From: Hybos culiciformis
Lineage: Eukaryota; Arthropoda; Insecta; Diptera; Hybotidae
DNA length: 64,000 bases
Direction of reading: 5' to 3'
NCBI GenBank assembly: GCA_964007475.1
Contig: OZ023273.1
Coordinates: 122,683,812 to 122,747,811 of the forward strand
Of this stretch, positions 1-64,000 are shown piece after piece. The notes under the pieces were generated by a model that was given only the letters and a program-made list of their open reading frames with translations, was not told where the DNA came from and did no database searches. Both the position numbers and the translations under genes were made by a program. The stretch's first letter is position 1. Every line of letters starts with the position of its first letter.

Positions 1-47
1 AGTAACAAAAAATTTGTTGACTTCCTTCCTACCCAGCGACCACCCTA

Positions 48-445
48 CATTTTCCTGCAACATTTTTCTGCAACATTTTCTTTCCTGCAACATTTTTCTG
101 CAACATTTTTCTGCAACATTTTTCTGCAACATTTTGCTGCAACATTTTCCTGCAACATTTTCCTGCAACATTTTTCTGCAACATTTTTCTGCAACATTTT
201 CCTGCAACATTTTCCTGCAACATTTTTCTGCAACATTTTCCTGCAACATTTTTCTGCAACATTTTTCTGCAACATTTTCCTGCAAATTTTGCTGCAACAT
301 TTTCCTGCAACATTTTTCTGCAACATTTTGCTGCAACATTTTCCTGCGACATTTTGCTACAACATTTTCCTGCAACATTTTTCTGCAACATTTTCTAGCA
401 ACATTTTTCTGCAACATTTTTCTGCAACATTTTTCTGCAACAAAA
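48..445. repeat. Minisatellite, ~13-bp unit (CTGCAACATTTTT)
   Basis: About thirty head-to-tail copies of a 12-13 bp unit, CTGCAACATTTT followed by C, T or G, fill this stretch with small variations. Long open frames cross it on both strands only because the unit lacks stop codons, so I do not call a gene. It runs directly into a Helitron-like terminal sequence on its right, and central minisatellites are common in non-autonomous Helitron-like elements, so it may be the inside of one such element. Confidence 0.95.
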
Positions 446-482
446 ATGTTGCAGTAACATGTTAGCAACATGTTACCAATAC

Positions 483-512
483 TACCGAGCGAAGCCGGGT
501 ATTTCGTCTAGT
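483..512 (+). mobile_element. Terminal fragment of a Helitron-like dispersed repeat
   Basis: The segment containing ACCGAGCGAAGCCGGGTA and ending in TTTCGTCTAGT is G+C-rich against an AT-rich background. It resembles the 3' end of a widely dispersed non-autonomous insect repeat whose other end carries TATATAAAAATTAATGT and a GACCGATTTCGATGAAACTT block (compare 3738-3850). The family assignment is from memory of such repeats and is tentative. Confidence 0.45.
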
Positions 513-544
513 AACAATATATTATGTCTAGTAACAATATATCG

Positions 545-797
545 TCTGCTGAGAAATGAAACAACGTATGACATTTATACGTCATTATTTGACAATAGCA
601 CCATTCGATTCCTTGTACTCGATTTTATAAGTACAACTACTTTGCAATATTCTTAATGTTGATTAAAATGTGTTTTTTAGATGAAAATTGTACGCTACTT
701 GATATTTTTTCATACGTTTTTTTTAATTTTCAAATCTTTAAATTCAAATTACTCGAAACTATACTTTTCATTATACGTTGTTTCATTTCTCAGCAGA
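545..797. mobile_element. MITE with 25-bp terminal inverted repeats, copy 1
   Basis: The left end TCTGCTGAGAAATGAAACAA and right end TTGTTTCATTTCTCAGCAGA are exact inverted repeats (about 25 bp, extending outward with ATATCG/CGATAT). A second copy about 21 kb away (21518-21772) matches almost base for base, which confirms a dispersed element. It is about 253 bp and has no transposase. Short open frames inside it are incidental. Confidence 0.85.
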
Positions 798-1110
798 CGA
801 TATTATGTAAGTTTTTTGAGTTCAAAAAAAAATTTTTTTTCTGAATTCACATATCAAATTTGGAAAAAATTTTCTCTTGTTATTTTTTTTCTCATCTTTT
901 TTATTACGTGATCGAAACAAGCTTTCCTATATTCTAAAATATTATAGATGCCTTCCTTTGCTTCCTTGTGTTGACCTAATAAGTCTAAGTTGTTTTTCAC
1001 TTCAACCTATTTATTTATTTATTTACTTGGAAAAACATCAATAGGTAGATAAAACAAAGTTCTGGCTATAATAAAAAAGATGTATTTAAATTTCTTTTTA
1101 GTAATCCTAC

Positions 1111-2389
1111 CTTACTGGCTGAATAAACATTAAAATATGGTCCGGGCATTAATTGTGTAATGGAGCCTATATTTACAATTGCACCTTTTTTCCTTTTTTT
1201 CATATCATTAATTAACATTCGTGTCATCATAACTGTTGCACCAACGTTCAATAAAACCATGCTCCACAATCTTTTTTCGGGGACATTGCTAAACTCTTGT
1301 GGAAATTCATACATTTGTCCAACATTATTTACTAAATTTATTTTGAAAGAAGATAATAAAATTTGTTTTTATTGTGATAATTATCTAAGTCCTACAATAA
1401 TAAAAAAACAAACTGTTGCTTAGAAAATGACAAAAGAGAGGAGTGTGATGTGTGATCAAGAAACAATGGTTAGTTTTAAATGTTTTTAACGTAAAGTCTT
1501 AGAAAAACTTCTTTTTTGTTTTTGACAATCAATTGATATTGAAAATTCAACACAGACTAATTTGGTCTTTGAACCAGAGTGTTCGGTTGTTTCACCCATA
1601 ACCAACATAAATTGCTTATGCACCACTTATATGTTCGAAGATAGTTTCCCAGTACTAATTTTTAAAAACTCTAATATATTTTCAGGAAATGCTGCAAACA
1701 ATTAATTTTATATATTTTACTAAAATTTTCCTAAACTTTCTTTGATTACCGAAATCAATTGGATTACCAAATGGAGACTCTTACCTAATATTCCGACTGG
1801 AATGTCAGATAATTCATTTTGTATTCTTTTATAAGTTGCATCTCCCTCCGTCATGTCAGCATAAATCCATTTAGTCTTTACAGAATAAGTATTTTCTAAA
1901 AAAAAACAATAAAAATATTATTTAAAAGATTTTATCATCAATTTTTTTCACCACAGACCGATTTCAAGTGCTGTCGATTTTAAAGCTTCTTCCACATTTG
2001 ATATTAAAACTACATTAATTCCTTTCCTGGCCAATTGTTTTGCATATTCTTTGCCAATTCCATCACTACCACCAGTTATAACTAAAATAAAAATAATTTA
2101 GAAAAAGTAATTAAATTTCATATTATGTAATTTCATTTGTGCTGTAAAAATGACGATGAAACCACGCACCAGCCCATTCTCCATATTTTTCTTTTAAATT
2201 TAATTTTTTCTCTGGATATAATTTTTCAATTAAAATTGATTTTAATATGAAAAATAATGATTTAAAATTATCATAACAGTACACCAATACTGATTGAACT
2301 CCAACAAATATCAAAAAATTTATTAAATTATCCCATGAAATCATTTTATATTCGATTTTTATTTTTTTGTTATTAGAGAAGTATCTCAA
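1111..2389 (-). CDS. Very-long-chain 3-oxoacyl-CoA reductase / HSD17B12-like short-chain dehydrogenase, 5' part (four exons)
   Basis: Exons on the minus strand: 2389-2170, 2081-1959, 1895-1785 and 1331-1111, all with GT-AG junctions and matching phases (1, 1, 1, 0), giving 225 codons. The start ATG at 2389 precedes a membrane segment at about residues 22-38 ([17 protein letters not shown]). Splicing then restores the SDR core: [20 protein letters not shown] (cofactor-binding TGxxxGIG), the NNVG motif across the exon 3/4 junction, catalytic Ser in NIGSIT, and catalytic Tyr/Lys in YSASK. Family members of about 310-330 residues are ER-bound NADPH enzymes reducing 3-ketoacyl-CoA in fatty-acid elongation, or related steroid dehydrogenase-like proteins. 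The exon after YSASK is not visible and should lie left of the window. The exon 2 donor (GTCTGT) is weak but the phase fits. An alternative start is the Met at residue 16. Confidence 0.85.
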
Positions 2390-3737
2390 TTCAAGTTCAA
2401 ATTATTAATGAAATGTTTAAAAAATTCTAATTGTTGATAAAATTATTCTTTTTTCTATGTACACACAAAAAAATGTTCTCTATCTTATCAACAAAAAATA
2501 ATTTGAAAATCATTCTAGAAATTTAATCAAATTTAAGTCTTTTGGACGAATTTTCATTGGTTCTATTTTTGTTAATTTTCTAATAATGATAAACGAAAAT
2601 TTTTGTAAAAAGTTACCAAAGAAGGTAAATTATTTCGAAAAACTAACTTTATTGACTTTAACATAACGACCTCATTTTTTTCCGTGTATGTAAGTCATAA
2701 AAATTTAATAAAATTTTATGTTGTAAGTAGTTTCAACATTCGTAAATGGTAATTCATTTAAAGTTTTTATTTTTTTTGTATTGAACCTTGAGAATACATC
2801 TTTTGGAAGAAATACCTATTTTTGTTTTGGAGATACTACATATATTTTGTATGTGCTATATTTTGTATATGGATGAATTCTTTTCTTAACTCATTATTTA
2901 AGTTTTTGTTTTTTTTTTTAAAACCTGAAATCGCGGTAAATTTGTCTATTTTTATTATTGTTTTTTTTTTCAATATATTATTTACATATTATTGTATGTT
3001 CATATGTACCTACATTAAATATTTTTCAGTATCTGTTTTTTTTTTTTGTTTTTATTTTGTATATATAACTTATTTTTACAATAGAATGAATTATTTTTAA
3101 TATATTAATCCGAGAGGAGGTTGTATTTTTCATTTGACTTAAATTCAGTATAATAGGTACTTTCAATTAAAAAAAAAATACGATAAATGGAAGATCAAAG
3201 TGTATTTAATATGGAGGAAAAAATTCTTTTAGTGAAAAAAATCCATAGATTTACTTACAGAAAACAATTATTTTTTTGGATTAGAAAATTATATTGAATT
3301 TTATTTTCTACTTTTTAGTACATATTTTAAATCTAAAAAAAAAAATATTATTTTTATAAAAATAATTATATTTAAAATGGTTTTGTCGAGTCATAATTGT
3401 TGGTTTATTAATATTCTATTGTTAGGTAACTTTAGACTTATTTAGCGAAAATAGTGTATTTAACGTTCTTATGCATAATTTACCTTAATATATAAGTAAC
3501 ATGCGATTTCTACTTAGAAAACTTTGTACTTGCTTACAAATTGAAATTTATTTTTTGTTTATTTCAATTATAAAATCAAACTTCAAATAAAGTTCAGTAT
3601 TTATTGGTTTTTATGTGGTCTATGATCTTACTTAAATTCTTGGTAATTCTATGAACAAAATTTAATTTTTCTCTTAAAAAAACTAGTATTTTTCGTAATT
3701 ATCTTATATCAATAATACATTTTTTTTTTAATCTTCT
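2390..3737. other. AT-rich non-coding stretch
   Basis: Upstream of the dehydrogenase start on the minus strand. It holds long A/T runs and short incidental frames only. I see no conserved motif, RNA gene or transposon terminus. Confidence 0.5.
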
Positions 3738-3855
3738 TTATATATAAAAATTAATGTGTGTATGTTTGACAATTATGCATTCTTAAACTGTTCGACCGAT
3801 TTCGATGAAACTTGGAGGAGTTGTTGTCCGGACCCCAGGGAATGTTTACCACCTA
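3738..3855 (+). mobile_element. Helitron-like dispersed repeat, 5'-type fragment
   Basis: The segment contains TATATAAAAATTAATGTGTG followed by GACCGATTTCGATGAAACTT and a G+C-richer tail (GTCCGGACCCCAGGG). This word combination recurs in AT-rich insect genomes at the start of a non-autonomous Helitron-like family. It is the likely partner type of the terminus at 483-512, though not the same copy. The assignment is by recollection and no boundary duplication is visible. Confidence 0.4.
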
Positions 3856-4246
3856 TAAAAATAAGTGAAATAATATTTATAAGGTAATAATAATACTGGT
3901 AATAAGGTAATAATAATAAATAATTCGTAAAAATTTAAAAATTGTAATTTATTTTTTATGAAAATAACAAAAATTAATTCTTTATTCCTAAGTACAGCAT
4001 AATTTGCTTTTCAATCGTTAAGATTTCGTATGGTTTTGTTATTTCCGAAAAAAAAAAACAGAAAAAATGTATCATTATTTAAAGCATCTTCTTTAAAATT
4101 TCACATAATCTTACAAATTTTTAAGTATCATCTTTAGAAAGTTTCTTCAAAAGATAAATGTTGCACTTAAAATTTACCAAAGAAAATAATTTTTATGCGA
4201 AGACACTAGCAAAAATTCTTCAAGAGACAAAAAAAAAAACCTTAAA

Positions 4247-4603
4247 CTATATGCTTTGCATGGTAGAAATTTTTGATTCTGGATATAAAAATTTTGTTAT
4301 CATAAACTTTTTCTTTTCATCCAATTGCGAGAATCTGTGATTTGCATGTTTAAAAAGCCGTGTAGAGTGATATATGGTATCCAAAGTAGAGACTATTCCA
4401 CTAAACATTAACTGCATACAGGGTTTATAAAATAAATTATAACAAGGAGTTAAAGCTCCACAAAAACTAAAACTGCAAATTGCAATGGTATTCAAAGAAA
4501 TTAAAAGTTCTGCGGTTAATCTGCTCCTCGATAATGATCTGAGAGAAAGACTTAAAAGAAAGCTTAATTTAGCTGCGATATAAATTATTGATCCATTTAA
4601 CAT
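4247..4603 (-). other. Unrecognised 118-codon open frame, possible exon
   Basis: The reverse strand is open for 118 codons, and base composition across about 4340-4600 is less A/T-homopolymeric than its surroundings. The translation is hydrophobic with several Cys and Ser-Leu-rich stretches (for example LISLNTIAICSFSFCGAL), as in a membrane-protein fragment, but I recognise no family. The opposite strand is also partly open over the same interval. It may be an old transposon piece. Confidence 0.15.
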
Positions 4604-7600
4604 ACAAGTAAACTATTCATCGACTAACCCTATTCAAGTATAGAATTAAGCTTTTTCGTTCACTAAAATAATATTTGTGTCAGCAACACAACTTTTATTC
4701 ATTATTTATACACACACTTAAAAAAATAAAAAAATAAAAGCAAAGAAAAACTTATAAGAAAAATTAGTGAAAAACTAAAGGATACAACAAACTACACTTC
4801 GAACAAAAACTAAAGAAATAAAATATATAAATCTAAAACCATAATAGTTTTATAAAAAGACAAAATATATTTTATTTTTATGAATTTGTTTTGTTTAGAT
4901 TTCTTCTTTTTTTTTTTTGTTTTTTGTTGTGCTTGACATTTATTTATGAACATATATAGCAAAAAATAAAAAAATAAAATAAAAAAATTGCTTTCTCTAA
5001 CTAAAGCATTTTTTGGCCAAAAGAAAAATCGTTTGGAAAAATTTCGGTTTTCTAAGTCAAATAAATGTCTTAAACAATTTTAAATTTACAATTTCATGTG
5101 GAAAATTTATCACACATGGTGAACAACCAAAATAATATGAATTTACTTTAATTTTTATTTTTATTTTTTTTTTTTTGTCTATCATTTTCATACATTTTAT
5201 TTTTAATTCCTATTTTGAATGGGAAAATATTTTTTTTTTTCATGATTAGGTATATAAAATTAATTTTTTTTATTTAAATTCAATTTTTCCGAGAAAAAAT
5301 TATTATGTATATGGGAAATTGAATTGTGGGTTTAATTAAACATTTTATTTTGAGAAAATTTTATACAATTTTACAGGCGCGACTCGATGTATTCTTTCAA
5401 TACTGTTAATAATGAAAAAGAATTGTTTGAAGAAATTAATTTCGATACATTTACATTGATTAATAGGTTGAAAATATTTTTGCAAAATAAATTATGATTT
5501 GGGGGGATGATGTTTGTGGGAATAAAGAGCAATTCTGTACTTAACATACAACCGAAACCACACCAAATTAAAAGCCAATTACATTTAAATTCTTTAAGCG
5601 GAAAATATCTGTGTTTCTTGCCTAAATATCGAGACCATGATGTTGTAAACTGAGAAAATACTTGTTATGAATAAATTTCATGATCGTGATTGAATAGGCA
5701 ATTTGTTCATTAATCCGAAAGTCAAAAGCATTAAAGAAGTACAAAACAAAAAATATAAAAAATACGATTAATTTATTGGAAACCTTGAAGTAACTCACCT
5801 TTTAATGGAAAATCGAAAAGAAAAACACAAAGAAAAGGAAAATAATATAAGTTTAACAAAAGGGAAAAATCAGAATAAGAATCAAATAAATTTTTGTTTT
5901 TTCCCAAATAAAATATACCTATATGTGTATAGAGTAAAGTATTTAGTACTTAATTTTCAGCTCCATTAGCACATTTCAAAAATCCTTTTTTTTTTTTTTC
6001 TTTTTAATTCACCAAAAAACAAAAAAGTTTTCTCATGAAAGCAAAACTTTTTTTCTCAATTGTTGGAATTTTTTTTTTTTTTTAAGTCCATTAAATGCCT
6101 GAACTGAATAATTAAAATCTGTATTATAAAAAGCACAACGAAAAATAAAAAATATAGGAAAAAAAAAAAACTATGTCCTTTTTCTATAAAGTTTTATTTT
6201 TCCAGCATAAATTTTTTTATAAATAAATATAGGTGTAAGTATACGGATATTTTGGCAAAAAAAAAACAACAAATTAACTCACTCTTATACCTAGTTTAAA
6301 GATAAAGAAAAAAAGAAATGAAAGAACAAACAACAGAATTTACTCCACCAAGCCTTTGAGGGTTACATAATATAGGGATGAATGTTAATGTTTAAAGTGG
6401 GTAGCTAAATAAAGTGAACACAAATAATTAGTATTGGGTATTAATATAATATATAAACATTAAAATATTTCAATTAATCAAAAGTAAATTGTCTACCTTG
6501 TACAGCTTTCAATTCTAAAATATTCAATGGTAAGTAGTATAGTAAACGTTACAACAAACAGATGCATACATTTCGTCAACATAATGCTGTTAAAACAATA
6601 CAACATGTTATTCTTTTCCCATTCAAGTTTGTAAAAATTCAACAACACTTATTCTACAATTTTCTTAGAATTATACTGAATATTCACAAACTATAAATTA
6701 TATATTCCAAAAAAATAATGTCAGTGTTTTACAATCATAATTTCATTTAAAAAAAAAAAAAAAATTTCAATGTTATGTCTCAGTGAAACCACAATTATTT
6801 TATCTTTGTAATACGATTTTTATTTTTATCTTTTTATAATTTCAACAAAATGTTTAAAAATAAAATATAAAATGACAACTTAATGTTAAAAAAAATAATT
6901 ATATAATTTGTATAATGAATAGTTTTCTCATGCCTACTTAAAATTCCAAAAATTTTAATATATATTATGTGTCCCTAACTAAACTTATAAATATTTGTTG
7001 ATATTGTATAAAAGAAAGATATAATAAAAAAAAGGGAAAACTCAGAATTAGAGCTTAAATATCACTCTCCTGTTGTGTTGATAATATTTCTTTAATTTTC
7101 CAAACAATTTGTCAATTATTTTATTATAAAAATTTGTTTCTGTTAAGAAAAAAAATGTTAAATACAGTTTTATGAAATTCTACTAATGGTTTTTTCATAC
7201 AATCCTTTTTTAAATAAAAGAAATAAAAACAGCGAAAATATATAAGACAAAAAATTTTTCTAATTTTCGATGCCAGGCTCTCTCTGTAGGATCACATATA
7301 CGTTAGTGTAGTTAAACAGACAGGAAATCTAGAATATATTTCTAAACTTCTAATAATTCATTATTATAAGACAAGACGCTGGAAACAAGCCTAAAAATCT
7401 TGAAGAAATTAGTGCGAAGAACTGAAAGATTAAACATTTTGAGCATTATGCAAACCTAAGAAATAAGTTTACTTTCCAATTATATTCACAGTATTGAACA
7501 ATGCATAAAAATGAGAAAATTATTTTTTCGTAGAATTTTTTTTTTTTTTGTAAATATGAAACTCATTGTTTTTAGCTTACAAAGTTCTAGGTTTCACTAT

Positions 7601-9306
7601 ACAGCATTATACATATATATAACAGTTTATTATCCTTGACACGATTAAGGTTTGCATATAAATGTACTAAATTGGTATTTTGGTTTTTGTAAGAGACTTT
7701 TTTTTTTTTTGTGTGTCATTTTGCTAAACCTTTCAGTTTTTAAAGCTTAATGGGCTGTATACGCGGATTTAATTTTCATATAATTTTTGCATTTTCTTCT
7801 TTTTTATTATTTGTTTTTCTTTTGCTTTATGAACATTACCAACGATGGCATTATTATTATTTATTCTATGCAAGTGTAAATCCTTTGATAAAGTTAAGGA
7901 TTATCATTAGTGGTATAAAACATAAGATAAAATTATTAATTGTTGGAATTGTTTCCTTTTTTTTTACATTAATGAATTTTAATTCGTTCAAGTTTGAGGA
8001 TTTTTATGATTCTATGTAGTTGAATGCTTTAGTATAAAAAAAAATTATTAAATTAAATTATATATAACAATTACAAAAATAAATTATATTTTTAAGTTAA
8101 TTATTTAGGAAATGAGAATATATTAAGTGGGTATTGAATTTCTTAAGTATTAATAATCGTATTTTGTAGCTTTTTTAATGGTATATAAGAAGTATATTAT
8201 TTATACCAAAATTTCTTTAAGTAGTTTTTTTATCATGCTCTGCTCAGAATAAAAAATTTACTATATTGATAATAAAGTCAAATAATTAGAAAATCTAAAC
8301 AAATAATTTGAAATATTAAAATTATATCTTTCAGAAAAATAAATAAAATATTTAAATTATTAAAACTATAACTGTGCCACTATTTCGAAAGTGACTCATA
8401 TTTACTTTGAATATAATGCAATAAAATGCCTCGAAATTCGATTAATAATCTTAATTAATTAAATAACCGCGGATATTTTTAAAATAAATCTAAATTTTAT
8501 TGGTTCTTTTTACAACGACGTTTGTTAAAATATTCAACTGTTTTATTGTGAAAAATTTAATACTGAACCATATCTAACGTTTACAACGTTAGATATCTAA
8601 AATTTTTATAGTAATAATATTTTTTTTCTATATCCACTAATATAAAAATATAATGTTTATGATATTTTATAGGTCATAATTATTCAATTACCGCAATAAT
8701 TTCAAAATACTTTCTTCATCATTGCCGAATACAAATTAAAATTAAGGTTTTTTGTCACCCTTTTTCATTACTGTCATATTTTTTATCACACTTTTGAAAT
8801 AAATAAATAATTGTAATTTCGTTGTCAACATTATTAAATCACTTAAAAATCAATTAAACATAATGTTGTACAGTATAACTATACCTACTTGAATGTATAA
8901 ATTTTATTTTTAATATTGACTGATCGGAAAATTTTTCTATATTTAAAAAATATGTATACGCGTAATGATTATTAAGGGCAACATTAAATTCTAAATGATA
9001 ACTGGAAGCTCATTACAAATATTATTAGTATTATAATTATTATCATTAAAAAAATTTCCTATTCCCTTACCACAAAACAATTGCTATTGAACTTAATATA
9101 ATTACATTAAATAACAACGTCATGATTTGGAGTAAAATTATTTTGATTGTTAAATGTTAACACAATGATAAATTGAATATTTAGTAATTAATTATATAAT
9201 TACCCAAATACTAGGTTAATGTGCGGTTTAAAATTGATTTCCTACAATTATAATATCCTGAAAAAAAATCAGATATATGTACATTATACATAGTATAACA
9301 TGTGAC
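4604..9306. other. Long AT-rich non-coding stretch
   Basis: Dominated by poly-A/poly-T runs and short low-complexity words. Apart from the exon-like segment at 5377-5497 I see no coding exon, RNA gene or transposon end. It may be intron or intergenic DNA. Confidence 0.5.
5377..5497 (+). other. Possible 3'-terminal coding exon
   Basis: A good acceptor (pyrimidine-rich tract ending TTTTACAG at 5376) is followed by 39 open codons ending in TGA at 5495-5497. The translation includes DSMYSFNTVNNEKELFEEIN, with codon use less A/T-only than the surroundings. No homologous family is recognised, and no upstream exon could be paired with it. This is a weak call based on the splice signal and composition. 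Confidence 0.2.
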
Positions 9307-9974
9307 CAGAGGCGGATTTTAACAAGTTGAGGCCCTAGGCAAAAATCCATTTTTGTGGCCCCCCTTTAAATTTTTTTTGCGATTTTTTTCAATGGCTTAT
9401 TTTCAAAATTTTGACAAAAGAAAGAACATTTTTGCCTGGTATATTTTGTTAGAAATTATTTAAGCTCATTTATAATTTTTGTTTTCGTGAATTATTTTTT
9501 GCAAAACTAACAATTAAGGAGTCATAGTTGATTTTTTTTACTATAGTCTATACTCTATACGTCGCTTTCAATGGCAATGACAGCTAAGTGATTTAGTTTT
9601 ATTTGGAATATGTTCAAATTCTTACACTTATACATAATACCATTGAGTAATAATATTATTACTCAATGATAATACCTAACTTGTATTTTGTGTATCATAT
9701 ATTTTATTTTGTAAGGGAGTACTAAAGTCCAAATAAACATAGTTCAGTTAACAGTACATATTATTATTGAATTTGAGGCCCCCAGAATGTCTACGTAAAA
9801 AATTTAAAACTGATAAAGTTTAAAACAAAAAAATATTTATAATTAAAAAAAAATAAAATGAACATACTCTTTTTTTTTTTAATTTATATTTTTTTTTTTT
9901 TAAATTTTGGAGGCCCTTATAAATCCGAGGCCTTAGGCAAATGCCTAATGTGCCTACAGGTAAATCCGCCGCTG
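9307..9974. mobile_element. Non-autonomous hAT-like element, 668 bp, with 8-bp target duplication
   Basis: The left end CAGAGGCGGATTTTAAC and right end GTAAATCCGCCGCTG are imperfect inverted repeats. They are bounded by an exact 8-bp direct repeat CATGTGAC (9299-9306 and 9975-9982), the target-site duplication size of hAT transposases. Subterminal GAGGCCCTAGGCAAA and GAGGCCTTAGGCAAA add further inverted symmetry. The interior is AT-rich and has no transposase frame. The intact duplication suggests a fairly recent insertion. Confidence 0.93.
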
Positions 9975-9982
9975 CATGTGAC

Positions 9983-12900
9983 AGTGTGTAAACGAATAAA
10001 TATATGAATTACATATTGAAAAAAAAGGACGAAGTTTTTTTACTATACATTTATTTTTATGAAAATTTTGGATCAGATGTTTTTATAAATGAATTTCATT
10101 AAAATATTGTCACGCAAATGATAAACACTTATAATTCTACTTGTAAAACTTGATAGTTTATTAGGCATTGTGCTCCGAGTTAAACGTACACATAATATTT
10201 AACAGAAAAAATTCAGGAAATTGAAGAAAAATGTTGCGGGGACTGTAACCTTAAATCAGATTCAGACTGCGGCAGAAAATGGATTATGATAAAAATTTGT
10301 TTTGGAGAGTAATAGTATGATTTTATGTATACTCCCGGAAAAAAATTTAAATGATTTTCTGAAGACGTAATTGTTCATAACAAGTAATTCTTATCCGTTA
10401 AAGAATAAATATACAGTATCTTCGTTTTTCGCAGTTTAAAGGGGTATTAAGATTTCACAGGATTCACAAGTTCAAATTTACGGTTATATTAATCTCTAAG
10501 GACAACTTGGCTTTCCTTGAAGCATATTAAATCTGGTAAATTTTTTTCAAAGAAATTTCGTTATTTTCTAATGTACATACTTATTGATAGTTGTTTTTTT
10601 TAGATGAAATAATTACAATTATTATAAATATTGCAACAGTTAGATACAACGATTAATCAACTTTTGCAGAACAGATGTTAAAAAAAAAACAACACAACTA
10701 GAATATTCAAAAATCTAAAAATTATTTATTATATTATATATTAATTAAAGTACTAGATGATACCAAATACAATGGATTCTGTACTTCAGATAATTCACTT
10801 AAATATAAGGAGATTTCACGAATAAGTCTTCAATTATCATAACTCTAAAAGACAGCGGTGTTGCAAACTTTGAGTCTAAAAGTCAAATGATTGCTTCAAA
10901 CTTTTTAAATACCAATATGTTTAAGTTAAACACACAAGAACATGTTAAACCAAAAAAAACTCGTAATTTCTGAACCCCTGTTGCAATCAGGCTCAAACTC
11001 TTGTTTTCCCACATTTACTGTATAGAAAATTTTGTACCAATTTTAGATAGTGTTCTTTCAGAACACAATAATTAAATATTTCATTTTATTGTGCATCATG
11101 TTTTATTTTAATTCACTTATTTTTTTAATCCATCACTTTACAAGACTATAATAAATTAAGTTCAAAATTATTATAAGTTAATCAATTTTCACTTGTTCAT
11201 TTGATAATAACGCCTTTGTTTTTAATGAAATTTCAAAATTTAATTTATTTTCAATTTCCTATTTTTCAAAAAGTAATAAATCTTTTAATTATAAATTTCA
11301 ATAAAAGGTCATTTATTGGCCATATGATTGAAAGATTTATCCTTTTCATTATGATGTCTATGTCTCTCTACATTATTTTAAACATATTAGATATTATTAT
11401 ACATATAACTTCATAAATTGCAAAAGACATTAACGTTTATTATGCTTTTGTACACAAAATATTATATACGGACAATATTATATGATAGGAAATATTATAA
11501 AACTCAATTAATTTTGTTGAAAAAATCTAAAATTGTTTTGATTAAAATTTTCAGTACTTGTACATATACGTATGAATATAATATCAAATTTATAGTTCCA
11601 TTAAAATTTTACATACTGTTAACTTAATAATGACTGAGAAATTATTTAGAGAAGATAATATAGGTATAGAACTGATGATTTGCCTTGATAAGAAAATTTC
11701 GAACTTTATTATGTCTGTTCGTTTACCTGAATTTGCGGTTTACATCTTTTTGTTTACAAAATTTTAATCTAAAGTAAGAAATATTCAACGATTTAAATAA
11801 TTTTCTAATTAATTAAATATCTTCAACTATTTATTAAATATCATTAATTAAATATCTACAACTATTTTTTGAGCTCTAATTAAGACAAGTTTTTAGAAGA
11901 AAATGCGTATACTAATGTTAATCTAAAGAGTGAAAATAAAAAGAAAAATATATTTACATGAACATTCTTTTCAAGTTTAACTTAATCCCAGTTTCAAACC
12001 ATTGTTTGAGTAATACACAATGTTGATAAATCAAATCTCATTTACATATTTTATTCATTTTAATTATGCATACATTCAAATAGAGAAAAACAAAATAAAA
12101 AAATTGACTATTTCATCTTATATTTATCAATGGAATTTATACTTGAATTCACCAGTACTAAAAGAATTATTATTGTTTGAGAAATTTTTTTTTTTTATAT
12201 TACGATTTTTATTTTCCATTTTACAATTTTAAAAACATACTTCTATGTACAATTGGCTTTATTATTAAAACTTTTTTAATTTCCTTTCAGTCTTATGTAT
12301 TTAAACTTGTATTGAAAAAAAAAAATTATTCAAATAAATCCAAAAAAAAACTGCATAAAAGATGGTTTGTGGATTTTTATACAATTTTCTTTGCACTTTT
12401 TCGAAAATTCACTCATTCATAAATTATTGGTTTCACAGTTCATATTCTGATAGAGGGTATCAAGCCAATTTAATTTGAAACACGCAAGTTTTTGTATATT
12501 GATAAAGAAAATACTTATTTATGTGTCAATTTTCAGTAAAAAAAAATAATTATATTCAACCTCCTAATTCACGAAACAAAAATTCTATGCATTAGAAAAA
12601 GATTATGAATAATATCCATTTTTGTTTTTTGCAGCAAAATAAAATTGATCTAAGATTAAGTTGTAAAATAATAATGGAAATAAGTACATGAAAATTTATT
12701 ATATAAATACAAATATGTGATTTCCACATTCATTTTTATATTTAGGATATTAAATTATTCTTGAATTAAGTTCCATGAAACAGTCTACAAAGTTATCAAA
12801 TAAACACTAAAACTAATTTGTAGTTAGTATAATTTTTATACTATCAGCCATTTCGCATTCGAGTCTGCAAAGTTTGAAATAGGAATACTGGAATTTTAAT

Positions 12901-13766
12901 AAGGAATACTAGAAAGTGATTATGTAAATAAAATTGTCTGTACATTAAAATGTATAATAAAACAAAAGTGATTATATTTGTTAAACAAACATACGACTGA
13001 TACTTAAACACTTACCTAGTACCCAAAAATTATAGACTTAATATATAATATAATCCAATAGACTCCAATTTACTTCAATTTATAGTGTATGTATTACCAT
13101 TAATCATAATAATGTTAATTAGATGTTTCTAGACCATTTTTATATTATCAGTTCTATACATATGCATATAAATTTAATGTTTTATAGATATTTTATTGGT
13201 TAGTCTTTATGTGTTAAAAAAAAAAATCATTCACTCCATTAATCCCACCTGCTGAGATTTTATCCAAAAATAATTTTTACTAGTTTCTGAAAGCCCTAAT
13301 TTTTAACCAAAACACAATACCGCGATGCAAACACATTCACAGTCTACTTTTTATTTTCCTTTTGTCCATGTAATTATAATCATATTTTATTGTCCCTTTA
13401 ATCACAACCAATAGGTGGTACCTGTTGTTAGATTTTCAAATGAATATTTTTAATATGTACATATATTTAGGTTGTATACGTCTGTTTCGAAACAACATAC
13501 ATGGTTGGGGTTGTATAGTTCGTTTATTAACTATTGCGAACAATGATTGTGTGAAATAAATTATTATTATTATTTTATGCTAAAGTTATTTCAACTGCCT
13601 TTTCTGATGTTTTCAAATCATCTGTACATTGAAAGTACACTTTAGATTTCATATTTTTGTTGTTCAAATTTGTTCATTTTTTTTTAAGTTTAAAATTTTT
13701 CTCATTTAGTGGGTGTGGGTCTCGGCACAATTTTTTTTATGTTAAAAAATTAACGGATCACAAATC
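9983..13766. other. AT-rich non-coding stretch
   Basis: Several 60-80 codon open frames occur (for example near 11.2-11.6 kb and 12.0-12.4 kb), but they are Ile/Phe/Lys-rich translations of A/T runs with no motif. The only segment that stands out is the cysteine-rich frame at 10217-10312. Confidence 0.5.
10217..10312 (+). other. Possible terminal exon of a small cysteine-rich secreted peptide
   Basis: After an acceptor-like AAAATTCAG (AG at 10215-10216), one frame runs 31 codons to TAA. It contains five Cys in a CC-x2-C-x7-C-x9-C spacing, around KCCGDCNLKSDSDCGRKW. This pattern resembles small disulfide-rich secreted insect peptides, and the local composition is clearly less A/T-biased than its flanks. 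No signal-peptide exon is found upstream within the visible few kb. A competing frame is also open, so the call is weak. Confidence 0.22.
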
Positions 13767-13806
13767 ATGAACAGAAATTTAATTATTTCTCTAGTCCTGG
13801 TGGCTG
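13767..13806 (+). other. Possible first exon encoding a signal peptide
   Basis: ATG at 13767 opens 13 codons, MNRNLIISLVLVA, the charge-then-hydrophobic pattern of a signal-peptide start. A donor-like G|GTAAAT follows at 13807. Such short first exons are common in insect secreted-protein genes. I could not identify the next exon downstream, so chance is a real alternative. Confidence 0.25.
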
Positions 13807-15449
13807 GTAAATAAATTCATCAAATTCTCAAAAACGATCGGAATCGTAGTGAAGTTAGCTATAAATAAAGAATCTTTAAATGTTTATTTAATTCATAATA
13901 TTTTCTAGAAAACTTCAACACAATGTTTTTCGTATAGTTTCCCGGAAAAAAAAAGTTTTTTTTTATATGTACCCAAACCAAATGCCAAATATATGGATAT
14001 AGACTTAGTCTATATTTTATGGTCTACTATAGTGTTGCTTCTCAATAAATTCATAAAAATTGAAATAAAAACTAAATAAAAAAAAAAAAAAAAAAAAAAA
14101 CAATAAATAAAATTTCATTTTATCTCTGCAGTAAAAAATGTCCATTTTTAATTGAGAGAATTTTATGAAACTTCACATTAAAGTCTGGAATGTGATTGTT
14201 ATGTTTATTTTATTTTTTATTTTTATTTTTTTTTTCTCTTTTTGTTCATTTAGGAAAATGGATAGAATTTATCGTTGTTTATAATTTTTTTGAAATGGTG
14301 AATGACCCAAATAAAATTTTTGCGGAAAAATAAGTAAAAATTTTTGTCTTTTGTAATATAAAAAAAAAATAAATAAATAAAAATATTGTATTTATATACA
14401 TACTATGTACATATATACAATACTTTCATATATATAAAATATCTATATTCCACGGATATTAAAATTTAGAAAAACGATATAGGAATTTAGTTATAAAAAT
14501 ATAAAGTCCTTTGTTTGACTTTTACAAAAATGTTTACGAAAACGACTAGGTCAATAGAATAGTATAAAAGTTTGAAGTTAAATGAATAGAAACAATTTTT
14601 GTCACATAAATCCATAGTCGAAAGTATAGTGAGAATGAGGACAAATAAAAAAATGAATATAGTTTGAAGCGTATATATTATTATTAAGTCTTGAGAAAGC
14701 TTCAAACGTTTTTGAATTGTTCTTATCCTCGATAATTATATTTTCTGGCATAAAGGATATTTCTAAAATCATCTAAATCTGCTAAGCAATTGTTTATACA
14801 AACCTTTTAGTATGATCTGATTTTTGTCATTAATATTTTTTTTAGAACAACGTTTATATAATAATTTTGTTTACTTCTTATATTTTTATTTAACAGGTTA
14901 CTTCTAATATATGATTCATCCAAATCAAAGTCAAACTAAAAGGGTTTTCACTCGAATTTATTAATTTTTTGTTCTTTATTTATTTAATAAATACCATTAT
15001 GTTAAGCTGATTAACCTTTTAGAAATGGTCCTTTATAAATAAAAAATTGTTTAAAATTACATATCCAACATAATATTTCATTTGTATATATTCATTATTT
15101 TATGAAAAACCATGGTGAATTATCAACGAGAATTTCTAAAGTAATCAACTTAAGTCAGGATATGACGATAAGAATTTTAGAACAGAATATGTAATACCCA
15201 TTAAATGCTAAATGCACTCACCATTACGATTGAAACAATTTTGTTAAGATCAATGGAAAACTAATCTGATGATGTTTTTTACATAATGGAAATGAAAAGA
15301 ATTTTTTTTTTCTCTAAATGGATTCAGGATTATTAATCAATGCACATTCATCTGATATTACGTACAAAAAAAAAACTAATAGATATGTGAATAAAATTTA
15401 ATCCTATATAGAAGTGGTTAAAAACGTTTCAAACCCTCGGAGAAAAAAA
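13807..15449. other. AT-rich non-coding stretch
   Basis: Contains a 24-bp-class poly-A run near 14078-14100 and several poly-T runs. The minus-strand frame at 14487-14705 is a hydrophobic A/T artefact without a motif. Nothing else is recognised. Confidence 0.5.
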
Positions 15450-15709
15450 GCTTTATTGATTTTAATAGGTTTTAAAATAAATTTATATGTAGCTATATGA
15501 TTAATGTATAAAAACTAAGAATTAATTATTAAAGAGTTTTAACTGAATTATATATTCAAAATTTAAAAAAATGGGTATATATACACATTTTTTTAAATTT
15601 TGAATATATAATTCAGTTAAAACTCTTTAATAATTAATTCTTAGTTTTTATACATTAATCATATAGCTACATATAAATATATTTTAAAACCTATTAAAAT
15701 CAATAAAGC
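15450..15709. repeat. Near-perfect 260-bp palindrome
   Basis: The left arm begins GCTTTATTGATTTTAATAGG and the right arm ends CCTATTAAAATCAATAAAGC. The symmetry continues to the centre near 15579-15580, where only a few bases around GGGTATATATACAC break it. This gives two arms of about 125 bp with almost no spacer. It could be a recently formed foldback MITE, a hairpin-derived duplication, or an assembly or replication artefact. No flanking direct repeat of clear length is seen. Confidence 0.93.
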
Positions 15710-18700
15710 ATATTTATGAATATCTAGCTTGATGAATTAAATTTATGTATGTATGTTCATTTGATTTTTCAAACATGCATAGTGAATGTATCAGACTTCT
15801 TCTTAAAATGAAGAGAGTTTTATATTATAATTTGTAACTCAACCAAGATTAGTTTTGAGATACTGACATTGAAAGGAGAATGTCCAATATGATATACAAG
15901 TGTTGAAAATATGTGCCTTCAATAACTCGAGTTACTATAATTTTGATAAATAATATTTATTAATGTTAGAACTTTTTTTTATCGAGTTGGAACATTTTTG
16001 AGAAAAATCAGGCAAATTTTTCAGACTATCAAAAAGCGATGAAATTATGTACATGGATATACATGGATATATGATTATTATAATATATTAATAACAGATA
16101 AATTAAAAATTGATCAGTCCTGGAACTATGGAACTTTAATACGGAAATAATATATAATATGCCATGCCGTACTCTCAAATAAGGATTAAATACGATTTCA
16201 ATAGCTTTATGAATGCAACTAAATATACTATTATTGATTTGATATTCCTTTTTTTTTTAAAGGACGTTTTTAAATTGACCAAATCCAATTAATGTTAAGA
16301 AAATTTTCTCCCTTTATAACTTTCTAAGATTAATTTCTGATAATAATTTTTTTTTCTTTTCTTTATTCAAATTTTTTATTTTCTGAATTCTTGAAATATG
16401 AAACTTTAAAAAGAAAATTACAAAAAAAGTTATCGGGCTTCATTTTATTTTATTTTTTTAAATGAAAAATTATTCCTCATAAAATCAATTCATTTCCTAA
16501 AGGTAAATTTGTTCAGGAACTATGAAGACATTGAACTTCTTAAACCTTATATTATAATATGTATGTAGCTCTAAATAAAGTATAGAATATCCAGACTTTA
16601 AGACACCATAAATTGAATTGTGATAAACTCCATTTTAGGAAAAAAAAATTTTATTTTATACAAGAAAAATAATTGTTTCTATTTTCCCATTTTAGATATT
16701 TATGTTTTATTAGGTACATATATATTATTATTTTTTTATTTAAATTTTTTAATATCAAATTCAATTAATGAACAATATCTGTAGTTAACAATCATGTTCA
16801 ATTTATAGTAAAATTGCGTATACATTAACTATACTCAATATGTAAGATGCAACTAATTGAACACATTGATTGAAGTCAAAAAAAATATAAATATTCTGAG
16901 GCATTTTTCACGTAAAGAAATATAAAATACTAATTTGCATTTAGTGTAGGATATATTTCGATTGTGTGTAACGTTGAATTACCAAAAATGAATTTGGCTG
17001 ATTTTATATCTGATGTATCTATATTCAGGTGAACTGAATTGGGCAGCTCTGCATTAAACAATTTAAAAATATTTTGATTGAAATTAATCGGGAATATATA
17101 CTGTTGAATTTGTTGTCATTCATAAGTGTATACATACATATTTAAATACATAAATTATTTTTGCTACAGACAATCATTAAAATTTTAGAATTCAAAAAAT
17201 TCATATTTTAATATTTATTTTGCCTTTATAAAAAAGAACAAATACGATTTTTTTTGCCAAACCTTTTACTATAATATTATGTTTAATCCATCCAGTCAAG
17301 TTTTTCGGTTTTTGATCAGACATTGCAATTTATTAAACAGACGATCCCGGTGAACATTGTGATGCGCTTACAAATCGGAATTTGAAAAATAGGACAAAAT
17401 AAGGCTAGTTTATACTTGAATTGCCATCGACTTAATCCTCTTGTATATAACCATCTACTTATTTGTATTATAGATTTAACGGTGTTCGAGACACCATACA
17501 AGAAAGGTAAATAAGAAATTTCTAATAATTTTTTTTTTATATAGGTATAAACTTTTCTTTTTTTGGGCACGAAAAGAAATTTACCCCATATTGCAAATTT
17601 TGAAGAAAAATATAAAAATATTTTCAACATGAAAACCATAAATCCTTTATTTTTTTTTTTTTATTTTTTATTTGGAAAGATTCAAATCAATTTTATGTAT
17701 AGCTTTTTCCTATTTTTATGGTTTAACAAAAAAAATTATCTTATATGAACAAATTTTGATTTTTATCTTTTTGAAAAGTTTTTAAGAAAAAGCCAAAATA
17801 AAACGAACATGTTTTTATCTTTTTTTCAACAAAAAAAAAAAACAAAACTAAAAAAGAAACCTCAAAAGGAATATTTTTCGTATGTTTCCTAAATTGGAAA
17901 TCTTCTGTTTATTTTGATAGAACTATACCTATATATGGTTATAAGTGTATGTATAATGCAAAAACATAAGCTGTCTTTAAAAAAAAATATATATATATAT
18001 TTTTTTTTTGTTAAAATTTGTTTAGTTTTTATTTATTTCAGTCAAAAATAGCCGTGTATAAATATTGAACTAAAGATATGTTTTGCAGAGAAAAAACTAC
18101 TTAAAAACCACAAAAAAAAAATACCACTGGGGACGTCAACTTCAACATACTTAGTTCAATAAAACTATCTATCATCATATAATATATTGGATTCAAAAAA
18201 AATGAGTGTTATAATAAAATATATTTGTATATAATATAAAAGATGCATATCAGTTGTACAATTATCAGTTGTACAATCCAAAGACCATTTGTACAATTTA
18301 AAATTTTAAAATTATTAGCGTATAATGTAAAAATCACTCAAACAAACTTATTTACTTAGTTATGTCGAAAATAAAATATCTTAAAAAGTTCCAGTATCGT
18401 TTACATTGTATATATAAATATAAAACTGTAATGCATAATATAATTTTTTCCCCATATACATATATGTAAATTGTAAAACATCTTTATTGTTATAAAGATA
18501 TTAAGGGTATTACTTTTAAGGTTTTAAGTTTCTCATTTACATTTCAAAATATATTTTTATTATTGTATTTTTAAACTTTAGAAAAACACATTTCAGGAGA
18601 AATAGCCCAAACCCTACGGACAATAATCTTTCCAATGGTACCGGTTTCGTCCAAATCAAATATTTAATAAAATTCAAATATTAAATTTATAAATTTATGG

Positions 18701-18787
18701 ATGAATTTTATCGGAGTTTCGAAATAAATTGTATTCTTGAAATTTATCACTAAATTTGATAAAAAAAAGTATAAAAGGTGGAGGCTG
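15710..18787. other. AT-rich non-coding stretch
   Basis: No supported gene. The 107-codon minus-strand frame at 17316-17639 lacks any recognised motif and overlaps a plus-strand frame. The TA-rich run near 17988-18010 is a simple repeat. Confidence 0.5.
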
Positions 18788-18799
18788 GGCTGGAGTTTT

Positions 18800-19058
18800 A
18801 AATTTTTTTTGGTTCTTTTTTTTGTTTTTTTGTTTTTTTTGATTTTTTTTTGTTTTTTTGTTTTTTTTTATTTTTTTTTTTGTTTTTTTTTGGTTTTTTT
18901 TTTTTGTTTTTTTTTTTTTTTTTTTTGCCTTTTTTGCTCTTATATTGTTTTTTGCTCTTATATTTGTATGCGGGCATCCATCTAAGTACTATCACTACTT
19001 GACGTCGCTTAACCGCTGTGTTCAATGTGATGTAGAGTCTTCCACTGAGCTATGTCAG
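18800..19058 (-). mobile_element. SINE-like retroposon with 5S rRNA-like head and long A-rich tail
   Basis: Read on the minus strand from 19058, the unit starts with GACATAGCTCAGTGG (tRNA A-box-like). It continues through GGTTAAGCGACGTCAAG and TAGTACTTAGATGGATGCCC, which closely match the internal promoter region of animal 5S rRNA (GTTAAGC-ACGTC and TAGTACTTAGATGGGTGACC). The sequence then runs through two short AATATAAGAGC units into about 150 bases of interrupted poly-A, seen as poly-T on the plus strand. A pol III promoter-bearing head with an A-rich 3' tail is the hallmark of a SINE. The 5' portion of 5S is missing or rearranged, so this is not a functional 5S gene. The poly-Phe frame across the tail is spurious. 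Confidence 0.65.
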
Positions 19059-19061
19059 TAA

Positions 19062-21517
19062 TATACAACAATGTATTAAATAGAAAATATAAATTGTATA
19101 AATAGTAATTTATACAAGATAAATAAAGCAAAATGATAATCTTCATTTTATAAAATATATTTCAATTTATTACTTAATTTATAAATTTTTATATCGAATT
19201 TATTCTTAGACTTATTATTTAGTTTTATATCTGTGGAATTTATTAATTTGATCAGTAAAATCGTATAAATGGAATTGATTTTTCCAAAATTATTAATTTT
19301 ATCCTAGTTTTTTACTGTAAAATAAAAAACAAAGTGTAAGAAAATTTATGAATTTTATATTTTTTATTTATCAATATTACACATAAAAAATGTTGTATGA
19401 AAATAATAAAAAATATAATTATTTTTATAAATTTTCTTCTTTATTTTGTTAAAAAAATATCAAACTAAATGATAATCTTCATTTTATAAAATATATTTCA
19501 ATTTTTATTTAATTTATAAATTTTTATATCGAATTTATTCTTAGGTTTATTATTAGGTTTTATATCAGAGCGATTTATAACATTTATATGCAAAATCGTA
19601 TAAATCAAATTGATTTTTTTTAAATTATTAATTTTACCCTATTTTTTTTAACCGTGTACAGAAGCTTACAGGTTACATTCAACAACTGGTTTTTATTTTT
19701 ATATATACAATAGATATATAGATAGATTAATCTGAAATTTTGAAAATTTTAAATTGTGAGAAGAAAAGTAAAATAAATGTAATGGAGCTGAAATAAAAAT
19801 AACTCTAATGCAAACTTAATGCGTTGAGAATAAAATAAAAAAAAAGCTTTCACAGATTATAATGTAATTCCATATAATGTTTTTTAAGTTATGAGCATAA
19901 CATTGAGAAATTAATTGTGATATGTATATAAATATATTGTTCGGTCCTATACATATACTGCACACTTAGGTAAGTTTACATTAATAAATTCATCAATAAA
20001 TCCATTGCATATGTGAAACTATCCTTAGGGATATCAAATGTATATTATTTTATTATTGTACGTTTCTCGGTTCATAGATTGTTATTTTTTTCATTTTTTT
20101 TTTGGTACCCTTGATCGTTATCACAGCAATCATAATAATCGTCCTTGGGACAACAAGTTTTTTCTGTTGTTATGTACACTACATACATATTATAAAAAAT
20201 GTGAAGATATTTTATCAGTTCTTTTCTTCTACCTAATATTTTAGTTTTATATTTTTTTTTTTTTTCACATAAGGATATAACGGTAAATTTCATCAGGATT
20301 ATTTTCCATACGGGTAAGAACCACTGAAGTATATTATACAAGATTTTTGTTTTCATTAAAAAAATTAAAATAAAAATCAAATTTATTCAATTTGTGTTAA
20401 AAATCTAATCCAACTTTAGTCAGTCAACAAAACTAGGCAATAGGTAGAAGCAAACTTGGTATGTACATTAATTTAATTAAAAACTTAAGAAATTTATAGT
20501 CATGTACTTTTCTTTTTAAATATATTAATTAAAAATATACTAATAAAAAGTCAGATTTGAAGACTTGCAAAACCTCTCTAAAATTCTACCGAAACTTCAA
20601 TTTAAATATTATTATCTCCTTTTCTTAATGCAATACTGTCAAAATCAATATAATAATAATGTTTCTTTCATTTTTTTTACTATGACTCACTTTTCTTTTC
20701 TTTTTCTTCAAGAATCGGAAAAACTTTTAATTTCCATTACCCTATCTCAATTGTTATACATCAATTATAAAGAATGAGGGAGCATCATCTTTGCTGTTAT
20801 AATTTGAATATAGAATATGATTTAAAGTATCATAAAATATTAACGTTAAAATAAAAACGTATACAGCTAAATATCTAATGTAATATTAATAAAATAATAC
20901 ATTTTTATTTAAAATTCAGTAAAAATTAAGCAGTGATTAAGTTCACTCCTAAAAAAGTAATTTTTTAACGATATCATAAATATATTATGAAAAAATATGA
21001 AAACGTATATATGAAAATATATGACAGGTTTGTTGCTATTTATTTATCTATTAAAAATATTTCTTTTAATCAAAAACTCCGGAAAGAAATCGAAATTTAT
21101 ACCATATTCAGTGTTACTTATAAAAATTTAACACCTTTTAAGTTTTTAAACACATTTTGGAAGAAAAAAGCAAAAATCGGTTTTAAATATTTTATTATTT
21201 GTATAATAAAAACAACATGATTTGGCCGACTAGCAATGCTATCTATCAGTAATTTTTTTTTATGTTTATTTATTGTATTTGTATATAGTTTGTACTTCAA
21301 TTGATCTGGGGTGGCACAACTTCTTAAGTATATTTTCTGATTACTTGAACTGCAGCCTGTAACTCTTCAAATCATATGCCTCAGAGTACCATCAATATCT
21401 TAAATATTTAAACAGAATTTAACCCTCAAATCTTTTGCGATCGTATTGTATAAATTTTTTTTTTTTTTTTAATTTCCAGTTGTTATATTTGCATAAGGTC
21501 TAACTTCTATATATATG
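19062..21517. other. AT-rich non-coding stretch
   Basis: Two related AT-rich blocks (about 19128-19330 and 19470-19650) share words such as GATAATCTTCATTTTATAAA and look like a diverged local duplication. A weak cysteine-rich minus-strand frame lies at 20072-20163. No other gene is recognised. Confidence 0.5.
20072..20163 (-). other. Weak cysteine-rich exon-like frame
   Basis: On the minus strand an acceptor-like AACAACAG (AG at 20164-20165) is followed by a frame reading KTCCPKDDYYDCCDNDQGYQ and then a Lys/Asn-rich end and stop. The CC pairs and acidic residues stand out against the usual A/T-driven translations. No family is recognised and no other exon is linked to it. Confidence 0.15.
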
Positions 21518-21772
21518 TCTGCTGAGAAATGAAACAACGTATGACATTTATACGTCATTATTTGACAATAGCACCATTCGATTCCTCGTACTCGATTTTA
21601 TAAGTACAACTACTTTGCAATATTCTTAATGTTGATTAAAATGTGTTTTTTAGATGAAAATTGTACGCTACTTGATATTTTTTCATACGTTTTTTTTAAT
21701 TTTCAAATCTTTAAATTCAAATTACTCGAAACTATACTTTTCATTATACGTTGTTTAATTTCTGAGCAGGCG
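21518..21772. mobile_element. MITE, copy 2 of the element at 545-797
   Basis: The sequence matches 545-797 nearly base for base, from TCTGCTGAGAAATGAAACAA through the shared interior to a slightly mutated right end (TTTAATTTCTGAGCAGG). It has the same orientation and no coding capacity. The two copies let the boundaries be drawn with confidence on the left and approximately on the right. Confidence 0.82.
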
Positions 21773-22097
21773 AAGTTATATCGCTATCAGCAAGACTATA
21801 TCCATAGTCTAATTCATATAACGACAAAAAATTTGTTTAGTCTTGTCTTCATAAAAAAGCATAAACTTCGCGTTTAACTTATAAAATAAATTAATTACAA
21901 TATTTTTTATTTGATTTTAAATCAGAAATGAATATATATTTTCCGTAGGTGAAAGATCGAATCCGTCATCGCAACAAAAGCATGTTCGTTTGAATTCATT
22001 TTGGAAATTATAATTAATTATTTAATAAAAATATTATTCTATCGGAAAATTGGATTATTTTATTATAAACGACCATCATTAACATATCTTATTTATT

Positions 22098-23822
22098 ATG
22101 GATTTATACAAACTTAAAGGCAATTTAAGCTCGTCAACAATTAATGATCTCGATTTGATTAAAATATTAAAATATAATTTGGATGTCATTACCAATATTT
22201 CTACTGTATTTATTTTTTATAACCAATCGTTGACAAATCATTATAATATCGATAAGTTCATGAAGAAAATTAAAATTGATTTCATGAAGCCAACAGTGGT
22301 GTCTCCTAATTATGTATCGAAGGATAAATTAAGAAATTATTCAAATATTTTCTCTAGTCTAACACTTTCATTATTACTGCTAGACATTTATAATAATGGA
22401 ACTTTATACACTATATACAGATTACTGAAAGGAGTTAGAAATTCAAATGTTATAATAATTACGAAAATATTACTTGATCCGCCAGATCTGTTAAAAATAT
22501 TCGAATGGAGCTGGAAGCATAAATTTATTAATTTAGTTGTTGCTTCATCTGGTAAAATTTTTGGTTATACTCCATTTCCTAATACGAACATTTTGGACTT
22601 AACTAATTCAAGAAAAATATTTCCCAATAAAATGTTAAATTTGAAAGGTTATGCAATTTGGTCACCCATTATGCAGGATGCACCAAGAAATTTTTACGCC
22701 CTCGGACATAATAAAACAAAAATATTGTGTGGCTGGACGTCGAAGATTCTTTTAACTTACTTAAAAATTATTAATAGCTCATTATCGGATTATATGCCCG
22801 AAAAAAGTCCAGAATATGTTGATCGTGGTTTAGTTGTTGGGCTAATAGTTAATAAAACCATAGAAATAAGTTTCCATCCAATTACAATTCTTTTTGAAGA
22901 ATTGCTTCGAAATGATCGATTAATGTCATACCCAATAACTGACACAAAATGGTGTTTAATGGTTCCATATGCTGAAGAAATCAAAAAATATAAATATTTT
23001 TTATTACCATTTACATTAAAGTTCATTTTATATGCATTATTTCTAGTAGGAATTTTATTTACTGCTGAAAAAATAGTTATAACATACTTTCAAGGAAAAA
23101 TTGCGACAAGCGATTTATTTTTAATGTATTTAGGTCATATTTTAGCATTTTCAAATCCAACATTTTCAAGAATTTCTTGGCCATTATCATTGTTGGGCCT
23201 TATATTAACAAGTTTGTATTCATCTTTGTTAACAAGTTATTTAACTAAACCAGTTTTTCTCGAACAAATCAAAGAGTTCAATGATTTGAAAAAATTAAAA
23301 ATAAAAATTATGTTAGACGAAAACGAAGTTGAAATGTTTCAAACGATGCCAATTATTCAAAAGTATAAAAATTTATTTTATGTTGAAGATCCTGAAATAT
23401 CTGACGAAAATCGGATTAACTTAAATAATACTTTTGCTTATCCATCAACAACTGATAGAGCAAGCTTTTTCTTGGACCAACAATTTTTAATGCAACGTCC
23501 TTTAATGAGACAAAGCCAAATATGTTTTGCAACTTCGCTAGTCGGTTTTGCCATGCAGGTTGACTCACCATTTTATGAGCAATTCAAAGATTTAATTATT
23601 CGTGCACAAGATACTGGATTGATGATTATTTGGAAAAAACAAACACTTATTGAAGCGAGAAAATATGGACGTCTAAAAATATTCAAAGATAATTATAAAA
23701 GACGTAAAGTATTGGAAATAGAACATTATTATCTTGCTTGGTTTGCATTAAGCGTTGGACTAACATTTTCTACTTTCATTTTTATTATTGAAAAAATACT
23801 GAGTTTTTTTAATATTTTTTGA
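22098..23822 (+). CDS. Divergent ionotropic receptor, IR-A (574 aa, single exon)
   Basis: This protein has the insect IR layout. The S1 ligand-binding lobe spans about residues 150-300, with FGYTPFP at 155-161 and a GWTSKILLTYL helix near 212. TM1 is at about 304-328 and TM2 at about 360-383, ending SYLTKP in the position of the iGluR SYTANLAAF motif. The S2 lobe spans about 386-540, with FFLDQQFLMQRPLM and the VDSPFYE motif near 488-494. TM3 is at about 546-568, followed by a very short tail. There is no amino-terminal domain of the iGluR type, as usual for IRs, and no convincing signal peptide at Met1. Divergent IRs act as membrane subunits of ligand-gated cation channels, often in taste neurons together with co-receptors such as IR25a and IR76b (family knowledge). 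The frame is intact and intronless. The ligand is unknown. Confidence 0.92.
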   Translation: MDLYKLKGNLSSSTINDLDLIKILKYNLDVITNISTVFIFYNQSLTNHYNIDKFMKKIKIDFMKPTVVSPNYVSKDKLRNYSNIFSSLTLSLLLLDIYNNGTLYTIYRLLKGVRNSNVIIITKILLDPPDLLKIFEWSWKHKFINLVVASSGKIFGYTPFPNTNILDLTNSRKIFPNKMLNLKGYAIWSPIMQDAPRNFYALGHNKTKILCGWTSKILLTYLKIINSSLSDYMPEKSPEYVDRGLVVGLIVNKTIEISFHPITILFEELLRNDRLMSYPITDTKWCLMVPYAEEIKKYKYFLLPFTLKFILYALFLVGILFTAEKIVITYFQGKIATSDLFLMYLGHILAFSNPTFSRISWPLSLLGLILTSLYSSLLTSYLTKPVFLEQIKEFNDLKKLKIKIMLDENEVEMFQTMPIIQKYKNLFYVEDPEISDENRINLNNTFAYPSTTDRASFFLDQQFLMQRPLMRQSQICFATSLVGFAMQVDSPFYEQFKDLIIRAQDTGLMIIWKKQTLIEARKYGRLKIFKDNYKRRKVLEIEHYYLAWFALSVGLTFSTFIFIIEKILSFFNIF

Positions 23823-24596
23823 ATATTGCATTCAACGAGAATTTTTTAGTAGCCTTTTTAATTATTTAGAAAAAATGGATCAATCATTAGAATCTTATTA
23901 TTATTTTAGGTAGAAGATATAAAAAATTTGAACAAAGTTTCTCTAAATTTCTCATATTAAATTTTATTCATTATACACAATTATTTACTATATTTAACTC
24001 CGATTTAACGAAAAAAGAAATTTAACCTTTTCTTTTTATGTTAATTTAATATATTGATGCTTTTTCATTAGTTTGTGATTTTTATGAATTCTTTACTAAT
24101 AAAAGTAACATTTTTAAAAATATTTATTTATACGAGTATTATGTACTCATTGATGGATTAAATAAAAAAATTTACTATACTTAAAGAATTTAGAAACTCA
24201 TGTAGAACAATATATAGTTGTATAAAATTTTATATCACCTTTTTCATATGTCAAAACTTTAATAAAAATCGGATAATCATCTGGACAAGTTACATCTCAA
24301 AATAGTTTTATTTAATTAAATGGTATTTAAAATAAAGCTAGAATTAATTCAACAAAAAAAAATTAGACAAAGCATCATGCCGTATTTGTACGCCTTTTCC
24401 AAAATTCTTTAAGTATTGGTACAATAATGATAATTTTGATTAATTTTGATTAATTTAGAGATGTATTCAAATGTTATATTATTTGAATTTCGATACTAGT
24501 GATTTTAAATTAAATAATAAAGAAAATAAAAACTTGCATATAAAAATAAAAACAAATTATTTATTTATATTTTTTTATATTTTTTAATTAAATTAA
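23823..24596. other. Intergenic spacer between IR-A and IR-B (tail-to-tail)
   Basis: AT-rich DNA between two convergent IR genes. It should hold both 3' UTRs. I see no other gene or transposon end. Confidence 0.5.
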
Positions 24597-26644
24597 TTAT
24601 GTATTTGATCTTGTTATCATTTTACTTATTCTTGTAAAAATAGAATGTTCCTCATTTACAATTTCTTTCTTTTTTTTAATTTTTTCAGTTCTTTTAATCA
24701 TTTTAGAAATAGATGAAAATTCAAATAAGAATACAAAACAAGTTACACTATGCCCGATAAAAATAATTATCCAAGCAATATCATAATATTCCACTGTCAA
24801 GGCAGAAAATATTAAATAATCATCCCTCAAACTCTTAAGAAAGCCACATTTTTTTGCATCATATACACTTTCTTCTTTCCAAATTGATTGCAATCCATTT
24901 TCTTGAGATCGAATTAAAAAAATTTTTAAACTTTCATAAAATGGTGAATCAACTTGCATTACAAAGCCACGTAACGAACTTCTAACGCAAACATGACTCA
25001 GTCTCATTAACGGCCGATGCATTAACATTTGTTGTTTCAAGAAAATAATTGCTGAGTCATCACTTAATGCATAAGCGTAAGAATTATTTAATTGCATTCT
25101 ATTTTGATCTGATATTGCTTCATGTACGGCGTAAAATAAATCAGTGTGTTCTTGTAAAATTCCGGAAAATTTGAAACTTATAATCATGTCGTAATCCAAC
25201 ATTAATTTAATCTTAGAACTTCTAAAATCTTCTATTTTATCAATTTGACGTTGAAATTCTGGCTTGGTTAAATAACTCATCAATGAAGAAGTGTAAAGAC
25301 TGCTTACGACTATTCCGAAAAACGATAATGACCATGATAGAGTGTATATCTTTTTATTTGAAAGTCCTAATGATTGACACAAATAAGTCAAAAGAAGATT
25401 ACTTGACCTAACTTTAATGTTAAATCGTTTCAAAATATTTTTTTCAAGCACCAATATGAGTCCAATTACAACCAATTCAACACAAATAAATTTTAATGAA
25501 AGAGGTATAAGAAAATATTTAAATTTTGGAATCTCTTTCGCAAATGGTACCATTAGGCATAGTTTTGTGAATTCGACAGGATAAGATAACAGTATATCAT
25601 TTTGAGTGATAAGTTCAGAAGTAATTACGAACGTATGAAAACCAATTTCACTCTCTTTCACTGCCATCGATTTAAGCATAAAGGGACGATTATAAATTTT
25701 CGGTGTTTCTCTCGAATTGTTTACTAAAAATGAACAATTTATTGTTTTCAAATAATTAATTAAAATTTTGGTAAGTGAACCAGATAACTGCGTTTTATTT
25801 GCACTATTAATGAAAGAAAATGATTTTGGAGGATCTTGCATTGCTGGTGATGAAATTTCATAACCCCACAGATTGAGCATTTTATTATAAAATAATTTTG
25901 ATGAATTTGTTAAATCTAATATTTCAACTGTTGGAAAAGGATTATATCCCCATATCTTGGTTTTTGTAACTACAATTAAATTAATGAATTTATGATTCCA
26001 GCTCCATTGAAATAAATCTATCAATTCCGACTCATGATCAATTTTTTCAGCTAGAAGAACTACTTTGGAGTCCCTTACATTTTTCAGAGACTTATGCAAC
26101 CAGTTTAAAATACCATATCTTCTTTCATCTAGAATTACTAATGTTAAAATAAGTTTTGAAATTAATTCATTATAAGTTCTGATTGAGACAGTTCAGATAT
26201 TAAAATCACAGGTAAATTATTATCATTGGAATTATTTTTACAATATTTGATTTTATAATTTTCAAAACTATGAACTGATGACTTATTAAAAAACATAAAA
26301 ATAGTTGAAATATCTTGCATAGCTTCAATATCATTTTTAAATATTGTGTTCAAACCGCAACTCGGAANNNNNNNNNNNNNNNNNNNNNNNNNNNNNNNNN
26401 NNNNNNNNNNNNNNNNNNNNNNNNNNNNNNNNNNNNNNNNNNNNNNNNNNNNNNNNNNNNNNNNNNNNNNNNNNNNNNNNNNNNNNNNNNNNNNNNNNNN
26501 NNNNNNNNNNNNNNNNNNNNNNNNNNNNNNNNNNNNNNNNNNNNNNNNNNNNNNNNNNNNNNNNNNNCGGATTTCAGCCATGAGCCTATAAAATCCTACA
26601 TGCTTTTTTTTACAGTTAAAAAAAACCTTTAATATTCTATTCAT
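24597..26644 (-). pseudogene. Divergent ionotropic receptor, IR-B, frameshifted and interrupted by an assembly gap
   Basis: The only IR on the minus strand. From 26644 the frame starts MNRILKVFFN, enters the 200-N gap (26567-26368), and resumes with the family N-terminal region (NTIFKNDIEAMQDIST). It stops at 26162-26164 just after LPVILISELSQSELIMN. The expected continuation (RTYNELISKLILTLVILDE, then the S1 lobe) is in another frame that stays open for about 500 codons to the stop at 24597. That frame includes WGYNPFP, three membrane segments, SYLTKP and VDSPFYE. A 1- or 2-base indel around 26165-26200 would explain this. Because a gap lies nearby, a base-calling or assembly error is a fair alternative to a true pseudogene. 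The C-terminal half is well preserved and ends with a longer charged tail than its paralogs. Confidence 0.82.
26368..26567. other. Assembly gap (200 N)
   Basis: Exactly 200 undetermined bases. They fall inside the N-terminal region of IR-B and may hide part of that gene or an inserted repeat. The flanking translations on the two sides do not overlap. Confidence 1.
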
Positions 26645-27304
26645 CGTATTTGTGCAATATAAAAAAATTTGTTAAACTATACTTTTGCGAATCTTATGAT
26701 ATTAAAAATTAAACAAAGCTTTGATTAACTAATTAAAAAGTATCAAACATAATAATAAAACATGTTGTAAAACTTTTTTCTGATTGTTTCACATGCAAAT
26801 TTTATATAAATTCAAATCAAAAAGATTCCAAGCCCACCAAAAGAAAGGAATAAAGATTATATTGAGAATTATGCCAACTCTCGACAAATGACAAAATTTT
26901 CTATGAAAATTTAAGATTCATGTCAATTGTAGAAACCTAACTCCGATGTCCAATTCGTATGAAAGTATATTTCGGTATTTATTTGTTTGTAGTTAAAAGC
27001 ATTTTAATGAGTCACAGACGTGCAAACAGACGGATAGATATAAAATATATAATTAAATAAAAATGAAAACTAAAAAATAATATTTTAATAATTCTGATTT
27101 TACTAAATTTATACAATTAATCATTTGCGTAACAGAACAATATGATTACGTATTGACAATTTTATAAATTACTAATAATAAGTAAATTTTTTATGAACTT
27201 AATAGTTAAGAAAGTAGAGAATTGAAAATAATCAATTCATAATGATACCTTATTAATTATTTTTTACATTTCACTTGTTGAATTAATATTAAATAGTAAA
27301 TTAT
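26645..27304. other. Head-to-head spacer between IR-B and IR-C
   Basis: This 0.66-kb AT-rich spacer separates divergently oriented IR-B and IR-C and should contain both promoters. No conserved regulatory block is recognised by eye. Confidence 0.5.
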
Positions 27305-27328
27305 TTGTTCTTTTTAAAAATAAAAATA

Positions 27329-29089
27329 ATGAAGATCAACCGCTTAATTTTAAAAAGTGTTTTAAATTTAACATCATATTTTGTTTACGATTTACACAGT
27401 ATTCTTAAGAATGATTTGGAAGTGGTTATGACTATATCCAGTGTAATTATGATTTTTAACAAATCATCTATAAATTGTCACACAATAAAATATAATGTTA
27501 ATAATATCAATGACAGCCGAATTTTACCAGTGATATTAATTTCCGAATATAATCAGCAAAATAATAAAAAAACGTTCAATGAATTATTTTCTAAATTTAC
27601 ATTAACATTAGTGTTTTTAGATAACGATTGACATAATACTCTCAACTTGATGTACCTTTCGTTAAGAAATATAAGAAATTCTAATATAATCGTTTTTACG
27701 AAGAAACAATTAAATAACGAGACAATTTTAGAATTATTTACATGGAGTTGGAAACATAAATTTGTTAATTTACTTTTAGCAACAGAAAGAGAAATTTTGG
27801 GTTACAATCCATTTCCAAGAATTGAAATAAAAAATTTATCAAATTCAACGAATCTCTTTCCAAATAAAATGTTAAATCTATGGGGATATGAAATTTCTTC
27901 ACCCGTAATGTACGGACCTCCTCAATCTTTTTTTGTTTATAATGCAGATAAAAAGAGAGAACTGACCGGTTGGAATGCGATGCTTATCTTACATTATGTA
28001 AAAACAATAAATTGTACTTTTGTTGAAAATAAAAATAATAAAACTCCACATAATTATAGACGTCCTGTTCTTTTAAAGTCTTTGGAGATTGGAGAAACAG
28101 AAATTGGATATCATGCACTTTCAATTACCACTGAGCTATTATCCATAAATTACATATTGATGTCCTATCCAATGGACTTAATAAAGCACTGTATGATGGT
28201 GCCATGCTCCAGAGAAATTCCACCATTTAGATATTTTCTCTTGCCATTTTCAATAAAATTTATAGTTCTTGAAATGATTATACTGGGATTTATATTCGGC
28301 TTTGAAAAAAGTTTTTTAAAAAGTTTTCACATTGAAGTTGATACAGGTAATCTTATTTTACATTATTTGTGTCAAGTGCTAGCACTTTCAAGTAAAAAAA
28401 TTTCAAACATTTCTTGGTCATTGTCATTTTTCGGTTTGGTGGTAACAACTGTTTATATAAGTACTTTGATGAGTTATTTAGCTAAGCCGGAGTTCTTACC
28501 TCAAATTGAAAGCATAGAAGATCTAAGACAATCAAAAATTAAATTAATGTTAGACCACGATATGATAAAATCGTTCAAATCATTGGGAGTTTTTCAGGAC
28601 CACACTGATTTATTTTATGCAACAGATGCCTCAATATCGGATCAAAACAGGAGAACATTAAACAATTCCTTTGCTTATATACTAACTAATGACAGAGCCA
28701 CTGTTTTCCTAGACCAACAGTTTTTAATGCATAGGCCTTTAATGAGGCTTAGCCAAACTTGCGTAACTACCACACTGTCTGGATTTGCAATGCAAGTAGA
28801 CTCGCCATTTTATGAGAGCTTCAAATTTTTTTTGCTTTATTCACAAGAAAGTGGATTGAAATCAATTTGGAAAACGCAAAGTGTAAACACTGCTAGAGAA
28901 TATGGTGTTCTAAAAGTTTTTAAAGAAGATTTTATACAAATTTTTTCACTGACGATGGAGCATTATCTTATTGCTTGGATTACCATAATTATTGGAAACT
29001 GTGTATCATCTGTTATATTCTTGTTTGAACTTATTGGTTCATATCATATTCCTAAAGTTATAAAAATAAAAAGATTATTTATTAAATAA
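27329..29089 (+). pseudogene. Divergent ionotropic receptor, IR-C, with one in-frame TGA (candidate readthrough gene)
   Basis: Starting at the ATG at 27329 (MKINRLILKS; an in-frame ATG also exists at 27305), the frame is open for 100 codons, meets TGA at 27629-27631, then continues in the same frame for 485 codons to the stop at 29087-29089. The TGA replaces the TGG (Trp) found at the same site in IR-D and IR-E (DNDWHNTLNL). It is followed by C, the leakiest eukaryotic stop context. The rest is a normal IR: LGYNPFP, TM1, TM2 with SYLAKP, VDSPFYESF, TM3. No other frame damage is seen. The choices are a recent pseudogene, stop-codon readthrough, or a shortened protein from the downstream ATG at 27650, which would keep the lobes and membrane segments. 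IR-F carries the same TGA. Confidence 0.85.
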
Positions 29090-30841
29090 TATACATTTTT
29101 AATTGGATATGTATTGTTCGTAATACAGGTTTGTTTAAATTTCTGAAATTGAAGTTGTCTTTGTTGTCCTGTAGGGAAATTCCTGCATACTATTTGTTAT
29201 TACGGAAAAACTGAAGAAAATTAAGAAAAAATTAGATTCATTTCAGTCTTCCTTGCAAACAAATACAATTTTATTTCCACTGCAGATTTTCTAACGTACA
29301 CTTTTGGAATCATAAAATAGCATTGGTTAAAAAAAAAATTATTGGGTACGATTTCTCATCGAATATGTAATATGTTTTAATCTAATGCAACGGCGAAAAT
29401 TTAAAAATAAATACTAAAGTGATTAACAAATATCCGCCCAAACCACAGATTCTAATGTACTTAGAGTGAGTGCGTAATAAAAAATATATTTTGGGTACAG
29501 CATTAAATAACTTATAAAGTCGCAACATACCTATAAAAAATTGTTTTTAACCCATATTTTATCAAAAATCAAAACCGAACCACACCTACATACTTTCATT
29601 AAATGTTCGTTCGTCTATCCGTCCGTTCTTCACTAAAATACTTATAATAACTAATAAACTGCCTTATTTATTTTAATTATTTGAATGACAAAATAAGCAT
29701 AATCTGGTTCACTTTCACCTCGACTACAAGATGGGATTCAATGATTACGGTTTTGGCTGTTAGAAGTTTTAAATGATGATGAAAATAAGTGTATTGGGTA
29801 TAGATAAATGTCGAAAATAAAATCTTAAAAACGATTGATTCCAATGATTCGAACTAAGTTCTGAATTTCGATGAAAAGTTTTATATGTAAATGGTATATG
29901 GCTAAATGATACTGGTATCTGGTACTGGCCAAGGTTGTATTATAAAATCGGAATGTTAATGAAATGCATTATTAAATCGGAATGTTAATGAAAACGGTTC
30001 CCATACTTCAATCATGACTACTTATATTTTTTATTATGAAATACACATTTTATTTTTTATTTAATAATTCAAAATTAAAAATCTTAAAATAATTAAAAAT
30101 GATAAATCTATTATACATAAATAAAAATGTAAATGTCTGTTTAATCTTAATATACGCGATATCCGAAAGTTCTTAATTACTTTTAAATTTTAATAGAATT
30201 TACCAAGATTAATCAAGATTAATTTGAAAATAATATAATATAGAACAGATTGGTCTTTTATTATTAAGTTTATAATCACATTGACAAAGGAAAGCTTGTA
30301 AACTATCGGATTGTCAGATTCGCGAAAAATTAAAAATTCCACATCAGATGCAATCTAGATATATTATATGTCTACGATTTAGCCACACAACGTTCCAAAA
30401 TTATTTGACCATTCTATAGATTGATTCTAATTGTTAATTCCTTTAAATTGAAATTTAAGCATTGATAATAGGAGATTTTTAAGAAAGAAAGTTATATCAT
30501 TTTCTTTCTTAAACATTACACGGAAAAAATTACAAGTTTAAAACATATATGTTTTATTAATGTATTCATTATGTTGAATTTTCAACTTAATAATAAAGAA
30601 CATTTTTCTTATAATGCTTAAGTTTTTCTTTTTTTTTACTCAGTAATTTTGTTTAAATAAAATCTTAGAGGTTACAACATAACCAATATACATGAATTAC
30701 AATTAATCAAAAAAAAAAACAATAAAATCAATAAGTAATTAAAATTATAAGTAACTTACTTCAATGTTTCATTAAATACATTTATTCAATCAATAGTCAT
30801 TTATTAGTTTTTATAAATATTATTTGGAGTCCAATTAAAAA
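29090..30841. other. Intergenic spacer between IR-C and IR-D
   Basis: AT-rich. A short direct duplication of AAATCGGAATGTTAATGAAA occurs near 29945-29995. The last few hundred bases should hold the IR-D promoter. No other gene is recognised. Confidence 0.5.
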
Positions 30842-32629
30842 ATGAGAATTGATTCTTTTCTTTTAAAAAGTGTTTTGAATTTAACAACATATTTTTTTTA
30901 CGATTTGAATAAAATTCTTAAAAATGATTTGGAAATTTTAACAAGCATTTCCACCATTTATATAATTTTCAACAAATCATCTGAAAATAGTTATAATATA
31001 GTAAAATATAATGTTAATAACATCAATGACAGTAAAATTTTACCAGTGATATTAATTTCCGAATATAATCATCAAAATAATAAAAAAACGTTCAATGAAT
31101 TATTTTCAAAATTTACATTAACATTACTCTTTTTAGATAACGATTGGCATAATACTCTCAACTTGATGTACGTTTCGTTGAAAAATATAAGAAATTCTAA
31201 TATAATCGTTTTTACGAAGAAACATTTAACAAACGAAAAAATTTTAGAATTGTTTACATGGAGTTGGAAACATAAATTTGTTAATTTAGTTTTAGTAACA
31301 GAAGGAAAAATTTTGGGTTACAATCCATTTCCAAGAATTGAAATAAAAAATTTATCAAATTCAACGAATCTCTTTCCAAATAAAATGTTAAATCTATGGG
31401 GATATGAAATTTCTTCACCCGTAATGTACGGACCTCCTCAATCATTTTTTGTTTATAATGCAGATAAAAAGAGAGAACTGACCGGTTGGAATACGATGCT
31501 TATCTTACATTATGTAAAAACAATTAATTGTACTTTTGTTGAAAATAAAAATAATAAAACTCCAGATCATTATAGACGTCCTGTTCTTTTAAAATCTTTG
31601 GAGATTGGAGAAACAGAAATTGGATATCATGCACTTTCAATCACTACTGAACTAATGAATGAACATGACATATGGATGTCATACCCTATAGACTTAATAA
31701 AATACTGTATGATGGTACCCTGCGCAACAGGAATTCCATTATTTAAATATTTTCTGTTGCCATTTTCATTAAAATTTATTTTTATTGAAATCGTCCTACT
31801 TGCATTTATATTGAAGCTTGAAAAGAGTATTTTAAAAGGTTTTCACATCAAAATTGAAATATCCAGTCTTCTTTTAACATATTTATGTCAGGTACTAGCA
31901 TTGTCAACCAGGAAAATTTCAAAAATTTCGTGGTCATTGTCATTTTTTGGTTTAGTAGTGACAACTATTTACATAACTTCTTTGATGAGTTATTTTACTA
32001 AACCGGAGTTTTTACCTCAAATTGAAAGCATAGAAGATCTAAGGCAATCAAAAATTAAGTTAATGTTGGACCACGATATGATAAGATCGTTCAAATTATT
32101 GGGAGTTTTTCAGGACCACACTGATTTATTTTATGCAACTGATGCCTCAATATCGGATAAAAACAGACTTATATTAAACAATTCTTTTGCTTATGTACTA
32201 ACTAATGACAGAGCAAAAGTTTTTCTTGACCAACAGTTTTTAATGCATCGGCCTCGAATGAGATTGAGCAAAGTTTGTCCAATAAATACTCACAATGGTA
32301 TTGGAATGACGGTTGACTCACCGTTTTATGAAAGTTTCAATTTTTTTATGCTTCGAACTAAAGAAACCGGATTAACATCAATTTGGAAAAATAAAACTGT
32401 ATATATTGCAAGGAAACATGGCATTTTAACAATTTTCAGAGATGATTTTGTACAATTTTTTTCATTAACCTTTGATCATTATCGTATTGCTTGGAGTATC
32501 GTAATAATAGGATATAGTTTATCATTTATTCTGTTTCTGTTTGAATTTTTGTCATTTTATCAAACTATAAAATTTCTAAAAGTTAATAAAATGTCGGCTG
32601 TCAAAAAAAAAAATATATTCAATAAATAA
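30842..32629 (+). CDS. Divergent ionotropic receptor, IR-D (595 aa, single exon)
   Basis: Intact frame from ATG at 30842. The N-terminal region (residues 1-140) has the family words LPVILISEY and DNDWHNTLNL, with Trp102 intact. S1 contains LGYNPFP (158-164), GYEISSPVM and GWNTMLILHYV. TM1 is about 306-328 and TM2 about 366-386, ending SYFTKP. S2 includes FLDQQFLMHRPRMRLS and VDSPFYESF, TM3 lies near the end, and a Lys-rich cytoplasmic tail follows. It is nearly identical to IR-E (44139-45920), including about 400 bp of 3' flank, so the two are a recent duplicate pair separated by the large palindromic insertion. There is no clear signal peptide. The likely role is a chemosensory ligand-gated channel subunit; the ligand is unknown. 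Confidence 0.92.
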   Translation: MRIDSFLLKSVLNLTTYFFYDLNKILKNDLEILTSISTIYIIFNKSSENSYNIVKYNVNNINDSKILPVILISEYNHQNNKKTFNELFSKFTLTLLFLDNDWHNTLNLMYVSLKNIRNSNIIVFTKKHLTNEKILELFTWSWKHKFVNLVLVTEGKILGYNPFPRIEIKNLSNSTNLFPNKMLNLWGYEISSPVMYGPPQSFFVYNADKKRELTGWNTMLILHYVKTINCTFVENKNNKTPDHYRRPVLLKSLEIGETEIGYHALSITTELMNEHDIWMSYPIDLIKYCMMVPCATGIPLFKYFLLPFSLKFIFIEIVLLAFILKLEKSILKGFHIKIEISSLLLTYLCQVLALSTRKISKISWSLSFFGLVVTTIYITSLMSYFTKPEFLPQIESIEDLRQSKIKLMLDHDMIRSFKLLGVFQDHTDLFYATDASISDKNRLILNNSFAYVLTNDRAKVFLDQQFLMHRPRMRLSKVCPINTHNGIGMTVDSPFYESFNFFMLRTKETGLTSIWKNKTVYIARKHGILTIFRDDFVQFFSLTFDHYRIAWSIVIIGYSLSFILFLFEFLSFYQTIKFLKVNKMSAVKKKNIFNK

Positions 32630-32951
32630 GCTGATACCAAAAATATAAATCATTCAATGTTCTTTTGCTTCAAAGACATATAAGCTCAAACGTATATTTC
32701 ATTAAAATCAAAAAATAGAGTTTGTTCAGATCCAACGACAAAATTTGTACAACGGCATTTGACCCTCTGCGAACTATAAAGAGCTAAAACTAGATTATGT
32801 TGATAAAACTTTCAGTGATATTTGGGAATACATAAAAAATTCAAAAATTCGTCTTAATATTTAATTAATTAAGCCGAAAATTAATAAAGAAAAATCGAAC
32901 TAGCTTCGAAAAATTTTTTTTTAAAGATTACTACAAAATTTAAATTTTTAT

Positions 32952-33004
32952 TTCAATGTTGGACGAAATATTAGTTGATAATAAAACTAATATTTCGTCC
33001 AACA
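32952..33004. repeat. Short hairpin, copy in IR-D 3' flank
   Basis: TGTTGGACGAAATATTAGTT and AACTAATATTTCGTCCAACA form a roughly 21-bp perfect stem around a ~9-base loop. The same hairpin is present in the IR-E 3' flank at about 46257-46309. It may be a mini inverted-repeat element present before the gene duplication. Confidence 0.85.
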
Positions 33005-33105
33005 TTTTATATCTCATGTATTGACATTTAGTTTGCGCGCTGCGTATACAAAAAAACACACGAAGCAGTCATAGAACTGCCTACAGAAGTTTATACTTAA
33101 GATTT

Positions 33106-33228
33106 AAACTATGAAATAACAGTGGCTACAAATAATGGACTGCTTTTGGACTGATGGACTGATTTTTATTTTAATTTATATTTTGTACTGAGCAGCCCAT
33201 CATTTGTAGCCACTGTTATTCATAGTTT
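33106..33228. repeat. 123-bp inverted repeat (MITE-like hairpin)
   Basis: The left end AAACTATGAAATAACAGTGG and right end CCACTGTTATTCATAGTTT pair over about 38 bp (with GCTACAAATAATGG / CCATCATTTGTAGC inside) around a ~45-bp loop containing GGACTGATGGACTGATT. No clear target duplication is seen, so the transposon assignment is tentative. Confidence 0.75.
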
Positions 33229-34440
33229 TTAAATTTTTTTCATAATAATTAGTTTTTTTGAGATATTTAAACAAACCAAAATGTTTTTATCAGCCACTAA
33301 TTTATAATTTTTTATACATATTCTATTTTTGAAGCAAAACACAGAGCTAAGTAAAATTGTACCAAATTTGGTTCAAAAAAATTTGCAAATTAGGCGCTCT
33401 TTGATTTTTTTATTTTAATTTATATAAATGGAAAAAACTTTTAATTAATAAATAGTGTTTTATAATTTTATGATACATATTATAAAATTAAAATGTAGCT
33501 AAAAACTTATTTGAGAACTTAGTTGAAAACTGTATAATTTCATATATGAATTAATGCAATTGAATATTGCTATAAAATGGATGTAAAAAATATTGGAAAC
33601 GTTCACAGATGCATAAATTTGAGTATCGAGATGCTATTTCTTTTTAAAAATTTAATTGTGAAAAAAAAACTATCCTATTCAGAAATCAGTTTTTTAATAG
33701 CGAGTTGAATGAACTATTTTTCAATATTGTCTTATTTTCACAATAGAATTAACATAATCTTGTGATCATTCATAAAAAATGTAGACACCGGATAATAGGT
33801 ATATCACTAAAGTCCCAACTAATTTTCAAACATGTTTTACCACTTACTATGACAAGACAGTTATATGTATATATGTATTTAAACAAGCATTTGTTAATCC
33901 TGTTGTAGTTAATAAGATAATAAACGCTAAAAAAAGTACGAATTTCCCGGGAGAAAAATAAGTAAGAAAAGTGATCACATTTCATTTCATGTTTCATGTT
34001 TTTGTTTTATTTTTTTTACAGAGATCATGTAACCACTAAAGTTATAAACATTATATCCTATAAAACAAATTTATAATATTGGACGCACTAAACTCGTTAC
34101 AAATAATTTTATTAAAGCCTTGAGAAACAACATAGTTATATTTTGGCATTGATAGTATAGATATCGATCAAGTAATTTATCATTATAGGTTTTCCCGGCT
34201 CAAAATATGCAAAAAAAAAAATTTTTTAAATAGGTAGCTCTGGTGAAATAAAGATTACCAGACCAAAAATTTTGGGTAGAAATTCATAATTATCGTACAC
34301 TTTTTTAATTTCAAATATATGTATATATAGGGCCCAATATTACAAGCAAAAAAATTACATATTCTACCAATAAAAAAATTATGTTCAAAAAAATTAAAAA
34401 TTATTATTTTTAAAAAATTAAAAAAAAAATGTATTCATTG

Positions 34441-34507
34441 GGGGGAATCGAACCTGACACCTTCACTCTTATAGTCCGATGTTCTAGCCACCAAGCCATA
34501 TAGCCCA
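34441..34507 (-). repeat. tRNA-like module L1
   Basis: Reading the minus strand: GGGCTATATGGCTTGGTGGC (A-box-like) ... GGTGTCAGGTTCGATTCCCC (B box GGTTCGATTCC). Total length about 67 nt. The anticodon stem is poorly paired, so it is a tRNA-derived repeat and not a functional tRNA. Its mirror copy is at 36897-36963. Confidence 0.7.
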
Positions 34508-34790
34508 TATGATTTTGGATTTCTAAAATATAATAAAAAAATTCTAATAAACCATTCATTTTTTTTTTTTTTATTTATTTGGAACAAGAAAAACTATTAA
34601 TTTTCTCCATCTGTCAGTTCCAATAAATTTTAGGGACGTGGGGGAGTAAGGGGACCCCCGCTCGCCCTCGTCTTTTAGGTCATACCAGTACCCACTAACA
34701 AAAAAAAACTATTTTTGTCTTATTACTTGTAGAAATCATTTTATTATGTAAAAAAAATTTCAAATATTAAAAAAAAAACAAATCTTAATT

Positions 34791-34815
34791 GGGTTCGAAC
34801 CTGGCACCTTCAGAC
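34791..34815 (-). repeat. tRNA-like module L2, 3' half only
   Basis: The minus strand carries AGTCTGAAGGTGCCAGGTTC followed by GAACCC, that is a variable-loop/B-box portion without the A-box half. The mirror copy lies at 36591-36616. The complete version of this type is the module at 42537-42599. Confidence 0.65.
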
Positions 34816-35441
34816 TTTTTTTATTCAAAAATTAAATATTCTAAAATAATTATAATTTCTTGATATATATTTAGAAAAATAATAATTCCATACAATGTTA
34901 CACTTTGTTGCTCAAATAAATATTAGTTTTTGGTCAGTTTTCTCAAAATAACCAACTTATCAATGTCATTGAAGGAAAACTGGATGATTTAATAATAAAG
35001 TCATTGAAATATAAGTAAAATAAATATGTGGAAAAAAAATTAATTATTTTGCATTTGCCCACATCTTAAATTTTTACACAAAATTTATACTTAGATTTTA
35101 AAATTGTTTTTAAGAAAATGTATATTCAAATAAGGAAATTTAGAATATAAGTTTTGTGTATTAATGCAATTATTTTATTAAAAAATATATTATGTAATAT
35201 CAATATTTTTTAGTAAGTAATTATAGGCGCAATGCCAATGTCAAAAAATTTTTTTTTAATAAAATTTAATTTTTAATACTATTAAGATTAAAAAAATGTT
35301 CAAAAATCATAATTTTATTATAATTTATAATGTTAAATACGGTGTAAATATTTTTTTAATTAATTATTAGCTAATAATTCCAAAATCATAACGAATAATG
35401 AATTAAATATTAAAGTTGTATATATTAAGTAATTTTTTTTT

Positions 35442-35965
35442 ACCAAAACGAAGTACAGATACTTAAATTAAGAGAAAAATTTTAACTTTAAAAATTATGA
35501 CGCTTTACGGAAATTAATTAGATCAATCTGCAAAAATTAATTGACAAATTTATTATCTCTCCCTCTTTGGTATTTTGTATTTGGAGTAACTACATTATTA
35601 TGTTAAAAAAATTAAAAAAAAAAATTTTCATAAAATTCTCAGTATCGGGGGATCGAACTTGGCACCTTCAGAATTGTAATCCGATATTCTATCCACTCAG
35701 CCATATTGCCCTTATGATTTCAGCTTTCTAAAATAACATAAAAGAGCACTTGTCTTCTTTAATAATTAAAATCCCTGGAATTTATTTTAAAAATTTCTCT
35801 CTTATTTCATTCCACTAATCGTATTCATGAAGACGTTTATTTCATTCCACTAACCGTATTCATGAACCTTAAAGAACAAAGCAGAATTTTTGAAGCCTTT
35901 GGAATTGTGCCCTTTTTTTTAAAACTATGAATTATTCTTGAATCGTTATAGGTTTTATTCAAATT
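35442..35965. repeat. Core (spacer) of the large palindrome
   Basis: A 524-bp non-palindromic centre. Its first ~390 bp, from TACCAAAACGAAGTACAGAT, recur almost unchanged at 42029-42450 just outside the right arm, so this is a repeat unit in its own right. It contains a tRNA-like module on the minus strand and a short duplicated word (TTATTTCATTCCACTAA, at about 35802 and 35839). Confidence 0.85.
35647..35711 (-). repeat. tRNA-like module C (core)
   Basis: Minus strand: GGGCAATATGGCTGAGTGGA ... TCGGA-TTACAAT-TCTGA ... GGTGCCAAGTTCGATCCCCC. The anticodon arm forms a 5-bp stem (one G-U pair) with a 7-base loop whose central triplet reads ACA. The A and B boxes are recognisable. The acceptor and T stems do not pair well and no CCA-compatible end is clear, so it is a tRNA-derived repeat. 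A second copy is at 42236-42300. Confidence 0.68.
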
Positions 35966-36590
35966 TAATTACTTAATATATACAACTTTAATAATTAATT
36001 CATTATTCGTTATGATTTTGGAATTATTAGCTAATAATTAATTAAAAAAATATTTACACCGTATTTAACATTATAAATTATAATAAAATTATGATTTTTG
36101 AACATTTTTTTAATCTTAATAGTATTAAAAATTAAATTTTATTTTAAAAAATTTTTTTGACATTGGCATTGCGCCTATAATTATGTACTTACTAAAAAAT
36201 ATTGATATTACATATATTTATATGGCTTTAATAAAATAATTGCATTAATACACAAAACTTATATTCTAAATTTCCTTATTTGAACATAGATTTTCTTAAA
36301 AACAATTTTAAAATCTAAGTATAAATTTTGTGTAAAAATTTAAGATGTGGGCAAATGCAAAATAATTAATTTTTTTTCCACATATTTATTTTACTTATAT
36401 TTCAATGACTTTATTATTAAATCATCCAGTTTTCCTTCAATGACATTGATAAGTTGGTTATTTTGAGAAAACTGACCAAAAACTAATATTTATTTGAGCA
36501 ACAAAGTGTAACATTGTATGGAATTATTATTTTTCTAAATATATCAAGAAATTATAATTATTTTAGAATATTTAATTTTTGAAAAAAAAA

Positions 36591-36616
36591 AGTCTGAAGG
36601 TGCCAGGTTCGAACCC
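36591..36616 (+). repeat. tRNA-like module R2, 3' half (mirror of L2)
   Basis: AGTCTGAAGGTGCCAGGTTC plus GAACCC preceded by a poly-A run, so the A-box half has been lost. The same truncated state in both arms shows the loss happened before the palindrome formed. Confidence 0.65.
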
Positions 36617-36896
36617 AATTATGATTTGTTTTTTTTTTAATATTTGAAATTTTTTTTACATAATAAAATGATTTGTACAAGTAATAAGACAAAAATTGTT
36701 TTTTTGTTAGTGGGTACTGGTATGACCTAAAAGACGAGGGCGAGCGGGGGTCCCCTTACTCCCCCACGTCCCTAAAATTTATTGGAACTGACAGATGGAG
36801 AAAATTAATAGTTTTTCTTGTTCCAAATAAATAAAAAAAAAAAAATGAATGGTTTATTAGAATTTTTTTATTATATTTTAGAAATCCAAAATCATA

Positions 36897-36963
36897 TGGG
36901 CTATATGGCTTGGTGGCTAGAACATCGGAATATAAGAGTGAAGGTGTCAGGTTCGATTCCCCC
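36897..36963 (+). repeat. tRNA-like module R1 (mirror of L1)
   Basis: GGGCTATATGGCTTGGTGGC ... GGTGTCAGGTTCGATTCCCC on the plus strand. It differs from L1 by a base or so in the anticodon-arm region (CGGAATATAAG against CGGACTATAAG). It is preceded by a TTTTAGAAATCCAAAATCAT flank like the other modules. Confidence 0.7.
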
Positions 36964-37430
36964 AATGAATAAATTTTTTTTTTTAATTTTTTTGAACATA
37001 ATAATTTTTAATTTTTTTGAACATAATTTTTTTATTGGTAGAATACCTATGTAATTTTTTTGCTTGTAATATTGGGCCCTATATATACATATATTTGAAA
37101 TTAAAAAAGTGTACGATAATTATGAATTCCTACCCAAAATTTTTGGTCTGGTAATCTTTATTTCACCAGAGCTACCTATTTTGAAAAATTTTTTTTTTGC
37201 ATATTTTGAGCCGGGAAAACCTATAATGATAAATTACTTGATCGATATCTATACTATCAATGCCAAAATATACCTATGTTGTTTCTCAAGGCTTTAATAA
37301 AATTATTTGTAACGAGTTTAGTGCGTCCAATATTATAAATTTGTTTTATAGGATATAATGTTTATAACTTTAGTGGTTACATGATCTCTGTAAAAAAAAT
37401 AAAACAAAAACATGAAACATGAAATGAAAT

Positions 37431-40100
37431 GTGATCACTTTTCTTACTTATTTTTCTCCCGGGAAATTCGTATTTTTTTTAGCGTTTATTTATACAAGTT
37501 ATACAAACTATCAATGTAAATCAAATTCAAGTAGAACTGGAGGGGTGGCATTGTATGTAAAAAATGATTGGAAAACAGTTAAATTACTCGAAGATCATAT
37601 TAAATCAAAAATGTGGCTGTTAGCATGTGAATGTAATTTTAATGGATCCAGTGTGGTAATTGTTGCAGTGTATAGATCTCCTAGTGGTTCTGTAGGTGAA
37701 TTTTTTGATTTTTTCAGGAAAAATATTGAGATATTACTAGAGAGAAATAAAAGCATTATTATTGCGGGAGATTTTAATATTGATTGGTTAAAAAATGAGC
37801 CTCAAAAGAAAAATATTGAAAGATTTATGAATGATAACTACCTAATGCAAAAAGTGTCTCAGTATACTAGAATAACTCCAAGCTCACAAACACTTATAGA
37901 TTATGTAATAACTAATTCCGAAAATGTAGAAGCTACAGTAAATCCAAAGGCAAAAATTAGTGACCACGAATTAATTGAAATATCAATAAATTTAGTAGTT
38001 GACAAAAACTATAATTATAATAAAAAAATAGAAATCTTTAAATATGACAAAGTGAAATTTTGTAAAGAACTAAATATTGTAAATGAATCAAGGGATTTAA
38101 CTTATGATATTAATTTAAGTGCAGAATTTTTGGTCTGTCATTTGAACAATACCGTAAAAAAATTTACTTATAAAAAAGAAATTAATTGTGATAATAAAAC
38201 TAATAAATGGTTTAGCAATGAACTAAGAATACTAAAAGCAAATAAAATACAGAAATATAACATAGCGCGATTAATTAAAACTCGAGAAACGTGGAATCAG
38301 TACAAAATTATCAGAAATCAATATACTTTAAAAGTAAAAAATTCAAAAAATAATTACATTTCTGATAAAATTAATAATGCCAATGGACAAAAAGAAATGT
38401 GGAGAGAAATAAAAAATTTGGTACTAAAACAAGAGAAAAGTGTAATCCAGAGTGAATGTGAAAATAATTTATATATAGCAAATAACTTTAATAAATACTT
38501 CATAAATAGTGTGGAAGAAATTAGAGAATCAATCGAAATTGTCCCTTATATTAACCATATTAAGCAAATGCAATGCAAATTCAAATTTGCAGAAATTAGT
38601 CTGAATAAACTAAAAGCTGTATGCAAATCACTAAAAAATAAGTCAGATAATGATAAAATAAACCCTAAAATGATCCTAGATAACTGGGTTTTTCTTGGGC
38701 CAAGGCTGCTAAACATAATCAATAAATCAATAACAACGGGGGAATTTCCAGAAGTATGGAAAGAATCTATTATATCACCGGTTGAAAAAGTTCCAAAAAC
38801 TAAAAAATGTGAAGAGTTCAGACCCTTAAATTCATTGCAAACTCTTGAAAAAATATTAGAAAAGGTCGTAAAAGAACAGCTAGAAAAATATATTGAGGAA
38901 AATAAAATTCTCTCACATTTTCAATCAGGGTTTAGGAAGAAATATTCATGTGAAACAGCGGTGAATTATATTGTAAATGAATGGAAATGTAAAGCTGAAC
39001 AAAAGAAAATAATTGCTCTTTTCTTAGACTTTAAAAGGGCATTTGAAACAATCGACAGGAATATATTGTTAAGGAAGTTGAAATATTATGGAATTGAGGA
39101 TAATGAACTGAAATGGTTTTCGAACTACTTATGTAATAGGACTCAGCGAACCAAGGTCAACAACAATCTTTCGGATCCAGAAGTTGTTCAATGCGGCGTT
39201 CCTCAAGGATCGATTCTAGGAGCCTTGTTGTTTATTATTTACATAAACGATATGCCTGAGGTAATAAGAAAATGTAAATACATATTTTATGCAGATGATA
39301 CTTTAATTTATGCAGAAGGTAATGATGAAGATGAATGTATAAGTAAAATTATGAGCGATATGAATGGAATAATTAAATGGTTAAACATGAATAAACTTAA
39401 ACTAAACGAGAAAAAAACTAAAATGATGGAAATAAATAATAGTTCAGATAAAGTAATTCAATTAAATGGAGAAATTATCGAAAAGGTAGAAAGCATTAAA
39501 TACTTAGGAGTAATCATTGATAAAAAATTGAAATTTTATGACCACGTTGATTACACATGTAAAAAGATAGGGAAGAAGATAGGATTCTTAAGAAGAATAA
39601 GGTGTAAAATAGATAGAATAACAGCTGTAAACATATACAATGTAATAATAAAACCACATTTTGAGTACTGCTCATCTATACTTTTTTCTTGTTGCAACCA
39701 AGGTCAAATAGATAGATTTCAGAAACTCCAAAACAAAGCTATGAGATGTATACTGGGATGTGGTAAACTCACACCAATTAGTTTTATGCTGGAATGTTTG
39801 AAATGGCTGGATATACGTCAGCGGTTAGAGTATAATTCATTAGTTTTTGTTTTCAAAATAAAAAATGGAATGACACCAGATTATTTAAAGCAACATATTA
39901 ATTATGTAGGAGAGGTGCAACCTTATCGATTGAGGAACGTGGGAAATTTTAGAATACAAATCCAAAAAACAACTGCAGCCCAGAATTCCTTCTTCTACAG
40001 GGGTCTACAATTATTCAACACTTTACCTAATTATATTAAAATTGAACACCAGTTTTCTAGTTTTAAAAGGAATTGCGTAATTTTTATTAAAAATAGATAG
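37431..40100 (+). CDS. LINE ORF2 remnant: endonuclease (partial) - reverse transcriptase
   Basis: One open frame of 889 codons. The first ~20 codons are read from palindrome-arm sequence, so the annotated Met is fortuitous. Element-derived protein starts near residue 21. An apurinic-type endonuclease domain lacking its N-terminal part spans about residues 37-190, with AGDFNID (112-118) and SDH (177-179). Reverse transcriptase spans about 440-720, with FLDFKRAFETID near 531-542, QCGVPQGSILG near 588-598 and the catalytic FYADD near 619-623. A C-terminal region of about 170 residues follows. There is no RNase H and no Cys-His knuckle in the visible part. The style of the RT motifs fits the jockey/CR1 superfamily; the exact clade needs a phylogeny. 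No stop or frameshift interrupts the 2.6 kb, so the insertion is young, but loss of the 5' end makes it non-autonomous. Confidence 0.9.
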   Translation: MITFLTYFSPGKFVFFLAFIYTSYTNYQCKSNSSRTGGVALYVKNDWKTVKLLEDHIKSKMWLLACECNFNGSSVVIVAVYRSPSGSVGEFFDFFRKNIEILLERNKSIIIAGDFNIDWLKNEPQKKNIERFMNDNYLMQKVSQYTRITPSSQTLIDYVITNSENVEATVNPKAKISDHELIEISINLVVDKNYNYNKKIEIFKYDKVKFCKELNIVNESRDLTYDINLSAEFLVCHLNNTVKKFTYKKEINCDNKTNKWFSNELRILKANKIQKYNIARLIKTRETWNQYKIIRNQYTLKVKNSKNNYISDKINNANGQKEMWREIKNLVLKQEKSVIQSECENNLYIANNFNKYFINSVEEIRESIEIVPYINHIKQMQCKFKFAEISLNKLKAVCKSLKNKSDNDKINPKMILDNWVFLGPRLLNIINKSITTGEFPEVWKESIISPVEKVPKTKKCEEFRPLNSLQTLEKILEKVVKEQLEKYIEENKILSHFQSGFRKKYSCETAVNYIVNEWKCKAEQKKIIALFLDFKRAFETIDRNILLRKLKYYGIEDNELKWFSNYLCNRTQRTKVNNNLSDPEVVQCGVPQGSILGALLFIIYINDMPEVIRKCKYIFYADDTLIYAEGNDEDECISKIMSDMNGIIKWLNMNKLKLNEKKTKMMEINNSSDKVIQLNGEIIEKVESIKYLGVIIDKKLKFYDHVDYTCKKIGKKIGFLRRIRCKIDRITAVNIYNVIIKPHFEYCSSILFSCCNQGQIDRFQKLQNKAMRCILGCGKLTPISFMLECLKWLDIRQRLEYNSLVFVFKIKNGMTPDYLKQHINYVGEVQPYRLRNVGNFRIQIQKTTAAQNSFFYRGLQLFNTLPNYIKIEHQFSSFKRNCVIFIKNR

Positions 40101-40217
40101 AGCTTAGTCGAAAAAAAATAAATAAATAAAATGATAAATAAATTGTAAAATTTTGTAAATAAAGTATTTCGTATACTAATATATATATAAATAAAAAAAA
40201 ATAAAAATAAAAAAAAA
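37489..40217 (+). mobile_element. 5'-truncated non-LTR retrotransposon (LINE)
   Basis: About 2.7 kb inserted into the palindrome arm. The arm sequence breaks after AGCGTTTATT (37481-37490) and resumes at TTATCTTATTAACTAC (40218), giving exact boundaries to within a few bases. The 3' end is an A-rich tract of AAATA/TAAA-type words and there is at most a very short target duplication. The open frame lacks the start of the endonuclease domain, the usual result of incomplete reverse transcription. Confidence 0.9.
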
Positions 40218-40449
40218 TTATCTTATTAACTACAACAGGATTAACAAATGCTTGTTTAAATACATATATACCAGGCACGAAGCGTGAGTTTTTCAATATC
40301 GGAAGCACACTAATAGAATTTAATATTTTTTATACTTAGATATAACACCATATTAAATAAGGTAAGATATTGAAATGATCTGAAATACATAGGTTCATTT
40401 TAATTATTTTGAAGTTAATTTAGGTACATTTAATGTTAATTATTGATCC

Positions 40450-40833
40450 GAATGTTTTTTAAGTTAATTTAATTTGAATTATTTGAATATTTAAAAATTA
40501 TATCGTCTTATTGTATCTTGAAATCACCAAACAAAATCAAATTAGTATAATAAATTTCCTTCACTCATTATTGAGTGAGAATGTTTTTTAAGTTAATTTA
40601 ATTTGAATTATTTGAATATTTAAAAATTATATCGTCTTATTGTATCTTGAAATCACCAAACAAAATCAAATTAGTACAATAAATTTCCTTCACTCATTAT
40701 TGAGTGAGAATGTTTTTTAAGTTAATTTAATTTGAATTATTTGAATATTTAAAAATTATATCGTCTTATTGTATCTTGAAATCACCAAACAAAATCAAAT
40801 TAGTATAATAAATTTCCTTCACTCATTATTCAT
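40450..40833. repeat. Three tandem copies of a 129-bp unit
   Basis: Units start at 40450, 40579 and 40708, each beginning GAATGTTTTTTAAGTTAATT and ending near CACTCATTATTGAGTGA. They are almost identical, which implies recent amplification. The unit ends contain the small palindrome TCACTCATTATTGAGTGA. Confidence 0.95.
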
Positions 40834-40864
40834 ATTCTTATACATAATTCCCTTTCCTAATTTA

Positions 40865-41403
40865 AGGCCGGTATTCAACTGAAGATAAAGTACAAGATAA
40901 ATTTTATCTTGAAAAGGAACATTATTGAGTGAGATAAAAATTGACACTAAATATATTTTGATAAAAACTACCTAAACAATTTTATTTTTAATTTACTTAC
41001 CTCCCAACTTTCATCCATTTTATTTAATTAATTTTACTAATATTATTTTATTTTATTAAATTAAACAATTATTTTAATTTTAATATTTTTTACCAATTTC
41101 AGTTTAGAAATTATTTTAGTTTCTGATTTTTGTTTGTTTTCGTCAAACAACAAACGTCAAATTCTTTTTACACGACCTAATGTCAAAATTTATCTTGAAA
41201 ATAATGTTCAAAACATTCTTTGCAAGATAAATTTTTGAAATAAAATTTATTTGAGTGAAAATATTTTCATACAATTTTTACTCAGATAAATTTCCATTTA
41301 TCTTCAGTTGGGTACCGATAAATTAAATTCACTCAACTAAAATTTATCTGAGATAAAATTTTATATGAAAAAGTTGATTTTATCTCCAGTTGAATACCGG
41401 CCT
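40865..41403. mobile_element. Harbinger-like MITE, 539 bp, TTA target duplication
   Basis: Terminal inverted repeats AGGCCGGTATTCAACTG and CAGTTGAATACCGGCCT are perfect over 17 bp, and inverted similarity continues inward. Both ends are flanked by TTA (40862-40864 and 41404-41406), the target duplication typical of PIF/Harbinger transposons. The interior is AT-rich with repeated AGATAAA-type words and no transposase. Confidence 0.9.
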
Positions 41404-42028
41404 TTAGACGGTAAATTTAGTGTCTCTGATATTAAAGGGAATTTAATTTTTATCCCTTCACATTATTGAGAATGCATAATCATTATTTGCTTTATTGAAA
41501 TTTAGTTTAACGCTTGCTATGAAATTTAGCTGTTAATAAAAATTCTATACAAAAAATAATGATTTCAAAAATTTTACTATGAGAAGAAATTTCAGTATTC
41601 AAAAGCGACATCTATACCAAAATTCTCTTTGAATGGTAAATTTTTTGTAATCATAATAATGAATTAAAATTTTGCATTCTTTCTTAATATTAGGAAGCCT
41701 TTAGGAAAATATGTACCTATTGTAAATAAAGCGTAATATAGGGGTAATTTCTATTGAATGCAGTATTTAAATTTTAACCTATGTTTTTATTTGTTAAATA
41801 TTAAAATGTTTTCTACGGAAGCACTCAATAAGTTCAATATATGAAGTATTCGTCCCTGATATATACATATAACTGTCTTGTCATAGTAAGTGGTAAAACT
41901 TGTTTGAAAATTAGTTGGGACTTTAGTGATATACCTATTATCCGGTGTCTAAATTTTTTATGAATGATCACAAGATTATGTTAATTCTATTGTGAAAATA
42001 AGATTGCACGAAAAAGCTGTGAATATTT

Positions 42029-42450
42029 ACCAAAACGAAGTACAGATACTTAAATTAAGAGAAAAATTTTAACTTTAAAAATTATGACGCTTTACGGAAA
42101 TTAATTAGATCAATCTGCAAAAATTAATTGACCAATTTATTGTCTCTCCCTCTTTGGTATTTTGTATTTGGCGTAACTACATTATTATGTTAAAAAAATT
42201 AAAAAAAAAAAAAATTTCATAAAATTCTCAGTATCGGGGGATCGAACTTGGCACCTTCAGAATTGTAATCCGATATTCTATCCACTCAGCCATATTGCCC
42301 TTATGATTTTAGCTTTCTAAAATAACATAAAAGAGCACTTGTCTTCTTTAATAATTAAAATCGCCGGAATTTATTTTAAAAATTTCTCTCTTATTTCCTT
42401 CCTTCCTAATCGTATTCATGAACCCGTTTATTTCATTCCACTAACCGTAT
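42029..42450. repeat. Second copy of the palindrome-core unit
   Basis: Starts TACCAAAACGAAGTACAGAT and follows 35442-35840 closely, with small indels. It lies only ~25 bp beyond the outer end of the right arm. It carries a minus-strand tRNA-like module (42236-42300). The placement suggests the palindrome was built from, or inserted beside, a pre-existing unit of the same family. Confidence 0.88.
42236..42300 (-). repeat. tRNA-like module X1
   Basis: Identical in type to module C: GGGCAATATGGCTGAGTGGA ... AGTTCGATCCCCC on the minus strand, with the same paired anticodon arm. It is tRNA-derived and not a recognised functional tRNA. Confidence 0.68.
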
Positions 42451-42536
42451 TAAAGAACAAAACGGAAGTTGAACTATATTATTTATATTATTTAGAAGAA
42501 TACTCTTTATATGATTTTAGAAAGCAAAAATTATAT

Positions 42537-42599
42537 GGCCATATGGCTTAGTGGATAGAACACCAGACTAATAAGTCTGAAGGTGCCAGGTTCGAACCC
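42537..42599 (+). repeat. tRNA-like module X2
   Basis: GGCCATATGGCTTAGTGGAT ... CAGACTAATAAGTCTG ... GGTGCCAGGTTCGAACCC. The A box (TGGCTTAGTGG) and B box (GGTTCGAACCC) are strong. The anticodon arm forms a 5-bp stem but with a 6-base loop. Upstream GATTTTAGAAAGCAAAAATT matches the flanks of the other modules, so the repeat extends beyond the tRNA-like part. Confidence 0.68.
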
Positions 42600-42913
42600 A
42601 ATTATGGTTTGTTTTTTTTTTTAATATTTGAAAAAAATGATGACGGCCGATTCTCAGAAAAATGATGACGATTCTCAGAAAAATTCTATATGAAAATGGA
42701 TTTTTACCCTCTACCAAATTTCTTCCAACGTCGCTAAAGAAGTATAAACTTCAAAAATTTTATAGACTACAAGCTGATTAAAACTTAATGTATTTTTAAT
42801 TTAAGAAATACATATTTGTATATTCTATTTATTTAAATTCTGATACAAGAAAAATTTTATGCATAATACTAATATATCATTAAAGTTAAAATTTGCCTTG
42901 GTAAATTCTATTA

Positions 42914-42954
42914 GTGCCCCTCCAGAAATTATTTCTAGATCCGCCCTTGCACTG
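42914..42954 (-). mobile_element. hAT-like terminal fragment, copy 1
   Basis: On the minus strand CAGTGCAAGGGCGGATCTAG ... TGGAGGGGCAC resembles hAT-type ends (CAG-GGCGGAT-TAG). No matching opposite end or 8-bp duplication was located, so it may be a relic. It is duplicated at 46511-46551 with the segment. Confidence 0.45.
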
Positions 42955-44138
42955 AATTCCAAATCTAAAAACATAAAATTGATTTTGTTATTGTCTCTTA
43001 TCAGTAAAAATTTAAATAAAATTTTCTCAGGCTATATAAAGATTTGATGTTTTTCTTTCTGAAACTTTAAATTTTTTCTTTGATGTTAAATTTTGTAAAC
43101 TGAATGATGGCAACTTTATTAGCTTGATAGGTGAAGCTGAAATTTTTTCCAATTTATTTTGCCTCGAATCTATGAAAATTCTTTTTGAAAAAATAATTCT
43201 CGCCCCGTCATTACAAAGGATTAAACTGTATATATTGCAAGGAAACAGTAAACGTTTGCAAAAATTAGGCACTATGGTTTTTTCAAAATTCGAAAAAAAA
43301 AAAATTATCAAAATTTTGGAATTTTCGCACACATTTTTTTTCATACAAATTCTAGTTTTTGTAGCAAAAAGAGGCACAAATTAATCACTGGTAATCATTA
43401 TTTTTTCGAAATTCAAATCCGTCCAGAAAAACCTCCTGATTCATGTTTGAAATTCAAAAATCAAATTTTCTCGAAAAGAATTAATATAATAAATCCAAAA
43501 TTTTTAGCACATATTACAAGAAAATAATGCTGTTTCGGTTATAATCTTTCTGCTTTATTTTAAAGTTAATTTTCCGCCTAGTTTTTTTTTCCGTCTGTAT
43601 ACAAAATAGAAACCATAAAAATAAAGATAATTCAATAAATAAATAATCGTTTAAATAACTAATATGACTTAATTATTTATTAATAAAAATGAAGATAATA
43701 CAATAAATGAATAGTAGGTTTTTTTAACTAATGTCAAAGAAAATAGAAGCACTAAGAAAGGAAACGCAAAATAAAAATAATATTAGACAAGAATAACATA
43801 TTTTTTTGTTTTGTTTTAATTTAATAATATGAAAGTAAGGAAGCGGCATTAAACTATATTTTGGGATTTAAACATTTCATCAAATTTTTTAATGACTTTA
43901 TAAAAAAAAATATGAGTGACAAATACAAATAAAAAAAAGTTAGTAAAAAAATTTTTTTTTGATCGTTTCCCTTCTTAGTCCTTTCTATTTTCTCTATAAT
44001 TTCAATTAATTATTCATTAATTAAAAATATTATATTATTTTAATAATAAATAATTAAATACTTTTTCTGTAAATGTTTTCTTCAGAAATGAATGTTTTGT
44101 TAGTATATTATTAGATCCATGTAAACAATCGAAATCAA

Positions 44139-45920
44139 ATGGATCTTTTCATTCTAAAAAGTGTTTTAAATTTTTCTACATATTTTTTTTACGATTTGAA
44201 TGAAATTCTTAAAAATGATTTAGAAATTTTAACAAGCATTTCAACTATTTTTATAATTTTTAACAAATCGTCTGAAAATAGTCATAATATAGTAAAATAT
44301 AATGTCAATAACATCAACGACAGTAAAATTTTACCAGTGATATTAATTTCCGAATATAATCATCAAAACAATAAAAAAACGTTCAATGAATTATTTTCTA
44401 AATTTACATTAACATTACTCTTTTTAGATAACGATTGGCATAATACTCTCAACTTGATGTACGTTTCGTTGAAAAATATAAGAAATTCTAATATAATCGT
44501 TTTTACTAAGAAACATTTAACAAACGAAAAAATTTTAGAATTGTTTACATGGAGTTGGAAACATAAATTTGTTAATTTAGTTTTAGTAACAGAAGGAAAA
44601 ATTTTGGGTTACAATCCATTTCCAAGAATTGAAATAAAAAATTTATCAAATTCAACAAAACTCTTTCCAAATAAAATGTTAAATCTATGGGGATATGAAA
44701 TTTCTTCACCCGTAATGTATGGACCTCCTCAATCATTTTTTGTTTATAATGCAGATAAAAAGAGAGAACTGACCGGTTGGAATACGATGCTTATCTTACA
44801 TTATGTAAAAACAATTAATTGTACTTTTGTTGAAAATAAAAATAATAAAACTACAGATCATTATAGACGTCCTCTTCTTTTAAAGTCTTTGGAGATTGGA
44901 GAAACAGAAATTGGATATCATGCACTTCCAATCACTACTGAACTAATGAATGAACATGACATATGGATGTCATACCCTATAACCTTAATAAAATACTGTA
45001 TGATGGTACCCTGCGCAACAGGAATTCCATTATTTAAATATTTTCTGTTGCCATTTTCATTAAAATTTATTTTTATTGAAATCGTCCTACTTGCATTTAT
45101 ATTGAAGCTTGAAAAGAGTATTTTAAAAGGTTTTCACATCAAAATTGAAATATCCAGTCTTCTTTTAACATATTTATGTCAGGTATTAGCATTGTCAACC
45201 AGGAAAATTTCAAAAATTTCGTGGTCATTGTCATTTTTTGGTTTAGTGGTGACAACTATTTACATAAGTTCTTTGACGAGTTATTTTACTAAGCCGGAGT
45301 TTTTACCTCAAATTGAAAGCATAGAAGATCTAAGGCAATCAAAAATTAAGTTAATGTTGGACCACGATATGATAAGATCGTTCAAATCATTGGGAGTTTT
45401 GCAGGACCACACTGATTTATTTTATGCAACTGATGCCTCAATATCGGATCAAAACAGACTTATATTAAACAATTCTTTTGCTTATGTACTAACTAATGAC
45501 AGAGCAGAAGTTTTTCTTGACCAACAGTTTTTAATGCATCGGCCTCGAATGAGATTGAGCAAAGTTTGTCCAATAAATACTCACAATGGTATGGGAATGA
45601 CGGTTGACTCATCGTTTTATGAAAGTTTCAATTTTTTTATTCTTCGAACTAAAGAAACCGGATTAACATCAATTTGGAAAAATAAAGCTGTATATATTGC
45701 AAGGAAACATGGCATTTTAACAATTTTCAGAGATGATTTTGTACAATTTTTTTCATTAACCTTTGATCATTATCGTATTGCTTGGAGTATCGTAATAATA
45801 GGATATAGTTTATCATTTATTCTGTTTCTGTTTGAATTTTTGTCATTTTATCAAACTATAAAATTTCTAAAAGTTAATAAAATGTCGGCTGTCAAAAAAA
45901 AAAATATATTCAATAAATAA
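44139..45920 (+). CDS. Divergent ionotropic receptor, IR-E (593 aa, single exon)
   Basis: Intact frame from ATG at 44139 (MDLFILKSVLNFS). It is nearly identical to IR-D over the whole length, with scattered substitutions, and its Trp codon at 44436-44438 (TGG) is intact where IR-C and IR-F have TGA. S1 carries LGYNPFP and GYEISSPVM, followed by TM1, TM2 ending SYFTKP, S2 with FLDQQFLMHRPRMRLS and VDSSFYESF (Ser replaces the usual Pro), TM3 and a Lys-rich tail. The 1.4-kb upstream region is shared with IR-F, so the two probably have the same promoter. The proposed role is as for IR-D. Confidence 0.92.
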   Translation: MDLFILKSVLNFSTYFFYDLNEILKNDLEILTSISTIFIIFNKSSENSHNIVKYNVNNINDSKILPVILISEYNHQNNKKTFNELFSKFTLTLLFLDNDWHNTLNLMYVSLKNIRNSNIIVFTKKHLTNEKILELFTWSWKHKFVNLVLVTEGKILGYNPFPRIEIKNLSNSTKLFPNKMLNLWGYEISSPVMYGPPQSFFVYNADKKRELTGWNTMLILHYVKTINCTFVENKNNKTTDHYRRPLLLKSLEIGETEIGYHALPITTELMNEHDIWMSYPITLIKYCMMVPCATGIPLFKYFLLPFSLKFIFIEIVLLAFILKLEKSILKGFHIKIEISSLLLTYLCQVLALSTRKISKISWSLSFFGLVVTTIYISSLTSYFTKPEFLPQIESIEDLRQSKIKLMLDHDMIRSFKSLGVLQDHTDLFYATDASISDQNRLILNNSFAYVLTNDRAEVFLDQQFLMHRPRMRLSKVCPINTHNGMGMTVDSSFYESFNFFILRTKETGLTSIWKNKAVYIARKHGILTIFRDDFVQFFSLTFDHYRIAWSIVIIGYSLSFILFLFEFLSFYQTIKFLKVNKMSAVKKKNIFNK

Positions 45921-46355
45921 GCTGATACCAAAAATATAAATCATTCAATGTTCTTTTGCTTCAAAGACATATAAGCTCAAACGTATATTTCATTAAAATC
46001 AAAAAATAGAGTTTGTTCAGATCCAACGACAAAATTTGTACAACGGCATTTGACCCTCTGCGAACTATAAAGAACTAAAACTTGATTATGTTGATAAAAA
46101 TTTCAGTGATATTTGGGAATACATAAAAAATTCAACAATTCATTCGTCTTAATATTTAATTAATTAAGCCGAAAATTAATAACAAAAAGAAAAATCGAAC
46201 TAGCTTCGAGAAAATTGTTTTTAAAAATTACTACAAAATTTAAATTTTTATTTCAAGGTTGGACGAAATATTAGTTGATAATAAAACTAATATTTCGTCC
46301 AACATTTTATATCTCATGTATTGACATTTTAGTTTGCGCGCTGCGTATACAAAAA
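45921..46355. other. 3' flank of IR-E
   Basis: Matches the IR-D 3' flank (32630-33050), including the short hairpin near 46257-46309. Ends at the tandem-duplication junction. No gene. Confidence 0.6.
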
Positions 46356-48035
46356 AATTTTATAGACTACAAGCTGATTAAAACTTAATGTATTTTTAAT
46401 TTAAGAAATACATATTTGTATATTCTATTTATTTAAATTCTGATACAAAAAGTTTATGCATAATACTAATATATAATTAAAGTTAAAATTTGCCTTGGTA
46501 AATTCTATTAGTGCCCCTCCAGAAATTATTTCTAGATCCGCCCTTGCACTGAATTCCAAATCTAAAAACATAAAATTGATTTTGTTATTGTCTCTTATCA
46601 GTAAAAATTTAAATAAAATTTTCTCAGGCTATATAAAGATTTGATGTTTTTCATTCTGAAACTTTAAATTTTTTCTTTGATGTCAAATTTTGTAAACTGA
46701 ATGATGGCAACTTTATTAGCTTGATAGGTGAAGCTGAAATTTTTTCCAATTTATTTTGCCTCGAATCTATGAAAATTCTTTTTGAAAAAATAATTCTCGC
46801 CCCGTCATTACAAAGGATTAAACTGTATATATTGCAAGGAAACAGTAAACGTTTGCAAAAATTAGGCACTATGGTTTTTTCAAAATTCGAAAAAAAAAAA
46901 ATTATCAAAATTTTGGAATTTTCGCACACATTTTTTTTCATACAAATTCTAGTTTTTGTAGCAAAAAGAGGCACAAATTAATCACTGGTAATCATTATTT
47001 TTTCGAAATTCAAATCCGTCCAGAAAAACCTCCTGATTCATGTTTGAAATTCAAAAATCAAATTTTCTCGAAAAGAATTAATATAATAAATCCAAAATTT
47101 TTAGCACATATTACAAGAAAATAATGCTGTTTCGGTTATAATCTTTCTGCTTTATTTTAAAGTTAATTTTCCGCCTAGTTTTTTTTTCCGTCTGTATACA
47201 AAATAGAAACCATAAAAATAAAGATAATTCAATAAATAAATAATCGTTTAAATAACTAATATGACTTAATTATTTATTAATAAAAATGAAGATAATACAA
47301 TAAATGAATAGTAGGTTTTTTTAACTAATGTCAAAGAAAATAGAAGCACTAAGAAAGGAAACGCAAAATAAAAATAATATTAGACAAGAATAACATATTT
47401 TTTTGTTTTGTTTTAATTTAATAATATGAAAGTAAGGAAGCGGCATTAAACTATATTTTGGGATTTAAACATTTCATCAAATTTTTTAATGACTTTATAA
47501 AAAAAAATATGAGTGACAAATACAAATAAAAAAAAGTTAGTAAAAAAATTTTTTTTTGATCGTTGCCCTTCTTAGTCCTTTCTATTTTCTCTATAATTTC
47601 AATTAATTATTCATTAATTAAAAATATTATATTATTTTAATAATAAATAATTAAATACTTTTTCTGTAAATGTTTTCTTCAGAAATGAATGTTTTGTTAG
47701 TATATTATTAGATCCATGTAAACAATCGAAATCAAATGGATCTTTTCATTCTAAAAAGTGTTTTAAATTTTTCTACATATTTTTTTTACGATTTGAATGA
47801 AATTCTTAAAAATGATTTAGAAATTTTAACAAGCATTTCAACTATTTTTATAATTTTTAACAAATCGTCTGAAAATAGTCATAATATAGTAAAATATAAT
47901 GTCAATAACATCAACGACAGTAAAATTTTACCAGTGATATTAATTTCCGAATATAATCATCAAAACAATAAAAAAACGTTCAATGAATTATTTTCTAAAT
48001 TTACATTAACATTACTCTTTTTAGATAACGATTGA
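46356..48035. repeat. Tandem segmental duplication, unit 2 (5' part of IR-F)
   Basis: Near-identical to 42755-44438 apart from small indels and a few substitutions. The match ends inside the IR coding region close to the TGA, beyond which IR-F follows the IR-C/IR-F type of sequence. This places a recombination breakpoint in the gene. Confidence 0.92.
46511..46551 (-). mobile_element. hAT-like terminal fragment, copy 2
   Basis: Same sequence as 42914-42954, carried along in the tandem duplication. It is not an independent insertion. Confidence 0.45.
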
Positions 48036-49457
48036 CATAATACTCTCAACTTGATGTACCTTTCGTTAAGAAATATAAGAAATTCTAATATAATCGTTTT
48101 TACGAATAAACATTTAAATAACGAGAAAATTTTAGAATTGTTTACATGGAGTTGGAAACATAAATTTCTTAATTTACTGTTGGCCACAAATGGAAAAATT
48201 TTTGCTTACAATCCATTTCCAAGAATTGAAATAAAAAATTTATCAAATTCATCTAAACTATTTACAAATAAAATGTTAAATTTATGGGGCTATGAAATAT
48301 CCTCCCCAGTAATGTACGGTCCTCCACATTCATTTTATATTTATAATTCAAAAAATGAAAAAGAACTAAGCGGATCAAATACCATGGTTATTTTGAATTA
48401 TGCTAAAGCAATTAATTGTTCTTTTGTTGAAAGTAACAATATCAAAACACCTCGTCATTATAGTCGTGCTTATCTTGTAGATTCTTTGGAAAACGGTGAA
48501 ACTGAAATAGGATATCATGCAATGTCGATCAATTCTGAAGTACGCAACCAGAGTAACCTATTGATGTCATATCCAGTAGACTTACTAAAACTCTGTATGA
48601 TGGTACCATGCGCAAAAGAAATTCCAAGCTCTAAGTACTTTGTAAGACCATTTACATTAAAATTTATTGGAATTGAACTAATTACGGTTGCAATTGTATT
48701 GTTTGTTGAAACAAGTGTTTTAAAATATTTGCACATTGTACGTGGAACAAGCAATCTTATTTTAACGTATTTATGCCAGCTACTAGCACTTTCAAGTGAG
48801 AAGACTTCTAAAATTTCATGGTCTTTGTCAATTCTAGGTTTAGTGGTGACAGCTCTTTATACAACTTATTTGGTGAGTTACTTCGCTAAACCAGTACTTT
48901 TACCTGAAATTGAAAGCATAGAAGATCTCAGACAATCAAAAATTAAGTTAATGTTAGACCATAATATGGTTAATATGTTCCAAATATTAGACATTTTTCA
49001 AGAACACACTGATTTAATCTATGTGACAGAAGATCAAATATCAGATCAAAAGAGACTTGAATTAAATAACTCTTTCGCTTATATAATAACTAATGACAGG
49101 GGTGAAGTTTTTATAAATCAGCAGTATTTAATGCAAAGACCTCTGATGAGGTTGAGCAAAGCATGTCCAACAGCTTCGCATAGTGGCTTTGGAATGCAAG
49201 TTGATTCAATCTTTTATGAAAGTTTTAATTTATTTTTGGTTCGTATAAAGGACAGTGGATTATTGACAATTTGGAAATGGCAAGCTGAACATACAGCAAG
49301 AAAGTATGGCGTTTTAAAAATTTTTAGAGACGATTATATACAATTGTTTTCATTAACCTTGAATCATTATCGTATTGCTTGGATTATTGTGATAATTGGA
49401 TATAGTTTATCATTTATTGTATTTTTTTTAGAATTTATGTTTCATATAAAATTATAA
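47736..49457 (+). pseudogene. Divergent ionotropic receptor, IR-F, chimeric, with one in-frame TGA (candidate readthrough gene)
   Basis: Codons 1-99 copy IR-E. Codon 100 is TGA (48033-48035), at the same site as in IR-C and again followed by C. The same frame then runs 473 codons to the stop at 49455-49457, with S1 (FAYNPFP, Ala replacing the usual Gly), TM1, TM2 ending SYFAKP, S2 with NQQYLMQRPLMRLS and VDSIFYESF, and TM3, then a very short tail. The part after TGA is clearly diverged from IR-C, D and E yet has no further stop or frameshift. Interpretation: unequal exchange joined an IR-E-like 5' part to a distinct IR 3' part. Whether a full protein is made depends on readthrough. Initiation at the ATG at 48054 would give a shortened product. 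Confidence 0.85.
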
Positions 49458-49969
49458 GAGTTCTAAGTAATAAAAAAGAGAAGAAAAATTTTGGCTTTAA
49501 ACCTTATACGAAATATATCAGTCCATTGATTAAATCGTAATCATTTTTTTAAATATTGAATAAAAACTACGATTATTATATATAGTGGTGATATCCATTG
49601 TGATACCATTTGTTAAAATTTTGAAAATGTTCCGTACGGCTTCATAACAAGTCTTAATCAAATTATATAATTTAAAACAACGTTTCAATAAACGACTTTC
49701 GAGACATTGTACATGACAGAGATGCGCTGAAGTTAAAAATACACTATAATGTCATTATGATAGCTAGAAGAATTTTCAACTTTTTTGCTGTTAATTCCGC
49801 CCGCCCAATTTGAAAGAAGTTTGAGCAGAATCAATACGAGCTTATTCGGTTTGTGGAGAGCTTATTCCTAAAGGCATCATATTTGAATCGTCTTTGAATT
49901 ACATTATTAACTTTATAACCATATAATATAATCACAATCAGCATCAATTATAAAAAGAACAAGTTATAT
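49458..49969. other. Spacer between IR-F and the IR-G relic
   Basis: AT-rich. No gene recognised; any former IR-G promoter would lie in the second half. Confidence 0.5.
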
Positions 49970-50118
49970 TTTGAAGGAAGTTTTGAAGAATGATTTGGAA
50001 ATTGGAACAAGCATTTCTTCAGTTTTTACAATTACATCAAATCAAAATAATCATACAATAAACAATATAAATGTTAATAATCATAACAATGACAGTAATA
50101 TTTTAACTGTGATATAAT

Positions 50119-51872
50119 TAGCAACCTGACATTTTTTTCATGTTTTTTTCAAGTTATTCGTTAGACTTTCATTTTACATTTATTTTATAGGCTGATATAA
50201 AAAAAAATTTTTTTTTTTTGGGAGATATGACGATTCTTGTGGCAGAAGGCTTAGAAAATTTTGAAACTTCAAACTATCATCTCTCTGTTGTTAAATTTAC
50301 AAGAATATTTTCATATATCATTTTAAGTAGGTATTCGTGCGGGCTTTCTTTGCAGGTGCTGGCAACTCGGTGTTGCCAGTTTAACCCATAGAGAAACACT
50401 GAAAAAACAAAAAATGGGTTTTTTCATTTGAATGTACTCCCTCAATTTTCAACCGATTTGGTCACTCTATACCATTTTGGAAAGGTCTTCCAGACCACTT
50501 TAAAAAGCCGCTTTCGCAGGTTGAAATTTTTTAATGTTTTAGAAGATAATTCACTTCTTAGAATTTCCCCATACAAAAAAATTACCATTTTTAGCCATTT
50601 TCAAAAAAGTTGTACTCCATCATCTTAGTACGATATTTTTCAAACTTCGCAGTCAAAAAGTACATATTTATACTTTTCCAAAGCCGCTTTCGCAGGTGAA
50701 ATCGGTCCAATACTTTCGGATTGGCGGCATTTTATATAAAACCAGTTTTGAAGTTTTTTTGTTCGAGTTTTGCTCAGTTTTAGTGTTGTTTTTACTGTAT
50801 ATATTTTCGAGAACTGTTTTAAACAGACTCCCCTTCCATTTAACTTTCATAGACATTGTCATATAAGCTTTGAAATTATTTTTTTTAATGTTTCTTCCAC
50901 ATCAATTTCATTTTCTTTCCAATTTTCTTTTCTAAACTTATAACCTAAACTTTTTGCTATTGTAATTTGTTTCTTCAGTATTTAATCCTATATGATTTTA
51001 CAATAATTTCTGAAAGGCATACAGCAAGTTCTATAAAATCGAGTATCTCCGAACAGGGCTGGACTGGGAATGAATTTAGGACCGGGAAATTCAAATTTTC
51101 TTTGTAAAAAAATTTTCTCACGCCTAAAAAAAAATTAAAAGAAAACATTATAATTTTAGACAACAGATTTTAGTACCGCCCACCAGGAAACTCCTTCTAG
51201 CTTGTTAGGCCAGTCCAGCTCTGTCTCCGAATCATTCAAAATCTCACTCACGAGTTGTTTTGAGTCGCTTTTACGTTTTTTAGTAGTAGATAATTGTTTT
51301 AAATTATTCGAACGTTTTATCCGTTCATTCACGTTCCAACATGCATTTCCTAAAAACATGTCCTCATAAATTTTGGTTTTTCAGAAATTTTTGTTATGGA
51401 TTCGTTCTTTAAAATTGATTTTTTGAATAATAACGGAAATTTCTTTTTTCGTAATTTTTTTAATTTGGCATACCTCTTTTATTTATTATTCGATTCTTAA
51501 AAATTGAAACGACCTTTTTTTGGTTTCTTTTCTGTAGTACAAATGTTGCCTAAAAGGTGGAGTAATTTTAGTTTAATACACAAAATTGGTTAAAACGCCA
51601 TTTATACAATATTTTCAGGAACTAAAACTTTCTAAAAAAAATGAAGGTAAACTCCTCCTGAATCAAAGTCTAGAACATCATGAAAGGCTATTTCGAAGTT
51701 TTCATACTCAAAAATGCTTAATTTCAAAGTAACCAAAAAGTAACGGTAAAACCTAAAAAAACCAAAATGGCGGCAAACTTGTTGAACAAACATAATTTCT
51801 AATACCACTTCCTACCACTTTCAAGAATAAAAGTCCAATTTTTGCAAAAAACGCGTTTTTGTAAGGTTGCTA
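50119..51872. mobile_element. Non-autonomous DNA transposon, 1,754 bp, 8-bp target duplication, inside IR-G
   Basis: The ends TAGCAACCTGACA and TGTAAGGTTGCTA are imperfect inverted repeats bounded by an exact 8-bp direct repeat GATATAAT (50111-50118 and 51873-51880). An 8-bp duplication points to hAT (P-type elements also make 8 bp), but the terminal word is not diagnostic. On the minus strand around 50975-51359 there is a possible decayed coding stretch, split by a smaller MITE, that I cannot assign to a transposase family. Confidence 0.88.
51054..51223. mobile_element. 170-bp hAT-like MITE nested inside the larger transposon
   Basis: The ends CAGGGCTGGACTGG and CCAGTCCAGCTCTG are inverted repeats of ~14 bp, flanked by an exact 8-bp direct repeat TCTCCGAA (51046-51053 and 51224-51231). 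It inserted after the host transposon was already in IR-G. Its removal rejoins minus-strand open frames on both sides. Confidence 0.9.
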
Positions 51873-52560
51873 GATATAATCAACAAAAATAATCTAAATC
51901 CACATAATCTACTTAATAACAAGAAAACTTTCAGTTAACGATGGTCATAATATTCTTAATTTGATGTTCGTTTCAATTAAACAATGAAAATTTTTAGAAC
52001 ATGTAAATGTATTAATTTACTTTTAACCACAAAAGGATTAATTTGTGGATATAATCCATTTCCGGGAATTAAAATAACAAATTCAACTAAAGTTATCTTA
52101 ATATAATGTTAAATTAGTGGGGACGATTCGAAAAGAAATTCCGTACAATATCAATATTTCCTGTTCCATTTTCAATAAAATTTTCTTGAATTGAAATAAT
52201 TAAGCTTGCACTTATATTGATCTTGAAAGAGAATTTTAAAACGTCATATTAATATTGGAATATGTAATATTGTATTTAATATATATATTTATTATCATTT
52301 TCAAGTAATTTTTTTTTTTAATTTCGTGATTCTTGTTTATTCTTCGTTTGGTGAAGTTATCTCTTTTTTTCAACTTATTAGGTGAATTGTTGGCATAGAA
52401 GATCTGAAGCAATTAAAATTAAGCTAATGTTAATCCACAATATAGCAAATATATCAATTTAAATTACATATTTGATAATTTTCAACAACACACAATGACT
52501 AATTTCCAATATCGGACAAAATATATACTTAAATTAAACATTTGTTTCTACATGTAGGTA

Positions 52561-53674
52561 CTACTGAGAGCAAATTTTTTTCTTAAATTAAAAGGTTTTC
52601 AATGCTTCTAATGTGATTATGAAAATAGTTAATTAAAGACAACATCTTTTAATTTATATATAGACTTTTTTAAAAAAAATTGTGTTATTATCAATTAAAT
52701 ATTAAATTATAATAAAATTATATTACTGAAACTTAATTTATTACTATTAATGAAAATTAGGATTTTTTTAATAAAAAAAATTTTGTGGACTTCACATTTT
52801 TCATAGCTATTTTCAGTATTTTTCTAAAACCTCAACAGAAAGGATATACCATTTTGGTTTTGTCCAAAGGAGTTAAACTGATATAACAAAAAAAATTAGG
52901 GACTTTTAATCATATTTATTATATAAATCTTCAATATATTTAATAATTTATAAAATTTAGGATCGTCAAAATATTTAATTGGTACATCATAATATTCTAA
53001 ATTATTAAGACTTATCAATAAATATATGGCTGAGAAATAGTAAAAACCATGTAAAATTATATATCAGATGTGAAAATCATATAGTACACCAAGTTACATA
53101 TACATAAGGTTAGATTACGTAGGTCGTAACCCGACTGCTCAGATTCTCTTGCACTTAGGCCAATTCCCTATGCCTAAGAAAATGAACATAGCTGTTCTTC
53201 TTGTCAATTTTGTCTTTTCAATATAAATTTATATAAATTTATGTTTGTTTCTAGCAAATCAGCCAAATCTGAATAATGTTTTTTAATTTGGTTATAAACA
53301 TTTTTCCAAATTTTTTCTTGCGTCTTTTATCGTATTTATTTGTCTTCAAAAAATTTTTGAAATATTTAAGTTATATTTGCTGGTTGGCTTTGGCTTCCAA
53401 GTTAATAATAATGAATATAAAAATAAAAAGAAAGACTATTAATTGGAATTTATTTATTACGTTTTATAAATTTCGAGAAGTACATAATTGAAATTATTCA
53501 AAAATAAAAATTAGATAATTAATAATTTTTCTAACACTTAAATACAAATATATGTACAAATGTATGTGTATGTTTTGTTGACAAGATAAGATTTGAAATA
53601 CAAATAAAAACTAATTCGGAAAATTATTGTTCTTTTAAGTGAATATTAAATAAATAACGCACATATAAATTGAT
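52561..53674. other. Spacer between IR-G relic and IR-H
   Basis: AT-rich, with one G+C-richer island at about 53105-53180 (GGTCGTAACCCGACTGCTC and CACTTAGGCCAATTCCC) that looks like a fragment of a dispersed repeat of unknown type. The last few hundred bases should contain the IR-H promoter. Confidence 0.5.
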
Positions 53675-55441
53675 ATGGAAAATTTAGTGCACAAGTCGAC
53701 TATTTCAACAAACACATCGTACAATTGGAACATAATATTTGAAAATTATTTTGAAATTACCGTGAATATTTCAACCATTTTTGTTTTTTGCAATCAAAGT
53801 TGTGAGAATGTTGATATAACAAATTTATCACAACCGAATATTCGGTATCGATCATATGATGACATTATATTACCAATTATATTAATTTCTGAATATTATT
53901 CAAATAATTTAAAAAAAAATTATTCTCAATTATTTTCCAATTTAGTTTTGTCTATTTTAATTTTGGACAATATAGAAGATGGTATATTGAATGTGATAGA
54001 TAAATCTCTAATATTTAATAAACATTCTAAAGTTATTATAATATCGAAAATTTTATTAAGCTGTAATGAATTATTAATTTTATTTAATTGGAGTTGGCAA
54101 CATAAATTTATTAATTTAATTATAATAGTTTCAACAGGAAAAGTTTATGGATACAGTCCATTTCCTCAAATGAAAATTATAGATATGTCAAATTCAACTG
54201 AGTTTTTTCCTGATAAAATGTTGAATCTTCGTGGTTACGAAATTTCTTCACCAATTATGCAAGATCCACCTAGATCTTTTTTCCACTATAACTCCAAAAA
54301 GGAAAAAGAATTGAGTGGTTGGATAACAAAAATATTTTTAAATTATGTAAAAAGTATTAACTGTTCTTTTGTGGAAAATTTATCAGTCAGTGCATTGGAT
54401 TATTTTGCACGCTTGCTAATTTTGAAATTACTGAAATCCAAAGACACAGAAGTTAGTTTGCATCCCATTACAATTCTGGCTAGAGAACAAGAACGAAATA
54501 ATATTCAAATTTCGTATCCTATTGAACAAACTAAACTATGCTTAATGGTTCCTTATTCTAAAGAAATTCCAAAATATCGTTATTTTTTAATACCCATTTC
54601 GATAAAATTCATTTTCCTTGAAATATTCTTTCTCGTAATTATTTTTAACATTGAAAAATCAATCCATAATCAATTAAGATTCAAAAGTGTTAAAAAAGAT
54701 TTGGTGCTTGTTTATTTCTGTCAAGTTTTAGGACTTCCGAATTTAAAACCTTCAAAAGTTTCTTGGTCATTATCGTTCCTAGGATTAGTTGTAGCATCTC
54801 TTTATACGTCATCATTGATGAGTTATCTCACTAAACCAATATTCCATAAACAAATTGACAGCTTTACAGATGTAAGAAAATCAAATATGCAAATAATGTC
54901 AGATCAAAATATGATTAACATGTTGAAATTGGTATCGAATATAGAAGAAGAAGCTGCAGATTTGATTTTAATTGAAAAACCAGACGTTTCTGACCAAAAT
55001 AGATTAAAATTAAATAATTCTTATGCATACGTACTAACTACAGACAGAGCGTCAATTTTTCTCGATCAACAATTTTTAATGCGAAAGCCGTTAATGGTTC
55101 AAAGTAAACTTTGCTTTTTAACTTCATATATAGGATATCCAATGCAAATTGATTCACCATTTTATGAAAGCTTAAAAAATTTCTTAATTCGTAGTGAAGA
55201 AACTGGATTAAAAGTTATTTGGAAAAGGCAGACACTAACTGATGCAAGGAGATTTGATTATTTAAAAATTTTCCGAGACGTAGATGAAAAACGAACCGGT
55301 CTACAACCTAAACATTTTTTGTTTGTTTGGCTGATTTTAACAACTGGACTTAGTTCTGCAAGTATTATTTTTTTATTAGAGTTGTCAATTTGTAAAAAAA
55401 AGAAAATTGTACAGTTGTTTACAGTATCGAAAAATAAATAG
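53675..55441 (+). CDS. Divergent ionotropic receptor, IR-H (588 aa, single exon)
   Basis: Intact frame from ATG at 53675. S1 carries YGYSPFP (158-164), GYEISSPIMQDPPR (187-200) and SGWITKIFLNYV. TM1 is about 306-326. TM2 is about 366-386, ending SYLTKP. S2 includes FLDQQFLMRKPLM and IDSPFYES, TM3 is near the C-terminus, and a short Lys-rich tail follows. It is more distant from C-F than they are from each other. The word MQDPPR is shared with IR-B, and MQDAPR in IR-A is similar. No clear signal peptide is seen at the N-terminus (MENLVHKSTISTN). It is likely a chemosensory channel subunit; the ligand is unknown. Confidence 0.92.
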   Translation: MENLVHKSTISTNTSYNWNIIFENYFEITVNISTIFVFCNQSCENVDITNLSQPNIRYRSYDDIILPIILISEYYSNNLKKNYSQLFSNLVLSILILDNIEDGILNVIDKSLIFNKHSKVIIISKILLSCNELLILFNWSWQHKFINLIIIVSTGKVYGYSPFPQMKIIDMSNSTEFFPDKMLNLRGYEISSPIMQDPPRSFFHYNSKKEKELSGWITKIFLNYVKSINCSFVENLSVSALDYFARLLILKLLKSKDTEVSLHPITILAREQERNNIQISYPIEQTKLCLMVPYSKEIPKYRYFLIPISIKFIFLEIFFLVIIFNIEKSIHNQLRFKSVKKDLVLVYFCQVLGLPNLKPSKVSWSLSFLGLVVASLYTSSLMSYLTKPIFHKQIDSFTDVRKSNMQIMSDQNMINMLKLVSNIEEEAADLILIEKPDVSDQNRLKLNNSYAYVLTTDRASIFLDQQFLMRKPLMVQSKLCFLTSYIGYPMQIDSPFYESLKNFLIRSEETGLKVIWKRQTLTDARRFDYLKIFRDVDEKRTGLQPKHFLFVWLILTTGLSSASIIFLLELSICKKKKIVQLFTVSKNK

Positions 55442-56440
55442 ATTTAAAAAAATTCTAACTATGAAATTATTTGCAAACCAAAAAAAAAAACAGGTCTAGT
55501 AATTGTTGTCTACCCAGATATTTTTTTTTAAATTGTAATCTAGTGTAATTATCGTTAGAATCAATATATTTATTTAATGGTATTTCCATTTTGAGATCTG
55601 ACTGATTACGTCATAATACATGTGTAAGCATTATTATAAATAGTGCATATATGTTTTGTTAAAGCAAAATAGAGCTTGTCATGGATGAAAGTAGTGCAAA
55701 CTTTAATAATTAATGAATTTATGGTTTACTTTTAAAGTCGTACATGATAAGAACTACTTTTACTCGAATTTCGAATATTACTATAGTCATTCATATCTAT
55801 TATAAATTTCTTACATATTTAAAATACTATGTAATGTAGTAAAATACTATTTTATTTGCATTTGAATTTGATTGTACAAATTTTGCTCATCTTTTCACTT
55901 AAATGAAAAGGAAAGGTGAGCGAAATTTATGCAGTCAAAAGTTATTGCAATCAAATGAATCTACAATCGAACGTACCCTTTTGAGCTAACAAAAATTATA
56001 GAAAAAAAAAATTTTTCATAAAATAAAAAAAGATTGATTAATAGATCAATATATTTACTATAAAAAACTGGAGCAAGAATAAGTGTTATTCATTATGAAA
56101 ACTTGACTGTAATAATAAGATATAAACGACAGGCACATTATATATACTAAAAATCTCAGACATTTTTTTCTTGCTCTTCACCCAATTTTTTTGTATATTT
56201 TTTACTGGAGTAGGAATATCCAAAATATAGCTCTAATTATACTTTAACAATTGAATAATTATATAATTATGCTCATCATGACATTATTATAATTAAAATA
56301 TCATACTCGTGTACATGAAAATTAAAATTAGATTTGAGATTCTCACTACTTATTTTTATTTTAATATTATAAAAAATAATACAGTCAATAAAAAATTTTC
56401 CTTAGATTTCCTAAAATGAAAACATCAAACAAACGATAAT
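55442..56440. other. Spacer between IR-H and IR-I
   Basis: AT-rich, with a small hairpin near 55885-55925. It contains the conserved upstream block noted at 56242-56261. No other gene is seen. Confidence 0.5.
56242..56261 (+). promoter_or_regulatory. Conserved block ~200 bp upstream of IR-I
   Basis: ACTTTAACAATTGAATAATT occurs at about -199 relative to the IR-I start codon and identically at about -200 relative to IR-J, followed in both by AT-rich words of similar type. Conservation at the same distance may mark a regulatory element, or simply remaining similarity after duplication of the two genes. Confidence 0.3.
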
Positions 56441-58165
56441 ATGGTGAAAATTATGACAAATATTAATATCAGCATTTCTATAGATACCATAAATTTTTTT
56501 AATGATTTTCTTAAAAACCAGTTAAATGTAATTCAAAGCATATCAACGTTATTTATATTCTACAATTCAACTTTGGGTAATTATTTTGAAGTAAATAAAT
56601 TAAGCCAAATAATTCAAAACAATTATACGCTACCAGTTCTGCTGGTCAATGATGAAAATCAAAATAGCTTCCATAAAATTTATTCTGAACAATTTTCAAA
56701 TCTTGTTTTGAGTATATTGTTCTTAGATGGAACGGGTCAAGATAACAACACACTTAGTATATTTTATAAATCTATGCAAGGAATTATTAATACAAAAGTG
56801 ATTTTATTTTCAAAAAAACAATTAAACAATGTGGAATTATTAAGATTATTTCAATGGAGTTGGGATCACAGATTCATCAATTTAATTATTATAACATGTT
56901 GGAATATTTTTGGTTATAATCCATTTCCTCAACTAAATATAACAAATTTAACTGGATCATCTGACTTTTTTGCGAACAAAATGTTAAATGTATTTGGGTA
57001 TAAAATTTTATCACCAATAATGCAATCTGATCCTAGAGCCTTCCACGTATATGATTCTAACAAAAAAAAAATATTAAGTGGATGGGTAACAAAGTTATTT
57101 CTAAGTTACTTAAAAAAAATTAATTGTACATTAGGCGAAATCACGCCAGCACCTGAAAATATGAACCGCGGTTTAATAGCGAAGCTTGCAACAGAGAAGA
57201 TAATTGAAATAAGCTACCACGCTAGCACAATGACTTACGAAGAAGTTGAAATGAATAAATATTTAATGTCGTACCCAATTGAAGGAACCCGAAGATGTTT
57301 ACTCGTACCTTACCCAAATGAAATTCCAAAATACGGATATCTTATCAGACCTTTTTCGTTAAATTTTGTTCTCACTACAATTGTAGTGGTTTTGATTTTG
57401 TTGGTTATAGAAAAAACACTTTTACATTTTTTAAAAATTCAAGTTAGAATAAGTGATTTGCTTTTGATTTACGTGAACCACATTATAGGCTTTTCCAGTT
57501 TTAAATATTCGCATGTATCGTGGTCACTACAATTTTTAGGTTTAGTTGTATTAACTTTGTATGCTTCGTTATTGACCAGCTATCTGACTCAACCTGTTTT
57601 TTTCCCTCAATGTAAAAATTTTGATGATTTGAGAAAACTAAATATTAAAATTATGGTGGACTATAATGAAAATGATTTATTTAAAGAAGCAAATTTTATG
57701 CAAGAATACACTGATTTATTTGTCGTAGAAAATGCAGAAATATCTGATAAAAATAGAATCAATTTGAACAATTCTTACGCTTATCCTTCAGTTAGTGACA
57801 GAGCAGAATTTTTTTTAGATCAGCAATTTTTGATGCGCCGACCTTTAATGATGAAAAGTGAAATTTGCTACTCAACTACATTTATTGGCTTCCCAATGGC
57901 ATTAAACTCACCGTTTTATGACAGTTTGAAATCTTTTTTGATTCATTCTCAGGAAGCTGGCTTATTAATTATTTGGAAAAGACAAACCATCATTGACTCA
58001 AGAAAATATGGTCGTCTGAAAATGTTTCGAGATAAGGACAAACCGGGCCATGCATTAGAATTCGGTCATTATATGGTTGGTTGGTTAATTCTAGCTTTTG
58101 GTTACAGTGTGTCCATCATTTTTTTTATAGTTGAAGCTTTATGTAATAAATACAGGAACAAATAA
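56441..58165 (+). CDS. Divergent ionotropic receptor, IR-I (574 aa, single exon)
   Basis: Intact frame. The ATG at 56441 aligns exactly with the start of IR-J, so I prefer it to the Met at codon 5. S1 carries FGYNPFP, GYKILSPIMQSDPR and SGWVTKLFLSYLKK. TM1 is near residue 305-328. TM2 ends SYLTQP, where Gln replaces the Lys seen in IR-A to IR-H. S2 has FFLDQQFLMRRPLM and LNSPFYDSL, where Asn replaces the usual Asp of DSPFY. TM3 and a short tail follow. IR-I and IR-J form a subgroup with these two shared changes. It is probably a chemoreceptor subunit with altered ligand properties relative to the other group (inference). Confidence 0.92.
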   Translation: MVKIMTNINISISIDTINFFNDFLKNQLNVIQSISTLFIFYNSTLGNYFEVNKLSQIIQNNYTLPVLLVNDENQNSFHKIYSEQFSNLVLSILFLDGTGQDNNTLSIFYKSMQGIINTKVILFSKKQLNNVELLRLFQWSWDHRFINLIIITCWNIFGYNPFPQLNITNLTGSSDFFANKMLNVFGYKILSPIMQSDPRAFHVYDSNKKKILSGWVTKLFLSYLKKINCTLGEITPAPENMNRGLIAKLATEKIIEISYHASTMTYEEVEMNKYLMSYPIEGTRRCLLVPYPNEIPKYGYLIRPFSLNFVLTTIVVVLILLVIEKTLLHFLKIQVRISDLLLIYVNHIIGFSSFKYSHVSWSLQFLGLVVLTLYASLLTSYLTQPVFFPQCKNFDDLRKLNIKIMVDYNENDLFKEANFMQEYTDLFVVENAEISDKNRINLNNSYAYPSVSDRAEFFLDQQFLMRRPLMMKSEICYSTTFIGFPMALNSPFYDSLKSFLIHSQEAGLLIIWKRQTIIDSRKYGRLKMFRDKDKPGHALEFGHYMVGWLILAFGYSVSIIFFIVEALCNKYRNK

Positions 58166-58463
58166 AAATATTTAACAGTCCAGAATTGTTATGAAATAAT
58201 TTTGGAATAGTTTACTTAGAAACAATATTTCATTTAAGTTATTTAGGTGTGTGTATTAATGAATTGATGAGAAATAAAACGACCAATTTTCACATCTTTA
58301 TCTTTTAACTGATCAAAAAGCAAGAAAATATAAAAAAATTTGCCTGCTTTCTTTAGCAATATCTGACTATAAAATGGAGGAAATTACTTGCAGTTTTGGG
58401 GTACTATAAATTCTGAAAATTAAATTTATTCTTGAACAGAAGCTAGATGGGTAGTAAAATGTA

Positions 58464-58489
58464 CCAGTCAGTCAAAGTTTGTACACCTA
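58464..58489 (+). mobile_element. Tc1/mariner-like terminal sequence
   Basis: CAGTCAGTCAAAGTTTGTAC followed by ACC is typical of Tc1-family inverted-repeat ends, with a TA two bases upstream. No opposite end was found before IR-J, so this is probably a truncated relic. Confidence 0.45.
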
Positions 58490-59351
58490 ATTTAATTTAA
58501 AAACAATTTTTTATTTGCGTATATTTCAAAATTATCATTACATACTCAATATCGATAATACTATGATATAGTTGCAATAATTTTTAAGTGTAATAAAGTG
58601 GTAATACTAAGTATAGTCCAACATGTTGAATTTCGAAATTTTGTTTTGTTCTTCTCCATCTTACAGATTTTACCTCCAAACTAAACCAAACTATTTTTTT
58701 GGTTCCAAAAGCCGAAATATTTATTTATATTTAATTTATTTTCATTGTGCCTACATCAATTGTGCCCACACCAATGAAATACGAAAATCAATCTACTTCA
58801 CAACTTTTTTTGCGCTGCGTAATGCCAAACAAAGTTTTTGCACTGAAATCACAATTATACGATATTTATTATTTTAAAAAAATTCACTGCAATTTATAAC
58901 AAGTTATAACTCCCTATACTCTTTACATTTTAAAACATAAAATTTTTTTAGATTCAAGAAAGGTTCAATTATTTGAATTTTAGTATAACAACTTTTTAAT
59001 CTCACTTATTTGTGTTATTTTTTTTTTGTTTCTTCACGTCTGGCCGGAGTAACAGTGGAAATTTGAACTTATTCCTAATACTAAAAGTAGGTTCACCAAC
59101 CTTTTTAGAAGAAAATTAAATTGATATATTATATACATTTTTAGAAATAACTATAATTATACAAACAATTAGTGTCAAGTCCAAGTGTTAATCATCTGAA
59201 CGTCAATCGAAAATGACGATTTATGATGGTAGTATTTGAAATGTCATTCCATATACCTACTTATTAAGTATATTTTAAAATTGTGTTCAATTTATATTTT
59301 CCGTATAAAATAAAATGTATCTAAATGAATATCGTCATAATAATCCCAATT

Positions 59352-59371
59352 ACTTTAACAATTGAATAATT
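59352..59371 (+). promoter_or_regulatory. Conserved block ~200 bp upstream of IR-J
   Basis: Same 20-base sequence as at 56242-56261 and at the same distance from the start codon. It is either regulatory or residual similarity from gene duplication. Confidence 0.3.
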
Positions 59372-59551
59372 AATTATGTAATAATTAAATCTAATAATTA
59401 TCAATATCATTAAAAATATGAAAAATCATAATAGATTTCATTTATTATTTTTATTATTATAACAATAATTAAGAATTAAATTACTTTTCTTTTGTTAAGT
59501 ATGAATTCAATTCATATGAAGGTATGAAAAAAAAAAAAGTTACGGAATAAT

Positions 59552-61282
59552 ATGGACAACGTAGCTTCAAATATTAATATCAGCATTTCTATAAATTCCA
59601 TAGAAAATTTTGATAGTCTTCTTAAAAGCCAGTTGAATGTAATTCAAAGCATATCAACGTTATTTATTTTCTATAATTCAACTTTGGGTAATTATTTTGA
59701 AGTAAATAAATTAAACCAAATTATTGAAAACAATTATAAGCTACCAGTTCTGCTGGTCAATGATGAAAATCAAAATAGCTTCCATAAAATTTATTCTGAA
59801 CAATTTTCAAATCTTGTTTTGAGTATACTGTTCTTAGATGGAACGGGTCAAGATAACAAAACACTTAGGATATTTTATAAATCAATGAAAGGAATTATTA
59901 ATACAAAAGTTATTTTATTTTCAAAAATAAAATTAAACAAAGTGGATTTATTAAGATTATTTCAATGGAGTTGGGATCACAGATTCATCAATTTAATTAT
60001 AATAACAAGTTGGAAAATTTTTGGTTATAATCCATTTCCTCAACTAAAAATAACAAATTTAACTGGGTCAACCGACTTTTTTCCGAACAAAATGTTAAAT
60101 GTTTTTGGGTATAAAATTTTATCACCAATAATGCAATCTGATCCTAGAAACTTCCATGTATATAATTCTAATAATGAGAAAATATTTAGTGGATGGGTAA
60201 CAAAGTTATTTGTCAGTTATTTAAAAAAAATAAATTGTACATTAGGCGAAATCACGCCAGCACCAGAATATATGAGCCGGGGCTTAATAGCAAAACTTGC
60301 AACTGAAAAAGTAATTGAAATTAGCTACCATGCCGCCACAATGACTTATAAAGAAGTTGAAATGAATAAATATTTAATGTCATATCCAATTGAAGGGGTA
60401 CACAGATGTTTACTCTTACCGTACCCAAGTGAAATTCCAAAATATCGTTATTTCATAAAACCATTTTCGTTTAATTTTATTTTTACTATTATTATTGTGG
60501 TTTTAGTTTTGTTGGTTGTAGAAAAATCAATTCTAAATTATTTAAAAATTCCGGTTAAAATAAGTGATTTGCTTTTAATTTACGTGAACCACATTATCGG
60601 ATTTTCCAGTTTTAAATTTTCACATGTATCATGGCCGCTACAATTTTTAGGTTTAGTTGTATTAGCGTTGTACGCTTCTTTATTGACCAGTTATCTAACT
60701 CAACCTATATTTTTACGTCAAAGCAAAAGTTTTGATGATTTGAGAACACTTAATGTTAAGATAATGTTGGATTACACTGAAAATGATTTATTTAAAGCAT
60801 CAGGATACATGCAAGAATACAAAGATTTATTTGTCGTGGCATCAGAAGAAATATCTGATAATAATAGAATCAACTTGAACAATTCTTATGCTTATCCTTC
60901 AGTTAGTGACAGAGCAGAGTTTTTTTTAGATCAGCAATTTTTGATGCGTAGACCTTTAATGATGAAAAGTGAAATGTGCTATTCAACTACTTTTATTGGG
61001 TTTCCAATGGCATTGAATTCACCATTTTATGATGGGTTAAAATCGTTTTTGATTCATTCTAATGAAGCTGGTTTAGTAATAATTTGGAAAAAACAAACTT
61101 TAATTGATTCAAGAAGATATGGTCGTCTAAGAATGTTTCGAGATAAAAACGATAAACGCGATGCATTAGAACTCGCTCATTATTGGATTGGTTGGTGGAT
61201 TTTGGCTTTTGGATATGCTTCATCCACAACTTTATTTATTGTTGAATTTTCTTTTAAAAAATGTTGGAAAACTTCAGATTAG
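59552..61282 (+). CDS. Divergent ionotropic receptor, IR-J (576 aa, single exon)
   Basis: Closest paralog of IR-I, with most residues identical. Intact frame from ATG at 59552 (MDNVASNINISIS). S1 has FGYNPFP, GYKILSPIMQSDPR and SGWVTKLFVSYLKK. TM1 lies near 305-330, TM2 ends SYLTQP, S2 has FFLDQQFLMRRPLM and LNSPFYDGL, and TM3 is followed by a short tail ending KKCWKTSD. The N-terminal 100 codons are the least changed between the two genes. No signal peptide is evident. Expected to be a plasma-membrane ligand-gated channel subunit of chemosensory neurons, by family. Confidence 0.92.
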   Translation: MDNVASNINISISINSIENFDSLLKSQLNVIQSISTLFIFYNSTLGNYFEVNKLNQIIENNYKLPVLLVNDENQNSFHKIYSEQFSNLVLSILFLDGTGQDNKTLRIFYKSMKGIINTKVILFSKIKLNKVDLLRLFQWSWDHRFINLIIITSWKIFGYNPFPQLKITNLTGSTDFFPNKMLNVFGYKILSPIMQSDPRNFHVYNSNNEKIFSGWVTKLFVSYLKKINCTLGEITPAPEYMSRGLIAKLATEKVIEISYHAATMTYKEVEMNKYLMSYPIEGVHRCLLLPYPSEIPKYRYFIKPFSFNFIFTIIIVVLVLLVVEKSILNYLKIPVKISDLLLIYVNHIIGFSSFKFSHVSWPLQFLGLVVLALYASLLTSYLTQPIFLRQSKSFDDLRTLNVKIMLDYTENDLFKASGYMQEYKDLFVVASEEISDNNRINLNNSYAYPSVSDRAEFFLDQQFLMRRPLMMKSEMCYSTTFIGFPMALNSPFYDGLKSFLIHSNEAGLVIIWKKQTLIDSRRYGRLRMFRDKNDKRDALELAHYWIGWWILAFGYASSTTLFIVEFSFKKCWKTSD

Positions 61283-61773
61283 TTGTAAATACGAATATTG
61301 TGCAATGTAAGAATATTATATTAAACTCTAAAATAAATTATTTTTCATATGTCTATTCTTAAAGTTGGTAGAAGTAATTGATTTTAAAATTAAATTGAAG
61401 ATGAGTTATTGAAGATTTTTGACAAATAATTTAGGTTTTTAAACTGGAGCTAAATTTGTATAAACACAGCATCGTTTATTAAGATACATGCGGGCAAATA
61501 AGGAATATCTTATTATGTGAAAAAGGTATCATTGACTATTTGGCGAAACTGCAAACATTTGGACATTTTGAATTAATTTGATTAATGATGACCCAATAAA
61601 TTATGATAAAAAATACTTATAAATAAAGTTAGAAAAATAATTGTTTAGTTTTTCTAAAATAATAAATATAAAAATATTTTTTATTTCCCATATTTTACGA
61701 CAGTTTTTTTTGAAAAAAAATTTATTTTATATTGTTATTTAGCAATAAAATTTCATCACGTCGTCGTGTAGGC
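61283..61773. other. 3' flank of IR-J
   Basis: AT-rich DNA up to the hAT element at 61774. No gene seen. Confidence 0.5.
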
Positions 61774-62715
61774 CAGCGGTTTCCAAACTTTATATTACTA
61801 TGCCCCATATTAAATAAAAATAAATCTTTACGGACCCCCAAAGTAAAAAAATATACACAAATTGTTAAATATTAAATAAAACATATATTTACGAATTCTT
61901 TAAAATAAAACAAGTTAATTTTTTTTTTTTAAATATTTAATTGGAAAATAGCATTAACAATTAAAGGTAATAAAACGGTAAGGCGTTCATGTTGTATAAA
62001 AATTATAATTCGAGAGAACCGAAAAAAGGAGTTTGGAAAAAATATTGTAAAATATCTTTCATCGATTTGTATTGTTCAAAATTTTTAAAACAACCACATA
62101 ATTCTTGGGCCCACCGTGATTTTCAATAAATAATTAGATTTAAAAATTAAATTAAATCATATAGTCAAAGTAAAAACAGAAAATTAAATAAAAAACGTAA
62201 AAATAGTCGTCAACAATATAATAAATTAGTACGATAAAATATTTTTTTAAATTAAATCAATATTGCAAATATTAAAAAACTTTATTTTGAATTTAAAATA
62301 TTTATCGAAAATCAAAACTCATCTTGATTTTTATTACAATCGGAACTAATTTTCTGTCTAGGGGGGTACTTTTTTGATTTTCACTCCGTACTTCTTACCA
62401 CACTATCAATAGCCTACTAAGGCGGAGGCGGAAATATGAAACTACAATTTCTTAGAATTTGGTTTGATCGTATTAAACAAAACAATTGATAGAAAAACGG
62501 AACGAAAATTATTTTGAATTCATGTTATGATTAATTCGTGTTAAAACAGAGATGAGTGCATTTGAATTGTATCATATAAATGCACGCAAAATTTAAAAGT
62601 GTTATTATAAAATTAGGTATATTAAAAAACTTCGCGATATTAAAAATTTTGCGACCCCCCTTGAATTAGTTTGCGACCCCCCAGGGGGTCGCGCCCCTTA
62701 GTTTGGAAACCGCTG
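61774..62715. mobile_element. Non-autonomous hAT-like element, 942 bp, with 8-bp target duplication
   Basis: The ends CAGCGGTTTCCAAACTT and AGTTTGGAAACCGCTG are inverted repeats flanked by an exact 8-bp direct repeat GTGTAGGC (61766-61773 and 62716-62723). Near the right end a C-rich/G-rich stretch (GCGACCCCCCAGGGGGTCGC) forms a perfect small hairpin, common in hAT MITEs of this type. The interior has no transposase frame. Confidence 0.94.
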
Positions 62716-62723
62716 GTGTAGGC

Positions 62724-64000
62724 AATGCACTTCTATGATTTTTATTATCTCTATATTCACATATTTTTTAAGTTATCGTTTAAAGAAATTTTTGAAATAA
62801 ATTTCGTAATTAACTGATTAACACAGCTTTTACCAAATTTTTCAGTGATACCATAGATTAAGAATACACATAGATTGTTAGCTTCATACGACATTATTTT
62901 TGGTGTTTTTATGTGAATGTGTTAGTAAAACAAAATAAAATACGTGATAATTATCAATATATGAAAAGAATTTTATTTAGTTTTACTAACACTTTCACAT
63001 AAAAATACCAAAAAAGACTGAAAAAATGTTGTATGAAGCTATAAATCTTTCTGTATTCTTAATCTATGGTGATACCTAGGACAGACAGATTATTCCAAGA
63101 AATATAGTTTTTAAAACTTTATTTTTTACAAGAACTGAACACATATTCCTCAACACACCGTTTGTTCCTAAAATATTGTACTGAAAACAAAATAAAATGA
63201 AATTTATTTCAAATTTGTTTTCGCAAAATAAAATAACAAAGGCTGAATGAAATTCATAAAGCTTTACTCTTCAAATTTTATTGGTCAAATATAGTGTTCT
63301 CAAAAATTACTTTCATTCCTAAAAGAATGGCCGCTCTTGTGAAATGAAATATCTTTTCAATCCGAATGCAGTGATAGGATATAAAAGGCACGATCTGACT
63401 TATTGAATTTAGTGAATTAATATCGTAAGGTTCGTTTTTACATAAACCAGAATCAGAATGCCAATATTGATATATTTTTGAAATTTTTTATAATTAGTGT
63501 TTCTTATTTTTTTAATTATTTGTTACATTTTGTTTTTATTTTTTCATATACATATATTATTGTCACATAAATTAATTAAAGTATTTTATTTTTTTATTTT
63601 TAAGTTTTTTATATTTGACAAGATAAAATTAACAAATACGCATAGAATATTTTCAAAACAATTTCACTAGCTCGATAAATAATTAATAAATTATGCGAGA
63701 GGTGAATCCATAAGCAAGATCAGTTATACTAACGTTGATAGGTTGATACCTACCGTATAGCTTTACTCTTCTAATCAAATTTTGATAGAAAAGTTTTTTT
63801 TGTTTTACTCGAAACTTTAAGACGTGGAATTCTAGCCGACCTGTATCTGTTCCTGAAACTGAATTCAATAAATCTTATTAGAATTATTTTTACATAAATA
63901 ATAATTAATTAAATGTTATTAATAATAATTAAAAAAATAATATTAATAAATTTATTTATTGATAATATTATTTACATTATTAGTATTAAATATTTATTCA
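62724..64000. other. AT-rich right edge of the window
   Basis: Contains the 219-bp MITE at 62851-63069. The 61-codon minus-strand frame at 63683-63868 has no recognised motif. No supported gene. Confidence 0.5.
62851..63069. mobile_element. 219-bp MITE with long inverted repeats
   Basis: The left end CCATAGATTAAGAATAC and right end GTATTCTTAATCTATGG are exact inverted repeats, and imperfect pairing extends for most of the element (AGCTTCATAC / GTATGAAGCT; TTTTATGTGAA / TTCACATAAAA), so it can fold into one hairpin. A TGATA direct repeat flanks both ends (62846-62850 and 63070-63074), a 5-bp candidate target duplication. Confidence 0.85.

Follow-up and report, generated by a model that had tools for sequence, protein, structure and literature searches.

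Background

Prieto-Godino and colleagues reportedly described, in 2016, Ir75a of Drosophila sechellia and other olfactory genes as "pseudo-pseudogenes". For Ir75a, the excerpts of two reviews state that a functional receptor is made past the stop codon (PMC5615767, PMC6125307). Chemoreceptors with a single stop had been suspected of readthrough earlier, as stated in excerpts of two further sources (PMC6080948, PMC9093017), among them the single-stop OR models Or15c and Or24b of Thermobia domestica, suspected to be pseudo-pseudogenes (PMC6080948). Readthrough of annotated stops is given as abundant in most, but not all, of the insects tested, and insect readthrough as able to depend on the base at the 3′ side of the stop, in the study by Jungreis et al. 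2016 (PMC5100048).

Here we analysed IR-C and IR-F, two members of a tandem array of genes read as divergent ionotropic receptors (IRs) in a stretch of 64,000 nt of Hybos culiciformis (C1:122683812-122747811 of a 342-Mb genome; "the window" in the following). As for D. sechellia Ir75a, each is an IR in which an in-frame premature stop interrupts an otherwise intact frame. Unlike Ir75a, the stop is common to two paralogs, apparently by gene conversion, and two further stop-bearing pairs are present in the genome; moreover, the readthrough of Ir75a was reported to be functional, whereas IR-C and IR-F are known here from their sequence alone. Or15c and Or24b resemble them in being single-stop chemoreceptors, but they are OR isoforms, for which the excerpts of the source give neither a stop shared between paralogs nor a constraint test (PMC6080948). 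The insects of Jungreis et al. have C-terminal extensions past normal stops, whereas the stop of IR-C and IR-F interrupts an old receptor. In the literature searched, with searches that were not aimed solely at this point, we found no report of stops common to IR paralogs. Chemoreceptor repertoire counts usually exclude stop-bearing genes, and such counts would be wrong if these genes were read through and their stops shared by conversion.

The array and its shared stop codon

The IR genes of the array mainly consist of a single long open frame each. IR-C (27329-29089, + strand) has one exon, open but for an in-frame TGA at codon 101 (27629-27631, +), and IR-F (47736-49457, +) is likewise open except for an in-frame TGA at codon 100 (48033-48035, +); in both genes the next base is C. 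The stop is preceded by 100 open codons in IR-C (from the ATG at 27329) and by 99 in IR-F (from the ATG at 47736), and is followed by 485 and 473 open codons, respectively. The two intact paralogs IR-D (30842-32629, +) and IR-E (44139-45920, +; 97% DNA identity to IR-D) have TGG in the same column. A sequence-only reading of this DNA had reported the common TGA-C, the TGG of IR-D and IR-E and some 475-485 open codons past the stop, and all three were confirmed. It had described the TGG Trp codon as kept in IR-D and IR-E. Beyond these two the Trp is not a family residue: the other IRs of the window carry AGA (IR-B), GAA (IR-G), GAT (IR-H and IR-I) or AAT (IR-A) in that column. Given this variability, an amino acid inserted at the stop would probably be tolerated.

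We found no second disabling lesion in IR-C or IR-F, either in the frames or in the alignment. Both are therefore otherwise intact IRs with an in-frame premature stop, as in an IR pseudo-pseudogene, and the further disabling lesions that mark an ordinary decayed pseudogene are absent from them, unlike in the multi-lesion IRs described below. An intron or exon skipping across the TGA was considered and rejected: the homologous coding sequence of IR-D and IR-E is colinear, so that no intron is needed.

All seven proteins scanned (7/7) matched Lig_chan (PF00060) at 12.1-22.7 bits, under the gathering score of 30.8 (Pfam). Scores below the gathering threshold for Lig_chan are common in divergent IRs. 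Every family motif had been said to be kept in the stop-bearing genes; as far as Pfam goes, what stands of this is that intact and stop-bearing proteins alike match this one domain below the cut-off. The IR-D protein, used as a query against a large protein set, gave no match at E ≤ 0.001. Two further members of the array were of use for the analysis. IR-B (24597-26367, - strand), whose 5′ end is lost in a 200-N gap, is a paralog that served as outgroup via its 3′ frame, and a broken IR relic (49965-52100, +) in the interval between IR-F and IR-G is a further, degraded IR of the array, which indicates that array IRs do decay.

Sequence exchange among the array genes

IR-C and IR-F are identical over an 89-bp tract that contains the TGA (27614-27702, +, in IR-C; 48018-48106, +, in IR-F), whereas 331 of the roughly 1419 sites compared after the TGA differ (~23%). 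The stop was thus most simply passed between them by recent exchange, and the 89-bp identity disfavours independent TGA mutations in the two genes. It follows that the two TGAs cannot be treated as independent of each other.

Other parts of the two genes have other closest relatives. The stretch 27801-28130 (+) of IR-C is near-identical to IR-D (~2% different) and is probably a separate exchange tract. In IR-F, the upstream flank and the first 99 codons (46353-48032, +) are near-identical to IR-E (from 42753), with six substitutions and one 3-bp indel in the 1383 bp of the flank and no difference in the 99 codons. The junction between the E-like part and the rest of IR-F falls within the 18 bp that end with the last base of the TGA; IR-F therefore looks chimeric, with an E-like upstream part joined just before the stop. 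The E/F tandem unit spans 42753-48032, and the D/E homology stops near the start of the second unit (46353-46357).

We also counted informative-site quartets with IR-C, IR-D and IR-F, taking IR-B as the outgroup. Between 27629 and 27702 there were only two informative sites, both of which group IR-C with IR-F. Between 27801 and 28130, 19 sites group C with D, three D with F and none C with F. The segment 28131-28500 is mixed (10 C+D, 8 C+F, 7 D+F), and in 28701-29086 the grouping of D with F prevails (20 sites, as against 8 C+F and 5 C+D). The IR genes of the array evidently swap sequence among themselves. The sequence-only reading had offered, as its alternative, a nonsense allele copied by conversion too recently for further decay; the identical tract and the mosaic genes bear out the copying.

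Selection after the stop and neutral calibration

Pairwise omega (dN/dS) after the TGA was 0.18 for C-F, 0.26 for C-D and 0.24 for D-F, and the intact pairs D-E and H-I gave 0.54 and 0.17. Under a branch model, omega after the TGA was 0.25 for IR-C and 0.28 for IR-F, 0.34 for IR-D and IR-E together with the stem that joins them, and 0.12 for the remaining older branches. A dN/dS near 1 after the TGA had been named in advance as the result that would speak against function; it was not seen, in values that mostly reflect divergence from before the stop. A long neutral decay of IR-C and IR-F is ruled out, since omega is well below 1. The tips of C and F taken jointly lie above the remaining branches (2ΔlnL 16.3), which counts against functional readthrough, though the point estimate of omega for the intact D and E is no lower. 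Because most of the divergence predates the shared tract, omega after the TGA has little power on the function of IR-C and IR-F since they acquired the stop: the tract is too young for constraint to show, and this too weighs on the side against readthrough.

The neutral calibration came from duplicates within the array or next to it, namely flanks and copies of mobile elements. These contained 83 substitutions and 16 indels, 15 of which were frameshifting. Simulated neutral stops arose at about 0.067 per substitution (1.34 in 20), and disabling lesions, i.e. stops and frameshifts, at about 0.25 per substitution. By arithmetic, a null pair with copies of about 1420 bp could be expected to remain free of lesions up to a summed divergence of only about 0.8%, at which three lesions are expected. 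At 0.4% divergence, the E/F junction appears to be younger than this lesion-free span, so that a recent nullity of IR-C and IR-F is compatible with the data.

Lesioned receptors elsewhere in the genome

Searches of the genome with its own IRs gave 74, 125 and 77 overlapping matches, which are lower bounds, and the best candidates of each were scored. The census consisted of the direct reading, in a single assembly, of loci in which a stop or a short frame had turned up; IR genes with a long open frame were covered as matches rather than read individually, and IRs that are distant or rich in introns are under-represented.

A premature stop was the sole lesion seen in at least seven IR genes, which represent four stop events. 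These were the TGA-C of IR-C and IR-F; a TAG-C in L016 and L017 (C1:122756309 and C1:122751620), tandem duplicates just to the right of the window; a TAA-C in L032 and L035 (C1:139667209 and C1:139674122); and a TGA-T in L047 (C1:140319848), a single IR otherwise open as far as it was read. Two or more lesions were present in L018, L031, L048, L050, L051, L052, L057 and the relic 49965-52100. Of these, L031 has a frameshift and a TAA, and L018, which has TAA-A and TGA-C near the C-terminus, was grouped with the multi-lesion genes. We also counted as multi-lesion the locus C2:48092953-48094423, which in the search table, the only source for it, consists of three pieces, two of them with stops. 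Five further candidates for a frameshift were not counted as such: L049 and L054 have GT..AG introns by eye, and L053, L055 and L056 have stretches of more than 100 bp between matching parts, putative introns, or partial matches.

The one candidate for a gene with a frameshift only is IR-B, in which a 10-bp deletion relative to IR-D and IR-E near 26185 shifts the frame and is followed by 531 open codons. This frameshift, about 180 bp from the 200-N gap, is its sole visible lesion. IR-B thus counts against readthrough, because a gene that is frameshifted and still open over 531 codons indicates that an IR with a single lesion need not be read through.

The neutral chance that the first lesion is a stop was 27%. 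On this basis, at least four stop-first events out of five (four stops against the frameshift of IR-B) have P = 0.021, and four out of four, if IR-B is left out, P = 0.005. The excess of single-stop IRs speaks for readthrough, and P rises with any hidden frameshift-only genes, to 0.049 for four out of six and to 0.14 for four out of eight, the latter being the case in which three of the intron-like candidates are truly frameshift-only.

The base after the stop points in the same direction. It was C in three of the four single-stop events, as compared with the 12.7% expected from one-step codons (P = 0.007), and in none of the natural IR terminators read (0/29 distinct genes, which include some close duplicates). 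Among the stops of multi-lesion genes, the next base was C at the TGA of L048, which goes against this argument, A in L031, and T in both L050 and L051.

The TAA pair and the TAG pair

L032 and L035 lie 7 kb apart (C1:139.67 Mb), and their TAA stands, by eye, at the Tyr of a Tyr-Pro pair in other IRs. Their upstream flanks align poorly, and the two genes look like conversion mosaics. Over 107 codons past the TAA, 12 synonymous and 8 nonsynonymous changes separate them, with an omega of 0.12 and a dS of 0.27 (2ΔlnL 18.8 against omega 1), and 12 or more synonymous changes out of 20 occurred in 1 of 4000 neutral simulations. The ends of this tract were picked after the data had been seen, and hence we tried seven end points, from +40 to +200 codons, for which omega was 0.10-0.39 and 2ΔlnL 4.9-19.4. 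By eye the tract holds the channel region, so that constraint on it is expected in a working receptor. Past the TAA there is no second stop, and no frameshift until the final codons, where the two genes differ by 2 bp.

If the TAA and the tract have a common history, the two genes would have been constrained beyond their stop throughout, which would mean readthrough. The main alternative is that the TAA alone was moved, by a separate micro-conversion no longer than 26 bp; the run of identity around the TAA extends from -21 to +5 nt. The constraint on L032 and L035 is the best sign of readthrough found here, and we take it as a hint.

L016 and L017 (C1:122.75 Mb) have a common in-frame TAG followed by CTA (L016 1978-1983) and are otherwise open, over 412 codons. 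Synonymous changes number 7 after the TAG and nonsynonymous ones 13 (omega 0.33, 2ΔlnL 4.7), as against 0 and 5, respectively, before it; for the whole gene omega is 0.54 (2ΔlnL 1.6). No lesion was found among the 20 differences after the TAG. The constraint appears weak in comparison with the TAA pair, and in this respect the TAG pair counts against readthrough.

Explanations of the shared stop

The account to which we incline, with modest confidence, is that the TGA of IR-C and IR-F is a recent nonsense mutation passed on by conversion, and that both genes carry null or nearly null alleles in which decay has yet to set in. A single change from TGG to TGA would have occurred in one gene, C-like or F-like, and a short and recent gene conversion, in either direction, would have copied it to the other gene. 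Both genes would otherwise be undecayed because the stop is young, and leaky neuronal readthrough might take place outside selection. Several results count against recent nonsense: neither gene has a second lesion, their omega is not higher than the point estimate for the intact D and E, the stop is followed by C, the residue at its site is variable, and a constrained TAA pair exists in the same genome.

The main rival is functional readthrough, in which a near-cognate tRNA would decode UGA-C in sensory neurons often enough for a full-length receptor to be made, as reported for Ir75a of D. sechellia; a stop made nearly neutral in this way would be free to spread by conversion. The excerpts of a study with Drosophila reporters place the peak of readthrough of premature stops in neurons (PMC7244557). 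Against readthrough, the TGA of IR-C and IR-F is directly followed by CAU, whereas the strong motif has CUA, and the RNA after the stop forms no stable structure (fold z -0.72 in IR-C and -0.99 in IR-F); no significant fold was found downstream of the stop position in any of the seven stretches analysed (C, F, D, E, L016, L032 and L035). That readthrough is a credible case, as first proposed, is upheld for the family by the single-stop IRs, the TAA pair and the base after the stop, and is weakened by IR-B; for IR-C and IR-F themselves we consider it possible but the less probable reading. That some IR stops in the family are read through has, mainly because of L032 and L035, roughly an even chance. 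The broader proposal of an IR-wide tolerance, under which chemosensory neurons would read through stops followed by C, and such stops would remain as sole lesions of full-length receptors and spread among paralogs by gene conversion, strikes us as rather unlikely; if it were true, stop-bearing receptors would make up a permanent class of functional genes whose translation is tuned down.

A-to-I editing of UGA would restore the Trp in the mRNA, because UGI is read as UGG. The lost codon is in fact TGG, and the TGA of L047 sits, by eye, where L032 and L035 have Trp. ADARs, though, disfavour a 5′ G, which is the neighbour here, no notable structure is present in the 100 nt downstream, and editing would not recover the lost residue at the TAG and TAA events; we regard it as very improbable. 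An artefact of assembly or haplotypes, to which highly similar tandem copies and a nearby 200-N gap could give rise, is equally improbable, as the same TGA stands in two copies with differing 3′ flanks and single-stop IRs recur elsewhere in the genome.

Stops of all three kinds (UGA, UAG and UAA), each followed by C, occur in this genome and form a natural, context-matched series for the study of neuronal readthrough, and the TAA pair allows testing now, without waiting for the pair of IR-C and IR-F to age.

Two minor features of the window are a frame of 890 open codons between IR-D and IR-E (37428-40100), which by eye resembles a LINE endonuclease/reverse transcriptase, and a short repeat at 1-507 that gives long open frames on both strands.
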